In this document: positions 1 through 64,000 of the stretch, piece by piece
How the letters are laid out: each line of letters starts with the position of its first letter
How positions within the stretch are numbered: position 1 is the stretch's first letter
From: Mycobacterium noviomagense
GTDB taxonomy: Bacteria > Actinomycetota > Actinomycetes > Mycobacteriales > Mycobacteriaceae
Assembly: GCF_010731635.1 (NCBI RefSeq)
Contig: NZ_AP022583.1
Coordinates: 1,798,001-1,862,000 of the forward strand
Direction of reading: 5' to 3'
Length of the DNA stretch: 64,000 nt
Made by a program: the position numbers and the translations under genes
Notes under the pieces: model-generated
Told to the model about the DNA's origin: nothing
Seen by the model: only the letters and a program-made list of their open reading frames with translations
The model's database searches: none

Positions 1-291
1 CAGAATTGCCCGGTCGAACGCGTTCCCTTTGTCAGGACGCTGGACGTAGATCAGCAGCGCGACGTCGCGGCGGGCAAGAACGGTCAGCCATTCCACGACG
101 GTGGCGTCGACAGTTCCGGCGTCGTCGATCACGCCCGCTGCCCGCAGCTCCGCAGCGATTGGGTGCGCCAACGCCATGTGTGGCGTCTCGAACCGAGGCA
201 AGATGGGCCGCAGGGCCAATTCGGGGGCCACCACCTCGATGCCGGTGAGCACCTGCAACACCCATAATCCGTCAACGGTCGTGGTCAACAC
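1..291 (-). CDS. espG2: EspG2, ESX-2 secretion chaperone (N-terminal part, cut by window edge)
   Basis: The first 97 codons of a minus-strand gene that runs off the window. The start is a GTG at 289-291, preceded by a GGAGGA ribosome site near 298-303. The N-terminus (VLTTTVDGLWVLQVLTG) is the signature start of the EspG family, cytosolic chaperones that bind cognate PE-PPE pairs and deliver them to the ESX machine. Position directly after esxC and esxD, downstream of PE36/PPE69, is the standard ESX-2 order, which is why it is called EspG2 rather than EspG1/3/5. The remaining two thirds of the protein is outside the window. Confidence 0.88.
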   Translation of the reverse strand, partial: MLTTTVDGLWVLQVLTGIEVVAPELALRPILPRFETPHMALAHPIAAELRAAGVIDDAGTVDATVVEWLTVLARRDVALLIYVQRPDKGNAFDRAIL

Positions 292-361
292 GTCTGTCCT
301 CCAAGCCGAAACGCGGGGCGCACATTCGCGCGTGCGCCCCGCGGTCGGCTATGTGCGAGAC

Positions 362-652
362 CTACAGGCCCAGCATTTGGGCAGCCATCGAATCGGTGTC
401 GTGTGCGCTGCCGAAGGACGAGGTTACCGCTGCGCTGTGCCGCTGGATGGTGTCGCCGATGTCAGACACCGCGCTGGTCAGCCGCCGAAGGCTGTCCAGG
501 TAAGCGTCACCACCTTGCCCTTGGAGCTGCTCGGACACCAAAACGGTGCCGGCTTGCATCAGCTCGTGTGCGTGCTGGCTGAGCATCGCGGCCTGCGTAG
601 CCATGGCGTGCGACAAGTCCGCGCCGGCACCGTAGTTGTACGAGATTTCCAT
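362..652 (-). CDS. esxC: EsxC-like WXG100 protein of ESX-2
   Basis: A 96-residue all-helical protein, the length of ESAT-6/CFP-10 relatives. The W-x-G turn is replaced by an LQGQGG turn near residue 44, as is common in one partner of an Esx pair. It would be exported as a dimer with the neighbouring EsxD through the ESX-2 membrane complex. It lies 60 bp downstream of esxD and 70 bp upstream of espG2, so the three are probably co-transcribed. No classical YxxxD/E signal is obvious at its C-terminus. The assignment rests on position and size as much as on sequence. Confidence 0.82.
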   Translation of the reverse strand: MEISYNYGAGADLSHAMATQAAMLSQHAHELMQAGTVLVSEQLQGQGGDAYLDSLRRLTSAVSDIGDTIQRHSAAVTSSFGSAHDTDSMAAQMLGL

Positions 653-712
653 CGGTTCTCCTTATTTCAAATATGGCTTAGGGGGATTGAATACCGGATC
701 GAACGGCGCGAA

Positions 713-1039
713 CTACATCTGCGACGGGCTTGAGCCGGGGTGGATGGCGGCGAGGTCGTGGCTGGAGTCGGCTTGCTGGGCCAGGTATTGGGCCTTGGCG
801 CGATTCAGCTGCTCGTGCAGTTCAAGGCTGGCGGCGAGGGCCTGGTCGAGATCGTGCTTAACCTGCACCGCGGTCGCGTGCGAGGTGACGCAGGCCTGGC
901 CGGACCACCCGGCGTTGATGATGTTCTCCGAGTGGGCGATGTACTGGCCGCCGAGCGCCTGTGCTTCTGCCAGAAGCGAGTCGGCCTTTTGAATCATGGC
1001 CTCTACTGCCTCGATTCCAACCTGCATATTTCCCGCCAT
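713..1039 (-). CDS. esxD: EsxD-like WXG100 protein of ESX-2
   Basis: A 108-residue helical protein with a true W-x-G turn (AGWSGQAC, around residues 44-51) between two helices, the hallmark of WXG100 substrates. Length (M. tuberculosis EsxD about 107 residues) and position next to EsxC fit EsxD. It is predicted to form a heterodimer with EsxC for ESX-2 export. The start ATG at 1037-1039 is preceded by a purine-rich GGGAGAAG stretch. About 207 bp without a gene separates it from the end of PPE69, so a separate promoter for the esx pair is possible. Confidence 0.85.
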   Translation of the reverse strand: MAGNMQVGIEAVEAMIQKADSLLAEAQALGGQYIAHSENIINAGWSGQACVTSHATAVQVKHDLDQALAASLELHEQLNRAKAQYLAQQADSSHDLAAIHPGSSPSQM

Positions 1040-1246
1040 TTGCTTCTCCCTTTTGTTAGCTGGATTGGCCCGGGTCTCCGGAGCATTGCACTGAGTGTAC
1101 TGGCTTCACGCTGGCTGTCACTTCACCATTTCGGGCGTAGGCGCTGGACCATACACCCGTTAGCTGATTCACTTCGGATAAAGCATTGCGCCTGGATAGA
1201 GGCCAGGCGATTCTTGGATCGACTTAGCCAGTTAGCGGGCGCCGGA

Positions 1247-2455
1247 CTAAGCGTCTTGCCTGTCACGCTCGACGACGATCCGTGCATGGGTGACCTTGTC
1301 CTTGTCCGACTCGCCGTTCTCGCGACCCAACATCCCGGCAGCGGCGGGGGATACCGGCATCGCCCCGCCGCCGGTGGGCGCCGCAGTGGTGGGGCCGCTC
1401 ACCTCGGCGGCACTGAGCAAACCGCCTGCCTTGAGCCCTGTCGGGCGCCCACCGAGCTCGGGCTCGAAGGTGCTGGCCGGCCGCGTGAAGCTGGTCAACC
1501 CGGCACCGGAGTAGCCGACACCGCCGACGCCGCCGGCCGCGCCGGAACCGAGGCTGGCGGCGCCGCCACCACCGGCGGCTATCGGCTCAGCGGCCGCGGC
1601 CAGCGGTTCGACTGCCGCTGCGCCTTGCCCTGACATCATCCCCGGGAACATGCCCATCAGGCTTTGCATGGGGCTCGTGAAACTCTGCATCCCGGACTGC
1701 AAGAACTGCGTGGGGCCCTGGGCGAACGATTGTGCTGCCTGCGGCACGCTCGACATCACTGACTGCATCGGGCCCAGGAACTGACTCACCGACTCCATTG
1801 GTGATGCCGTCGACCCAGCGGTTCCCGCCGCCTCGCTCGGCAATGAGGGCAGCCCTCCTGCGTTGCTCGCCACGGCTTCGCCGGCGGACTCCGCCGGGGC
1901 CGCCGCGGCGGCCGGCGACGCCCCCATCGGCGTGATCGGCGGGGGAGTGCCCGCTATTGCTCCCATCAGCGTGGCCAGCGTGCTGGCATAGGCCAAACCC
2001 GCGCTTGAGTTCTGCGGCCAGAAGTGCATGTAGTACTGGTCTTCGAGGGCGGCAATCGCCGGAGTGTTGCAGCCGCAGAAGTTCGTGGCGTACAACGTGG
2101 CGGTCTCGTCGCGATTGGACTGGCAAAGCGCCGCGGGGATAACGGAAGACCTGGCAATCGTGTTGGCTTCTACGGCGGCTTGGCCGATCGAGACGTGCTT
2201 GAGACAGTGCGCCATCATCGGCGCCAATCCGGCGAAGTTGAGCTCGCTGCCCTTCAACGCGGAGCCGACACCACCGAGGCCTATCCACTGCTCCATCGTC
2301 GCCGCGATGTTGGCCACCGAGACGCCCATCGACAATTCATGGCTGATTGCCTCGCTCAGCCAGGCCGCGATATTGGCGAGAATGGTCGACGGATCGCTGG
2401 TTTCCAGCAGTGCAGCAACACTTTCCGGCGGACCGAACCACAGCGGATCGGGCAT
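1247..2455 (-). CDS. PPE69: PPE-family protein PPE69, ESX-2 associated
   Basis: A 402-residue PPE protein. The start MPDPLWFGPPES carries the family signature in the form F-G-P-P-E. The helical PPE domain occupies roughly residues 1-170. The C-terminal half is low-complexity Ala/Gly/Pro/Ser with methionine-rich repeats such as QSLMGMFPGMM, then a charged tail. It should pair with PE36, whose gene ends 9 bp upstream, be bound by EspG2, and be exported by ESX-2. Length matches M. tuberculosis PPE69 (about 399 residues). It contains no PPE-MPTR or SVP repeat expansion, as expected for an ancestral ESX-linked PPE. Confidence 0.88.
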   Translation of the reverse strand: MPDPLWFGPPESVAALLETSDPSTILANIAAWLSEAISHELSMGVSVANIAATMEQWIGLGGVGSALKGSELNFAGLAPMMAHCLKHVSIGQAAVEANTIARSSVIPAALCQSNRDETATLYATNFCGCNTPAIAALEDQYYMHFWPQNSSAGLAYASTLATLMGAIAGTPPPITPMGASPAAAAAPAESAGEAVASNAGGLPSLPSEAAGTAGSTASPMESVSQFLGPMQSVMSSVPQAAQSFAQGPTQFLQSGMQSFTSPMQSLMGMFPGMMSGQGAAAVEPLAAAAEPIAAGGGGAASLGSGAAGGVGGVGYSGAGLTSFTRPASTFEPELGGRPTGLKAGGLLSAAEVSGPTTAAPTGGGAMPVSPAAAGMLGRENGESDKDKVTHARIVVERDRQDA

Positions 2456-2464
2456 ATTGCCTCG

Positions 2465-2776
2465 TTAAATGATCTGCGAGATGTTGACAGAGCTCAGCAG
2501 TTCGCGCACCACGTAGCTGATCGAAGACAGATTCTGGGCGCCGGCGTAGGCGGCGCGCTGGCCGACATGCTCGGCAACCGAACCCAGATAGGCAGCGCCG
2601 GCTCCGTTCAGCGTCGACGTGAACGCCGCGTCGTCCGACGTGGGGACCATGGGCACCGTCCCGGTGAGCGCGGCAGCCCCCGCCGCGTTGTTGGCGGCGA
2701 TGTCGCCGCTGATCACCGTCTCGGTGAGGGACGACAGGGTGACAGCCTCGGGATTCACGCTCAGGAATCCGGTCAT
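2465..2776 (-). CDS. PE36: PE-family protein PE36, ESX-2 associated
   Basis: A 103-residue protein consisting only of the PE domain, with two helices and the type VII export signal Y-V-V-R-E (YxxxE) near residue 88. It should form a four-helix heterodimer with the PPE encoded immediately downstream. The ATG at 2774-2776 follows a GAGGAG ribosome site. In M. tuberculosis PE36 follows eccC2 directly; here about 2.9 kb of extra DNA separates them. Confidence 0.88.
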   Translation of the reverse strand: MTGFLSVNPEAVTLSSLTETVISGDIAANNAAGAAALTGTVPMVPTSDDAAFTSTLNGAGAAYLGSVAEHVGQRAAYAGAQNLSSISYVVRELLSSVNISQII

Positions 2777-3038
2777 CTCTACTCCTCTGTTTTCCAGCAG
2801 GCAATTCTGCGGAGTGATCCGAGCCTAGGGTATTGCCACGGACCCGTTGACACGCATTCTGCGGCAGCCGAGCCCTCGGCGCAATTCAGCTAGTGCGCAT
2901 TTTTCGTCTAGGCTGCGTGCGACGTTGTAGCGGACCTGATCACCAGCTGGGATACCGGTGTGGATTGTGGGTGTGCAGTCGCCGTCGCTGACCACGGTGG
3001 GGAGGCTTGTATTGTGCGGCGGGCGGATGGTGGATGAA

Positions 3039-3165
3039 CTACACCAGATTCAGTTCATATTCGGTTGTGAGAGCCGGGGTTGGCTGGCTCGCAGGTTCCG
3101 AGGCGGGGATGAGGTCGCCTTCGTACTCGGCCGGTGTCAGGTAGCCGAGCTGTCGGTGACGAAGT
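3039..3165 (-). pseudogene. C-terminal remnant of an IS3-family transposase
   Basis: One minus-strand frame reads RHRQLGYLTPAEYE and then a Pro/Ala-rich tail to a TAG at 3039-3041. L-G-Y-L-T-P-A-E-Y-E is the typical end of IS3-family OrfB (DDE) transposases. No catalytic core, OrfA or inverted repeat was found next to it, so it is a fragment. Confidence 0.6.
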
Positions 3166-3174
3166 CGTGGGAGG

Positions 3175-3450
3175 TCAGGTTAGCCAGCCGGTGTTTTCAT
3201 GTTGCGGATCCAGCATTCCGTGCGGCCGGGCCGTGTAAAGCGCCTCCACGTAAGCCAGGTCCGCGGGGGCAGGTCGGTGATAAACACCTGTGAGCGAGCC
3301 TTCGAGGTCGGTGAAGCGCAGCTGCGCACCCGGGTGTGGTTGTTCGCGGCGCACCAGCATCCGGGTGCCAGCCGGCTACTTCGGCAGTTTGACCAGATCA
3401 GTGCTCTCGGCCACCTCGGCCGGTCTCACAAATTTCGCTGCCATCGACGG
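3175..3450 (-). pseudogene. C-terminal remnant of an IS1380-family transposase
   Basis: The minus strand encodes RREQPHPGAQLRFTDLEG, the conserved strand near the end of IS1380-type DDE transposases. It is preceded in the same frame by PAEVAESTDLVKLPK, then a stop and PAGTRMLV. Downstream the homology jumps frame (QVFITDLP, then LAYVEALY). An internal stop and at least one frameshift mean the gene is dead. It abuts the IS3 fragment, so several insertion events have occurred here. Confidence 0.65.
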
Positions 3451-3660
3451 AAACCGTTGACCACCAACGCGAACGAGGCAACGTCAGGATCTTCTCGGCG
3501 CAGGCTGCGCGCATCCCCAGCTCGCCGGTGAACCGCACACCGCGCTGGCCAGAATTAGCCCTCGCGTACTTTCTCGCGCGCGGTTTCGTTGGTCCGGTCC
3601 TGGGCAGACTTTGGTAAAGCTGCTGAGCGGTAGGCGCAACTCGATTATCCCGTCGTCGCT

Positions 3661-4002
3661 TTATGCGTGGGGCGGCGTGTGTGGTTGGTTCCAGTCCACG
3701 AGCCGCATTCGCACGTCGACGTCCGGCCCGAGCTTCTGTTTGAGAACGTGAAGGAAACCCCACTGATGCGACACCTGTTGGGCTAGGCGCTTGCAAACTT
3801 GTTCCACCGCGTCGACCGGCTGGTGTTCATAGTCGATTTCAACGTGCCGATCCAAGGTTTCGGTTGCGGAAGCAACTGGTATTTCGTTTTCCATTAGCAA
3901 TACAGCGATTTGGCGCTTATCCACCAGAACCACCCAACGCATGCCCGAGGGCAGTTCGGGTAGCGCCGATTTTATTTCGTCACCGTTGGGCCCGTACGTC
4001 AT
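3661..4002 (-). CDS. Hypothetical 113-residue protein in the ESX-2 cargo region
   Basis: Not recognised. The ATG at 4000-4002 is chosen because GGGAG lies 7 bases upstream; a GTG at 4014 would add four residues. The protein is soluble-looking: a strand-rich first half (MRWVVLVDKRQIAVLLMENE), an acidic middle, and a helix-like stretch (AVEQVCKRLAQQVSHQW). It has no signal peptide or membrane helix. It is the last gene of the extra cargo between eccC2 and PE36, on the same strand as the candidate effector and immunity genes. It could be an accessory or second immunity protein, but that is a guess from position. Confidence 0.55.
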   Translation of the reverse strand: MTYGPNGDEIKSALPELPSGMRWVVLVDKRQIAVLLMENEIPVASATETLDRHVEIDYEHQPVDAVEQVCKRLAQQVSHQWGFLHVLKQKLGPDVDVRMRLVDWNQPHTPPHA

Positions 4003-4114
4003 GTGCGCTCCCACTTACGCCAAGCGCTGATGCAGTCGGACGTCCCGCCGGCAATCATGATCGCCACCACTGCACGGTTGACGTACCGGCGCCTCTTGGA
4101 GTCGATCGCATGAC

Positions 4115-4279
4115 TCAAGAGCCCGCCGCGAAAACTGGAAAGGCGAACAACACGGCGTATCGTCTGCGTGCTGCCTGCTCTGGGTTGACTGCGCCCCGCC
4201 GCGCGGCAATAATTGCGCTGCGGCCGATGAGCCGGCCGATCACCTCAGCAGCCAGCGCGAGCGCCACGTAGATCGTCAT
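4115..4279 (-). CDS. Possible 54-residue membrane peptide
   Basis: A short minus-strand reading frame opens 12 bp after the stop of the two-helix membrane protein. Its product starts MTIYVALALAAEVIGRLIGR, has a basic centre, and ends in a second hydrophobic segment (YAVLFAFPVFAAGS). The tight spacing suggests translational coupling, but no strong ribosome site is visible. It may be a truncated remnant. Supported only by position, hydrophobicity and the open frame. Confidence 0.3.
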   Translation of the reverse strand: MTIYVALALAAEVIGRLIGRSAIIAARRGAVNPEQAARRRYAVLFAFPVFAAGS

Positions 4280-4291
4280 GGGCAGATTGCG

Positions 4292-4582
4292 CTAACTCAG
4301 CTTGTCGACGCTGCCCGGCTGTGGCTCGTTTCGGGACACCCACGCCGGTGGGCGGGGCCAGTCTGGCTCGTTTCGGTGCCGGTACAGCCTCACCCATTCG
4401 CGAATCACCAGGACGAATAGGATTACCGAGCACACGATAAATATCGCTCCGCCCGCGTTCACGAACTCATACACCCCGAGAACCCCGATGCCGAGGACCA
4501 CGCAGCCCAGGACGATCATTCCCTGTTTGGTGTAGGGCCAGCGCAGTGCTGACCGCCATACGCGCATTAGTTGATCGGTCAT
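4292..4582 (-). CDS. Small two-helix membrane protein; candidate immunity protein
   Basis: A 96-residue protein starting at the ATG 4580-4582, five bases after the stop of the upstream WXG-like gene. It has two membrane helices (residues about 20-40, IVLGCVVLGIGVLGVYEFV, and about 45-62, IFIVCSVILFVLVI) followed by a basic, Trp/Pro-rich cytosolic tail. Family unknown. A small polytopic protein encoded directly behind a secreted protein with a hydrophobic glycine-zipper tail is the usual layout for immunity to a membrane-active toxin. That role is inference only. An alternative is an assembly factor or holdase for the upstream protein. Confidence 0.6.
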   Translation of the reverse strand: MTDQLMRVWRSALRWPYTKQGMIVLGCVVLGIGVLGVYEFVNAGGAIFIVCSVILFVLVIREWVRLYRHRNEPDWPRPPAWVSRNEPQPGSVDKLS

Positions 4583-4587
4583 GGTGC

Positions 4588-5349
4588 TCACTTCTGTGTC
4601 TGCTCGATGAACCACTCGATACCGCCGAGTCCACCACCGATGATCATTCCCGGGATCACTCCGACTCCGCCTTCCGGGATTCCGGCTAAACCGCCGATCA
4701 CGGCTCCCTCCAGGACACGGCTCGCCAAGCCGCGTTCCATTTCGCCGGTGGTCGGTATCTGGGGCGCGGGGTTCGGCTGCGGCGACGGCGTAGGCCCATC
4801 GGTCTTGAACTGATTACCCACAGCCTGGATGTGACCATGCACGGCGCCTTCGCCACCTAAGTCGCCGGCAGCTTGGGCCACGTCGGTGGCAGTCTGGTAC
4901 TCCTGTCCGGTGAAGGTGGTCACCTGGGTGCGTAGGTCGGCGGCGACGGCTTGAGCGGTGGGCTGGCGGGCATACCATCCCATCGAGCCAGGCCGATACA
5001 TGGCGTCGGTGACCGACCAATCCTCGCCCACCGCAAACCCAGACTGCCGTGCTTGGTCAACCGATGACAGGATTGAGTGCTGCTGTTGGTGCAGTACGCT
5101 GGCGCCGCCCTCGGCGGTCTGGGCCGCGGCGTCCAGTAGCTCGGCCTCGTCGTCCGCTGTCGAAAGATGCTGGGCCATCGCCGCTTTCATCGCCTCGTCG
5201 CCTTGGCCTTGCCAGTCGAGCGACTTAGCTTGAGCATTGATCGCACCCACGACCGATCTACGGCGCTCGGCGAGTTCGCGCCAGTGGGTAGCGTGCTCGG
5301 TCAGATGAGACACGTCATAGGCGCGCAGCGCCGATTGGGTGGGGATCAC
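4588..5349 (-). CDS. WXG-like protein with glycine-zipper C-terminus; candidate ESX-2 effector
   Basis: A 253-residue protein. The GTG at 5347-5349 overlaps the stop of the upstream EspC-like gene, which fixes the start. Residues 1-150 are helical with a D-W-Q-G-Q turn near residue 46, like WXG100/LXG-type N-termini. A Pro/Gln linker (SPQPNPAPQIP) follows near residue 195. The tail, from about residue 208, is hydrophobic and glycine-patterned (VIGGLAGIPEGGVGVIPG, then MIIGGGLGGIEWF), as in pore-forming or bacteriocin-like peptides. The order small helical partner, effector, small membrane protein recalls LXG toxin operons of Firmicutes. No enzyme domain was recognised, and export through ESX-2 is inferred from location next to eccC2. 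Confidence 0.65.
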   Translation of the reverse strand: MIPTQSALRAYDVSHLTEHATHWRELAERRRSVVGAINAQAKSLDWQGQGDEAMKAAMAQHLSTADDEAELLDAAAQTAEGGASVLHQQQHSILSSVDQARQSGFAVGEDWSVTDAMYRPGSMGWYARQPTAQAVAADLRTQVTTFTGQEYQTATDVAQAAGDLGGEGAVHGHIQAVGNQFKTDGPTPSPQPNPAPQIPTTGEMERGLASRVLEGAVIGGLAGIPEGGVGVIPGMIIGGGLGGIEWFIEQTQK

Positions 5350-5645
5350 GTGTTCTTCCTGACCGTATCGGTGACCGTAGTGATCACTTCTTTGACGGTG
5401 TCCGCTGCGTCTGAATCTGCAGCTTGGTAGACGGTTGCCGCGACCTGCGTCGCCCCGGCGGTGGTTGTGATGCGGGTGTGCAGGTCCGCCGTGGCCGCCT
5501 GAGCCGCCCCGGTCACGCCGGCGGCGGCGATCATGGTCGGCCAACCGCCAGCCGGGTCCAGCGACGGCGGCGCGGCGTGCAGCTCGAAAGCCTCCATGTG
5601 CCAGCCGGCGCCGACTCCGCGCAGTTCATCGGGAATGACGTGCAT
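5346..5645 (-). CDS. EspC-like (DUF2580-type) small ESX-associated protein
   Basis: About 99 residues from the ATG at 5643-5645; in-frame ATGs at 5657 and 5666 are alternatives. The opening MHVIPDELRGVG parallels the start of the EspC-like protein at 15090-15407 (MADQVRVVPESLRAAA). The rest is a helical hairpin with the export motif Y-Q-A-A-D (YxxxD) near residue 77. It lies 56 bp after the stop of eccC2 and its own stop overlaps the next start, so it is probably the small secretion partner of the following protein. Not an Esx core subunit, since the ESX-2 pair lies further downstream. Confidence 0.65.
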   Translation of the reverse strand: MHVIPDELRGVGAGWHMEAFELHAAPPSLDPAGGWPTMIAAAGVTGAAQAATADLHTRITTTAGATQVAATVYQAADSDAADTVKEVITTVTDTVRKNT

Positions 5646-5701
5646 TTCATCACCCATGCATCGCATCGTAGGACAAGCCAGCGCAACGTGTTTACGGTTA
5701 A

Positions 5702-8700
5702 TTAGTCGTATTGCTCGGGCGAACCGATCAGCACTCCTTCGATTTCTCCGTCGGTCGTCACCAGCAGGCCACGCCCGGGTGGAAGTTGTTGGGCGTTGAC
5801 CCTTCCGTAGACCTTCACGTTGCCCGGGTCGTTGTCCATGTACAACGTGGGTGAGCGGGACCCGGTCAGCTTCTGCAGGAATGGATTCATCACCACCTGC
5901 GACGCCCAGTTGCCGGGCAGGCGCGCGGCGATGACGTGCAGACCGACCTCGCGGCTGCGTTCAATGAATGGCCACAGAGGCGCGGTTGCTGCCGGCTTGA
6001 CGACCTGGTTGTGGGGCCGCAGCTCCTGCTCGTCGTCGATCAGGACAAAGTGGTGCGCGCCTTCCCAGGGTTTGCGATTTAGTAGCTCTTCCTGGCTCAG
6101 CCCCGACGGTGGCAGGCGATCACGCAGCAACTCCGCTAGCTCGCTGACCACGGTGTCGATGTCATCAGTGGTGTAGGCATAGGCCCGCACATGCGGCCCG
6201 CGGACCTTGCCGATGAGCGTGGTCTTCGGGTCGATGATGGTGATCTGGGCTTGTTCGGGAGTGAACCGACCGATGATCGCCTGGCCGAAGGCCGCCAGCG
6301 CCGTCGTCTTCCCGCACAGTTGGCGGCCCATCACCAGCATGTTGGGCACCACGCGGGCCGGCAGCGCCACCGGCTGCAGGGCGCTCTCGCCGATGGCGAA
6401 CGGGATGTTGAGTGGGTCGGCCGCGCCCGCGGACCGCTCATACGCCTCGATGATCTGGCGCAGGGCCACCCGCTCCGGTAGCCGCGAGAGCCGCTCCACT
6501 TTGCCGGCTCCGGTGACTTCGGCGATGAGCTGGCCGATTTGGCGGGTTGCGACGAGCTCGCCTTTGGTCCCGACGATCTCAGGCACTCCAACGAGCAGCT
6601 CGTGGCCGTCGCGGGTGAGCCCGAATCCGGGGCGGTCCAACGTGTTTCGGGCCGCCTTGCGCAATTCGGGCGACGTACCCATCTGCGTTTCGTCGGGGTT
6701 GCTCAGCCGCAGCTGGATGCGCGCGTTGGAGACGGTGATCATCCCTTGCTTCTGCCCGACGAACCAGGCGTTGGCGCTGGTGATCACGTGCACCCCGTAG
6801 GACAGCCCCTGGCGGGCGATGGCGATCGCACGATCACCGATGCCCGGGTCCTTTTCGTAGAGGTCGCCGTAGTTGTCGATGACCAGGAAAACGTCACCGA
6901 ATTTGTCCGCAGGGTCGGTGCCGCCGCCGCCGGCAGCCCCGAAGCGCCGTTCCCGGAACTCGGAGATGTCGATCTGGTAGTGCTTGAACGATGCTTCGCG
7001 CGCGCGAATCAATCCCTCGATCGTGGCTATCGTCCGGGATACGCCTTCGGTGTCGTTCAGGCTGACCACCCCGGCCACATGGGGAAGATCCTCCACCGGA
7101 TACAGCGCCGCTCCGATGCAGAAGAACGTCACCCGCTCAGGGCGATACATCAACGCCGCAGACGTCATCAGCGTCATCAACGTGGTGGACTTGCCGCGCT
7201 GGGCGGTGGCCACCACCATGATGTTGTCCATCTCGGCGTCGATGACGTGCACACGCTGGGAATGCTCCTCCGGAATGTCGACCATTCCGACCGGGAAGAT
7301 CAGTCCTGGGTTCTGCCCGTAGTCGACATGCCAGGGCTTGCCCCGCCAGTACGCCACCAACGCGTCGATCGGCTCGCTGACTTCAAGCGGGGGCAGCCAG
7401 ATCTGGTGCGGCAGTCGAGCCGGATGCGAAACGAGCGACTCGCGGATGACGTCGAGGATCTTCTTCTTCTTGAAACCGTCAGGGTGGAACAAGAATTCGT
7501 CGGGTTCCTCAGGTTCGTCAGCATGGGCCAAAGCCGCGGTGTCCTCGGGGCTCAACGGCTGGTATTCCCACGTGAGCGGGCGAGGCCGGGAGAAGCTCAC
7601 GTCGACTGTTTTGTCGACCTTCTTGCTCTTCTTCGGCAACACGAATGGCGCCGACAGGTAGAAACACCGGAAGGGTTCCAGGTCGCGCGGACCGACCTTG
7701 AGCAGCGCGTAGCCGTTTTCTCGCGCAGGCAGATGCAGGGCGGCGTCGCTGCCGATCACGTCGCGGGAGTCTTCGGCGGTCTCGGCGCGCAGCGCCACCC
7801 GGAATGCGATGTTGCTCTTGACCTTGCTCAGTGACGACAAGTCCAATCGCTGACCGCCCAACGTGAAGAACACGTTGCAGCCACGTCCTTCCTGTCCGAT
7901 GTGGATGACCAACTGGATCCACTCCGGGTGGTGGTGGAAGAGTTCCAGGTACTCGTCGATAATGACCAGCAGCACCGGAACAGGCTCCAAATCCCGTCCG
8001 GCGAGCCGCATCTCCTCGTACTCGTTGGCATCGCGGGCGCCGGCCTCTTTGAAAAGCCGGTAGCGCCTGGCGATTTCACCGTTGATCGCTTTGCGCATCC
8101 GCTCGGCAAGGTGCCGGTCGTCCTTGCCCAGGTTGGACAGCGAACCGGCGACGTGCGGCAGTCCCTCCAGGTCCTGGGCTGCGGACTCGAACTTCATGTC
8201 GACGAAGATGACGATGAACGTCTCGGGTGAATGGGTCAGCGCGATCCCGTTGCACAACGACAGGAAGAACTCCGACTTACCCGAACCCGACGTCCCGATC
8301 ACCACCGAGTGAAAACCGTAGCCGCCGAAGTCTTTTGCTCGGAAGATGATGTACTGCAGCTCGCCGCCGGGCTTGATTCCCACCGGCACCATCGCCCATT
8401 TCGGGTCACCGCGTCCACGGCTGTCGGCCCACAGCCGGTCGACGTCGAGCTGGCGCGGATCGCTGATCCCGAGCGCCCGCAGTAATTCCCCGGCCTGGCT
8501 GTCGGTTTCGGATAGCTCGCTGGCGCTCATCGGTGACCAACGCGCCAGCGCCCGCGCATACCGGTCGGCAGTGCTTTCAGCGAGCATGTCAGCCACCGCA
8601 TAGAACGCGTCGCGGTGGTAGAGCCGGCCTTCCCGCAGTTGGAACCGCTGATCCTCGTCGGCGAAACCGACACCGACGCCGGGCCGGGTCGCCAACCGCA

Positions 8701-9787
8701 GCACGGTGATACCGGCCATTCCCTTCTGGCCGGTGACACCTTCCCACTGCTCGGGGGTGCCGGTGTTGTCGTCGACGATCACCCAGTGGGGCCCCAACGG
8801 CAGTCCCTGCGACTCCATCGGCGAGGGCATCGATGTCGGGCTGGTGCCGACCGGCGGGGACCAGGGCCCACGGCCCTTGCGGTGCAACTCGGCGTCGAGC
8901 GCTTCTTCCAATTCGGTGGGCGAAGCGAAGACCAGCCGGCGCAGGCCGCAGGCGTCGAACATCTCGTCGTGATGGTTGTGCGGCAACCACACCAGCCACG
9001 ACCACTGCTCGGGGTGGCGCGTGACCACCATGAGCTTGACGTCGTTCGGGCTGTGATAGACGGCCAGAGAGCACAAGATCGCCCGCGCGAAGCTATGTAG
9101 TTCGCCCGGGTCTTGGCCGATGAAGCTGAACCCCGGCTTTGACCGCAGGCTCAGCACCTTGCCGATCCCGCGGATCTTGCTTTGCTCCAGAATGAAATCC
9201 CTTAGCGCGCCGCCGGTTACCGGCTCCAGCTCCTCACCGATCGGAACCTCGGGCCACTGCAGCGACACGGCCGAGTCGCTGGCTTGCTGGATGCCGATAC
9301 CCAGCCGCACGTCGAGGAAATCGGCGTCGTTGGGGCGACGTTCCCACATCCGCGGACCACCGATGACGGTGTCGAGCTTCTGCGGATCACTGTGGACAAA
9401 AAGCTGACTACGTTTCTGCTCCTGGGCAGCGCGCTGTACTTCTTCGCGGTCGTCGTCGAGCTGGCGCAAATAGACGCGCCGCTGCTTTTCCTGCTCGCCC
9501 CACGAGATGCGGCGTCCGCGCCCGAAGCGTCCGCTGAACATGAGGGCGCCGAACCCGAACAGACCCATCATCGGGAAGAACCCCGACTGCAGCGAACGCA
9601 CGCCGGAGGTGTACATCACCACCAGCGTGCCGATGATGCCCACCAGCAGTGCCGGCACGGCGATCATCATCAGGATGTTGCGTGGCTCGCGTTCCGGTAA
9701 CGCCAGTGGCGGCGCGACCGCCACTCGCACGGGCGGAACGGCCGGCGGTGATTTGCGTGAGGCTCGCACGAAACCGCGTTTCGACAT
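5702..9787 (-). CDS. eccC2: EccC2, ESX-2 FtsK/SpoIIIE-type ATPase
   Basis: A 1361-residue motor ATPase of the type VII secretion channel; it engages substrate signals and powers export at the inner membrane. Two membrane helices lie at about residues 38-82. Three FtsK-like ATPase modules follow, with P-loops at about 495 (GTSGSGKS), 860 (TAQRGKST, where Ala replaces the first Gly) and 1151 (GRQLCGKT). Walker B-type stretches include VLLVIIDEY. Length is close to M. tuberculosis EccC2 (about 1396) and the gene is unsplit, unlike eccCa1/eccCb1 of ESX-1. It starts 2 bp after the eccB2 stop. Confidence 0.95.
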   Translation of the reverse strand: MSKRGFVRASRKSPPAVPPVRVAVAPPLALPEREPRNILMMIAVPALLVGIIGTLVVMYTSGVRSLQSGFFPMMGLFGFGALMFSGRFGRGRRISWGEQEKQRRVYLRQLDDDREEVQRAAQEQKRSQLFVHSDPQKLDTVIGGPRMWERRPNDADFLDVRLGIGIQQASDSAVSLQWPEVPIGEELEPVTGGALRDFILEQSKIRGIGKVLSLRSKPGFSFIGQDPGELHSFARAILCSLAVYHSPNDVKLMVVTRHPEQWSWLVWLPHNHHDEMFDACGLRRLVFASPTELEEALDAELHRKGRGPWSPPVGTSPTSMPSPMESQGLPLGPHWVIVDDNTGTPEQWEGVTGQKGMAGITVLRLATRPGVGVGFADEDQRFQLREGRLYHRDAFYAVADMLAESTADRYARALARWSPMSASELSETDSQAGELLRALGISDPRQLDVDRLWADSRGRGDPKWAMVPVGIKPGGELQYIIFRAKDFGGYGFHSVVIGTSGSGKSEFFLSLCNGIALTHSPETFIVIFVDMKFESAAQDLEGLPHVAGSLSNLGKDDRHLAERMRKAINGEIARRYRLFKEAGARDANEYEEMRLAGRDLEPVPVLLVIIDEYLELFHHHPEWIQLVIHIGQEGRGCNVFFTLGGQRLDLSSLSKVKSNIAFRVALRAETAEDSRDVIGSDAALHLPARENGYALLKVGPRDLEPFRCFYLSAPFVLPKKSKKVDKTVDVSFSRPRPLTWEYQPLSPEDTAALAHADEPEEPDEFLFHPDGFKKKKILDVIRESLVSHPARLPHQIWLPPLEVSEPIDALVAYWRGKPWHVDYGQNPGLIFPVGMVDIPEEHSQRVHVIDAEMDNIMVVATAQRGKSTTLMTLMTSAALMYRPERVTFFCIGAALYPVEDLPHVAGVVSLNDTEGVSRTIATIEGLIRAREASFKHYQIDISEFRERRFGAAGGGGTDPADKFGDVFLVIDNYGDLYEKDPGIGDRAIAIARQGLSYGVHVITSANAWFVGQKQGMITVSNARIQLRLSNPDETQMGTSPELRKAARNTLDRPGFGLTRDGHELLVGVPEIVGTKGELVATRQIGQLIAEVTGAGKVERLSRLPERVALRQIIEAYERSAGAADPLNIPFAIGESALQPVALPARVVPNMLVMGRQLCGKTTALAAFGQAIIGRFTPEQAQITIIDPKTTLIGKVRGPHVRAYAYTTDDIDTVVSELAELLRDRLPPSGLSQEELLNRKPWEGAHHFVLIDDEQELRPHNQVVKPAATAPLWPFIERSREVGLHVIAARLPGNWASQVVMNPFLQKLTGSRSPTLYMDNDPGNVKVYGRVNAQQLPPGRGLLVTTDGEIEGVLIGSPEQYD

Positions 9788-9789
9788 GC

Positions 9790-11283
9790 CTAACCTCCTG
9801 CTTGCTGGTTGGCCTCGGGGATGGGTGCCACCGCGCCGCTGCCCACGATGGTGTCACGCGCCAAAAGCGCACTCTCACGGCTGATCGCCGGCCCTGCGGC
9901 AAAGGTACGCACTATCGGCCACGGTGCTTGCAGGGCGCTGCGAGGGTCAAGGCCCAGCGCCTGCAAGGTCCGGTTGTCCGACTGGATCCCGTACCGAACA
10001 CCCTGCGGCGACAGCCAGTACAGGCTTTCGCGGCTTTCGGACGTGGCGACACCGCTCGTGGTGGCCACGAAGTTGGCCGCGCCCGGCAACAGCAGCGCCT
10101 GGTCAGCCTCCACGGACTCCGGGTTGCGGTCATTGCGCACCAGATGCACCAACCGAGAGTCCATGCTGATCGGCACCGGCAGACCGCGGCCACTGAAGAT
10201 CGTGATACTCGCTTGCGGGTCGCTCGATTGTTTCTGCCAAGCCACGCAGGTCACCGGATTGGCTGAGGTATCGATGAAATCCAGCTTCCCGGACGGGTAG
10301 TAGTCGACGTTCAGCACGTCGACGGTAGGGATGTGGATCAGCTTGTCCGGCGTGACCAACGTCGGTGTCGCTGAACCGGCCGGATTCGCGGTGCGCAGCA
10401 GTTCGGCGACGAAGCTGGTGATCTTCTGCACGCCGTCCGGAAGGAGCGCGTAGAAGCCGGTGACCGCGCCTGCGGCGTCACGGGTTTGCAGCACACTGCC
10501 CACGGTTGAGCCGGGCAGCCATCGCGATGGTGTGCCGGCTTCCGGGATCGGCGGCACCACAAGCGGTTCCGTCGACGGCATAGCGTCATACAGCGCGTTG
10601 GAGATCTCGATCGGACGCGTTACTCCGGGGTCGAGGCCCAGGTTGAACGTCACCGATCGGTCGGTGGGTTCGATGCGGGAGCGGTGTCCGCCCCAGATCA
10701 CATACGTCGCGCCCTTGTGGGTCGCGAGGACGGCCTGCGTCGGGCGCATGGGAGCGGCGCGGCCGAAAGGCGACAGCTCGCCGGCAATCGACGTCACCAC
10801 TGGAGGCGCCTGGGTTCCCCGGGTCGGGGCGGTGTCGCAGACCGACCACGCTGAGACCGTACTCGCAGTGACCGCGAGGCTATCCGGTATACCGGGGATG
10901 CCGATTATCGGCCCGGTCGGATATTTGGCGATTTCGCTGGCCTTGACCCAGGCCGGTGCAGCGGCGCTGCCCACCGCTAGCCGCGCGGAGGTCAGGTTGA
11001 GCGCGGGGTAAAGGCGCCCATCGATCTTGGCGTACACCGCGCCGGTGTCGCGGTTTCCGACGATCGCCGACTGGCCGACCAGCCCGGCAGGTTTCCAAAT
11101 GTGCAGCAACGCCATCCAGCCAAGCCCGATGAGCACGAACACGATCGACAGCGCCACGGCCGCTTGTTGTTTGCGGTCGTCATGCTTCATGCGGACCGAA
11201 AATCGGGTGATCGCCGCGCGCAGTCGGCGGTTGTAGAACAGGTGACCCGAATTCTGGTCGCGGTTGGACAAGTTGAGGGGCAT
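9790..11283 (-). CDS. eccB2: EccB2, ESX-2 membrane component
   Basis: A 497-residue core subunit of the ESX-2 inner-membrane complex. The ATG at 11281-11283 is preferred because MPLNLSNRDQNSGHLFYNRR is the conserved EccB N-terminus; a TTG two codons upstream is possible. A short cytosolic part precedes one membrane helix (about residues 42-64), followed by a large periplasmic domain containing VYAKIDGRLYPALNLTSARL, typical of EccB. The gene begins 2 bp after the stop of the lytic transglycosylase gene and ends 2 bp before eccC2, showing a tight operon. Confidence 0.94.
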   Translation of the reverse strand: MPLNLSNRDQNSGHLFYNRRLRAAITRFSVRMKHDDRKQQAAVALSIVFVLIGLGWMALLHIWKPAGLVGQSAIVGNRDTGAVYAKIDGRLYPALNLTSARLAVGSAAAPAWVKASEIAKYPTGPIIGIPGIPDSLAVTASTVSAWSVCDTAPTRGTQAPPVVTSIAGELSPFGRAAPMRPTQAVLATHKGATYVIWGGHRSRIEPTDRSVTFNLGLDPGVTRPIEISNALYDAMPSTEPLVVPPIPEAGTPSRWLPGSTVGSVLQTRDAAGAVTGFYALLPDGVQKITSFVAELLRTANPAGSATPTLVTPDKLIHIPTVDVLNVDYYPSGKLDFIDTSANPVTCVAWQKQSSDPQASITIFSGRGLPVPISMDSRLVHLVRNDRNPESVEADQALLLPGAANFVATTSGVATSESRESLYWLSPQGVRYGIQSDNRTLQALGLDPRSALQAPWPIVRTFAAGPAISRESALLARDTIVGSGAVAPIPEANQQAGG

Positions 11284-11285
11284 GG

Positions 11286-12203
11286 TCAATATCCTCTCGG
11301 CGGTCTACGTGCGTCCGCCTGCTGGACCAGCGCAACCAAGTTCTCGCCGTTCGCGGCGACGCCGTAGCGATGCATTACATAGTTCATCGACGCGCAGATG
11401 TTCGCGACGGGGTCATAGATATTGGTCGAGGTGCCGGGTTGGTGATAGCGCGCGAAGGTCGCCGGGATGGTTTGTGTGATACCGCGTGCATAGCCGAGAG
11501 CGTGCCCATCCGATTGGCGGGGCCCGGCTGCAGTGGCCGGCTCGGACGCGACGGCGGATGGCCGCCCTCCCGATTCTCTGGCGATCAGCGTCTCGTAGCC
11601 GCGTAGCCAATTGCGCCGAGCCGCAGGATCGGTGATTCCCATGTGATCGAGCGCCTCGGCGATGCGTGCTCTGATATGCCCGGCGGGAAACGACCTCTGG
11701 TATCGGACGGCGCTGAGCGGGATGGCCGCCGCCTGCGACGTCCGACGGCTCGCCTCGGTGTGGCTCAGGTACCCCAGGCGGCGTAGCCGTCGCGACAGCA
11801 GCAGCGCCCCGTGGCGCGATCGGCGGATGTGGTGTCGCTGCATCTGCAGGCGAGCGGCCATGCGGCGCAGTGCTTCTCGACGCCCCAAGGGCGTGTCCGC
11901 CGCTGGCATCGCGTCTCCGTGTGCGTCTTCGAGGACCGCGCGTGTCGCGCGCCGTCCCCGGATGTGGTCGGCATGGGCGTCGGCCAAGACTGTGGCGAGC
12001 TCGGCATCCTGCGCGGCGCTGCGTCGCAGTACGTCAGCCATCCGGAAAGTCTGTGGCAGCGCTGACCGCGCCCCGGCGGGCAGCCGCTGCTCGCGCAGAC
12101 CTTCCGGTGTCTGCAGGTCCACGTGAGTGTGGCTACCTCCATACAGGTCGTGGCCACGGCTCAGCAGCTCCAGTGCATGACGCACCAGGGGGTCCGCCGT
12201 CAC
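11286..12203 (-). CDS. ESX-associated SLT-type lytic transglycosylase (Rv3896c-like)
   Basis: A 305-residue protein with two parts. Residues 1-165 are an Arg-rich helical module containing AHADHIRGRRATRAVLEDAH and REALRRMAARL, shared with the NlpC/P60 protein at 17266-18105. The C-terminus is a soluble lytic transglycosylase fold: the catalytic glutamate lies in LIARESGGRPSAV and a later block reads GITQTIPATFARY. It would cleave peptidoglycan glycan strands, plausibly opening the wall for ESX-2. No Sec signal peptide is present, consistent with ESX-linked export or partner-dependent targeting. The GTG start at 12201-12203 overlaps the stop of the YbaB-like gene. Confidence 0.82.
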   Translation of the reverse strand: MTADPLVRHALELLSRGHDLYGGSHTHVDLQTPEGLREQRLPAGARSALPQTFRMADVLRRSAAQDAELATVLADAHADHIRGRRATRAVLEDAHGDAMPAADTPLGRREALRRMAARLQMQRHHIRRSRHGALLLSRRLRRLGYLSHTEASRRTSQAAAIPLSAVRYQRSFPAGHIRARIAEALDHMGITDPAARRNWLRGYETLIARESGGRPSAVASEPATAAGPRQSDGHALGYARGITQTIPATFARYHQPGTSTNIYDPVANICASMNYVMHRYGVAANGENLVALVQQADARRPPRGY

Positions 12204-12517
12204 TGGACACCGTTCCCGTAGCGTGCCTGGTTTTCGGCCTCCGCCTCTTCGCGCAGCGCCGCGATCGCCATGTTCAAGCGGTCGGCCAGCTCGCCGTGGG
12301 TATATCCGCTCATCACATTCGGGTGCAGTGTCAACTCAACCAGTCGGCCGTCGGAGTTTGCGACGGCATGGATGTCGCCTAGGTCGACGCTGTAGGTGAC
12401 GGTCTCGGCCTGCGCGACGAGCGCTTCCCATTTGTCGGCGGCCTCGCTCAGTTCGCGCAACACCGATTCGACGAGAGCCTTGTCGCTCAACTTCGCCCGA
12501 CTGCTCGGCCCCGGCAC
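12200..12517 (-). CDS. YbaB/EbfC-like small protein of the ESX locus
   Basis: A 105-residue protein with the YbaB layout: an N-terminal helix (LVESVLRELSEAADKWEAL), a central sheet (VDLGDIHAVANSDGRLVELTL) and a C-terminal amphipathic helix. ESX loci often carry such a protein (EspL of ESX-1 is the known example), thought to stabilise substrates or bind DNA. Its stop overlaps the transglycosylase start, so it heads the eccB2-eccC2 transcript. Its size fits Rv0030 or Rv3898c; I cannot decide between them. Confidence 0.7.
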   Translation of the reverse strand: MPGPSSRAKLSDKALVESVLRELSEAADKWEALVAQAETVTYSVDLGDIHAVANSDGRLVELTLHPNVMSGYTHGELADRLNMAIAALREEAEAENQARYGNGVQ

Positions 12518-12635
12518 GATGCCAGTATCACGACCGCTCCGACCAGCGTCAATTCATATCGTCTATCACACACTGGCCGTTGGACGCTACTCGCGGCGGG
12601 GCCTGACCGGTTCGGCGGCCTGTGCTGCGGTCATG

Positions 12636-14453
12636 TCATGCAGTGCCGCTGAACCTGCTGGCCGGCGGGGCGCTGAGTGCCTGGAACCAGGCGAAGTGAT
12701 AGTTCGCTGAGAGTCGGTCTCCGGTGGCGATGCCTTCTGTGGCCGCCAGTAGCAGGCAGTTGAGCAGCAGCGCGAGCTCGACATCCGGGTACTGCGCCAG
12801 GAGCTGGTATCGCGCGGTGTCGAGGTGGACGCGGAGCACGTCGAGTTCGGCCTCGACGACCCCAGTGCCCGCGGCGCCGGCTTTGGCCAAGGTGTGCACC
12901 ATGCGCGGCAGGCCGTCGCGCCAGTGGGTGGCCTCGCTCAGCAGCCATCCGAGGTCCTCGACCTCCGGCACCTCACGGGGCTGCAGTGACGACTCGGTCA
13001 GGGCGAAGTCGGTGGCCCAGCCCAACGAGTCGCCGGGGGAGTAGGTCGCCGAGACCGTCGTGTTCCCTAGCAGCGCTGCCGCGTTGCCGGTGCGCCGTCG
13101 GGGTTCCAGCAACCGCACACCCGCGGGCAAGGTGATGCCTGAAGGTATCCAGCCGTACGCGAGGTCGGTGACGACGAGAGTGGCCCCGTCTTCGCGAACA
13201 CCGACCGCCCACCGCAGTCCGGGCTCTTGGCGGGCGACGAATTGGAGCAACCGCTGCAAGCGTTCGCGATCGATCTCCGCATCGGGTGGCGCCTCCTCAG
13301 CGCCGCGGGCGGGAGCCTCCGTTGCAGCCACCTTCTCGAAGACATCGGTGTCGGCGGGGGACGGCTTCTCGAAGCCACCCATGTCGTGCGCAGCCACCGC
13401 TTCGAAAACGTCGGTGGTCTCCGCCGGCTGTGCCTCGAAGACATCGGTGACGTCCGCGGCCTGCGCCTCGAAAACTTCGGTGACGTCCGCGGTCTGGGTC
13501 TGCGAAGCCGGGGCTGCCTTTGCCGGCTCTATTTCGTCGGCGTCTGCGGGCTCCGCAGGTTCGCGGATATCCGTGGCGTCACGGGCCTTAGGCTCCGCGA
13601 TATCGGTCAGGTCCTCTGGCCCGACGGCCTCCGGGACGGCGACGGCCTGCGGCTCCGGTTTTGCCGCCGCGCCGACAGCCTCGGGCTCTTCGGCCTCGGG
13701 CTCTTTGGCTTCGGGCTCGCGGTCGTCAACCTCGGGCGGCTCCGGCGGCAAAGCCGCGAGAACATCCGTCACGTCAGTCTCGGCTGCATCGGGCGGGACC
13801 GGGATGCCCACAGTCTCGGATTCGGTGTCTTCCGGTTCCTCGACCGGTGCCGCGTGCTTGCCGGTCGATACCTTTTCGGACGGCATCTGATCTTGATCGT
13901 CCGGCACCGCCCCGACGTCAGCGGCGGGCGACTCGACGGTGGGTTCGACCTCGGGGGGTGACTCGACCGTGGGTGGCTCAACTGGAGGCGGCTTGACCGC
14001 AGGCGGCGCCGGAGGGGCGACCCTGAATCTCGGCGTCCTGGCTGTGAGCTCCGTGTGTCGGGCGGGGCCTTGACGTGGATGTGGTCTGAGCTGTTCCTGT
14101 CTCATGCCGTGCAGATGCCGAACCGTCGACTCGACTCGCCGAGCCGCAAAAGCGCGCGCCGCGTTGATAACTCGTGTCTCCTCGGCCTGTCGTGCTGGCT
14201 CAGCCATCGCCGATCGCCTGATCCGCATCAGTTCTTCGTTGGCAGACTTGACGATCCGCTGTAGGTCAGCCTTGAGATACTCTGCGACAGAGGCAGTTTC
14301 AGCATTGACCGTCGCCAGTTCGGCGGGCCAAAGCCCGCCGATCACCCAGGGGGTGCAGTCAACCGGAGAGCTGAAGGCCGGAATCGCGAGGGATTCCCGG
14401 GTTGCTCTCCGGAGGCGCTGGCGCGCCGTTCGACCGAAGATCGCCACCGGCAC
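12636..14453 (-). CDS. Rv0029-like ESX-associated protein with long Pro/Glu linker
   Basis: A 605-residue protein in three parts. Residues 1-130 are a helical head beginning MPVAIFGRTARQRLRRATRE. About 270 residues of Pro/Glu/Ala/Val-rich, acidic, probably disordered linker follow, including repeats of DVTDVFEA. The last 200 residues fold as a globular domain (LRWAVGVREDGATLVVTDLA, then GWATDFAL and HWRDGLPRMVHTLAKA) resembling the C-termini of EspK and Rv3899c (DUF5631/5632, from memory). M. tuberculosis Rv0029 is shorter (about 365 residues), so the linker appears expanded. Function unknown; the ESX context suggests a secretion-associated scaffold. Confidence 0.75.
   Translation of the reverse strand: MPVAIFGRTARQRLRRATRESLAIPAFSSPVDCTPWVIGGLWPAELATVNAETASVAEYLKADLQRIVKSANEELMRIRRSAMAEPARQAEETRVINAARAFAARRVESTVRHLHGMRQEQLRPHPRQGPARHTELTARTPRFRVAPPAPPAVKPPPVEPPTVESPPEVEPTVESPAADVGAVPDDQDQMPSEKVSTGKHAAPVEEPEDTESETVGIPVPPDAAETDVTDVLAALPPEPPEVDDREPEAKEPEAEEPEAVGAAAKPEPQAVAVPEAVGPEDLTDIAEPKARDATDIREPAEPADADEIEPAKAAPASQTQTADVTEVFEAQAADVTDVFEAQPAETTDVFEAVAAHDMGGFEKPSPADTDVFEKVAATEAPARGAEEAPPDAEIDRERLQRLLQFVARQEPGLRWAVGVREDGATLVVTDLAYGWIPSGITLPAGVRLLEPRRRTGNAAALLGNTTVSATYSPGDSLGWATDFALTESSLQPREVPEVEDLGWLLSEATHWRDGLPRMVHTLAKAGAAGTGVVEAELDVLRVHLDTARYQLLAQYPDVELALLLNCLLLAATEGIATGDRLSANYHFAWFQALSAPPASRFSGTA
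13332..13495 (-). repeat. Degenerate TDVFE(A/K) coding repeats
   Basis: Within the linker of the preceding gene the motif T-(D/E)-V-F-E-(A/K) occurs at least four times, mostly as ADVTDVFEAQ-like units with Asp/Ala/Thr spacers. The copies are similar at DNA level (CTCGAAGACATCGGTGAC on the plus strand), so recent duplication is plausible. Confidence 0.7.
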
Positions 14454-14625
14454 AGCCTACCGTTATCTGGCGATCGCGCAGTTCGCTGGCCGCTCGGCCT
14501 AATCACCGGTATTCGCGGGCGCGCGGCGCCTTAACCGCACCCGTTCCAGTGACGGCCGCTGCTCGGTGCAAGTGCCCGGGGCTGGGTGAATTGTGCGGCT
14601 GACATGGTCGCAGTAGCGTGGGGGC

Positions 14626-14769
14626 GTGACCGATTCGGCGCTGCAACAGCAGCTAGACCACGTCCGCGTGCTGCTGGCCCGCGCGCGAGAGTTGTTCGGC
14701 GCCAACCCGATCGAGCCTCCTACCGACATCTCGCCGGATCCCGACGCCGTCAAGGCTTGGCTGCACTGA
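14626..14769 (+). CDS. Small 47-residue protein, plus strand
   Basis: A short frame between two minus-strand genes: GTG at 14626, TGA at 14767-14769. The product starts VTDSALQQQLDHVRVLLARA, an amphipathic helix, then a Pro/Asp-rich tail ending KAWLH. The amino-acid pattern looks like real protein. It converges on the DUF2694-like gene that ends at 14782. A GGGGG stretch just upstream is a weak ribosome site. Function unknown. Confidence 0.45.
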   Translation: MTDSALQQQLDHVRVLLARARELFGANPIEPPTDISPDPDAVKAWLH

Positions 14770-14781
14770 ACCCGCGTGGGC

Positions 14782-15093
14782 TCACGCGGTATCGCGTCGG
14801 GGCTGCAGCTCGTGCGCCAACAACTTCTCGATCGCGACGTCAAGGTCATGGGCGGTGGGGACCTCCGCCGACGGAGTGTGCCCAGCCGCAACGATTTCGC
14901 TGCGGACTTCCATCAGCGCCTTGAGATAGGACACGTCGGCGGTCAGCAGTATCCCTTCGGCAAGTGTCTGCGCGTCGGTGTCCATCGCCGCTTCGCTCAA
15001 CGCGACGCTATGCGCGTACCCGCCCCGGCAGGACCGGAACAAGATGTGCCCACTCGGGTGGACGGTGTCGAAGTTCGGGTTGGGGTCTGTCAT
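14782..15093 (-). CDS. DUF2694-type protein (Rv0028-like)
   Basis: A 103-residue cytosolic-looking protein. The first half (HPSGHILFRSCRGGYAHSVA) is the conserved face of a small actinobacterial family (DUF2694, from memory) found beside ESX and EspC-like genes; M. tuberculosis Rv0028 is about 101 residues. The ATG overlaps the upstream stop (ATGA at 15090-15093), so it is co-translated with the EspC-like protein and may be its cytosolic partner. Biochemical role unknown. Confidence 0.72.
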   Translation of the reverse strand: MTDPNPNFDTVHPSGHILFRSCRGGYAHSVALSEAAMDTDAQTLAEGILLTADVSYLKALMEVRSEIVAAGHTPSAEVPTAHDLDVAIEKLLAHELQPRRDTA

Positions 15094-15407
15094 CGACCGT
15101 CGTCAACAACGCTGCCCAGATTGCGCGCGGCCTCGTGCTCGTGCTGTTCCCACATGTCGGCTGACGCCCGTAGGTTGTGCGCCATTTCGGCGTGGTCGTC
15201 GGCTTGCTGTTCATAGCACCGCCGGCGGTGCTCGAGCAGTTCGCGGCCGGCCTCGCGCAGCTCACTGAAGATCGGCCCGAGCGAGTCCAGACTTTCTTGA
15301 ATGGCGCCGTGTGACGACGGGATATTGCGCAAGTAGTCGGAGACTTCCTGGTGATGCCCAGCGGCTGCGCGCAAGCTCTCCGGCACCACACGAACTTGAT
15401 CTGCCAT
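15090..15407 (-). CDS. EspC-like/DUF2580 protein (Rv0027-like)
   Basis: A 105-residue helical-hairpin protein starting MADQVRVVPESLRAAAGHHQ, with a later helix ending CYEQQADDHAEMAHNLRASA. Length and pattern match the EspC/DUF2580 family of ESX-associated small secreted proteins (Rv0027 is 105 residues). The canonical YxxxD/E is not exact here (Y-E-Q-Q-A). Its stop overlaps the DUF2694 gene, indicating a two-gene unit. Confidence 0.75.
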   Translation of the reverse strand: MADQVRVVPESLRAAAGHHQEVSDYLRNIPSSHGAIQESLDSLGPIFSELREAGRELLEHRRRCYEQQADDHAEMAHNLRASADMWEQHEHEAARNLGSVVDDGR

Positions 15408-15482
15408 CCACTATCTCCTCGTGAAGCGCCCACGACCATCGTCGGCGCACTCTTTGTGCCCTGTGCCGGTTCCCGCTGGCTG

Positions 15483-16805
15483 TCACGGTGACGTACCGAC
15501 CTCGACCGCCGGCCGGGTAGGTGCCGGTGGGTCGGCCTTGGCGGGTGCGTCCGCCGTCACTGGTGCCGGCGGGTGCTCCCAGCCTAGAAAGCTCGGCCCC
15601 TTCACGGTGGAGATGTGCTGAATCTGACCGTTCAGCAACGCTTTGCTGTTGCCGAGCGCGAGCGCGTGCCGATCGGCGAACATGCCGATATCTCCCGGTG
15701 CGAGGCGTGACGGATCGAGCGGATCGCTGATTGCGGTGCCGGGCGGGGGAATGGTGATTCCCTGCTGGTGGAACGCATCGGCAATTGGTGTGCCGCCGGC
15801 GGCGGCTTTGATCGCGGCGGCGAGCTGCGGGCTGGCGGCCGTGACGGTCTCGCCGGTGGGCAGCGTCACCGTCGTTGGGCCAGCCGGTTGCGGCTCGGGC
15901 GCGGGCGATGGTTCAGCCGCCTTGTCATCGCCGCCCCCCTCCTGTTCGTCGGGGGAGGGTTGCTCGCTCGATGCCAGCTCTTCGGGTGCAGGCAGCGCGT
16001 CGTCCAACTCCTCTCGCGACCGTTCCTTTGCGCTGTCCGGCAGCAGCCCACCCAACGGAAACCCGCCGGGCATACCGAGACCCGGGATGGACATCGGCAG
16101 CGCGCCTCCAGTGGGCATCGCTCCACCGCCAAAGCCGGGATAGCTGGGCAGCGCCGGCGCAATCGGCGGTGCCGGCAACGGCGCCTGCGCCGCCAAATCG
16201 TCGGAAAGCGACCCGGGGTCGTCGGCCAGCAGCGCATCCAGGTAGGGGTCCACTCCAGTATCGGACGCCTGCGGGTCACCACCGGTTCCTCGCGATGCGA
16301 CGGCACTGGAGCGCACCGGCTGCTGGCCGGCCGGATTTCGCTGCCCGGCTGTGGAGACGTTGTAAAGCGACGTCCATGCGGCCATCAGCGCTGACTTCGA
16401 GGTGTCGTCGAGACTGTTGCCTGCCACCACTGCACGGATTTCTCGCAGCTTGCCCGTGAGGAAGCGCTGGAAGTCACGTGCGCCGGCCGGGGTGTCCAGA
16501 TCGGTTCGCGTGCGTACCGCGGCCTCGACATCGCGTTGTAATGCGATCAACGCATCGCTTCCGTCGAGCGTGTTCTGGTGAGCATTCAGAATCGCCGAGA
16601 CCACTTGCAGATCCAGCTGTGCGGTACTCGAATTCTGTTGTGCTAACGCGACTTCGGCGTCTCTGATCGCATCGGCTGCGGCACCGCGCTGCGGGTCGGA
16701 TGATAGTCGCGGCGCGGTCGGCGGCATGGCCGAAGCGCTCGGCTCCGAACGATGCTGCGGCCCCGCCATGGCGGGGACAGTACCCAGGCTGGCACTCGCA
16801 GACAA
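15483..16805 (-). CDS. DUF4226-like protein with NlpC/P60-like tail lacking the cysteine (Rv0026-like)
   Basis: A 440-residue protein from a TTG at 16805 (an ATG at 16769 is an alternative). Residues about 40-145 match the small paralogue at 16846-17214: both contain LDTPxGARxFQxFL and KxREIxAVV. A Pro/Gly/Glu linker follows. The last 100 residues (LAPGDIGMFADRHALALGNS) align with the histidine half of NlpC/P60 domains such as the one encoded at 17266-18105. No D-C-S-G cysteine motif precedes it, so the domain is probably a non-catalytic relative. M. tuberculosis Rv0026 is about 448 residues. Likely ESX-associated; role unknown. Confidence 0.72.
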   Translation of the reverse strand: MSASASLGTVPAMAGPQHRSEPSASAMPPTAPRLSSDPQRGAAADAIRDAEVALAQQNSSTAQLDLQVVSAILNAHQNTLDGSDALIALQRDVEAAVRTRTDLDTPAGARDFQRFLTGKLREIRAVVAGNSLDDTSKSALMAAWTSLYNVSTAGQRNPAGQQPVRSSAVASRGTGGDPQASDTGVDPYLDALLADDPGSLSDDLAAQAPLPAPPIAPALPSYPGFGGGAMPTGGALPMSIPGLGMPGGFPLGGLLPDSAKERSREELDDALPAPEELASSEQPSPDEQEGGGDDKAAEPSPAPEPQPAGPTTVTLPTGETVTAASPQLAAAIKAAAGGTPIADAFHQQGITIPPPGTAISDPLDPSRLAPGDIGMFADRHALALGNSKALLNGQIQHISTVKGPSFLGWEHPPAPVTADAPAKADPPAPTRPAVEVGTSP

Positions 16806-16845
16806 TTCACTTCAGCTCCCGCCTGGGCAAATGTCTCGCCGTTGA

Positions 16846-17214
16846 CTAAGACGAGTTCTCGGCGACGGCGTAGTTGGCCGGCAATGCCTCCAGCGCAGCC
16901 CTTTTCGTCGCGGCGAGTTCCCGTGCTTGCGTGACGACCGCGATGATCTCGCGCTGCTTGGCGACCAGGAATTTCTGAAATTCGCGCGCCCCGACGGGCG
17001 TATCGAGACCGAGTGCAGCCTGCTTTCCCACAGCGTTTTCGATCTCGTTCGCGATCGCATCGAGGCGGGCGACGCCCTCGACCGTCGCGGCATGGGCACT
17101 GACGAGCGCCTCCGTCAGCACTTGATCCGCATCGCTCACCGTGGCGTACTGCGTGGCTAACGCCGCTTGCTTGGCCTGAATCGCAGTCATCGACAGTCCT
17201 GCTTGGTCTGCCAT
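16846..17214 (-). CDS. DUF4226-like helical protein (Rv0025-like)
   Basis: A 122-residue, all-helical protein (MADQAGLSMTAIQAKQAALA at the start), essentially the stand-alone version of the N-terminal domain of the next gene. Shared core motifs are LDTPVGAREFQKFLVAKQRE. Rv0025 is about 120 residues. No signal peptide. The family co-occurs with EspC-like and hydrolase genes in ESX-linked blocks, so a chaperone or secreted-partner role is plausible but unproven. Confidence 0.72.
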   Translation of the reverse strand: MADQAGLSMTAIQAKQAALATQYATVSDADQVLTEALVSAHAATVEGVARLDAIANEIENAVGKQAALGLDTPVGAREFQKFLVAKQREIIAVVTQARELAATKRAALEALPANYAVAENSS

Positions 17215-17265
17215 GAGGTGAACCTACCCATCAAACGCGGTTTCCGACGACATTCGAACGAGCCG

Positions 17266-18105
17266 TTACAAAAGCGGGCGACGGATCGCAACATTGGTGC
17301 CCAGCGGGCTGATCCGAACTGTGGCACCGGAATAGGGAGCTTCCACCACCAGGTCGTTGCCGATGGCCATTTGCACGTGCCCGGCATGCGGGAAAACCAG
17401 ATCACCCGGTCGTACCTGAGAGCGCGGTACCGCAATCCCGTCGTGAATCTGTTGATAAGTGGTGCGGTCCAAGTGGATTCCTGCCTGTGCGTAGGCCCAT
17501 TGGACCAGCCCCGAACAATCGAATTGGCTGGGACCGGTTGCCCCCCAGACGTACGGGCGGCCCAGCCGCGACAGCGCTGCGCGCACGGCGATTCCGGCGC
17601 GGCTGTTCGGCGGCGGCAAGCGCAGTGCAACCGACTTCCAACCGCGGTGGCGCAGTGCCAGGTATCGCAGGGCTCGCAGCGCCGCTGCCCGTCGCCGTGC
17701 CTGCCAGCGAGCCGACATCACGTGGGCGCGTTGCGCGCGCAGGCGCGCCACGCGACGGCGCAGCGCCTCCCTTTGGGCCATCGGCGCAACAGGTGTCGTC
17801 AACGCGTCGGCGCGCGCTTCATCGAGGACACTCCTTGTCTGCTCACGGGCCTGGGCATGATCCTGGTGAGCGCCGGCGATGACGGCGGCGATAGCTGCAT
17901 CGGTTCGGCCGGCCGAGCGCAGGACGTCTCGGCTCGTTTGCACCGCGAGCCGATACCGGTCGTGCCCCTCACCGCTGTTCAGCGGGGTGAGGGAATCAGA
18001 CAATCCGCCGTACGGGGCATTGGTCGTGTCCGGGGTCGCCAGCCGGCCCGCACCAGCGAACAGTTGATGGGCGCGGCTCAACATCTCCAGTTCACTGGTG
18101 CTCAC
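17266..18105 (-). CDS. ESX-associated NlpC/P60 peptidoglycan hydrolase (Rv0024-like)
   Basis: A 279-residue protein. The C-terminal ~110 residues are an NlpC/P60 cysteine peptidase: the nucleophile lies in FDCSGLVQWAY and the catalytic histidine in HAGHVQMAIGN. It should cut peptide stems of peptidoglycan. Residues 1-165 form the Arg-rich helical module also found in the transglycosylase at 11286-12203 (AHQDHAQAREQTRSVLDEAR; REALRRRVARLRAQ). No Sec signal peptide is seen. The GTG at 18103-18105 overlaps the end of the upstream regulator by 14 bp, implying translational coupling. Rv0024 is about 281 residues. Confidence 0.85.
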   Translation of the reverse strand: MSTSELEMLSRAHQLFAGAGRLATPDTTNAPYGGLSDSLTPLNSGEGHDRYRLAVQTSRDVLRSAGRTDAAIAAVIAGAHQDHAQAREQTRSVLDEARADALTTPVAPMAQREALRRRVARLRAQRAHVMSARWQARRRAAALRALRYLALRHRGWKSVALRLPPPNSRAGIAVRAALSRLGRPYVWGATGPSQFDCSGLVQWAYAQAGIHLDRTTYQQIHDGIAVPRSQVRPGDLVFPHAGHVQMAIGNDLVVEAPYSGATVRISPLGTNVAIRRPLL

Positions 18106-18886
18106 TGGGGTGCCACCTCTCCGGGCCTGTCCCGCTGTCGCCGACCGGCTCGACTGCGTCGGCGAAAGCCCGCACGCGGGGGAGCGCAGCCGGCGAGATA
18201 ACCCCCTGATTGCGGATGTCCCACATCTCTTCGCAGGTCACCCCGACCAACGCAGCAATGACAGCGTCCGGCAGCGGCGACCGAGCACACGCCCGATCGA
18301 ACCGGGCGCTCAAGCTGGTCGGTATCCGGCTGAGCAGGGAGGTGCGGGTCGCCTCTAGCGCCTGCAGATGCTCCATCAGCCGGCCCGCCGACTCCGAACG
18401 GGCGTGTACCGCCGCCCGCCAGGACCTGGCCGCCAACATTTCGAACTTCACACACAGTTCGATCACAGAAAGAATATACGTCTCGTATTCGTCTGATGTC
18501 GTCGCCGGCAGTCGGTCGATCAACCAGTTGAGCATCTCGAGTTGGGCTTCGGCGTGGCCTTCCAGCACTTCGGTGTTGTCATGACGCGCCACGACGACCG
18601 CTTCGGTCTGGCGAGCGGGCATCGCCGGCGTCGAGTCAACCGCCGTCAGACGAGAAAGTTCAGCTTCAGGATCGGCCGCGACAACCAACCGTGCATACGT
18701 GCCGGGCGGCAGGCCAAGCGCGTTTTCGACCTTTTGCACCGTGCTCTTATGCGGCTTGCGGGCCCCGCGTTCCAGATAGCTCAGCCCCATGATGCTGACT
18801 CCCGTCGCGGCGGCGAAGTCAGCTAGTGACCAGTCGCGCGACTCGCGCAATGCCCGGATGGTCGCGCCCGCCGATTCGCGGCTCAC
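18092..18886 (-). CDS. XRE-family transcriptional regulator (Rv0023-like)
   Basis: A 264-residue protein from the GTG at 18884-18886, chosen because GGAGGG lies just upstream and VSRESAGATIRALRESRDWS is the family start. Residues 5-60 form a Cro/C1 helix-turn-helix (SLADFAAATGVSIMGLSYLE). The remainder is a helical domain of unknown ligand. It is divergent from whiB5 and overlaps the P60 gene downstream, so it probably controls one or both. Rv0023 is the M. tuberculosis counterpart and is likewise next to whiB5. Confidence 0.85.
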   Translation of the reverse strand: MSRESAGATIRALRESRDWSLADFAAATGVSIMGLSYLERGARKPHKSTVQKVENALGLPPGTYARLVVAADPEAELSRLTAVDSTPAMPARQTEAVVVARHDNTEVLEGHAEAQLEMLNWLIDRLPATTSDEYETYILSVIELCVKFEMLAARSWRAAVHARSESAGRLMEHLQALEATRTSLLSRIPTSLSARFDRACARSPLPDAVIAALVGVTCEEMWDIRNQGVISPAALPRVRAFADAVEPVGDSGTGPERWHPSEHQ

Positions 18887-19039
18887 CGTAGCCCTCCGGC
18901 CATATCCGGATAGTACACAGGCGGCGCCCGCCACAGTTTGATATACGGTTTCGTCACGTTTCGCTTGCGCGTGCCGCCAGATGTGTATACGCTTCTGTCT
19001 ACGTTTTGCATTCACCCGGAGCGACGAGAAGGCGGACAC
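18887..19039. promoter_or_regulatory. Divergent promoter region, regulator / whiB5
   Basis: A 153-bp non-coding gap between divergent starts. It is more AT-rich than its surroundings, with TTTGATATACGGTTTCG and GTGTATACGCTTC stretches near 18936-18993. It must hold promoters for both genes; exact -35/-10 elements were not resolved. Confidence 0.5.
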
Positions 19040-19456
19040 ATGGGGTATCCCTGCTCTGCGAACCCAGACCTGTGGTTCGGCTACAACGATGACGACGGTG
19101 GAGACGGTGCCGCCAAGGCACGCGCCTATGAGCAGTCCTCGACCGAGGCGCGGCTCCTGTGCTTGCGCCGGTGCCCGTTGGCCCAGCAGCGGCTGTGTGC
19201 CCGCTACGCCGTCGAGCATCGGGAGGAATACGGAGTGTGGGCGGGAGTCAAGCTTCCCGGTGGGCAGTACCGCAAGCGGGACCAGCTCGCACGCGCTCAC
19301 GACCTCCTGCGCCGCATCGCTGCCGGCGAGATCAACTCCCGGCAGCTACCGGAAAACGCCGCGCTGCTCGCCCGGCGCCAACACGACGCCGTTTCGGCGC
19401 CGGTCACGGTGTTTCACTTGCCGGCGGCTCAGGTCGGGCCCCGGTCGGCCGCATAA
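19040..19456 (+). CDS. whiB5: WhiB5-like iron-sulfur transcription factor
   Basis: A 138-residue WhiB protein. Four cysteines at residues 5, 41, 45 and 53 are positioned to hold a 4Fe-4S cluster; the spacing C-x3-C-x7-C differs from the common C-x2-C-x5-C. The G-V-W-A-G turn follows near residue 65, then a basic C-terminal region for DNA or sigma-factor binding. Divergence from an Rv0023-type regulator and the length (M. tuberculosis WhiB5 139 residues) support the WhiB5 name. The ATG at 19040 is used because PCSANPDLWF immediately follows; an upstream in-frame extension looks non-coding. Confidence 0.83.
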   Translation: MGYPCSANPDLWFGYNDDDGGDGAAKARAYEQSSTEARLLCLRRCPLAQQRLCARYAVEHREEYGVWAGVKLPGGQYRKRDQLARAHDLLRRIAAGEINSRQLPENAALLARRQHDAVSAPVTVFHLPAAQVGPRSAA

Positions 19457-19555
19457 CCGGGCCCGAGCCAGCCGACACGTCCCTGTCGTCGAAGGCAGCG
19501 GTTAGGCTGAACCGGCCGCCCAGGCGGCGCCGCCAGTCAACGCAGGGACGCATCG

Positions 19556-20938
19556 ATGACCTTCGACTTAACGCCGACAGCCGCGCAGCATGACCTGGTC
19601 CGACGCACCCACGATTTCGCTGAGTCGGTGATCCGCCCCGTCGCCCTCGATTACGACCAGCGCCAAGATTTTCCATGGCCGGTGTTGGAGGAGGCGGCTC
19701 AGCGCGGTTTCTACAGTCCGCTGTTCTACCGCGACTTGATCGGTGACCCGACAGGGCTGTCGTTGCCGATGTTCATGGAGGAGCTGTTCTGGGGTTGCGC
19801 GGGAATAGGTTTGGCGATCGTGATGCCGGCGCTGGCGCTGTCGGCGATCGGGCAGGCCGCCTCACCAGAGCAGATGCTGCACTGGGCGCCAGAGTGTTTC
19901 GGGACACCGGGTGACCTCAAGCTCGCAGCGCTGGCGATCTCGGAGCCCGAAGGCGGCAGCGACGTACGCAATCTGCGAACCCGCGCCCGCCGCGACGGCG
20001 GTGACTGGATCATCGACGGCCACAAGATGTGGATCGGAAATGGCGGCATCGCCAATGTGCATGTCGTGAACGCGGTCGTCGACGAGGAACTTGGCCACCG
20101 CGGCCAAGCCTTGTTCGTGGTGCCGGGGGAAACGCCCGGGCTCCAGTTGGTGCGCAAGCTCGACAAATTGGGCTGCCGGGCATCACACACCGCCGAGTTG
20201 CGGTTCGGCGGGGTCCGGGTTCCGGAAGCCAATCTGCTTGGGGGACAAGAGAAACTCGAAGCCAAGCTGGCGAAGGCCCGCGAAGCGGTCGCCGGTGGGC
20301 GACATTCCGGCTCAGCGACGTTAGGCACGTTCGAGCAAACCCGGCCGATGGTGGCAGCTCAGGCTATCGGGATCGCGCGCGCCGCCCTCGAATACGCAAC
20401 CTCCTACGCCACCCGCCGCGAAGCGTTCGGCGCACCGATCATCGACAACCAGGGCATCGCGTTTCCGCTGGCCGATTTGGCAACCCAGATCGACGCCGCG
20501 CGGCTGCTCACCTGGCGCGCGTCCTGGATGGCGGCCAACGGGATCTCCTTCGAGCGAGGCGAAGGCTCGATGTCCAAGCTCGCCGCCAGCGAGGTGGCCG
20601 TCAAAGCCACCGAACGCGCGATCCAGACCATGGGCGGCTGGGGCTACATCACCGACCATCCGGTCGAAAAGTGGTATCGGGATGCGAAGCTGTACACGAT
20701 TTTTGAAGGCACCAGCGAGATTCAGCGCATTGTCATATCGCATGCGCTGGGGGCCACCGAAGGCGGCCCGCCGCTGCATATCGAGATCGAGCCGACCGGC
20801 GGCCCCTTCAACCGGATGTTCGGCCGCGGCACGCTGCTGCGAAGCAGGGCCGCCGCCGCGGCGCTGTCGATGCAAGACCGGATACCCGGGCCGGTCAAGC
20901 GGGCAGCCATGACGGTGCTGCGTCCGCCTCGCAAGTAA
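19556..20938 (+). CDS. Acyl-CoA dehydrogenase
   Basis: A 460-residue FAD-dependent acyl-CoA dehydrogenase. Visible family features are LAALAISEPEGGSDVRNLRT in the beta domain, the C-terminal helical block RREAFGAPIIDNQGIAFPLA, and the catalytic-base region YTIFEGTSEIQRI with the conserved E-G-T-S-E. A 60-residue extension follows the last conserved helix. Substrate chain length cannot be told. It stands alone after whiB5 and is not in the equivalent M. tuberculosis position (there Rv0021c, from memory), so it is a local replacement or insertion. Confidence 0.9.
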   Translation: MTFDLTPTAAQHDLVRRTHDFAESVIRPVALDYDQRQDFPWPVLEEAAQRGFYSPLFYRDLIGDPTGLSLPMFMEELFWGCAGIGLAIVMPALALSAIGQAASPEQMLHWAPECFGTPGDLKLAALAISEPEGGSDVRNLRTRARRDGGDWIIDGHKMWIGNGGIANVHVVNAVVDEELGHRGQALFVVPGETPGLQLVRKLDKLGCRASHTAELRFGGVRVPEANLLGGQEKLEAKLAKAREAVAGGRHSGSATLGTFEQTRPMVAAQAIGIARAALEYATSYATRREAFGAPIIDNQGIAFPLADLATQIDAARLLTWRASWMAANGISFERGEGSMSKLAASEVAVKATERAIQTMGGWGYITDHPVEKWYRDAKLYTIFEGTSEIQRIVISHALGATEGGPPLHIEIEPTGGPFNRMFGRGTLLRSRAAAAALSMQDRIPGPVKRAAMTVLRPPRK

Positions 20939-21091
20939 GCCCACGGGTTTTCGGCCCGCCGCAGCAGCACACACCCGCGGGTAGTGTCGCGGTATCGGCG
21001 CCTATCGCGCGGCGGCCAAAGGGACCAGTAAGCAATCCGGAAACCCGCGGCTCGGCGCGCCGCCGACTGCCGGATAGAAAAGGACTCGAAT

Positions 21092-21433
21092 ATGGCGACC
21101 GACAAGACCGGCGCACCGACCACTGTCACTGCCGAGCAGGGCAAGTACACGATCGCCGTCGAAGGCAAAACCGTCGGCCACGCCGCCGTCGCGGACCGTG
21201 ATGATCAGCGCGTCTTCTACCACACCGAAGTCGACGACGAGTTCGGCGGCCGCGGGTTGGCGACCATCTTGGTGCAAGAATCGCTGGAGGCAACACGCCG
21301 TGACGGCAAGCGGATCGTCGCGGTGTGCCCGATGGTGGCCGGAGTGCTCGACAAGCATCCGGAATTCAGCGAGATCAGTGATCCGGTCACGCCCGAGATC
21401 AAACGGTGGGCGCAAACCCTGCCGTCTGGCTAG
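21092..21433 (+). CDS. Small GNAT-type N-acetyltransferase (YidJ/YjdJ-like)
   Basis: A 113-residue protein of the minimal GNAT type: strands VFYHTEVDDEF then GGRGLATILVQESLEATRRD, which supplies the acetyl-CoA-binding G-x-G-x-A turn, then GKRIVAVCPMVAGVLDKHPE. This is the single-domain family that acetylates small or unknown amines. It reads toward tRNA-Leu on the opposite strand. Substrate unknown. Confidence 0.82.
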   Translation: MATDKTGAPTTVTAEQGKYTIAVEGKTVGHAAVADRDDQRVFYHTEVDDEFGGRGLATILVQESLEATRRDGKRIVAVCPMVAGVLDKHPEFSEISDPVTPEIKRWAQTLPSG

Positions 21434-21476
21434 CGGTCCGATCCGGTAGACGACGCCGACCGCATCACGGATTCGG

Positions 21477-21559
21477 TGGGCGAAGGGGGATTTGAACCCC
21501 CACGTCCCGAAGGACACTGGCACCTGAAGCCAGCGCGTCTGCCGTTCCGCCACTCGCCC
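21477..21559 (-). tRNA. leuT: tRNA-Leu (CAG anticodon)
   Basis: Minus-strand cloverleaf of 83 nt. The acceptor stem GGGCGAG pairs with TTCGCCC, followed by discriminator A at 21477. The anticodon stem CTGGC/GCCAG encloses loop TTCAGGT with anticodon CAG. A long variable arm (TGTCCTTCGGGACG) marks a class II tRNA. The T-arm is GGGGG-TTCAAAT-CCCCC. The 3' CCA is not encoded. The same tRNA sits beside fhaA in M. tuberculosis. Confidence 0.95.
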
Positions 21560-21807
21560 GAGCAACCGGAGGAGATTACCACTGTAATAGCCGAAGCCCC
21601 CAACCGCCGCCCTGGCGTCGTCGCGGTGCCCGGTGCCCGAGCAGGCTAGCTGACCAGCAGCGATCGGATTCTCAGAGTTCTTGAGGTGCCGCAGCGGCAC
21701 GACGGCCCGATACCATGCTGAATAGGAAGATTAGCTGTTGCGACACGCGCAGGAGCCGTTTGCCCCGCAGCAGCAATATAGAAGGACAAGTGAGGCGCGC
21801 GCTGGAT

Positions 21808-23400
21808 ATGGGTAGCCAGAAGGGGCTAGTTCAGCGCATCGAGCGCAAACTTGAGGCCACCGTGGGGGATGCGTTTGCTCGGGTGTTCGGCGGTTCGATC
21901 GTCCCGGAAGAGGTCGAAACCATGTTGCGCCGGGAGGCAGCTGACGGGGTACGGTCGCTTCAGGGCAATCAACTTTTGGCGCCCAACGAATACATCATTA
22001 CCCTCGGTGCGCACGACTACGAGACGCTCGGCGCCGATCCGGATGTCACAGCGGAGACTTTTGCTAAACACTTGGCGGGATACATCGATGAACAGGGATG
22101 GCAAACATATGGTGATGTGGTTGTCCGCTTCGAGCAGTCGCCGAACCTGCACACCGGGCAGTACCGCGCTCGCGGCGCCGTCAACCCCGACGCCCAACCC
22201 CGCCCGACGCCCGGTGACTTCGCCCCGCCACAATCAAATAGTGCGTTTCACGCAGAACCAGGAGTACCACCAATGACTGAGAATTCCAGCTATCGCGGGG
22301 GCCAGGGGCAGGGGCGGCCCGGCGACGACTACTACGACGACCGCTACGGGCGTCCGCAGGAGGATGCGCGCGGTGGCCAGGAATCGCGTGGTGGGCAAGA
22401 ACCGCGTGGCGGATATCCACCGGAATCGGGTGGCTACCCGCCGTCGGGCTACCCGCCTCCGCCACCAGAGCACGGCGGCTACCCGGAGCAGGGCGGCTAT
22501 CCCGACCAGGGTGGCTACCCGGAGCAGGGCGGCTACGACCAGCGCGGGTACGACCAGGGCGGCTACCCGGAGCACGGCGGATATCCGGACCAGCGTGGCT
22601 ACTCCGATCAGCGCGGGTATGAGCAGGGCGGCTACCCCGACCAGGGCCGTTACGGCGACCAGGGTCGCTACCCCGACCAGGGCGGTTATCCCGACCAGGG
22701 CCCGGGCGGCTACCCGCCGTCCTACCAGCAGCGGCCACCGGCCGGCTACGGCGCGTCCGGCTACGACCAGGGCTACCGCCAAGGCGGCTACGGTCAGCCC
22801 GCCGGCCCCGGTTACGGCGAGTACGACTACGGCCGCGGCCCCGCTCGCGCTGAGGAGGGCGCCGGCTACGGCCAACCGCAGCGGGCGGGTTACCCCGAAC
22901 CCGGCGGCGGCTATGAAGGCTACGGGCAGGGGTATGGCCGCCAGGACTACAGCCAACCCGACTACGGCGGCTACGGCGAGGGTCCCGGCGGCGGCGTGTA
23001 CGCCGCTCCCGGCAGCGGATACGCCGAGCCCGCCGGCCGCGACTACGACTACGGCCAATCCGCCGCAGCCGGCGGGTACGGCGGCTACGGCGAGACCGGC
23101 TACCCGTCGAGCGGCAGGGCGGTCACGCTGCAGCTCGACGACGGCAGCGGCCGGACCTATCAGCTGCGTGATGGCACCAACATCATCGGCCGCGGACAAG
23201 ACGCCCATTTCCGGCTGCCCGACACCGGCGTGTCACGTCGTCACCTGGAGATCCGTTGGGACGGGCAGGTCGCTCTGCTGACCGACCTCAACTCCACTAA
23301 CGGCACCACCGTCAACAACGCGCCGGTGCAGGAATGGCAGCTGGCCGACGGCGACGTGATCCGACTGGGCCACTCGGAGATCATCGTCCATTTCCAGTGA
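21808..23400 (+). CDS. fhaA: FhaA, FHA-domain phosphopeptide-binding protein
   Basis: 530 residues from the ATG at 21808 ([16 protein letters not shown]). Residues 1-130 are the FhaA N-terminal domain (DUF3662), followed by a long Gly/Tyr/Pro/Gln-rich linker. The last 95 residues are an FHA domain ([20 protein letters not shown], then [13 protein letters not shown]) that binds phosphothreonine. In M. tuberculosis FhaA is a PknB substrate that binds the phosphorylated MurJ pseudokinase domain region and restrains wall synthesis at poles and septum. It is the first gene of the operon running to pknB. Confidence 0.95.
22461..22720 (+). repeat. GGYP(E/D)QGGY coding repeats in fhaA
   Basis: Imperfect tandem units of about 18-24 bp encode [17 protein letters not shown] and GRYPDQ. 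This low-complexity linker is typical of FhaA, but copy number varies between strains and species. Slippage-prone, so length here may differ between isolates. Confidence 0.8.
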
Positions 23401-23526
23401 GTTGACCGCGCGGCGAAGCTATCGAGCTTCGCCCCGCGTCGGCCGCCGTCCAAGTATCGTGACGTTGCCGATGTGCTCGGCATCGCGGGCGCGACGCACG
23501 CAGCGCCAGGACGGAGAGGACGCCAG

Positions 23527-23994
23527 ATGCAGGGGTTAGTTCTGCAGCTGACGCGTGCCGGGTTCTTGTTGTTGTTGTGGGTTTTCATCTGGTCCGTGCT
23601 GCGCATCCTGCGCACCGACATCTACGCGCCCACCGGCGCGGTCATGGTGCGCCGCGGCCTGACCTTCCGCGGCACGCTGATGCCGTCGCGGCAGCGGCGG
23701 AACGTTCCGCGCTATCTGGTGGTCACCGAAGGATCGCTGGCCGGCGCACGCATCAGCCTCAGCGGACAGCCGGTGCTGATCGGACGGGCCGACGATTCCA
23801 CCCTGGTGCTGACCGACGATTACGCGTCGACGCGCCACGCGCGGCTGACCCAGCGTGGCTCCGAATGGTATGTCGAAGACCTAGGATCGACCAACGGCAC
23901 TTACCTTGACAGGGTGAAGGTGACGACGGCGGTACGAGTTCCGATCGGAACCCCGGTTCGGATCGGCAAAACGGTAATCGAGTTGCGCCCGTGA
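23527..23994 (+). CDS. fhaB: FhaB (FipA), membrane FHA-domain protein
   Basis: 155 residues, equal to the M. tuberculosis protein. One N-terminal membrane helix (LTRAGFLLLLWVFIWSVL) anchors a C-terminal FHA domain (VLIGRADDSTLVLTDDYAST, RHARL, EDLGSTNGTYLD). It binds phosphothreonine ligands of PknA/PknB and links FtsQ and FtsZ at the septum under oxidative stress. Its stop overlaps the GTG of pstP. Confidence 0.95.
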   Translation: MQGLVLQLTRAGFLLLLWVFIWSVLRILRTDIYAPTGAVMVRRGLTFRGTLMPSRQRRNVPRYLVVTEGSLAGARISLSGQPVLIGRADDSTLVLTDDYASTRHARLTQRGSEWYVEDLGSTNGTYLDRVKVTTAVRVPIGTPVRIGKTVIELRP

Positions 23995-25436
23995 CACTGG
24001 TCCTGCGTTACGCCGCTCGCAGCGATGTCGGCTTGGTCCGTTCCAACAACGAAGACTCCGTGTATGCCGGGGCGCGCCTGCTCGCGCTGGCCGATGGCAT
24101 GGGCGGTCATGCCGCCGGGGAAGTGGCGTCCCAGCTGGCGATCGCCGCGTTGGCTCAGCTCGACGACGACGAGCCTGGCGGCGACTTACTCGGCAAGCTC
24201 TACGACGCTGTGCAGCAAGGTAATTCAGCGATCGCGGCGCAGGTTGAGATGGAGCCCGAACTGGAGGGGATGGGCACCACGCTCACCGCGATCCTGTTCG
24301 CGGGCGATCGGCTTGGGCTGGTGCATATCGGTGACTCGCGCTGCTATCTGCTGCGCGACGGCGAGCTCACACAGATCACCAGGGACGACACCTTCGTGCA
24401 GACACTGGTCGACGAAGGCCGGATCAGCCCGGAAGAAGCCCACAGCCACCCGCAGCGCTCGTTGATCATGCGGGCCCTCACCGGACACGAGGTGGAGCCG
24501 ACACTGACCATGCGCGAGGTACGCGCCGGTGATCGCTACCTGCTGTGCTCGGACGGACTGTCCGACCCGGTCAGCGACGAAACCATTCTCGAGGCCCTCA
24601 AGATCCCCGACGTCAGCGAGGCCGCCGACCGTCTGATCGAATTAGCTTTGCGCGGCGGCGGACCCGACAACGTCACCGTGGTGGTCGCCGATGTCGTCGA
24701 CTACGACTACGGCCCGACGCAGCCGATTGTCGCGGGCGCGGTCTCCGGCGACGAGGACCAACTGACCCGGCCCAACACCGCCGCCGGCCGGGCCTCCGCC
24801 ATCAGCCCGCGCAAAGACGTTGCGAAACGAGTTCTGCCGCAAGCGGATACATTTACCCGTCCGCGGCATTCGCGGCGGCGCATGGCGATCGCGATCACGC
24901 TGGTGGTGCTGCTTGTGTTGGCCGGCCTCATGGTCGCCCGAGCCGTCATCCGCAACAACTACTACGTCGCCGGATACAACGGCAATGTCGCGATCATGCG
25001 CGGCATTCAGGGCTCGATACTGGGCCTGCCGCTGCACCAGCCGTACCTGCTGGGCTGCCTGACCGGCAACCAACTGTCCCAGATCAGCTACGACCAGTCT
25101 CAAGGCCAACTGGGCTGCCACCTGATGAAGCTCGACGACTTGCGGCCGGCTGAACGTACCCAAGTGTCGGCCGGGCTTCCCGCCGGAAGTCTCGACGACG
25201 CCATTGCGCAGTTGCGCGAATTGTCAACCAACTCACTCCTGCCGCCGTGTCCCGCGCCGCGCGCCACATCACCACCGGAGGCAACCGCCCGCGCCCCAGC
25301 ACCCAGCACCACCACCGCGCCGCGCACCGAATCTCCCGAATCCGCTGAAACCACAGCCCCCTCGACCTCCGCGCCAACCGTCACCGCGAATGCGCCGCCA
25401 CCTCAGCCGGGCACCGATTGCCGGGCGGCGGCATGA
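23991..25436 (+). CDS. pstP: PstP, PP2C-type Ser/Thr phosphatase
   Basis: 481 residues. The PP2C catalytic domain spans about 1-240: metal-binding LADGMGGHAAGEV, then VHIGDSRCYLLRDGEL and GGGPDNVTVVVADV. A juxtamembrane segment, one membrane helix (about 300-320, IAITLVVLLVLAGLMVA), and an extracytoplasmic tail rich in Thr/Pro/Ser follow. It dephosphorylates PknA, PknB and their substrates, including CwlM. The GTG start at 23991 overlaps the fhaB stop; its stop overlaps rodA (ATGA). Confidence 0.95.
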   Translation: MTLVLRYAARSDVGLVRSNNEDSVYAGARLLALADGMGGHAAGEVASQLAIAALAQLDDDEPGGDLLGKLYDAVQQGNSAIAAQVEMEPELEGMGTTLTAILFAGDRLGLVHIGDSRCYLLRDGELTQITRDDTFVQTLVDEGRISPEEAHSHPQRSLIMRALTGHEVEPTLTMREVRAGDRYLLCSDGLSDPVSDETILEALKIPDVSEAADRLIELALRGGGPDNVTVVVADVVDYDYGPTQPIVAGAVSGDEDQLTRPNTAAGRASAISPRKDVAKRVLPQADTFTRPRHSRRRMAIAITLVVLLVLAGLMVARAVIRNNYYVAGYNGNVAIMRGIQGSILGLPLHQPYLLGCLTGNQLSQISYDQSQGQLGCHLMKLDDLRPAERTQVSAGLPAGSLDDAIAQLRELSTNSLLPPCPAPRATSPPEATARAPAPSTTTAPRTESPESAETTAPSTSAPTVTANAPPPQPGTDCRAAA

Positions 25437-26842
25437 CAACTCAGCCCCAACCGGCGGTCGCGCTGACACCTCCGCTGCCGAATCGGCGTAATGCCGAGCT
25501 GCTGCTGTTGTGCTTTGCCGCCGCGATCACCGCGGCGGCGCTGGTCATCGTGCAGGCCAACCAAGATCGCCGATTGCACTGGGACCTGGCCGGTTACCTG
25601 CTGGGCTTCCTGACCTTGTTCGCGTGCGCGCATCTGGTCGTCCGACGCTTCGCCCCCTACGCGGACCCGCTGCTGTTGCCGGTGGTCGCGTTACTCAACG
25701 GCCTGGGTCTGGTCATGATCCACCGACTCGACATCGCGCAGGGCACAATCGGCGGACACACGCATCCCAGCGCAAACCAGCAGATGCTGTGGACGCTCGT
25801 CGGGGTGACCGGCTTCGCGCTGGTGGTGAGCTTTTTGCCGGATCACCGCCAGCTGGCCCGCTACGGCTACATCTGCGGCGTTGCCGGCTTGGTGTTCTTG
25901 GCGGTCCCCGCGCTGCTGCCGCGGGCCTTCTCAGAGGAGAACGGTGCCAAGATCTGGATTCGGTTCCCGGGCTTTTCCATTCAGCCTGCGGAGTTTTCTA
26001 AAATCCTGCTGCTGATCTTCTTCGCCGCCGTGCTGGTGGCTAAACGCCGGCTGTTCACCAGCGCCGGCAAGCACGTGCTCGGCATGGATTTGCCCAGACC
26101 CCGTGATCTGGCGCCGCTGGTGGCCGCGTGGGTCATCTCGGTGGGCGTGATGATTTTCGAAAAAGACCTTGGCACTTCACTGCTGCTGTACGCGTCGTTT
26201 CTGACGATGCTGTACCTGGCCACGCAGCGGTTCAGCTGGGTGGTCATCGGTCTGGCCTTGTTCACCGCGGGAAGCGTTGTGGCGTATTTCGTTTTCGCCC
26301 ATGTACGGCTGCGCGTGCAGACCTGGCAGGACCCCTTCGCCGACCCCGAAGGCAGCGGCTATCAGATTGTGCAGTCACTGTTCAGCTTTGCCACCGGCGG
26401 CATCTTCGGCACCGGGCTGGGCAACGGCCAGCCGGACACAGTCCCCGCGGCCTCAACCGATTTCATCATCGCCGCCTTCGGAGAAGAGCTCGGGCTGGTG
26501 GGGCTGGCCAGCCTGCTGATGCTCTACACCATCGTGATCATCCGCGGCCTGCGCACCGCGATCGCGGTGCGCGACAGCTTCGGCAAGCTGTTGGCGGCCG
26601 GCTTGTCCTCGACGCTGGCGATCCAACTGTTCATCGTGGTCGGCGGCGTGACCACGCTGATCCCGCTGACCGGGCTGACCACACCATGGATGTCCTACGG
26701 CGGCTCGTCGCTGCTGGCCAACTACGCGTTGCTGGCGATCCTGGTGCATATCTCGCATGCCGCGCGGCGCCCGTTCCGCACCCGGCCGCGCGTCACCGCG
26801 CCGATCGCGGCCGCCAGCACTGAGGTGATCGAGCGGGTATGA
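25433..26842 (+). CDS. rodA: RodA, SEDS peptidoglycan glycosyltransferase
   Basis: 469 residues with about ten to twelve membrane helices; a SEDS polymerase that extends glycan strands from lipid II in elongation. Family stretches include ENGAKIWIRFPGFSIQPAEF, IFEKDLGTSLLL and the loop with AAFGEELGLVG. The start is the ATG at 25433, sharing ATGA with the pstP stop. It works with the transpeptidase PbpA encoded next (overlapping ATGA), the usual SEDS/bPBP pair. Confidence 0.96.
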   Translation: MTTQPQPAVALTPPLPNRRNAELLLLCFAAAITAAALVIVQANQDRRLHWDLAGYLLGFLTLFACAHLVVRRFAPYADPLLLPVVALLNGLGLVMIHRLDIAQGTIGGHTHPSANQQMLWTLVGVTGFALVVSFLPDHRQLARYGYICGVAGLVFLAVPALLPRAFSEENGAKIWIRFPGFSIQPAEFSKILLLIFFAAVLVAKRRLFTSAGKHVLGMDLPRPRDLAPLVAAWVISVGVMIFEKDLGTSLLLYASFLTMLYLATQRFSWVVIGLALFTAGSVVAYFVFAHVRLRVQTWQDPFADPEGSGYQIVQSLFSFATGGIFGTGLGNGQPDTVPAASTDFIIAAFGEELGLVGLASLLMLYTIVIIRGLRTAIAVRDSFGKLLAAGLSSTLAIQLFIVVGGVTTLIPLTGLTTPWMSYGGSSLLANYALLAILVHISHAARRPFRTRPRVTAPIAAASTEVIERV

Positions 26843-28314
26843 ACGCCTCTCTGCGCCGGATCTCGGTGACCGTGATGGCGCTGATCGTGCTGCTGCTGCT
26901 CAACGCCACCTTCACCCAGGTGTTCACCGCCGACGGGCTACGGGCCGATCCACGCAACCAGCGAGTCCTGCTCGACGAGTACTCGCGCCAACGCGGTCAG
27001 ATCACCGCCGGGGGACAACTGCTGGCCTACTCGGTAGCCACCGACAACCGCTTCAAGTTCCTGCGGGTGTATCCGAATCCCTTTGTGGACGCGCCGATTA
27101 CCGGTTTCTACTCGCTGCGGTATTCCAGCACCGGCTTGGAACGCGCCGAGGACCCGGTGCTCAACGGCTCCGACCAGCGGCTGTTCGGCCGCCGGCTAGC
27201 CGACTTCTTCACTGGCCGCGACCCGCGCGGCGGCAACGTCGACACCACGATCAGCCCGCGGGTGCAGCAGGCCGGCTGGGATGCGCTGCAGCAGGGCTGC
27301 GGCGGCCCGTGCAAAGGTGCCGTCGTGGCGCTGGAACCGTCGACGGGCAAGATCCTGGCGATGGTGTCATCGCCCTCCTACGACCCCAACCTGTTGGCGT
27401 CGCACAACGCCGACGAACAATCGCAGGCCTGGCAGCGGCTGCGTGACGACCCAACCTCCCCGCTGACCAACCGCGCCATCGCGGAGACGTACCCGCCGGG
27501 GTCGACGTTCAAGGTGATCACCACCGCCGCTGCCCTGCAGGCCGGCGTGACCGAAGACGACCAGCTCACCTCCGCGCCCACCATTCCGCTGCCGGACAGC
27601 ACCGCGGTCCTGCAGAACTTCGGCGGTATACCGTGCGGCAACGAGGCGACGGTGTCGCTGCGCGAGGCATTCGCCCATTCCTGCAACACCGCGTTCGTGC
27701 AGCTTGGCATCGGCACCGGCGTCGACGCGCTGCGCAGCACCGCCCAGGCGTTCGGGTTCGACGACCCCCCGGATCCCATCCCCTTGCAGGTGGCCGAATC
27801 AACCGTCGGCCCGATTCCCGACGCCGCCGCGCTGGGAATGTCGAGTATCGGACAGAAGGACGTCGCGCTCACCCCGCTGCAGAACGCGATGGTGGCCGCG
27901 ACCATCGCCAACGCCGGGGTCACCATGCAGCCCTACCTGGTCAACAGCCTCCAAGGGCCCGACCTGGCTAACCTCGGCAGCACCGCCCCGCATGAGCAGC
28001 GCCGTGCAGTTTCCCCGCAGGTCGCGGCTAAGCTAACAGAATTGATGGTCGGCGCCGAGACAGTCACACAGCAGAAAGGGGCCATCCCCGGCGTGCAGAT
28101 CGCATCCAAGACCGGTACCGCTGAGCACGGCACCGACCCGCGCAACACTCCGCCGCACGCGTGGTACATCGCCTTCGCACCGGCGCACACACCGAAAGTG
28201 GCAGTCGCGGTACTGGTAGAGGACGGCGCTGACCGGCTATCCGCGACCGGTGGCGCCCTCGCCGCGCCGATCGGCCGGGCCGTGATCGAGGCTGCGCTGC
28301 AGGGAGGACCATGA
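26839..28314 (+). CDS. pbpA: PbpA, class B penicillin-binding protein
   Basis: 491 residues, the same length as in M. tuberculosis. One N-terminal membrane anchor ([20 protein letters not shown]), a non-catalytic domain, and a transpeptidase domain with S-x-x-K at Ser222 ([10 protein letters not shown]), S-x-N (HSCNTAF) and K-T-G (SKTGTAEH). It cross-links peptidoglycan with RodA. The stop overlaps the pknA start, so the seven-gene set is translationally coupled. Confidence 0.96.
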
Positions 28315-29618
28315 CCGCGCGAGTAGGTGTGACGCTGTCTGGCCGCTATCGCCTGCAGCGGCTCATCGCCACCGGCGGCATGGGCCAGGTGTGGGAGGCC
28401 GTGGACAGCAGGCTGGGCCGCCGTGTCGCGGTCAAAGTGCTCAAACAGGAGTTCTCCCAAGACCCCGAATTCCTCGAACGGTTCCGCAACGAGGCCCGCA
28501 CCACGGCGATGCTCAACCACCCGGGCATCGCCAGCGTGCACGACTACGGCGAAACCACCATGAACGGCGAGGGTCGCACCGCTTACCTGGTGATGGAGCT
28601 GGTCAACGGCGAGCCGCTCAACTCGGTGCTCAAACGCACCGGCAAGCTTTCGCTGCGCCACGCCCTCGACATGCTCGAGCAGACCGGGCGCGCTCTGCAG
28701 GTCGCGCACGCGGCCGGGCTGGTGCACCGCGACGTCAAGCCCGGCAACATCTTGATCACCCCGACCGGCCAGGTGAAGATCACCGACTTCGGTATCGCCA
28801 AGGCCGTCGACGCCGCCCCGGTCACTCAAACGGGCATGGTCATGGGCACCGCCCAATACATCGCACCCGAGCAGGCTCTCGGTCACGAAGCGACACCGGC
28901 CAGCGACGTCTATTCGCTGGGAGTCGTTGGCTACGAATCGGTTTCGGGCAGGCGGCCGTTCACCGGTGACGGTGCCCTGACGGTGGCGATGAAGCACATC
29001 AAAGAGCCGCCACCGCCGCTGCCCAGCGAGGTGCCACCGAACGTGCGGGAGCTCATCGAGATCACTCTCGTCAAGAACCCGCAGCTGCGCTACAAGAGCG
29101 GGGGACCATTCGCCGACGCCGTCGCCGCCGTGCGTGCCGGCCGTCGCCCACCGCGACCGAACCAAACCGGCCGGGCCACCCCCGCGTCCATTCCCTCGAG
29201 CGCCGCCTCGCGAGTCGCCGCCAACCCGACCGGCCGCGCTCCCGCCGCCCGTCGGCCGCGGCCGGCCACCACTGGGCACCGTCCGCCACCGCCGCGGCGC
29301 ACGTTCTCCCCCGGCCAGCGTGCGCTGCTGTGGGCAGCCGGGGTACTGGGAGCGCTGGCGATCATCATCGCGGTGCTGATCGTGATCAACTCCCACAACG
29401 AGAACATGCAGCCCCAGCAGTCCACCCCGACGGTCACCGATACCGGGACGCCGCCCAGCAGCGGCTCCGCCCCCGCGACGCCGTCCGATTGGACGGATCG
29501 GGGGCCGACAGGTAATCCTGGACGGCAGAGCACGCAGGTCCAATTCAGCCGGGCAATCGGAGCCAGCCGGGCCGCCCCGCTCACGCAAGCACCAGCCCGC
29601 GTCGGCGGCCCGACCTGA
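28311..29618 (+). CDS. pknA: PknA, membrane Ser/Thr protein kinase
   Basis: 435 residues. Kinase domain about 13-275: glycine loop [16 protein letters not shown] lysine, catalytic [17 protein letters not shown] and the activation-loop threonines before [12 protein letters not shown] basic Pro/Arg-rich linker, one membrane helix ([20 protein letters not shown]) and a short external tail without PASTA repeats follow. It is an essential partner of PknB, controlling division and cell shape (substrates include Wag31 and FtsZ in M. tuberculosis). Confidence 0.96.
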
Positions 29619-29627
29619 GATACCGCA

Positions 29628-31508
29628 ATGACTACCCCGCAGCACCTCTCTGACCGCTATGAGCTGGGCGAAATCCTCGGTTTCGGCGGCATGTCGGAGG
29701 TTCACCTCGCCCGCGACGTGCGGTTACACCGCGACGTGGCGGTCAAAGTGCTGCGCGCCGACCTCGCCCGCGACCCCAGCTTCTACCTGCGCTTCCGGCG
29801 CGAGGCGCAAAACGCCGCCGCGCTGAACCACCCGGCCATCGTCGCGGTCTACGACACCGGCGAGGCGGAAACCCCCGCCGGCCCGCTGCCCTACATCGTG
29901 ATGGAGTACGTCGACGGCATCACGCTGCGCGACATCGTGCACACCGAGGGCCCGATGCCGCCCCAGCGTGCTATCGAGGTCATAGCCGACGCCTGCCAGG
30001 CGCTGAACTTCTCCCACCAGCACGGCATCATCCACCGCGACGTCAAGCCGGCGAATATCATGATCAGCAAGACCGGCGCGGTCAAGGTGATGGACTTCGG
30101 TATCGCCAGGGCGATCGCCGACAGCGGCAACAGCGTCACCCAGACCGCGGCGGTGATCGGCACAGCGCAGTACCTCTCGCCCGAGCAAGCCCGCGGCGAC
30201 GCCGTCGACGCCCGCTCCGACGTCTACTCGTTGGGCTGTGTCCTCTACGAAATCCTCACCGGCGAGCCACCTTTCGTCGGGGACTCACCGGTCGCGGTCG
30301 CGTACCAGCATGTGCGCGAAGACCCGATTCCGCCGTCGCAACGCCACGAGGGCATCTCGGCGGACCTGGACGCCGTCGTGCTCAAGGCGCTGGCCAAAAA
30401 CCCCGACAACCGCTATCAGACCGCTGCGGAGATGCGCGCGGATCTGATCCGGGTGCACAACGGTGAGCCGCCCGAAGCGCCGAAGGTCCTCACCGCCGCC
30501 GAGCGGACGTCGCTGCTGGCATCGTCGTCGCCGACCGGTCCGGCGGGACCGCAGACCGATCCGCTACCGCGGCAGCAACTCGACTTCGTCCGCGACCGCA
30601 GCACCGGCTCGGTGGGTCGCTGGCTGATCGCGGTGGCCGTGCTGGCGGTGTTGACCGTGGTGGTGACGATTCTGATCAACACGTTCGGCGGCAACACCCG
30701 CAGCGTCCAGGTGCCCGACGTGCGCGGCGAGGTTTCCGCCGACGCGATCGCCGCGCTGCAAAACAAGGGCTTCAAGACGCGCACACAGCAGAAGCCCGAT
30801 TCGACGGTGCCGCCCGACCACGTGATCGGGACCGAGCCGACAGCCAACGCGTCGGTGGGCGCGGGCGACGAGATCACCATCAACGTCTCGACCGGACCCG
30901 AACAGCGTGAGGTGCCGGACGTGTCCTCGCTGAGCTACGCCGATGCGGTCAAGAAGCTCACAGCCGCCGGGTTCGGCCGGTTCAAGGAAGTCAGCTCGCC
31001 GTCCACCCCGGAACTGAAAGGCCGTGTGGTCGCAACCAATCCGCCGGCCAACCAGACGTCGGCGATCACGAACGTGATCACGATCGTCGTGGGGTCGGGG
31101 CCCGCGACCAAGGAGGTCCCGCCCTTGGCCGGCCAAACGGTCGACCTCGCGCAGAAGAACCTCACTGTCTACGGGTTCACCAAGATCAGCCAATCCCCGG
31201 TCGACAGCCCGCGCCCGGCCGGTGAGGTGATTGCCACCAATCCACCTGCGGGCGCGACGGTTCCGCTGGACTCGGTGATCGAGTTGCAGGTTTCCAAGGG
31301 CAACCAGTTCGTGATGCCCGACCTGTCCGGGCTGTTTTGGACCGAAGCCGAACCGCAGCTGCGCGCGCTGGGGTGGACGGGCGTACTCGTCAAGGGCGCC
31401 GACGTGGACGCTGGCGGCGACAAGCACAACCGCGTGGTGTATCAGAGCCCGGCGCCGGGCCAGGGCGTGAACAAAGACGGCGCGATCACGCTGAAGTTCG
31501 GTCAGTAG
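29628..31508 (+). CDS. pknB: PknB, PASTA-domain Ser/Thr protein kinase
   Basis: 626 residues, the exact length of the M. tuberculosis enzyme. Kinase domain about 8-275 with GFGGMSEVHLARD, HRDVKPANIM and DFGIARA. A membrane helix lies near 332-352 (WLIAVAVLAVLTVVVTILI), followed by four PASTA units that bind muropeptides or lipid II outside. It phosphorylates CwlM, MurJ and GlmU-type targets to set peptidoglycan synthesis. It ends the plus-strand operon; its last 23 bp overlap the convergent trpG gene. Confidence 0.97.
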   Translation: MTTPQHLSDRYELGEILGFGGMSEVHLARDVRLHRDVAVKVLRADLARDPSFYLRFRREAQNAAALNHPAIVAVYDTGEAETPAGPLPYIVMEYVDGITLRDIVHTEGPMPPQRAIEVIADACQALNFSHQHGIIHRDVKPANIMISKTGAVKVMDFGIARAIADSGNSVTQTAAVIGTAQYLSPEQARGDAVDARSDVYSLGCVLYEILTGEPPFVGDSPVAVAYQHVREDPIPPSQRHEGISADLDAVVLKALAKNPDNRYQTAAEMRADLIRVHNGEPPEAPKVLTAAERTSLLASSSPTGPAGPQTDPLPRQQLDFVRDRSTGSVGRWLIAVAVLAVLTVVVTILINTFGGNTRSVQVPDVRGEVSADAIAALQNKGFKTRTQQKPDSTVPPDHVIGTEPTANASVGAGDEITINVSTGPEQREVPDVSSLSYADAVKKLTAAGFGRFKEVSSPSTPELKGRVVATNPPANQTSAITNVITIVVGSGPATKEVPPLAGQTVDLAQKNLTVYGFTKISQSPVDSPRPAGEVIATNPPAGATVPLDSVIELQVSKGNQFVMPDLSGLFWTEAEPQLRALGWTGVLVKGADVDAGGDKHNRVVYQSPAPGQGVNKDGAITLKFGQ

Positions 31509-32157
31509 CGGCCAACGGCCGCACGGTAGCGGCGATTTCGCTTTCCAGTCGACGCACCAGGCCGTCGTCGAGGCGTTGCCCGCAATAGGCCAGCCAATTG
31601 GCCAGCATCCGGTGGCCGCCCTCGGTGAGGATGGACTCCGGGTGGAACTGCACCCCGTGGATCGGCAGCTCGGTGTGCTGCACGCCCATGATCACCCCGC
31701 TGCGGGTGCGAGCCGTCACCTCGAGCACGGGCGGCAACGTTTCCGGCAGGATCGTCAGCGAGTGGTAGCGCGTCGCCGTGAACGGGTCCGGAAGTCCTTG
31801 CAGTACACCGGTATTCGTGTGAAACACGCTGCTGGTCTTGCCGTGCAGCAGCTCGGGGGCACGGTCGACGGTGCCGCCGAATGCCACACCGATCGCCTGG
31901 TGCCCCAGGCACACACCCAGCAGCGGAGTGCGGGCGGCGGCGCTGGCAAGGACCAGGCCGATCGACGCGCCGGCGCGCTCCGGTGTGCCCGGGCCCGGGC
32001 TGAGCAGCACCCCGTCGAAGTCGGCGGCGACGGCATCTTGGTCGGCCAGCCTGGCGTCGTCGTTGCGCCACACCTGGGCCTCGACGCCGAGCTGGCCGAG
32101 GTACTGCACCAGGTTGAACACGAAGCTGTCGTAGTTGTCGACGACCAAGATCCGCAC
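31486..32157 (-). CDS. trpG: TrpG/PabA, anthranilate synthase glutamine amidotransferase
   Basis: 223 residues from the GTG at 32155-32157 (VRILVVDNYDSFVFNLVQYL). A class I glutamine amidotransferase: nucleophile in LLGVCLGHQAIG, and His-Glu of the triad in VQFHPESILTEGG; the oxyanion block is LLSPGPGTPERAG. It supplies ammonia to TrpE or PabB for anthranilate or p-aminobenzoate, and may serve both. It overlaps pknB tail-to-tail by 23 bp and is followed upstream by the DUF881 gene on the same strand. Confidence 0.93.
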   Translation of the reverse strand: MRILVVDNYDSFVFNLVQYLGQLGVEAQVWRNDDARLADQDAVAADFDGVLLSPGPGTPERAGASIGLVLASAAARTPLLGVCLGHQAIGVAFGGTVDRAPELLHGKTSSVFHTNTGVLQGLPDPFTATRYHSLTILPETLPPVLEVTARTRSGVIMGVQHTELPIHGVQFHPESILTEGGHRMLANWLAYCGQRLDDGLVRRLESEIAATVRPLAATDRTSA

Positions 32158-32190
32158 CTGGTCAGGCTACCGCCGGTGTGATGGCCGGGC

Positions 32191-32940
32191 TCAGTAGCCC
32201 AGTGGGCCGGCGGGCTTGGCGACATGCATGCGCACCGGCTCGCTGTGCCCGGCGACCCGCACATCGGATTTGACCTGCTCGTCGTAGCCCAGGCCGAATC
32301 GAATCACGTACTGCTTGTACAGAGTGACCAGGGGAGCGGCGGCCAACGCGGCCTGCATGGCGGCCGCGTCGCCGATGGCGGTGATCGTGTAGGGCGGACT
32401 ATAGGTACGCCCGTTGAGCAGCAACGTGTTTCCCACACAGCGCGGTGCTGACGTGGCGATGATGCGTTGGTCCTGCATCTGGATCGCCTCCGCGCCGGCA
32501 CTCCACAGCGCGTTGAGCACCGCCTGGATGTCCTGCTGGTGCACCACCAAGTCGTCGGGCGACGCATCGCGAGGGAAGCGGCCGTTCGCGTCGCGCTGGG
32601 CGTCGCTGAGGGTCACCACCAGACCGGGCCCGTGCACCGGTTCCAGGCCGGCCTCACCGGCAAGTTGAGCCGAGCGAGCCTGCATTGCCGCCAACGCGGT
32701 GTCCGCAGACCGGCCATGCGTGGAGTCGATCTTGGCGGCCAGCCCGTCGCGCTCCGCGGTGAGCCGATCCACCGACGCTTGCTCCTCACGAACCAGGTCG
32801 ACCAGGCGCGGGGCATCGCTGCGGCGGATCTCGCTGCCCCCCGAGACGCCGTGGGTGGCGGCCAGCAGCAATCCGGCCAACAACCACACGAGCGGCACCC
32901 CGAAGCGCCACGGTGACCGGCGCTGCACCGGGCTGGTCAT
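32191..32940 (-). CDS. DUF881 membrane protein (Rv0012-like)
   Basis: 249 residues from the ATG at 32938-32940, preceded by GGAGGG. One N-terminal membrane helix (FGVPLVWLLAGLLLAA), a coiled coil (VREEQASVDRLTAERDGLAA), and a globular external domain with VLNALWSAGAEAIQMQDQRI and LLNGRTYSPPYTITAIGD, the DUF881 hallmark. The family is widespread in Gram-positives near division genes; exact function unknown. It is divergent from crgA. Confidence 0.87.
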   Translation of the reverse strand: MTSPVQRRSPWRFGVPLVWLLAGLLLAATHGVSGGSEIRRSDAPRLVDLVREEQASVDRLTAERDGLAAKIDSTHGRSADTALAAMQARSAQLAGEAGLEPVHGPGLVVTLSDAQRDANGRFPRDASPDDLVVHQQDIQAVLNALWSAGAEAIQMQDQRIIATSAPRCVGNTLLLNGRTYSPPYTITAIGDAAAMQAALAAAPLVTLYKQYVIRFGLGYDEQVKSDVRVAGHSEPVRMHVAKPAGPLGY

Positions 32941-33032
32941 CGGCCCTCCGTTCACGCGTGCGTTAATCTCGTAGCCGAAGAATGCTGGCGGCGTTCAGTC
33001 GCTATCGTCACACCCGCATCTCCGAGGTATCA

Positions 33033-33314
33033 ATGCCCAAGTCGAAGGTCCGCAAGAAGAACGACTTCACCGTCGGCGCGGTGAGCCGGACGCCGGTCAA
33101 GGTCAAGGCCGGGCCATCTAGTGCGTGGTTCGTCGCATTGTTCGTCGGCCTGATGCTGATCGGGCTGATCTGGCTGATGGTGTTCCAACTGGCCGCGGCC
33201 GGGTCGACGGCACCCACGGCGCTGAACTGGATGTCGGAGCTGGGGCCGTGGAACTACGCGATCGCCTTTGCTTTCATGATCACCGGCTTGTTGCTCACAA
33301 TGCGTTGGCACTGA
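33033..33314 (+). CDS. crgA: CrgA, cell-division protein
   Basis: 93 residues starting [12 protein letters not shown] at the ATG 33033, the same length as M. tuberculosis CrgA. A basic N-terminus is followed by two membrane helices ([20 protein letters not shown] and [15 protein letters not shown]). CrgA bridges FtsQ, FtsI and CwsA at the division site. It is divergent from the DUF881 gene with a ~90-bp promoter region between. Confidence 0.96.
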
Positions 33315-33385
33315 GTAACCCGTGCGCCATGTTGAATTCATCTCGGCTGGCGATCGTTACTGGGCTGGCAACTTCACCGTTACCC

Positions 33386-33403
33386 AATCACATCGATGTG
33401 ATT
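33386..33403. promoter_or_regulatory. 18-bp perfect palindrome AATCACATCGATGTGATT
   Basis: A perfect inverted repeat centred at 33394/33395, in the 155-bp gap between crgA and the PH-domain gene. It lacks a T-tract, so it is more like an operator than a terminator. No binding protein is known to me. Confidence 0.4.
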
Positions 33404-33424
33404 CATCCCCATTGTTGATAGCGC

Positions 33425-33434
33425 TTGTGGATAA
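33425..33434 (-). promoter_or_regulatory. Isolated DnaA-box-like site
   Basis: TTGTGGATAA is the reverse complement of TTATCCACAA, a perfect bacterial DnaA box, some 17 kb from oriC and 36 bp upstream of the next gene start. It could link expression of this gene to DnaA level or be chance. Confidence 0.35.
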
Positions 33435-33469
33435 CCGCATCGGCTATGGTGAGAGGGTCTAGGGGACGC

Positions 33470-33895
33470 GTGCAGCAAACTGAATGGGCGCCGCGGACGG
33501 CCGGAATCGCTGGTTATGGTGGCGCTGGCGTGTTGATGGCTATCGGCTGTGTGACACTGGTCACAGACCTCCCCGGCAGGATATTCACAGGTATTGCCGC
33601 GGCGGGTCTGATCTTGTTTGCGGTCGTCTCCTGGCGCGCACGCCCGCGGCTGGCAATCGCCCCGGACGGCCTCGTCGTCCGCGGCTGGTGGCGAACGCAG
33701 CTATTGCGCCGGCCCCAGGTCAAGATCATCCGGATCGTGGAGTTCCGTCGCATCGGGCGCAAACTCCGGCTCTTGGAGATCGAGACGGACGACGATCAGT
33801 TGCGCATCTTCTCCCGCTGGGATCTGGGCACCGATCCGCTGGAGGTGCTCGACGCGCTGACCGACGCCGGTTACGCCGGACCGGAAGTCACCTGA
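33470..33895 (+). CDS. PH-domain membrane protein (Rv0010c-like)
   Basis: 141 residues from the GTG at 33470, matching the length of M. tuberculosis Rv0010c. Two membrane helices (GGAGVLMAIGCVTLVTD and IFTGIAAAGLILFAVVSW) precede a bacterial PH-like domain (LAIAPDGLVVRGWWRTQLLR, then LLEIETDDDQLRIFSRWDLG). Conserved in mycobacteria beside crgA and ppiA; function not established. An ATG at 33446 would add eight residues that are not conserved. Confidence 0.85.
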   Translation: MQQTEWAPRTAGIAGYGGAGVLMAIGCVTLVTDLPGRIFTGIAAAGLILFAVVSWRARPRLAIAPDGLVVRGWWRTQLLRRPQVKIIRIVEFRRIGRKLRLLEIETDDDQLRIFSRWDLGTDPLEVLDALTDAGYAGPEVT

Positions 33896-33901
33896 GCCGC
33901 G

Positions 33902-34450
33902 TCACGCGATGGTGACCGATTCGATGACGACCGCCTGGGTCGGCCGGTCGTTGCCGTCGGTGGCCGTGTTGGCGATCGCGTCGACCACCTTCTGAGACTC
34001 GGGGTCCACCACTTCGCCGAAGATGGTGTGCCGCCGGTTCAGGTGCGGTGTGCGGTCGACGGTGATGAAGAACTGCGAGCCGTTGGTGCCGGGGCCGGCG
34101 TTGGCCATCGCCAGCAGGTAGGGCCGGTCGAACTGCAGCTCGGGGTGAAACTCGTCGGCGAACTTGTAGCCCGGACCGCCGCGACCGGTGCCGGTTGGGT
34201 CACCGCCCTGGATCATGAAGCCCTTGATCACCCGGTGGAAGACCGCCCCGTCGTAGAACGGGCCCGACGTCCCGCCGGATGCGTTCTGGCTCGAGTACTC
34301 CTTGGTGCCTTGCGCCAGGCCCACGAAGTTGGCGACGGTCTTGGGAGCGTGGTTGCCGAACAGGGCGATTTTGATGTCACCACGGTTGGTGTGCAGCGTG
34401 GCCGTGGCGGTCTGAATGGGACTGGTAGTCACGACATCCGAGTCTGCCAT
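33902..34450 (-). CDS. ppiA: PpiA, cyclophilin-type peptidyl-prolyl isomerase
   Basis: 182 residues from the ATG at 34448-34450, the M. tuberculosis PpiA length. Active-site blocks are [37 protein letters not shown] and the Trp-replacing histidine region [13 protein letters not shown]. No signal peptide, so the predicted place is the cytosol. It catalyses proline isomerisation during folding. Convergent with the PH-domain gene, 6 bp apart. Confidence 0.95.
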
Positions 34451-34602
34451 TAGCGTTCGGGGCACCCGCACCGGGTCCCGCAAGCCGCAGTGACACCGGC
34501 GGCTGCGGCACAACACGCGCAGCCGACCGCATTCGACGCGCAGACGCCGCGATGGTGGCAGTCTGAGGAGGTTCGGACGCACGGTCGACAGAAAGGGGCG
34601 TG

Positions 34603-35034
34603 ATGAGCCTGAAGACGGCAACCCGGTTGACCCCGCGACAACGGCTGACCCGCGGCCTGACATACACGGCTGTCGGGCCGGTGGATGTCACCCGAGGTGT
34701 CGTCGGGCTGGGTCTGCACTCCGCTGCGTCGGGCGCGGCCAACGTGCGCAGGCGTTACCGGGAGGGCAGGCTGGCGCGTGAACTGGCGACCGCCCAAGAG
34801 ACCATCGCCCAAGAACTGGCCGCCGCTCAACAGGTGGTGTCCGGGCTGCCCGCCGCCCTGCAGCAGGCGCGGCGGTCTCAGCGCCGCAGCAGGCGTCCCT
34901 GGGTTATCGCGGGAATCGCCGCGGCCGCCGGGCTCGCCGCCGGGGCGGTCGCTTTCTCGGTGGTTCGCCGCCGTTCGTCGCGTTCGGAGCCGTCGCCGCG
35001 ACCGCCGAGCGTCGATGTGCAACCCAAGCCGTGA
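34603..35034 (+). CDS. cwsA: CwsA, cell-wall synthesis protein A
   Basis: 143 residues from the ATG at 34603 with GAAAGGGG upstream. An N-terminal helical part ([20 protein letters not shown]), a coiled coil ([20 protein letters not shown]), one membrane helix near residue 105 ([19 protein letters not shown]) and a short basic tail. Size and position match Rv0008c/CwsA, which binds CrgA and Wag31 to keep polar growth and division in balance. Confidence 0.88.
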
Positions 35035-35087
35035 CCAGTTGCCGCGCTTGAGATCTCGCGTTGCGGAGCCTAGGGTGTCTGAGTTCA

Positions 35088-35123
35088 CGACATCGTTCAC
35101 AGCTGTCTCGGGACATCGTTCAC
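35088..35123 (+). repeat. Left inverted repeat of the IS481-family element
   Basis: Contains TGTCTCGGGACATCGTTCAC, matched at 19 of 20 positions by the reverse complement of the right end (TGTCTTGGGACATCGTTCAC). Confidence 0.7.
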
Positions 35124-35145
35124 ACCCGAAGACAAGGGTTGAGCG

Positions 35146-36290
35146 ATGGGAATGTCGCAGCTGGTGGTCACGGCCGTACTGGTCGAGGGGCGAAGTAAAA
35201 GTGAGGTTGCGCGCGACTACGGGGTTTCTCGACGGTGGGTGATCACCCTCGTCGAGCGCTACCTCGCCGAGGGCGATGCGGGCCTGCAACCACGCCCACG
35301 CAGGCCGCTTCATAGTCCCAACCGCACCGGCAAAGACATCGAAGACTCGATTGTCGCGTTACGCAAAGAACTGGAACGCGATGGGCATGAGGCCGGCGCG
35401 GCGACGATCGCGTTTCACCTTCAGCAACGCCACGGTGTCAGCCCCGCGGTGTCGACGATCTGGCGGATCCTGTCAGCCCGCGGCTTTGTCACCCCTCAAC
35501 CGCACAAACGCCCCAAAAGCAGCTATATCCGCTTCCAGGCCGAGCAACCCAACGAACGCTGGCAATCCGACATCACCCACTGGCAACTAGCCGACCGCAC
35601 TGACGTTGAGATCCTCAACATCCTCGACGATCACTCCCGGCTATGCGTGGGCAGCGACGCCCGACTGGTGTTCAAGGCCCGCGACATCAACAACAGCTTC
35701 GACCAAGCCGTTGCCGCCTACGGCAATCCGGCCAGCCTGCTTAGCGACAACGGCGCGGTTTTCACCGGCCGCTACCGCGGCACCGGTCGCGTCGCCCTAG
35801 AAGTCACCCTGCATGCCCGCGGCATCAGCTTTCGCCACTGCCGCCCCTACATCCACAGACCTGCGGCAAGATCGAACGCTTCCACCAAACCCTCAAAAAG
35901 TGGCTCGCCCATCAGCCCCGAGCCACAACCCTCACCGAACTACAAACCCAGCTCGACACCTTCCGCGCCTACTACAACACCGTGCGCCCACACCGCGCAC
36001 TAGGACGCCGCACCCCGCAGCAGGCTCACGCGACCCAAAGCAACTCCGACCGGCAGCCCACTGCACGCCGGCAACTACCGCATTCGCCACGACCGCATCG
36101 ACAGCAACGGCAAGCTCACCATGCGCCACAACAGCCGCCTACACCACATAGGAGCCGCAGACACGCCGGCACTAACGTCTTGGTCCCAATTCACGACCGA
36201 CACATCCGGGTCGCGACCACCGACGGAAAACTACTGCGCGAGCTTCACCTCGACCCGACCAAGGACTACCAACCACAACCAAAACCGTGA
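35146..36290 (+). pseudogene. IS481-family DDE transposase, frameshifted
   Basis: Starts at the ATG 35146 with a helix-turn-helix (SKSEVARDYGVSRRWVITLV). The DDE core follows: first Asp in QSDITHWQL, later LLSDNGAVF. Near 35852 the frame is lost within HCRPY; the next frame gives HPQTCGKIERFHQTLKKWLA with the catalytic Glu. Around 36040 it returns to the first frame (GSPLHAGNYRIRHDR), and near 36155 it shifts again (RRHAGTNVLV). At least three single-base deletions make it inactive, unless they are sequencing errors. Length would be about 380 residues if intact. Confidence 0.8.
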
Positions 36291-36322
36291 ACGATGTCCC
36301 AAGACACATGTGCACGATGTCC
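36287..36322 (-). repeat. Right inverted repeat of the IS481-family element
   Basis: GTGAACGATGTCCCAAGACA is followed by a second GCACGATGTCCCGAGACA unit, the mirror of the left end's double arrangement. Confidence 0.65.
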
Positions 36323-36347
36323 CGAGACATCGCAACTGTGGAGCCTA

Positions 36348-36392
36348 GTGGAGCCTAGGGGATTCGAACCCCTGACTTCTGCTTTGCAAAGG
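36348..36392 (-). repeat. att-like duplicate of the tRNA-Ala 3' half
   Basis: 44 of 45 bases match 39556-39600 (single change at 36383). It covers the acceptor 3' strand, the T-arm and the anticodon-loop side, then diverges. It cannot fold as a full tRNA, so it is the displaced 3' end. Confidence 0.85.
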
Positions 36393-36558
36393 GGAACCTG
36401 GACCGTGGATCACGGACGTATCTGCGATCTGACCTGCGGGACACAGCAGAGTACTTCACAGCAGTGATGATCTGTAACTGTGGGCAGATTGTGGTCACCA
36501 TGTGGCCACTTTCACGCCGTGGAACCTAGTTGCGTCTGGCGCCGCACCGGGCGCCGTA

Positions 36559-37416
36559 TCACATTAAGGTGAGCTGTCTGGAATCGTCCCCATCGATACC
36601 ATCGATAGCCGCCTCGAGATGATTCCGGCTACGAATGACCTTGGCGCCGTTGTCTATCAAAAGCTTATTGCCGGCAGGGGCATCGAAAAGCTGGAGGGTC
36701 CACACGGTCTGACCGCGCTGTAGAGCGTATTCACCCGCGGCCAGTGTTCCACCGGTCTCACCTGCTTCTACGACCACGAGCGCTTGGCTCAAGCCGGAGA
36801 TCACGGTGTTGCGAACCATTGCACCGGAAGCGAACCATTTCTGATCGGGGGCGAACTGGGAAACCACCGCTACTCTTTGTGGGTCCCAGAGCTTTTGAAA
36901 CTCACCTCGCCGGATGCGGAATCGGTTGATGCCTTCGGGGAGCACGATGACAGTCGTGCCTCCGCTCGCGAGCGCTGCTGAATGAGCCGCCGAATCGACG
37001 CCCTTTGCGTATCCAGATACCACGGTGTATCCGCGACGAGACACCGCGTCTGCGCATGCATGTGCCGCGCGTAAACCTTCGGAACTCGCATGCCGTGAAC
37101 CGCACATGCCAATCGCGGGCTGTTCAAGCAATTCAAGTGGGCCTTTGACAAAAAGGGCGGCGGGCGCCTGCGGCGATAACGCGAGACGCTTTGGATAGCC
37201 GTCCTGGCCAAGAAGGACGGCATCGATTCCACTGTCCGTTAGCTCGGCGGCTTGATCCTCGACTCGCTGACGGTCTTCAGTCCCAAGCGCTTCGGTGACA
37301 TCTTCGAACGCTTGCATGCGAATTGCCCGCACCCGTGAGGCGATTGTCCGTTGCCCACCGCCGAATCTGGTCGCGGCTATCGCATACCGCAGCCGTGCCA
37401 GAGCATCGGTACCCAT
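36559..37416 (-). CDS. DprA/SLOG-family protein on the tRNA-Ala island
   Basis: 285 residues from the ATG at 37414-37416, chosen because a strong GGAGGTGA lies 5 bases upstream. It carries the DprA Rossmann (SLOG) fold: DGYPKRL and PAALFVKGPLELL, the nucleotide loop CGSRHAS, VVSGYAKGVDSAAHSAAL, TVIVLPEGI, then MVRNTVISGLSQALVVVEAG, TGGTLAAGEYAL and GNKLLIDNGAKVI. It lacks the C-terminal winged helix of competence DprA. Housekeeping DprA loads RecA on single-stranded DNA; this island copy is more likely part of an accessory system with the divergent phosphoribosyltransferase. Function inferred. Confidence 0.85.
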   Translation of the reverse strand: MGTDALARLRYAIAATRFGGGQRTIASRVRAIRMQAFEDVTEALGTEDRQRVEDQAAELTDSGIDAVLLGQDGYPKRLALSPQAPAALFVKGPLELLEQPAIGMCGSRHASSEGLRAAHACADAVSRRGYTVVSGYAKGVDSAAHSAALASGGTTVIVLPEGINRFRIRRGEFQKLWDPQRVAVVSQFAPDQKWFASGAMVRNTVISGLSQALVVVEAGETGGTLAAGEYALQRGQTVWTLQLFDAPAGNKLLIDNGAKVIRSRNHLEAAIDGIDGDDSRQLTLM

Positions 37417-37547
37417 CGCCTCACCTCCAGACATCCGCAATCTATAGAACGTTTGTTCGAATGCTGCCACGGGCCGGCGTGTCACATGCCCCATTTGTCG
37501 GAATTACCAGGGACGATATAGCACGAAAATACGTCCGAGCAGGGTAG

Positions 37548-38369
37548 ATGGTAATAAGAGATTTGTCCCAAAGCGGCCCCAGCAACCGGGGCGGCTCCTA
37601 CGTCACTGATTACAGCCACCAGCGGATGCCATCCGGCGGACACAGGTTGACAGTGACGGGTCCAGAAGACGCCATCAAACAAGTCATGCTGACGGATCAC
37701 AGCTACACGCGAAGTGGTGTTTTCATTAATGTTCACCATCTGGACGGTGCGGGCCCCGCTCCGACGGCTGGGACGTCTGCTCTCCTGGAGTTGCTGCGCG
37801 GTGCCGTGATTGTCCCTTGCGGAGATTCGGTCGACTTCGCCATAGCACTGGATTGGTACAACAAGATCGTTGACGACAAACTTGGTCCACATACGGATCT
37901 CGCTGATCTCGTACACCGTGCCAAGTATTGGTATCGGGCCGATCCCGAGAGGCAGCGGGTGCTCGGTCTAGCGATCGCCGAGGAGATAACCGAGTTCGTC
38001 GCGCATCACCCTCTCCTGAAGGACGTCGACGCGATTGCATCCGTACCAGGGCACGATGCAAAGGTGGCGAGCTTTGGCGCCCGTCTTGCTGCAACAGTTG
38101 CCCGTGACCGCGGCGGTGTCCCGATTGTGCGCTGCGAGTCGCTACAGGCATTCCGCGCGCCGGCCAAGACCATTCCGCCGGCGGATCGCGCAGCGGCACT
38201 TGAGGGCCAATTTCGTTGTCCCGTGGACATTTCAGGACAGCACGTGCTGATCGTCGATGACGTGTACACCAGCGGGGCAACGGCTGAGGAAACCGCGCGG
38301 GCGCTTCGCGCGGCTGGCGCGACAGCCGTAGCATGCCTGGCGGCCGTCCGAACAATGAAGTCGGGCTAG
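37548..38369 (+). CDS. ComF-like phosphoribosyltransferase on the tRNA-Ala island
   Basis: 273 residues. The C-terminal ~130 residues are a type I PRTase: the PRPP loop is VLIVDDVYTSGATAEETARA, preceded by DAIASVPGHDAKVASFG and a flexible loop region. The N-terminal 140 residues match no family I know (HRLTVTGPEDAIKQ; VHRAKYWYRADPERQ). It is divergent from the DprA-like gene (131 bp between starts) and its TAG stop is shared with the convergent small gene through CTAG at 38366-38369. The start ATG at 37548 has a weak ribosome site; ATG 37626 is an alternative. Substrate unknown. Confidence 0.82.
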   Translation: MVIRDLSQSGPSNRGGSYVTDYSHQRMPSGGHRLTVTGPEDAIKQVMLTDHSYTRSGVFINVHHLDGAGPAPTAGTSALLELLRGAVIVPCGDSVDFAIALDWYNKIVDDKLGPHTDLADLVHRAKYWYRADPERQRVLGLAIAEEITEFVAHHPLLKDVDAIASVPGHDAKVASFGARLAATVARDRGGVPIVRCESLQAFRAPAKTIPPADRAAALEGQFRCPVDISGQHVLIVDDVYTSGATAEETARALRAAGATAVACLAAVRTMKSG

Positions 38370-38683
38370 AACGCCCAGTCGTCGTCTTCCGGACGGGGCA
38401 CACCTGGAACACGCGCCTGGTCTAACATTTTTGCGGCACCGTCAGCCGCGATCCTGACGAGCGCCGAATCTGCATCGAGGCGCTCCGCAGATAGCTCTTG
38501 TGTGACACGGGCGAGTTCAAGTAGGTCCGTATCGGACCATGCGCGACCGAGTTCTGACAGCCGAGCTGCCGCCGCCGCCAGGGTCTCTTGCCAATCGGTC
38601 ACGACGACCTCGTTGACGAGGAAGGACTCGAGCACGTCACGGATGTCGACGATCGGCTCGAACAACAGGGCGGGTTCGCGCAT
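38366..38683 (-). CDS. Unknown 105-residue protein on the tRNA-Ala island
   Basis: Starts at the ATG 38681-38683 with AGGAA upstream (MREPALLFEPIVDIRDVLES). Helical and acidic: WQETLAAAAARLSELGRAWS then LLELARVTQELSAERLDADS, ending EDDDWAF. No membrane helix or known domain. It converges on the phosphoribosyltransferase, sharing the stop palindrome. Possibly a regulator or partner of the DprA/PRTase pair; not recognised. Confidence 0.6.
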   Translation of the reverse strand: MREPALLFEPIVDIRDVLESFLVNEVVVTDWQETLAAAAARLSELGRAWSDTDLLELARVTQELSAERLDADSALVRIAADGAAKMLDQARVPGVPRPEDDDWAF

Positions 38684-38772
38684 ACTCTGTTCCTAATGAA
38701 TATTTTTAGTGAGTATCTGGATGATATTGCCTAAATACAAAGCAGCGACTTAGGCGCGCCGAGCGAGGTGAT
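38684..38772. promoter_or_regulatory. AT-rich divergent intergenic region in the island
   Basis: 89 bp between two divergent starts. The segment around 38694-38745 (AATGAATATTTTTAGTGAG and following) is far more AT-rich than the rest of the window, consistent with promoters for both small genes and with foreign origin. Confidence 0.5.
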
Positions 38773-39105
38773 ATGTCGGATAAGCAGGGCGTACTGATCG
38801 ACGCGAACGCGCTTGCCTCGAGAACCGTTACCAAACCGGCTGCGTTCAGCTGGCCCTTCCCGGCCGACCGACGCCTCGACCAACTAGTCGAGATCGCAAA
38901 CGGCGCGGGTGCAAATGCCCGACGGAACGAACTAGCGGCCGCCATAATTGCAGCGGCGCCGACAGATCCAGACGAGCTGCTTCAGATGGTCATAGCCTGG
39001 CGTAAGTCTCGCGTCCGCGAGGTCGTGCTTGGGGTCGACGCTGCGGCGCAGGTTGTCGATATGCCCCGACACCCGCCTGGCCGACGGCGCGTTGATGCGG
39101 GCTAG
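38773..39105 (+). CDS. Unknown 110-residue protein on the tRNA-Ala island
   Basis: ATG at 38773 four bases after GAGGTG. Product MSDKQGVLIDANALASRTVT, then ANGAGANARRNELAAAIIAA and LLQMVIAWRKSRVREVV, helical with a basic, proline-rich end. Not recognised. The same frame continues after its TAG with coding-like text (RVDLFASFHAWLDVM), so the gene may be a truncated form of a longer one. Confidence 0.55.
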   Translation: MSDKQGVLIDANALASRTVTKPAAFSWPFPADRRLDQLVEIANGAGANARRNELAAAIIAAAPTDPDELLQMVIAWRKSRVREVVLGVDAAAQVVDMPRHPPGRRRVDAG

Positions 39106-39475
39106 CCGCGGGAAGCGCCGAACAGGTATGGGCGCGCCGCGGTTCCGCGGCATAGCGTCAGCCCGCAGCGCGTCGACCTCTTCGCTTCTTTCCATGCCTG
39201 GTTGGACGTGATGCGACTGCCAAGGGTTCCAAATGGTGCCGAGCTGAGGGGCTCAACCCCGACGACCCCGCCGTCATCATGGCGATAGACCTTGTCCGAT
39301 GGGAACTTCGCTCATCTCGAATAACCGCGCGGACACAGAGTTGACCGCGCTTCGATTTATCGGAACTTGACCGCGACGGCGATAGCGTGGCCTGCGAATA
39401 ATGTGTCATGCCCTTTAGGACGACGGAGTGCCTTGCGCAGAGTTGGTTCGACAACATAGTTGGCGCAACGAATAG
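39106..39475. other. Decayed coding-like sequence at the island end
   Basis: No intact gene. One plus-strand frame reads RVDLFASFHAWLDVM near 39157-39215. The next frame then reads ATAKGSKWCRAEGLNPDDPA and IMAIDLVRWELRSSRITART up to a TGA near 39330. The two pieces look like one frameshifted small protein. Beyond that nothing is recognised. Confidence 0.4.
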
Positions 39476-39499
39476 AAAAACCCCGGCCGATGGCCGGGG
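39476..39499 (-). terminator. Intrinsic terminator after the tRNA-Ile/tRNA-Ala unit
   Basis: Minus strand: an 8-bp stem CCCCGGCC with loop ATC pairs with GGCCGGGG, followed by TTTTT (plus-strand AAAAA at 39476-39480). It lies 58 bp beyond the tRNA-Ala 3' end and should stop its transcript before the island. It lies on the island side of the att duplication. Confidence 0.85.
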
Positions 39500-39504
39500 A
39501 ATCT

Positions 39505-39548
39505 GTAACCAATGACGCGACTCATGTGTAACCCATGACTCGACTCAT
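39505..39548 (-). repeat. Tandem 21-bp repeat, possible solo insertion-sequence end
   Basis: GTAACCAATGACGCGACTCAT and GTAACCCATGACTCGACTCAT (two mismatches, 23-bp period). Doubled terminal motifs of this kind also form the ends of the IS481-type element at 35088. The unit stops about 10 bp before the tRNA-Ala, whose CCTAGG contains the IS481 target CTAG. Confidence 0.45.
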
Positions 39549-39556
39549 CACAATTG

Positions 39557-39629
39557 TGGAGCCTAGGGGATTCGAACCCCTGACTTCTGCCTTGCAAAGG
39601 CAGCGCTCTACCAACTGAGCTAAGGCCCC
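39557..39629 (-). tRNA. alaT: tRNA-Ala (TGC anticodon)
   Basis: 73 nt on the minus strand. Acceptor stem GGGGCCT with AGGCTCC (one G-U), discriminator A at 39557. D-arm AGCTCAGTTGGTAGAGC. Anticodon stem CTGCC/GGCAG with loop TTTGCAA, anticodon TGC. T-arm CAGGGGTTCGAATCCCCT. Its 3' half is duplicated at 36348, so it is an integration target. Transcribed after tRNA-Ile, 139 bp upstream. Confidence 0.97.
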
Positions 39630-39768
39630 GGGTGGTGACCCGTGGTGTGGTCAGCGGCCACATGCCATACCTCGACGCGGCGTCGGGATCGCATCACCCC
39701 CGCCACCACCGTGATCGCGGCGAGCAGCACCGCAAGTCGTACGGCGCGTCGGGATGAACACATGGTGG

Positions 39769-39842
39769 TGGGCCTAGGAGGACTCGAACCTCCGACCTCT
39801 TCGTTATCAGCGAAGCGCTCTAACCGCCTGAGCTATAGGCCC
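39769..39842 (-). tRNA. ileT: tRNA-Ile (GAT anticodon)
   Basis: 74 nt on the minus strand. Acceptor GGGCCTA pairs with TAGGCCC, discriminator A at 39769. Anticodon stem CTTCG/CGAAG, loop CTGATAA with anticodon GAT. T-arm CGGAGGTTCGAGTCCTCC. The order gyrA, DUF3566 gene, tRNA-Ile, tRNA-Ala is the conserved mycobacterial arrangement. Confidence 0.97.
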
Positions 39843-39899
39843 GTACTGACGTGCGGCCGAGCGACGAGATTACCGCAATCGCCGCCCACTCCCCAAAAC

Positions 39900-40820
39900 C
39901 TAATCCCGGTCTGCCAGCGTCACCTCGATGCCGCCGATCAGGTCCGTGGTGAGGTTGTAGATGAAAGCGCCGATGGTGGCCCCCGCTGTCAGCAGCACGA
40001 TGTTGACCAGTCCGATCAGTACCGCGCCGCCGAAGATCGTGCCGCTGGACACCAGCTCGCCGGTACTGCCGCCGTTGGCGTTGGTGAGCAGGTCGCCGAC
40101 ATTGCTGTTGAGCTTGCTCCACACACCCATGCCGCCCAGCACCAGGTAGAGGAACGCCACCGCGATCATCCAGACAAAGAACAGCGCCACCGACAGCACC
40201 AGCGACACCTTCAACGTGCTCCAGGGATCGATGCGGCGGATCTGCATGCTGGCCCGGACCGGCCCGCGGGCTCGGCGGGCCACTTGCAGGCGTGGCTCTG
40301 CTGCGGTGGACCGGCTCGACGCCGGTGGGTTGGCGGTGTCTGTCGGGTGATCCGAGGCGGGTTGGCGCTGCGCCGGCCGGGGAGCCGGCCTGGACAGGTC
40401 GGGCAGCTCGCTGGCATACGCGTCGGCATGGCGCCCGTCGCCGCGCGCCGGCGCGTGTTCGGCATCGTGCTCGGGGGCGCTCGTGTGCTCCGGCCGAGCT
40501 GGCGCGGCGTCGGCCCGCTTCTGGGTGAATGCGGCCGGCGCGGCGGTGCCCGTAATGAAGCGGTTCACGCGACCTTCGACCGTGCCTGAATGCCCGCCGG
40601 AGCGTGGTTCGGACGACGCCGAGGTTTCGGGCGTCGAACGTTGCGGCGGACGGGGCCGGTCGGGCCGACGCTGCCACGGCGGCACGTTGCCAGTGTCGGT
40701 GGCGTGGCCGGGGGCCGGTCGGGGCGCGGATCGGTGTGCGCCGCTGTGCTCAGGTGAACCATTGCGGTCGCCCGGGTTTTCGCCGGGCCCGGAGTGTCCC
40801 GGCTCGTTCGGTGAAGTCAC
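39900..40820 (-). CDS. DUF3566 membrane protein (Rv0007-like)
   Basis: 306 residues, close to Rv0007 (304). The first two thirds are disordered, rich in Pro, Arg, His and Ser. The last 110 residues are the DUF3566 domain with two membrane helices ([19 protein letters not shown] and [19 protein letters not shown]) around an [11 protein letters not shown] motif. Always follows gyrA in mycobacteria; thought to be a membrane accessory of division or of DNA gyrase regulation, unproven. Confidence 0.88.
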
Positions 40821-40954
40821 CCCCGGCTCCTTACGTCTACACCCGGGCCGCCCGGGCGGTGGTGGCGGTCGCTTACGTGCCGGGTTGAGTGGGACTGCCC
40901 GGCTCTGGCCCCGCTAGCGGGGAATACCCACCTCGGGGATCGTATCGTCACAGC

Positions 40955-44713
<3,759 letters not shown>

Positions 44714-44750
44714 CTATTCCTCGTTCACCGATAGGGCTGGCCCCGGCCGC

Positions 44751-46820
<2,070 letters not shown>

Positions 46821-47013
46821 TCACCGCAGCAGCATCGTGGCTCCAGTCTACCGTTACCGGCCGACAGCACCGATTTTCCCGGGGCGTTTCTACCTATCTG
46901 GCCGCGCCGTGTGTTCGCCATCGCGAGTACAGCCGCGTCCTGACGCTCGTGAGGGCGATCACCCTGCTTCTAGCGGCTCTCAGCCCATCATTTTCGGACC
47001 GCCGACGCTTGCC

Positions 47014-47562
47014 TCAGCCGTAGGTGTCGCGCGGGCCTCGGCCGGCGATGTGCAGCGGTCCCTTCCGCCATGACGGCGCCGCCGGTCCCGAAATTTTGAG
47101 CGTGGTCACTACGCCGTCGCCGACCGCGGCAGCGATCTTCGCCAGAAGTTGGGCTTGGATGATCCGCAACTGGGTGGCCCAGGCGGTCGATTCCGCTGAG
47201 ACCTTCAAGACGCCGTCGCTCAGCCCGGTGGGGGTGGCGTGCTCGGCGATCTGTTGGCCCACCACTGATGCCCACTGCCCAAGCACCGTGCCTTCGGCCA
47301 CCCGCGACGACCAGCCCCGCTTTTTCGCCACATCCCGCGCTACCCGACCGAGTGGCTGCGGGTCCCGACGATCGGGGCCGGGCCCCGACCAACTTCGTCG
47401 GCTCCCGGCACCGGCCACCCTGCGCGGAGTCGGCACTGAACGCCCGCGCCCCACATCATGGCCGCGCAGCCGCGCCGCTTCCCGGGCTTCCTCGAGCGTG
47501 CGCCGCACCAAGTCCAGATCGGCGGGCCGAACCGGCTCGAGTTCATTGTCATTGTCGGTCAT
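47014..47562 (-). CDS. dciA: DciA-like helicase-loader protein (Rv0004)
   Basis: 182 residues from the ATG at 47560-47562, which overlaps the recF stop (ATGA). A basic N-terminal part precedes the DciA/DUF721 KH-like fold: [20 protein letters not shown], then [20 protein letters not shown]. DciA interacts with the replicative helicase DnaB in bacteria lacking DnaC/DnaI and is needed for initiation. The family and the dnaA-dnaN-recF-dciA-gyrB order support the name. Confidence 0.9.
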
Positions 47563-48707
47563 GTCTGCACCACCGAGACTCGTCCACTGTCGTCGTCGCG
47601 CAACTGGATCGCCACCTGCCGGGCATCCCACCCCGCCGGGATGTCGTCGGCCACCGCAGCGGTCACCAACACCTGCTCGGCCGACGCCGCGGCGGTTGCC
47701 AATGCCCGACGCCGCGCGGTGTCGAGTTCGGCGAACACGTCGTCAAGCAACAACACCGGGTCGCTACCCTCGCCGCGCAACAATTCGTAGGCCGCAAGGC
47801 GCAACGCCAATGCCAACGACCACGCTTCTCCGTGGCTGGCAAAACCCTTGGCCGGCTGGTCACCGAGTTGTAACTCCAAGTCGTCACGATGCGGGCCCAC
47901 CAAACACACGCCGCGTTCCAGCTCAGCATTTCGCCGCTGCGCCAACGCCGACAGCAACGCAGCTTCCAGAAAGCCGGAGTCTACTTGTCCGTCCACGCCC
48001 AGATCTACGCTGGCGCGATAACCGATCGAGGCGGCTTTGGGCCCCGGCGCCAACAGCTGGTAGGTCTTCGCAACTTCGGGAACTAGTTCGTTGACCAGGT
48101 CGATGCGTGCGGCCATCAGCTCGGCGCCGTGCGCGGCCAGTCGACCGTCCCAAACATCAAGTGTCTCCAGTACGCCCGGATCGCCGCGTTGTCGAGCACC
48201 ACTCGCCGTCTTCAGCAGCGCGGTGCGCTGGCGCAGCACCTTGTCATAGTCCGCGCGCACCGCCGCGATCCGCGGCCGGCGCAACGTCGCCAGGTCATCA
48301 AGGTAGCGACGACGATCCATCGGGTCCCCCCGCACCAACGCCAGATCCTCGGGGGCGAACAACACCACGCGTAACACCCCGACCACTTCCCGGGTGCTGC
48401 GCACCGGCGACCGGTTCAACCGCGCCTTGTTGGCCCGCCCGGACGCGATCTCCACGTCGACCGCACATTCGCGGCCCTCGTTGACCACTATCGTCGAGAT
48501 CACTGCTCGAGGCGCACCACTTCGCACCAGCGGGGCGTCCGTGGCTACCCGGTGCGAAGCCAACGTCGACGAATACCACAGCGCCTCAATGAGATTCGTC
48601 TTGCCATACCCGTTGGGACCGACAAAAACTGTGCGCCCCGGCTGCAATTCCAGCTCCGCGCGGGCCCACGACCGGAAGTCGCGCAATCCCAAATACCGGA
48701 CGAACAC
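47559..48707 (-). CDS. recF: RecF, recombination mediator ATPase
   Basis: 382 residues. An SMC-like ABC ATPase: Walker A in [16 protein letters not shown], signature motif in [17 protein letters not shown], Walker B in [13 protein letters not shown]. The N-terminus [14 protein letters not shown] is typical. It loads RecA at gaps with RecO and RecR. Start 9 bp after the dnaN stop. Confidence 0.96.
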
Positions 48708-48716
48708 TGCTGTGTA

Positions 48717-49916
48717 CTACCCCGGCAGGCGCACAGGCATTAACAGATAGACGTATTGGCTCTGGACAGCGGGGTAGGGGCCAGAGCCTTCCGGGTGGGG
48801 GTCGTCATCGGATGCCGGACGCAACACCGCGGGTCGACTCGGCGTGGTAAAGCCGAACGACACTCGCTCCGAATGCAGCGAACCCAGCCCGTCGGTCAAA
48901 TACGTCGGGTTGAACGCAATGGTCAGCGGGTCACCGGCGAACTCGACCGCCAAGTCCTCTTCCGCGCGACCGACATCGTCGGCGCCGGCAGACAGCCGCA
49001 GCAGCCCGTCGGCGAATTCCATCCGGATTTGTGCTCCGCGCTCAGCCACTAACGCAACGCGCTTGATCGCTTCGGTCAATTCGGCCACCCCAACGGTGGC
49101 CACGGCAGTGTGCTCGGCCGGAAGCAATTGCCGAAACTTGGGAAACTCCGCGTCAAGCAAGCGGGTGGTGCTGCGCTTGCCGTTGCCGCTGATACCCAAC
49201 AGGCCGTCTCTTCCGACTCCGGACCCGGCGCCTAACGACAGCCGTACCTCCGAGCCGTCGGGGCTGGCCTTGGCTGCTTCGGCCAGCGTCTTGGCCGGCA
49301 CGAGTACCGCCGCCTCGATATCGGGTGACACCGCCGACCAGGTCAGTTCACGCACCGCCAACCGGAACCGGTCGGTTGCGGCCAAAACCACTGTTTCGCC
49401 CGAAATCTCCACCCGGATACCGGTCAACATCGGCAACGTGTCGTCTCGGCCCGCCGCCACAGCAACTTGGCTGATCGCTTCGGCGAATACCTCAGACGGC
49501 AGCCTGCCGGTCTCCTCCGGCAGAGTCGGTAACGCGGGGTAGTCCTCGACAGCCATGGTCGGCAGCGAGAATCGGGCGCTTCCGCAGGTCAACGACACCC
49601 GAGTACCGTCCACATGAAAGTCGACCGGCCGGTCCGGCAAAGCGCGAGTGATGTCTGACAACAATCTTCCGGACACCAAAACCGTTCCCGGAGAGGCTAT
49701 TTCAGCGGCCACCCGGACTTCGGCGGAAACCTCGTAGTCGAAACCGGAGATCACCAGCCCGTCTTCGGATCCGGTCAGCAGTACTCCGGCAAGCACCGGC
49801 ACCGTCGGCCTGGTCGGCAGGTTCCGGGCCACCCACGCTACCGCTTCGGCGAAGTCGTCGCGCACCAAGCGAAACTTCAAGTCGTTGAGGCCTACCTTCG
49901 TCGTCGCCACATTCAT
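48717..49916 (-). CDS. dnaN: DNA polymerase III beta subunit (sliding clamp)
   Basis: 399 residues with the three-fold clamp domains. N-terminus [20 protein letters not shown]; mid-blocks [15 protein letters not shown] and [21 protein letters not shown]-terminal end [12 protein letters not shown]. It forms the dimeric ring tethering polymerase to DNA and is the griselimycin target in mycobacteria. Separated from dnaA by the 529-bp origin. Confidence 0.97.
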
Positions 49917-50445
49917 AGCGGTCCCTTCATCACCTCGTCACAACGAACTCAAAGTCAGCGGCTACCTGTCCCCGCGAACGAGGATCCTCCGGTGACGAAC
50001 GCCTGCGGCCGCTAGTCGGCTGTGGCGACCGTAATCGGCAGTCGAAGAACAACCGTAGAGCGTCCGGCGTCATCTTGAAAGCTAATCAGCGGGGGTGACA
50101 TTGGTTGATCTCAACGCTCGCGACCGTGTGGAAAGCGAGTGTCCCAAGGCCGTTCTTCGAAGAAGAAACTACGGAGAGATCTCAGTAACAGTATTAAGGC
50201 CTGTGCAGTTTGTGGATAGCACTGATGCAGTGCTGGTGAGGGCGCCGGCGCGTTGTGGAAGACGGCGGTGACGGCTGTGTGGTTTCTGTGCGGCGCTGGG
50301 GATACCACCATGTTGTTCACGTCGAGGCCGAGCAACAGTGTCTTTGTCCACATGCTTGTGCACACAGCGCTGGGAGCGGCTGACAGGTGACGCGAAGTCG
50401 CCGGCCGACGGGATTGGCTGTGCGGGTGTGTGCGAAACCAGATGC
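49917..50445. other. oriC: Replication origin oriC (dnaA-dnaN intergenic)
   Basis: 529 bp without a gene between dnaA and dnaN, the known oriC position in mycobacteria. DnaA-box-like sites include TTGTCCACA at 50344-50352 (exact consensus), TTGTGCACA at 50356-50364, TTGTGGATAG at 50210-50219 and TTGTGGAA at 50253-50260. An AT-richer stretch (about 50155-50200, AAGAAACTACGG to AGTATTAAGG) is the probable unwinding element. Confidence 0.92.
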
Positions 50446-51942
50446 TCAGCGCTTGGAGCGCTGCCGGATGCGCGTGGTGAGTTCTTTGACGTGGTCGAAC
50501 ACTTCTTGGCGTTCGGCCATCTCGCCGCGGACCTTGCGTTCGGCATACATCACTGTGGTGTGGTCGCGGTCGAATGCCTGACCGATCTTTGGTAGCGACA
50601 GATCGGTGAGCTCTCGGCACAGATACATCGCGATTTGTCGCGACTGGGCCAGCGCCCGGGTCTTGCCGGGCCCGCGGAGTTCTTCGACCGTGGTGTCGAA
50701 GTATTCGGCCGTGGCCGCCATGATGGTGGCTGCGCTGATCTGCATCGTGCTGGCATCGGCGATCAGGTCGCGTAATACGATCTCCGCCAACGCCTTGTCG
50801 ATCGGCGTCTTGTTCAGCGACGCAAACGCTGTCACTCGGATCAGCGCGCCCTCGAGCTCCCGGATGTTGCGCTCGATGCTGCTGGCGATGAGCTCGAGCA
50901 CATCATCGGGTACGGCGAGCCGCTCCATTTGCGCTTTTTTGCGCAGGATGGCGATGCGGGTTTCCAGCTCGGGCGGCTGTACGTCGGTGATCAGCCCCCA
51001 CTCGAACCGGGTGCGCAGCCGATCCTCGAGCGTGGCGAGCTGTTTGGGTGGCCGGTCCGAGGAGATGACGATCTGCTTGTTGGCGTTGTGCAGGGTATTG
51101 AAGGTGTGGAAGAACTCCTCCTGGATACCTTCCTTGCCTTCGATGAACTGGATGTCGTCGACCAACAGCACATCGACATCGCGGTAGCTGCGTTTGAATG
51201 CGACCTTGCGGTCATCACGCAGCGAGTTGATGAAGTCGTTGGTGAACTCTTCGGTGGAGACGTACTTGACCCGCATGCCGGGAAACAGGCGTTGTGCGTA
51301 GTTACCCGCGGCGTGCAACAGATGCGTCTTGCCCAGTCCCGATTCTCCCCAGATGAACAGTGGGTTGTAGGCGCGGGCCGGGGCTTCTGCGATCGCCAGG
51401 GCGGCCGCATGAGCGAACCGGTTCGACGCGCCGATGACGAAGGTGTCGAACGTGTAGCGCCGGTTCAAACTCGTTCCACCAGCCGCCGCAGCGTCGTTGC
51501 TGTGTGGCCGTTCGGTGAAGTAGGTCGGCCAGTTTTCGTGTGCGCTCGCCAGAGCCTCACTGTCTTCGTCTACTTCGTCGGTGTCGAGTGAGGCGTCCTC
51601 TGGTTGCGGGACGCCGTCGTCGACCTCGGTGGTCTCTGGCGGGGCGATGCGCACACCCAGTTGGATGGGTTGGCCGAGCCGGCGGCTGAGCGCATCGGTG
51701 ATCTGGGTGCGCAGGTGCCGCTCGATCTCGTTTTGAACAAAGCTGCTCGGAACCGACAGCAAAGCAAAACCCTCGACAATTGTGAGCGGTTGCACAAGGT
51801 TCAACCAAGCTCTTTGCTGGGGCGTCAGGGGAGGGGTGGTGTCGCCATTGGTGGCTGCGTGCTCGGAGTGTGCCTCTCCGTTGAGTTCGGAGACGACGGC
51901 GTTCCACACCGTTGCGAAACTCGAACCGGGATCATCGGTCAA
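50446..51942 (-). CDS. dnaA: DnaA, chromosomal replication initiator
   Basis: 498 residues from a TTG at 51940-51942, the start codon also used in M. tuberculosis. Domain I (about 1-90) is followed by an acidic linker and the AAA+ domain: [20 protein letters not shown], Walker [12 protein letters not shown], Walker [10 protein letters not shown], arginine finger near RTRFEWG. Domain IV has the DNA-binding signature [14 protein letters not shown] block [15 protein letters not shown]. It binds DnaA boxes and melts oriC. Confidence 0.98.
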
Positions 51943-51996
51943 CGACGGATCCCCCTGGTTTCAGGTCCTGCCACAACCACCTGTAGCGACAGCAAA

Positions 51997-52028
51997 CTGT
52001 CCACATGGTTATCCACAGGTGTGGACAG
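51997..52028. promoter_or_regulatory. DnaA-box cluster upstream of dnaA
   Basis: CTGTCCACA (51997-52005), TTATCCACA (52009-52017) and TGTGGACAG (52020-52028, inverted) lie 55-86 bp upstream of the dnaA start. This arrangement suits DnaA autoregulation and may add to origin function. The rest of the 589-bp dnaA-rpmH gap shows only the candidate rpmH promoter listed next. Confidence 0.7.
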
Positions 52029-52321
52029 CACAGCCGTCGGTGTATCGCATCCATCGAGGACAGTCCGCAGAGCGCGCGCGTAGGCAGCCACTATGGGTCG
52101 CCTGGGCAGTTTGCCGAGCGGCCATCCCCCGTTCCATTGTCGGGTGCCGTCCCAGGCCGGAACGGCTTGCCCGAAGCTAACAGTTTTCTGTTCGAGTGCC
52201 AACCGTTCTGCAACATTCGGTGGACTTCATAGAAATTGGTCGGGAAAGGCCCGCACGGGTACGTGGCAGCTGTGGCACGAGTTAACCGGTTGACAGCTCG
52301 CAGGGCAGCGCCGCACCAAGT

Positions 52322-52350
52322 TTGACCCGGCGATGCCGCGTCAGTACCCT
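52322..52350 (+). promoter_or_regulatory. Candidate SigA promoter for rpmH-rnpA
   Basis: TTGACC at 52322-52327 and TACCCT at 52345-52350 with 17 bp between, about 180 bp upstream of rpmH and in its direction. Confidence 0.4.
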
Positions 52351-52531
52351 CAAACAGTCGCCCGAAAGTCGGCGATACGGCTGCGATCCGGGCAATACGC
52401 CCGGGGGCCGCGCTGGCCAGCAAGACGCCGAGCCCTGTCGGGCTCAGTGAAGGACTTCATTACGGACATCGTGTCCGACCGGCATGAGGTGCGCGGGCGG
52501 ATCCGATACCAGATGCGACGAGGAGTGAGCC

Positions 52532-52675
52532 GTGGCCAAGGGCAAGCGGACCTTCCAGCCGAACAACCGGCGCCGAGCCCGCGTGCATGGCTTCCGGCTG
52601 CGGATGCGAACCCGTGCTGGACGCGCCATTGTGTCCAACCGGCGTCGTAAGGGCCGCCGGACCCTCACCGCTTGA
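52532..52675 (+). CDS. rpmH: 50S ribosomal protein L34
   Basis: 47 residues from the GTG at 52532 with AGGAG upstream. The product [20 protein letters not shown] and onward is the arginine/lysine-rich L34 sequence, ending GRRTLTA, the same length as in M. tuberculosis. It starts the conserved cluster rpmH-rnpA-yidD-yidC. Confidence 0.97.
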
Positions 52676-52697
52676 CCCGATAGCGGGCTTTGAAGCG

Positions 52698-53063
52698 GTG
52701 CTTCCCGCGCGGAACCGGATGAAACGGTCAATGGAATTCGATGCGACGGTTAAGCACGGGGTACGCGCCGTGCAACCGGACATCGTTATCCACGCCCGCC
52801 GGGACAGCAATGCCAGCGATGACGCATCGGGTCCACGGGTCGGGCTGATCGTCGCCAAGTCGGTGGGCTCCGCCGTGGAAAGACATCGCGTTGCGCGCCG
52901 ATTGCGTCATGTCGCGCGAGGTATGTTGGCCGAGTTGGATCCCCGCGATCGGGTAGTGATACGGGCGCTTCCGGGTAGCCGTGAGCTGCCGTCAGCCAGG
53001 CTGGAAAATGAATTGCGGACCGGCCTGTGCCGCGTCCGTGAGCTGATGGGGCGGGCACGGTGA
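52698..53063 (+). CDS. rnpA: Ribonuclease P protein component
   Basis: 121 residues from the GTG at 52698, 22 bp after rpmH ([20 protein letters not shown]). The RNP-binding signature [16 protein letters not shown] is present, and [12 protein letters not shown] precedes it. It assists RNase P RNA in tRNA 5' processing. The stop overlaps the yidD GTG. Confidence 0.95.
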
Positions 53064-53404
53064 GGGCACGACGAAACAGGTTCAGCGTCGCGGCGGGCCG
53101 TGCCGGTATGACGGTCGCGCGCGGCCTGATTTTTCTCATCCAGCTTTATCGGCACATGGTGTCGCCGTTGCGGCCGGCGACGTGCCGATTCATTCCGACG
53201 TGCAGCCAGTACGCCGTCGACGCCTTAACCGAGCACGGGCTCGTTCGCGGATGCTGGCTGGCGCTGACCCGACTCGCCAAATGCGGTCCGTGGCATCAAG
53301 GCGGTTGGGATCCGATTCCTGAGCGGCACACCGGGCAGGCTGTCTGCTCCGGCAACGTCGGGGGCACCCGAGCGAAGCGTGGGGAGAGTACGTCCGTTGT
53401 TTGA
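53060..53404 (+). CDS. yidD: YidD membrane protein insertion efficiency factor
   Basis: 114 residues from the GTG at 53060 overlapping the rnpA stop. The core [20 protein letters not shown], then [15 protein letters not shown] and GGWDPIP, is diagnostic of YidD. A peripheral inner-face protein helping YidC-dependent insertion. Its 3' end overlaps the start region of yidC. Confidence 0.93.
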
Positions 53405-54521
53405 TTTCTTCAGCCTCGACATCATCTACTACCCGGTGTCGGCCATCATGTGGCTTTGGTACAAGGCATTCGCTTTTGTGCTGGGGCCGTCGAACTTCTT
53501 CGCCTGGGCACTGTCGGTGATGTTTTTGGTGTTCACGCTACGGGCGTTGCTGTACAAGCCGTTCGTGCGGCAGATCCAGACCACCCGCCAGATGCAGGAA
53601 CTGCAGCCGCAGATCAAGGCGCTGCAGAAAAAGTACGCAAAAGACCGTCAGCGCATGGCGCTGGAAATGCAGAAGTTGCAGCGCGAACACGGCTTCAACC
53701 CGATTCTGGGTTGCCTGCCGATGCTCGCCCAGATCCCGGTGTTTCTGGGCCTGTACCACGTCTTGCGGTCGTTCAACCGCACCGCCACGGGCGGGTTCGG
53801 GTTCGGTGCGCCGATGTCCGTCGCGCAGAACCGCGCCACGGGGAACTATGTGTTCAGCCCCACCGATGTGGGGCACTTCCTGGACGCCAACTTGTTCGGT
53901 GCCCCGATCGGCGCGTTTATGACACAGCGGACGGGGTTGGATGCGTTCACCGAATTCAGCCGGCCCGCGGTGATCGCGGTGGGGGTGCCGGTGATGATCC
54001 TCGCCGGGGTCGCGACGTACTTCAACAGCCGAGCGTCGATCGCGCGGCAAAGCCCGGAGGCCGCCGCCAACCCGCAGACCGCGATGATGAACAAGCTTGC
54101 GCTGTATGTCTTTCCGCTCGGCGTGGTGGTCGGCGGCCCGTTTCTGCCGTTGGCGATCATCTTGTACTGGTTTGCGAATAACATCTGGACCTTCGGTCAG
54201 CAGCACTATGTGTTCGGGATGATCGAGAAAGAAGAAGAGGCCAAAAAGCAAGAGGCCCTACAGCGGCGCGCAGCCAATGCGCCGGCTCCCGGCGCCAAGC
54301 CGAAGCGGGGGGCGAAAGCGGCACCGCCTACCGGTAATGGGTCGCCCGGGCCGGTTTCCGAACCTGAGACCGGATCGTCCAGCGTGGAAGCGACCACTGA
54401 AGGCGGCGACGGAAAGCCGGCCAGCGCGAAGGCGGCGAAGCCGAATCAGATTGGGCGGAGCGGAAGTTCGGGTAGCCGAGCGCCGCGCCCTGGTGCCAAA
54501 CCGAAGAGACGTAAACGGTGA
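53397..54521 (+). CDS. yidC: YidC membrane protein insertase
   Basis: 374 residues if the TTG at 53397 is the start ([19 protein letters not shown]), which has GGGGAGAG about 9 bases upstream and fits the M. tuberculosis N-terminus. A GTG at 53379 is an alternative. The 60KD insertase fold shows [40 protein letters not shown] and [20 protein letters not shown], with a basic disordered tail ending PKRRKR. It inserts membrane proteins with or without Sec. Confidence 0.95.
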
Positions 54522-54623
54522 CCGAGTAGGCGATCACACCGACGAAGCCTGTGGGCGCTAGCCGATGAGACTGAGCCGGTGACGAGAGCAACCCGGGCAT
54601 GACGGGACGAGGAGAGTACAGGC

Positions 54624-55172
54624 ATGGCTGATGCCGACACCACTGACCGCGAGGCAGAAGAGCAAGAACCGACGGCAGAGACACCAGAGAGCGACGACTT
54701 CGACGATCTGGAGGAACGCCTGGTCGCCGAAGGCGAGATCGCCGGCGACTACTTGGAAGAGCTGTTGGACCTGCTCGACTTCGACGGCGACATCGATCTC
54801 GACGTCGAAGGCAGCCGCGCGGTGGTCAGCATCGACGGCGGCGACGACCTCAACAAGTTGGTCGGCCGCCACGGAGAAGTGCTCGACGCGCTGCAGGAGT
54901 TGACCAGGCTGGCGGTTCACCAGAAGACCGGAGTGCGCAGTCGGCTGATGCTCGATATCGCAAGTTGGCGACGCCGGCGACGGGAAGAGCTGGCCGCGCT
55001 GGGCGACAAGGTCGCGCGGCGCGTGTTGGAGACGGGCGAGCGCGAAGAGCTCAGCCCGATGACGCCGTTCGAGCGCAAGATCGTGCACGATGCCGTTGCC
55101 GCGGTTCCCGGGGTGCGCAGCGAAAGCGAGGGTGCGGAGCCGCTGCGCCGGGTCGTTGTGCTGCTCGACTAG
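54624..55172 (+). CDS. jag: Jag/KhpB-like RNA-binding protein
   Basis: 182 residues. An acidic N-terminus precedes a KH domain (LVGRHGEVLDALQELTRLAV) and an R3H domain (LSPMTPFERKIVHDAVAAVP). Together with KhpA such proteins bind RNA and regulate translation and division. Position after yidC and before rsmG is conserved. The M. tuberculosis counterpart Rv3920c is about 187 residues. Confidence 0.93.
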   Translation: MADADTTDREAEEQEPTAETPESDDFDDLEERLVAEGEIAGDYLEELLDLLDFDGDIDLDVEGSRAVVSIDGGDDLNKLVGRHGEVLDALQELTRLAVHQKTGVRSRLMLDIASWRRRRREELAALGDKVARRVLETGEREELSPMTPFERKIVHDAVAAVPGVRSESEGAEPLRRVVVLLD

Positions 55173-55200
55173 CTCAAGAAAGTTACACCCGTGTAGTTAG

Positions 55201-56899
<1,699 letters not shown>

Positions 56900-56903
<4 letters not shown>

Positions 56904-57883
56904 ATCAGCCATCACGCAAACGAGGCGGACTCGGCCGCGGCCTGGCCTCCCTGATCCCCACCAGCCCGCCCGACGGAAGCGCCGACACCAGCCTGGGACC
57001 GCGTATGGGCGATGCGGCCGCCGACGTGGTGCTCGGCGGCAACGCCCCGGTGAACGGCAACGCGGTCGGCGCGGTCTACCGCGAGATCGACCCCGCACTC
57101 ATCGAGCCGAACCCCCGCCAGCCGCGCCAATCGTTCGACGAAGAGGCGCTCGCGGAACTCGTGCACTCGATCCGGGAATTCGGGCTGATGCAGCCGATCG
57201 TGGTGCGGGCGTTGGACGGTCCCCAGAACGGCACGCGGTACCAGATCGTGATGGGGGAGCGGCGTTGGCGCGCCGCCCAGCAAGCGGGAATGACTGCGAT
57301 CCCCGCGATCGTCCGGGAGACCGGCGACGACAACATGCTGCGCGACGCCCTCCTCGAGAACATCCATCGCGTCCAGCTGAATCCGTTGGAAGAGGCAGCG
57401 GCGTACCAGCAGCTGCTCGACGAGTTCGGTGTTACCCACGACGAGCTGGCAGCGCGCATTGGCCGCTCCCGCCCGCTCATCACTAACATGATCCGCCTGC
57501 TGCGACTACCGATCGCTGTTCAGCGGCGAGTGGCCGCCGGTGTGCTTTCCGCGGGACATGCCCGCGCGCTGCTGGCACTGGAGGGCGGTCCGGAGGCTCA
57601 AGAGGAGCTGGCAGCCAGAATTGTCGCCGAGGGCTTATCGGTGCGGGCGACCGAGGAAGCGGTGACACTGGCCAACCGCGGCGACGGACCTGCGCCGGCC
57701 CAGCCGAGGCGCAAGCCGATCCAGATGCCGGGTCTGCAAGACGTCGCTGAGCGGCTCTCCGGCGCCCTGGATACCCGGGTCACGGTCAGCCTCGGCAAAC
57801 GTAAGGGCAAGATCGTCGTTGAGTTCGGCTCCGTGGACGACTTGCAGCGCATCGTGGGGCTGATGGACGCGGCCCAGGCATGA
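56900..57883 (+). CDS. parB: ParB, CTPase DNA-partition protein
   Basis: 327 residues. N-terminal [11 protein letters not shown], box [21 protein letters not shown], box [14 protein letters not shown] and [20 protein letters not shown] (the CTP/clamp region), then the parS-binding helix-turn-helix [10 protein letters not shown] and a C-terminal dimer domain. It loads at parS and slides as a clamp; partner of ParA and SMC. Confidence 0.96.
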
Positions 57884-58312
57884 CCAACGACATGGCGTAG
57901 TTCCGTCACTGTGACGCGGGGCGGTTCTGGCCCTGTATCGCCACCCGATTACGCTGCAGCGCAGTATTTTTCGGCTTAGATCTCGCGCCGGAGTCATCGA
58001 GCAGTTGCACTGGCCGGGTACCGACCGACTCTCCTATCCTGGAAGGGTTGTAGGCGTACATCCGGCTGCGGACGGTTTGCGCCGCGCTGGGCGAATTCCT
58101 GCCAGCGGAGGCCGGCGTGACAAAGGAGCGAGGCACGTGGCGCACCCCTGCGACGGCGCGGGCCGGACAGCCCGACCCGCAGGAGTCCCGGCCGCACGGC
58201 GACACCTGCTCGGGCTCCGACGAGGGCCGCGATCATCAGCGATAGCCATGCGCGTGCCGGCGGCCCGAGTAGGGTCGTCAGCGCCAGCACCGCGCGAAGG
58301 CCTGGAAGTCTA
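57884..58312. other. 429-bp intergenic region, nothing recognised
   Basis: No gene, RNA or clear repeat is supported between parB and the next gene. Short open frames here have no ribosome site or family match. It may carry the promoter of the downstream gene. Confidence 0.5.
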
Positions 58313-59041
58313 GTGTCTGCCCGAATCACACCGCTGCGACTCGAAGCGTTCGAGCAGCTACCCAAGCATGCGCGGCGCTGCGTCTACTGGGAACTGGACC
58401 CCGCGGCGCTGCACGCCGACGACCACCTGCCCGACCCTGAGTTCGAGAAGGAAGCTTGGCTGTCGATGGTGATGCTGGAATGGGGCTCGTGCGGCCAGGT
58501 GGCGACGGCTGAGCCGGCCGAGTCCGGAAACAGTGAGCCACCTTGTCTGGGGTACGTACTCTATGCACCGCCGCGGGTGGTGCCGCGGGCCCAGCACTTT
58601 CCTACTGCTCCGGTATCGGCCGACGCGGTGCTGCTGACATCGATGGGGCTGGAGCCGCAGGCTGCCGAGGACCTGCGGCACAGCCTCATCGCTCGGGTAG
58701 TCGACGAGTTGGTGCGCCGCGGCGTTCGGGCGTTGGAGGCATTCGGCCGCACCGAGGCGGTCAGCGAGTTGCAGGATCGGCGCACCGCTGAGCCGGAGAT
58801 CCGGCCAGTGCTGGCGGCGGTCGGCGACTGTTCGGTGGACCACTGCGTGATCGACGCAGATTTCCTGCAGACCGCCGGGTTCGTCGTGGTGGCGCCGCAT
58901 CGGTACTTTCCGCGGCTACGCCTAGAGCTCGACAAAGGCTTGGGGTGGAAGGCCGAGGTGGAAGCGGCGTTGGAGCGGCTGCTTGAGAATGCACAGCTGC
59001 AGCAACCGGTGGGGGCGGGGTCGTCGGCTACGAGCCGGTGA
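58313..59041 (+). CDS. GNAT-like conserved protein (Rv3916c-like)
   Basis: 242 residues from the GTG at 58313 (VSARITPLRLEAFEQLPKHA). Conserved blocks RRCVYWELDP, CLGYVLYAPPRVVPRAQHFP and LTSMGLEPQ, then VRRGVRALEAFGRTE and FLQTAGFVVVAPHRYFPRLR, a split acetyltransferase-like pattern. Same position and size as Rv3916c (about 244). Substrate unknown. Its end overlaps the convergent cwlM by 14 bp. Confidence 0.82.
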   Translation: MSARITPLRLEAFEQLPKHARRCVYWELDPAALHADDHLPDPEFEKEAWLSMVMLEWGSCGQVATAEPAESGNSEPPCLGYVLYAPPRVVPRAQHFPTAPVSADAVLLTSMGLEPQAAEDLRHSLIARVVDELVRRGVRALEAFGRTEAVSELQDRRTAEPEIRPVLAAVGDCSVDHCVIDADFLQTAGFVVVAPHRYFPRLRLELDKGLGWKAEVEAALERLLENAQLQQPVGAGSSATSR

Positions 59042-60248
59042 CGCGGCTCGCCTGCTCCACCGCAAGCTCGTGGGCCAGTAACTCGGCAAAGGTGAAGGTT
59101 CCGGTCGGCCGGTCGTTTTTGCCGAGCAGGTAAAGCCGCTTGACCGCGGCAAGAATGCCTTCGGCAATGGCGTCTCTGGCGTGCGGGGTAACCAGCTTGG
59201 CTCGGTCATGAGGGTTGGTGATGTAACCGATGTCGACCTGTACGGTCGGCATCCTAGTGAGCCGCAACAGATCCCACGTTCTGCCGTGAATGCGGCAATC
59301 GCGTAAACCGGTGCGCGCCACCACTTCTCGCTGGATGAAGTCAGCGAGCATACGGCCGATGGTCGAGACCGACCCGTGCGAATTGCCGAAGTGGAAGGAC
59401 GCCACCCCGTTGGCCGACGGGCTGGCCAAGCTCGCACAGCGCAGGCTGATCATCAGATCGGCGCCGACGGCGTTGGCGGTGGCCGCACGCTCCGCATCCG
59501 TCGGACTGTGGTTGGGCGGCCGGGACAAGAACGTCTCCATGCCGATGGCAGTCATCCGGCCCTCGAGGCGACTTGCCAAGTCCCACAGTATGTCTGCTTC
59601 GCTGATGGGTCCTGCTGGGCCTTGGGTGATCAGTCCGTGGTCGGCGCCGCCGCGGCCGGGATCGATAATGATCCGCTTGCCAGACAGTTTCGGGCCGGAC
59701 CGACGGACGAGCTCCTCTTCACGAATGGCGTGCGGAGAACCGCCGGTGACCCGCGAAGCGAGAAAATCCAAGGAGCGCAACGTTTCTGGGCCGCAGATTC
59801 CGTCGGCGTACAGGCCGTACTCGCGTTGATAAGACATCAGCGCATTGTGCGTCTGCAGCCCGAAGTATCCGTCGACCAGGCCGGTGTAAAAACCGAGATC
59901 TTGCAGCCGTGCCTGCAGGGTGGCGACGTCGTCGCCGTACATCGGCGCGCCGAACTGATGAAATAGCGTGCGGGCGCCGAGCCGGTAGGACGCCTCCTTC
60001 AACGCACGATACGTCGCTTCGCCGACGATCCCGTCCACCAGCAGCCCGCGTTGTTGCTGAAAGGCCCGCACCGCCTGGTCGAGCTCAGCGTCGAATACGT
60101 CGAGCGCCACTTGCCTTCCGGTGGTGAGGTCTGCCTCCGGGCCTTCCAGATATCCCAGTGATGCCAGCGTGGCGCGGATCTCGGTAACGGCTGCGCTGCG
60201 GTCGCCGCAGCGTAGCTCGTCCCCGACGCCACGATGCGGATTCGACAT
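59028..60248 (-). CDS. cwlM: CwlM, regulator of peptidoglycan synthesis
   Basis: 406 residues, the M. tuberculosis length. Two peptidoglycan-binding modules (about 12-80 and 95-155; DVFDAELDQAVRAFQQQRGL) precede an amidase-3 fold (about 190-375; IIIDPGRGGADHGLITQGPA). No signal peptide, as for the known cytoplasmic protein: when phosphorylated by PknB, CwlM activates MurA, and it also binds MurJ and FhaA. That links it with pknB and fhaA elsewhere in this window and with murJ at the window end. Confidence 0.95.
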   Translation of the reverse strand: MSNPHRGVGDELRCGDRSAAVTEIRATLASLGYLEGPEADLTTGRQVALDVFDAELDQAVRAFQQQRGLLVDGIVGEATYRALKEASYRLGARTLFHQFGAPMYGDDVATLQARLQDLGFYTGLVDGYFGLQTHNALMSYQREYGLYADGICGPETLRSLDFLASRVTGGSPHAIREEELVRRSGPKLSGKRIIIDPGRGGADHGLITQGPAGPISEADILWDLASRLEGRMTAIGMETFLSRPPNHSPTDAERAATANAVGADLMISLRCASLASPSANGVASFHFGNSHGSVSTIGRMLADFIQREVVARTGLRDCRIHGRTWDLLRLTRMPTVQVDIGYITNPHDRAKLVTPHARDAIAEGILAAVKRLYLLGKNDRPTGTFTFAELLAHELAVEQASRVTGS

Positions 60249-60383
60249 GCCAGGACCCTCCGGTGAGCCAGCCCGAATGGAGCTGCCGATGCTTGACAGG
60301 CTAGGCGGTATTGTCGCAGACGCTTCTCGAATTTAGGAAAACGCCAGGCCAATCACCGCGAGATCCAGCCGACCGAACAGGTG

Positions 60384-60731
60384 TTACTGGGGGCTGGGAA
60401 CCACGTCGGAAAGCTCGCGCAGCAGCGCGGCCTTTCCCTTGGCGCCGACGATCCGTTTGACGGGCTGACCGTCCTTGAACAGGATCAGCGTCGGGATCGA
60501 GACCACCTGAAAATCGCGCGCGGTCTGCGGGTTGGCGTCGACGTCGAGTTTGGCGACCGTGAGCTGTCCGGCCTTCTCGGCGGCGATTTCTTCGAGCACC
60601 GGCGCCACCATTCGGCAGGGCCCACACCAGGTCGCCCAAAAGTCAACGAGCACAGGTGTTTTCCTCGACAACACTTCCGTCGCGAACGTAGCGTCGGAGA
60701 CTTCGACTGGGGCGCTGGTGTTCTCAGTCAT
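60384..60731 (-). CDS. trxC: Thioredoxin TrxC
   Basis: 115 residues from the ATG at 60729-60731, which overlaps the trxB stop. Thioredoxin fold with the redox motif [20 protein letters not shown] and cis-Pro region [14 protein letters not shown]. It passes reducing power from thioredoxin reductase to disulfides in the cytosol. Called TrxC after M. tuberculosis naming (116 residues). Confidence 0.96.
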
Positions 60732-61729
60732 CGCGGTACTCCAATCAGATCGGTGTCGGTGCCGGCCTCGGTTTCGGTGTCCCCGCCGGATCCTGCATGC
60801 TCGGCTAGCCAACGCTCGGCGTCAATCGCCGCGGCGCATCCGGTGCCAGCGGCAGTAACGGCCTGCCGGTAGCTGCGGTCCACCAAGTCGCCGGCGGCAA
60901 ACACACCGTCGACGGAGGTGCTCGTGGTCGGCTGCCTCACCAGCACGTAGCCGTCCTGGTCGACGTCGACGGCATCGCGGACCAGCTCTGAGCGCGGGTC
61001 GTGGCCGATCGCGACGAATACGCCGGTGACGGAGAGCTGCGACTCTTCGCTGGTGATCGTGTTGCGTAGTCGCAGCCCGGTGACCGTGCCGTCGCCCTCG
61101 ACGGCGACCACGACGTGGTTGGTGACGAACCGGATTTTGTCATTGCTGCGGGCGCGGTTGAGCATGATCTTGGATGCCCGGAACTCGTCGCGGCGGTGCA
61201 CGATCGTCACGCTGCGGGCAAAGCGGGTCAGAAACGTCGCCTCTTCCATCGCCGAGTCACCGCCGCCGATCACCGCGATGTCCTGGTCGCGGAAGAAGAA
61301 CCCGTCGCACGTCGCGCACGAACTCACGCCACGGCCCAGCAGTTCCTGCTCGCCGGGCACGTGCAGGTAGCGGGCGGCTGCGCCCATCGCCAGGATTACG
61401 GCTCGGGCGTGGTAGGTCTGGCCCTCGGCGGTCACGACGGACTTGATCGGGCCGTCCAGCGAGACCGACTCGACGTCTTCCATCCGCAGGTCGGCGCCGA
61501 ACCGCTGCGCCTGCTCGCGCATTTCGTCCATCAATTCCGGGCCGGTGATACCGCTGCGGAAGCCCGGGTAGTTCTCCACATCGGTGGTGGTCATCAGCGC
61601 GCCGCCGAACGAGGTGCCCTCGAACACCAGCGGTGCCAGTTGCGCCCGCGCGGCATAGATGGCTGCGGTGTAGCCGGCGGGGCCGGATCCGATGATGATC
61701 ACGTCGTGCACAGTGGTGGGGGCGGTCAT
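60728..61729 (-). CDS. trxB: Thioredoxin reductase TrxB
   Basis: 333 residues from the ATG at 61727-61729. FAD motif [20 protein letters not shown], redox C-A-T-C ([11 protein letters not shown]), NADPH motif [19 protein letters not shown], and C-terminal [20 protein letters not shown]. It reduces thioredoxin with NADPH. Encoded in one unit with trxC (ATGA overlap) and behind the sigM/rsmA pair, which in M. tuberculosis is linked to redox and ESX control. Confidence 0.96.
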
Positions 61730-61815
61730 ACAGGCCTTTCGCTTAAGAAGCCGGCTTCGGCAAAGCAACTTCAGGTTTTGCAACGCCAGCGTAGGCGGTG
61801 CTGTTCCGCATAACG

Positions 61816-62580
61816 CTATGGGCGGGCAAGGGTGGTGTCGGCCAATAGGCCGGTGTCGGCTGCGCTGCAGTTGGCTGCCACTGCTAAGGCGGTCAGCCGG
61901 TCGGGGGTGTTCCCGGGGAGGACCAGCAACACGGCGGCCCGGCCGCTTACCTCGACGGGGCGCGCGCCCAGAACTTCGGTGGAGGCTGAATAGCCCAGTC
62001 CGGTGAGGCATGACGCGCGCCGGCTTGGGTCGCTGAGCGGGCCGTAGTCAGGGCGGCTCTGGAGCAGTCCGAGGATTTCGGGAGCCGACAGCGGAATGGT
62101 TGCCGGTGGGCGCGACACCGTGATGTGCTCGGCGGTGCTCGGCGCGCTGGGTGTGGGCGGGGGACTGTGCAGCAGGGCCACGGTGCCAACACCGATCGCG
62201 GCGAAGGCTGCGGAGACGCCGGCTGCGGCGGCTACTTTCCGAGTCGGACGGCTGTGTGGTCGCAGGGCATGGGCGGCGCCGGGCGGGCGCGCCGGGTCAG
62301 TCGCGGACCGCAGCGCCGCCGTGATGCGGGCGACGACAGGCGGGGGAGTGTCGGGCGCCGATTGTGAGTCGGCGCCTAGCGTGGCGAGATCGCGGCGGAC
62401 GTGGTTGAGGGCGCGAAGCGCCTCTTGAGCGGCCGGATCGGCCCGGATTTGGTTTCGCACTCGCGCCGCCTCGTCGTCGTCGAGCAGACCGGCTTGCAGA
62501 TCGGCGAGTTGCTCCACTGTCAGAGGCGGATCGGCGGCCTCGTCGCCGTCCTGCGCGGGATCGTTGTCAGCGTCAGCCAT
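61816..62580 (-). CDS. rsmA: RsmA, membrane anti-sigma factor of SigM
   Basis: 254 residues, as for Rv3912. The N-terminal cytosolic domain ([32 protein letters not shown]) has the ZAS-like helical pattern without the His-x3-Cys-x2-Cys zinc motif. One membrane helix near 114-137 ([20 protein letters not shown]) and an external domain follow. It is encoded directly after sigM, typical of ECF sigma/anti-sigma pairs. Confidence 0.85.
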
Positions 62581-62678
62581 CCGCCCCAGTGTCCGTTATG
62601 CACAGGCTGGCCGCTATGCACACGCCGGAAGACGAGACATCAGCCGCGGGACAACGAGCCGGGCAGGCGACGTGGGCG

Positions 62679-63275
62679 CTAGCGCGCCAGGCGGCGAACG
62701 GAATCGGACGCGGGCTCGGCGGCGAGGTCGGTCGCGAGGTAACCGAGCAGCGCGGCCAGGCGGGCCCGCGCGCGGGCACATCGGCTTTTCACAGTCCCTT
62801 CGGCGACACCGAGCATGCGGGCGGTGTCGGCGATGGAGTACCCCTGCATGTCGACCGCCACCACTGCAGCCCGCTGTTCGACCGGCAGTCGCATCAGCGC
62901 CCGCTGAACCGCGATCGCCGTTTCCACCTGGGCCGTCCGGTCCGGCACCGGATGGACGTCGTCGAGTGGAGCCGTTGGATGAGCCTTGCTGCGGCGCAGC
63001 CGATCCAGGCAGGCATTGACCACGATGCGGTACAGCCAGCTGCTGACTGCGGCGTCGTGCCGGAAGGAACCCGCACCGCGATGCGCCGAAAGCATCGCGT
63101 CCTGCAGCGCGTCCTCGGCATCCTCCTGAGTGCGGCTGGTCAACCGGGCAAGTCGGTGCAGCTGGCGGTGATGACGACCGAACAGCTCTGCGAACGCATG
63201 GCGGTCGCCGGCAACATGAGCGGCCAGCAGTTCGGCGTCGCTGCGTTGCTGCCGAACCTGCCCTCCCAAACCCAC
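62679..63275 (-). CDS. sigM: SigM, ECF RNA polymerase sigma factor
   Basis: 198 residues from a GTG at 63275. Sigma region 2 (AFAELFGRHHRQLHRLARL, EDALQDAMLSAH, WLYRIVVNACLDRLRR) and region 4 (LPVEQRAAVVAVDMQGYSIA, DTARMLGVAEGTVKSRCARA) are clear. In M. tuberculosis SigM raises expression of esx and PPE genes, fitting this ESX-rich setting. 69 bp separates it from murJ. Confidence 0.94.
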   Translation of the reverse strand: MGLGGQVRQQRSDAELLAAHVAGDRHAFAELFGRHHRQLHRLARLTSRTQEDAEDALQDAMLSAHRGAGSFRHDAAVSSWLYRIVVNACLDRLRRSKAHPTAPLDDVHPVPDRTAQVETAIAVQRALMRLPVEQRAAVVAVDMQGYSIADTARMLGVAEGTVKSRCARARARLAALLGYLATDLAAEPASDSVRRLAR

Positions 63276-63344
63276 GGCCGGACAGTAACCAATCGCCGGG
63301 TGCGCAGCACTTCACCCCGAACAGGGCTGCGTGACGGGCAGAAC

Positions 63345-64000
63345 CTACGACGCGGCCTGCACGGTGATCTCGGAGATTTCGGCACGGTTTTTACCGCCGG
63401 TGCTTCCCAACGTCGAGATCCATACCAGCAGGTTGGACGTCGGCGACGCCGCCTTGACCGGGATGCTGTTGTGACCGGGTTGCAACGCCGTCGGCGGCGT
63501 CAGCACCGCAGTGTCATCCAGCTTCGCTGGTGTCGGGCTCGGCGACGAACGAATCTGAACCTTGGTGCCGGTGCTGGCGGTGTCGATGGTGACGTTGCCA
63601 ACCACCGTGGGTGTCGGCAGCTGCAGCATCAACCCCACACCGCTCTTGAAGCTCGGGAACGGGACGGCGTCGGTGTAGGTGTCGGTGGTCCAGGCTGTAG
63701 CCGGGTTACCGTCGATCGCCAAGCCGGCCTGGCCGGGGGAGTCCGGGTCACCCCCTGGGGAGAAGACGGTGGCCTTCACCGGTTTGACCGTGCTGCCCGC
63801 GGCAGCCGGAGCGCCTGCCGCAGTGCCGCTCGACGACGGCGCATTCAACCCCAGCCGGTCTTTGTCGAGGCCACCGCCGAGGTCGCCGAACATCCGGCCC
63901 AGCACGGACGCCAGCAGCAAAAGCACCACCGCAATGACCGCGACGCCGGCGCCGATGCTGGCCATCACAATGCGACGGTGCCGGGCGGCGGCTTCGTCGG
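63345..64000 (-). CDS. murJ: MurJ (MviN-type lipid II flippase), C-terminal part, cut by window edge
   Basis: The last ~218 residues of a minus-strand gene that begins outside the window. A membrane helix (IGAGVAVIAVVLLLLASVL) is followed by an external, Thr/Pro/Ser-rich sandwich-fold domain (AGLAIDGNPATAWTTDTYTD, VGLMLQLPTPTVVGNVTIDT). This matches the C-terminal end of mycobacterial MurJ (Rv3910, about 1180 residues), whose internal pseudokinase region binds FhaA when phosphorylated. The flippase and pseudokinase domains are not visible here. Confidence 0.85.
   Translation of the reverse strand, partial: DEAAARHRRIVMASIGAGVAVIAVVLLLLASVLGRMFGDLGGGLDKDRLGLNAPSSSGTAAGAPAAAGSTVKPVKATVFSPGGDPDSPGQAGLAIDGNPATAWTTDTYTDAVPFPSFKSGVGLMLQLPTPTVVGNVTIDTASTGTKVQIRSSPSPTPAKLDDTAVLTPPTALQPGHNSIPVKAASPTSNLLVWISTLGSTGGKNRAEISEITVQAAS

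Follow-up and report, generated by a model that had tools for sequence, protein, structure and literature searches.

What is encoded between the two copies of a tRNA-Ala 3' end in this Mycobacterium noviomagense locus, and does the divergent DprA-like/phosphoribosyltransferase (PRTase) pair found there represent an uncharacterised conflict system, as a first-pass annotation had proposed? The analysis covered the 64,000-nucleotide stretch of DNA (the window), in which the following features were located.

36348-36392, minus strand: far-side copy of the 45 bp of the tRNA-Ala 3' end, an att-type repeat, 44/45 identical to 39556-39600
36559-37416, minus strand: DprA-like SLOG protein, 285 aa, without winged helix; putative antitoxin/sensor (Pfam, PADLOC, relatives)
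36562-36576: C-terminal tip of the DprA-like protein, QLTLM
37445-37460, unstranded: LexA/SOS-like box TAGAACGTTTGTTCGA, one mismatch to TCGAACN4GTTCGA, in the 131-bp gap between the DprA-like and PRTase genes (37417-37547)
37548-38369, plus strand: PRTase of 273 aa, putative toxin/effector; its fold resembles ComF/ShosT, but the N-terminal domain is apparently distinct
38366-38683, minus strand: S105, 105-aa accessory protein, the C-terminal half of which is fused to PRTase in relatives
38369-38389: C-terminal tip of S105, EDDDWAF
38684-38772, unstranded: AT-rich gap between the divergent S105 and S110 genes, with conserved blocks CCTAA, CCTAAATACA and CGCGCC (five-genome alignment)
38773-39105, plus strand: S110, 110-aa small protein, possibly a DNA-binding regulator judging from its sequence pattern
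39556-39629, minus strand: tRNA-Ala(TGC), intact (ARAGORN and Rfam), the integration site of the element

A conserved four-gene module at a tRNA-Ala gene

The duplication of the tRNA-Ala 3' end described in the first-pass annotation was confirmed: the copies are 98% identical, their starts lie 3208 bp apart, and they enclose an island of 3.2 kb beside an intact tRNA gene. A repeat of 45-47 bp from tRNA-Ala also flanks the module in three related genomes (G047, G221 and G1036). In G1036 the module belongs to an element of ~15 kb that occupies this tRNA-Ala as well and retains an intact tyrosine integrase; there it takes up the end adjoining the far att repeat. With the relative's integrase as tblastn query, no trace of an integrase was found within the window (best E 1.9). 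The marks of an integrative element are divided: tRNA 3' repeats stand at both ends here, and the integrase is absent here but intact in G1036. The earlier statement that there is no integrase needs correcting to a loss from this island. G047 has an integrase in pieces only, and the 17 kb available around the G063 module contain no tRNA. Within 36300-39660, no sigma-70-type promoter was found (1.3 expected), and three terminators were (2.1 expected).

The order and orientation of the four genes are kept in five mycobacterial genomes, with two genes broken in one. Strong PRTase relatives occur in just 6 of 396 genomes of the genus. Among intact copies, dN/dS was 0.08-0.26 in 25 of 32 gene pairs, those unsaturated at synonymous sites. 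The island exceeds chance, since all four genes co-occur in four other genomes under this constraint; the adjacency is not confined to one genome, and the tRNA hot spot does hold a divergent, conflict-type DprA/PRTase pair as cargo. Other cargo at the tRNA-Ala site includes Fic and DUF3800 genes; a site with such exchangeable cargo may harbour further mycobacterial defence genes. In G009 a DprA/PRTase pair adjoins DISARM-type genes.

Neither PRTase nor S110 matched plasmids or phages at E 1e-5, and viral contigs contained no relative of PRTase, S110 or the DprA-like protein. The DprA-like protein matched 116 plasmid and 28 phage records, of which five plasmids and one phage were inspected; a PRTase/ComF gene adjoined the DprA-like gene in three of these plasmids and in the phage, one further plasmid had a chromosome-type dprA neighbourhood, and one carried no annotation. 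A scan of genome contigs with the PRPP-loop pattern alone returned 80 loci, mostly generic-looking PRTases, of which five were examined (L033-L036 and L082). A search for DprA-like genes gave no match at L124-L127, which are four PRTase-only relatives belonging to a different family.

The DprA-like/PRTase pair and its known counterparts

The DprA-like reading frame spans 36559-37494 on the minus strand and matches Pfam DNA_processg_A (E 1.6e-46); we placed its start at the ATG at 37416, where the alignments of relatives begin. The canonical DprA of the same genome is a separate gene (G000:C1:3369748) with 31% identity, and in alignment runs about 75 residues past the end of the DprA-like protein, which bears out the missing winged-helix end noted earlier. 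PADLOC scored the protein at 163.5 bits for PsyrA and 144.7 for ShosA. PsyrA was the top model for all five DprA-like proteins scanned (134-165 bits), whereas ShosA was top for the canonical DprA control. An ordinary dprA/comF copy was ruled out: canonical DprA is encoded elsewhere, the distribution is sporadic and mobile, and both proteins fall below the NCBIfam cut-offs (DprA-like 137.8 vs 191.15 for dprA; PRTase 30.9 vs 233.55 for comF).

In the PRTase, Pfam Pribosyltran covers residues 227-268 only (E 5e-7). The fold is that of ShosT and the PRPP loop is kept. Only residues 84-272 of the PRTase model align to ShosT 166-365, and the protein also aligns to the end of PsyrT, over residues 563-686 of a total of 689. 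No single match in the M. noviomagense genome covered both the helicase and the PRTase parts of PsyrT.

The proposal that the system is uncharacterised did not stand, because DprA-like/PRTase pairs are described as the toxin-antitoxin systems ShosTA, PsyrTA and RqlHI, one pair of which blocks T7 and lambda (relevant passages of PMC9122126 and PMC4670107). With PsyrTA/RqlHI the module shares a DprA-like partner of the PsyrA/RqlI type and the resemblance of its PRTase to the end of PsyrT. In contrast, the toxin here has no RecQ-like helicase (273 aa vs a 689-position model), and there are two extra genes and a LexA-like box. The genes are also divergent, unlike those of RqlHI, in which rqlI invariably follows rqlH according to passages of PMC4670107. 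The module differs from ShosTA in the lower score of its DprA-like protein for ShosA than for PsyrA, in its divergent order with S105 and S110 added and, apparently, in the length preceding the shared part (~165 residues in ShosT, ~83 here). Streptomyces plasmid loci and Gordonia phage Vasanti likewise have a DprA-like gene adjoining PRTase/ComF, and Vasanti also a LexA-like box; however, theirs are same-strand operons, their DprA-like proteins belong to another tree branch, and S105 and S110 are not annotated alongside, which concerns annotation only. By these comparisons, the module is a helicase-less, divergent variant of DprA/PRTase systems that adds two families without a Pfam match. The open-access literature surveyed gave no account of the four-gene form, of S105 or S110, or of LexA control of a DprA-PRTase pair.

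A LexA-like box and two small genes

The box TAGAACGTTTGTTCGA is the sole site in the window with at most one mismatch (0.13 expected), and this predicted SOS box lies in the DprA/PRTase promoter region; the boxes of lexA and recA in M. tuberculosis likewise carry one mismatch. Of 12 DprA/PRTase loci, 7 have a LexA-like box ahead of the DprA-like gene, at a distance of ~21-44 bp; they include Pseudonocardia and the Gordonia phage (28 bp upstream in Vasanti). The background for this comparison excluded the PRTase-only L124-L127, where 12 more one-mismatch sites clustered. G437 and three Streptomyces plasmids have no such box, and in G009 the nearby site falls within the PRTase ORF. The position of the boxes suggests that the module is likely SOS-gated. 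The box upstream of the DprA-like gene is a new observation, absent from the first-pass annotation. DprA-PRTase pairs are known as toxin-antitoxin and anti-phage systems, and their activation is little understood; a box shared by mycobacterial, Pseudonocardia and Gordonia phage loci makes the trigger concretely and cheaply testable.

The two small genes, listed earlier as of unknown function, are both present and have no Pfam family, but they are conserved members of the module that recur in relatives. S105 has 34 homologues. Its 51-residue match to the tails of PRTases (55%, E 8e-17; 53%, E 8e-15) is a further new observation: by alignment, the C-terminal half of S105 is fused to PRTase in relatives, which suggests a new partner protein. 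The set of tailed PRTases numbers 42. S110 has 137 homologues and is conserved in G047, G063, G221 and G1036; G155 carries a relative (33%), with no DprA-like or S105 neighbour within the 16 kb seen. The S110 fold model was weak, its PDB search gave no match at E 1e-3, and Pfam searches of A2 family members gave only matches at E 0.017 or worse. The S105/S110 gap has a GC content of 0.427 (window, 0.653), as low as only 0.05% of 90-bp windows; it holds blocks conserved in five genomes. The AT richness reported earlier was upheld.

Readings of the module

We consider it fairly probable that the locus belongs with the DprA-PRTase toxin-antitoxin and anti-phage systems, of which PsyrTA/RqlHI and ShosTA are examples, as a form with four genes and SOS gating that a tRNA-Ala-specific integrative element carries. 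The sequence shows four conserved genes, an intact PRPP loop, a SLOG domain, the LexA-like box, the S105-tail/PRTase fusions and carriage on an element; the role of the module is probably anti-phage. The PRTase would be the toxin, disturbing nucleotides or DNA as ShosT and the PRTase domain of RqlH do, and the DprA-like protein would bind it, hold it off and monitor DNA or fork structures. S105 may bind or tether PRTases that have no tail of their own, and S110 may regulate the AT-rich S105/S110 promoter. LexA would hold the DprA/PRTase promoter low until DNA damage or phage replication removed it and module levels rose; on disturbed DNA, the DprA-like protein would release the PRTase and the infected cell would stop.

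Some observations sit against an SOS-gated toxin-antitoxin. The window's box has its mismatch, boxes are missing or misplaced in the loci named above, and the clustered sites of L124-L127 fell outside the background count. The isolated RqlH PRTase domain is not toxic alone in the account of PMC4670107, and the PRTase here has no helicase. The trigger reported for ShosTA is T7 Gp0.7 rather than SOS (passages of the review PMC12593503). The PGHD motif is absent from the distant G009 PRTase, and a gap of 861 bp between the P. acaciae genes leaves them no shared promoter.

The same toxin-antitoxin chemistry could instead retain the integrative element as an addiction module, with the SOS box timed to excision and not to phage attack. 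Toxin-antitoxin parentage and the position in G1036, on an element beside a tyrosine integrase and next to the far att repeat, agree with this, but the module outlasts its integrase here and in G047 and persists in G063 without a tRNA, different cargo occupies the same site, and the G009 pair adjoins defence-type genes; we regard it as unlikely. An SOS-induced repair or recombination cassette, neither toxin nor defence, with the DprA-like protein as a recombinase loader for single-stranded DNA and the PRTase active in base salvage, would fit the LexA-like box, the handling of single-stranded DNA by DprA relatives (passages of PMC9122126) and the C-terminal tips discussed below; it is rendered very unlikely by the sporadic, mobile distribution, the best match to PsyrA and not canonical DprA, and the precedent for PRTase toxicity. 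The original idea, a Thoeris-like nucleotide signal made by the PRTase and sensed by the SLOG protein, recalls the ThsA SLOG domains, which sense cyclic ADP-ribose isomers (PMC11204291). It found no support, and we hold it to be extremely improbable: the SLOG domain is of the DprA/PsyrA type (ThsA model, E 0.019 only), the 285-aa protein has no fused effector domain, and in the known precedent a DprA-like protein holds a PRTase toxin in check.

The SOS-gated toxin-antitoxin reading could also be extended to the replication fork. The DprA-like tip, QL[TS]LM, resembles a beta-clamp-binding peptide, and the tip DDDW[AT]F, on S105 or on the PRTase itself in relatives, resembles the SSB tail. Toxin and antitoxin might thus be anchored at the fork through their C-terminal tips, and a phage that displaced the host clamp or SSB, or triggered SOS, would pull the two apart and release the PRTase. 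If this were true, the module would guard the replisome and not be a sensor of one phage protein. We consider such docking doubtful; the tips define precise mutants.

A four-gene module beside tRNA-Ala

The first-pass annotation had described a tRNA-Ala island holding a DprA-like/phosphoribosyltransferase (PRTase) pair. The island is real: its repeat matches at 44/45 positions, and its four genes, the PRTase and DprA-like genes being divergent, recur in other genomes. The genes lie within 3.2 kb between the tRNA and the repeat:

36348-36392, repeat of the 3' 45 bp of tRNA-Ala
36559-37416, - strand, DprA-like gene
37548-38369, + strand, PRTase gene
38366-38683, - strand, S105 gene
38773-39105, + strand, S110 gene
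39556-39629, - strand, intact tRNA-Ala(TGC) gene

The DprA-like start was set at 37416 from alignment of relatives; the mechanical ORF begins at 37494. An IS481-like transposase gene (35146-36003, + strand; rve and HTH domains), its frame broken near the end in the ORF list, lies between an Rv0008c-like gene and the far repeat. By eye, a 1252-aa gyrA-like ORF (40955-44713, - strand) seems to contain an intein.

All four genes, with order and orientation kept, were found by tblastn in four other genomes. Identities for the DprA-like protein, PRTase, S105 and S110 were 71, 79, 73 and 69% in G047, 68, 58, 59 and 65% in G063, and 74, 70, 64 and 68% in G1036; in G221 the PRTase is divided between frames and transposase-like genes interrupt the DprA-like gene. 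Pseudonocardia acaciae (L033) has the first three (47, 38 and 37%), and G009 and G437 carry a PRTase/DprA-like pair on the same strand. Among intact copies dN/dS was 0.08-0.26 in 25/32 gene pairs (the remaining 7 were saturated); S105 and S110 are therefore real genes. With six first-look candidates scored per genome and our own genome counted at each rank, strict PRTase relatives occurred in 6/396 genomes of the genus (E 1e-20), 6/397 of the order (E 1e-15) and 1/394 of the class, our own.

The G009 pair (L122 1792-8392) lies near tRNA-His, adjoining beta-CASP metallo-hydrolase and DrmE_C (DISARM) proteins. In the temperate Gordonia phage Vasanti, a DprA-like/phosphoribosyltransferase pair is annotated close to the integrase (L187 2799-4529), and Streptomyces plasmids L184, L185 and L188 have DprA-like/ComF-type pairs on one strand.

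A LexA-like box in the divergent gap

The DprA/PRTase gap holds, at 37445-37460, the only window site within one mismatch of TCGAACN4GTTCGA (0.13 expected from shuffles). In M. tuberculosis the boxes of lexA and recA likewise have one mismatch (PMC8607333, Table 1). Such a site was found near the DprA-like start in 7 of the 12 loci examined, at upstream distances (in bp; script values, accurate to about a base) of 29 in our genome, 44 in G047, 42 in G063, where the match is perfect, 42 in G1036, 29 in P. acaciae and 28 in Vasanti; the value of 21 in G221 was taken to the first aligned residue of the broken gene. Because the five mycobacterial loci are related, the box represents about three independent lineages. 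Genes in P. acaciae are 861 bp apart, and the putative box there would therefore serve the DprA-like promoter only. No box was seen near the DprA-like start in G437 or the three plasmids, and in G009 the nearby site falls within the PRTase ORF.

These 7 were among 11 sites within one mismatch in the 293,908 bp counted, a background that excluded L124-L127 (68 kb around PRTase relatives), which hold 12 more one-mismatch sites, three per stretch:

L124, 566-661
L125, 13032-13127
L126, 13125-13220
L127, 15427-15522

The clusters lie 4-7 kb from the PRTase relative, with no DprA-like match there and 0/12 sites near a DprA-like gene. Our own genome has three perfect boxes. One adjoins a 13E12-like gene and another a radical-SAM-like gene.

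Protein tips and readings of the module

Longer PRTases carry a C-terminal extension to which the final 51 residues of S105 are homologous (55%, E 8e-17; 53%, E 8e-15; each E-value from a single comparison). DW[TA][FLV] ends 42/120 PRTases among the matches listed; [WL]xF after an acidic run ends 29/34 S105 homologues (counted from the list; F is last in 30/34), the other five being cut or shifted. The linker ahead of the tip varies from ~5 to 50 residues. The DprA-like protein ends in QLTLM or QLSLM in 5/5 module copies, in QLTLT in G437 and in QLALAGL in the three plasmids; no QL[TS]LM-type end was seen in P. acaciae, G009 or Vasanti. Beta-clamp motifs include the form QL[SD]LF. The DprA-like end resembles such motifs, among them QLPLWG of M. 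tuberculosis ImuB (PMC10421592), and the S105/PRTase tip (EDDDWAF in S105) resembles the SSB tail DDDIPF (PMC4137731). Our main SSB ends GGGDDEPPF; the second lacks this tail form. Among 417 window ORFs of at least 60 aa, only S105 and the DprA-like protein matched the two end patterns. The tip of the former may play an SSB-tail-like role and that of the latter a beta-clamp-binding-type role.

S110 has 137 relatives and matched no Pfam family; its structure model is weak (pLDDT 69) and found no match in a PDB search. Its pattern DRRLDQLVELAN..GA..RRNELAAAI recalls ribbon-helix-helix or helix-turn-helix regulators. Blocks in the S105/S110 gap are conserved across five genomes.

The gene set, catalytic motif (PRPP loop), box, S105/PRTase fusion and element are read directly from the DNA. 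They suggest, with appreciable doubt, an SOS-gated DprA-PRTase toxin-antitoxin with a defence role: the PRTase would be toxic and restrained by the DprA-like protein, LexA would control the module through the box, S105 would bind the PRTase, S110 may be a regulator, and damage or phage would release the PRTase. The L124-L127 clusters and the loss of PGHD from the G009 PRTase make this reading somewhat less likely. That the module instead maintains its element is unlikely, that it is a repair cassette more so, and a signalling function is the least probable. The earlier conflict-system reading pointed in a good direction, and its 'uncharacterised' falls away, as the kind is already known (PsyrTA/RqlHI, ShosTA). 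The novelty lies in the divergent arrangement of four genes, in the SOS-like box, in S105 as a fused partner and in the tips.

The tRNA-Ala site as a cargo hot spot

The module of G063 has sigma-factor and thioredoxin-type genes nearby (named by eye), and the 17 kb covered there contain no tRNA. tRNA-Ala and a 45-47-bp repeat border the module copies in G047 (5.9 kb, integrase pieces retained), G221 (5.7 kb) and G1036 (about 15.1 kb). In the G1036 element the tyrosine integrase is intact and adjoins the tRNA, and a RhuM-family gene (PF13310, E 1.1e-108; L135 6916-8166) adjoins the module. G006 and G014 have empty sites, with no repeat and ~0.26 kb between the tRNA and the conserved gene that follows. 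The site is a mycobacterial cargo hot spot: G012 has a 3.1-kb element there (L169 2548-5758) with Fic cargo at the far end and an integrase fragment, and G004 a 10.2-kb element (L168 2345-12650) with DUF3800 cargo at the far end and an integrase 87.5% identical to that of G1036.
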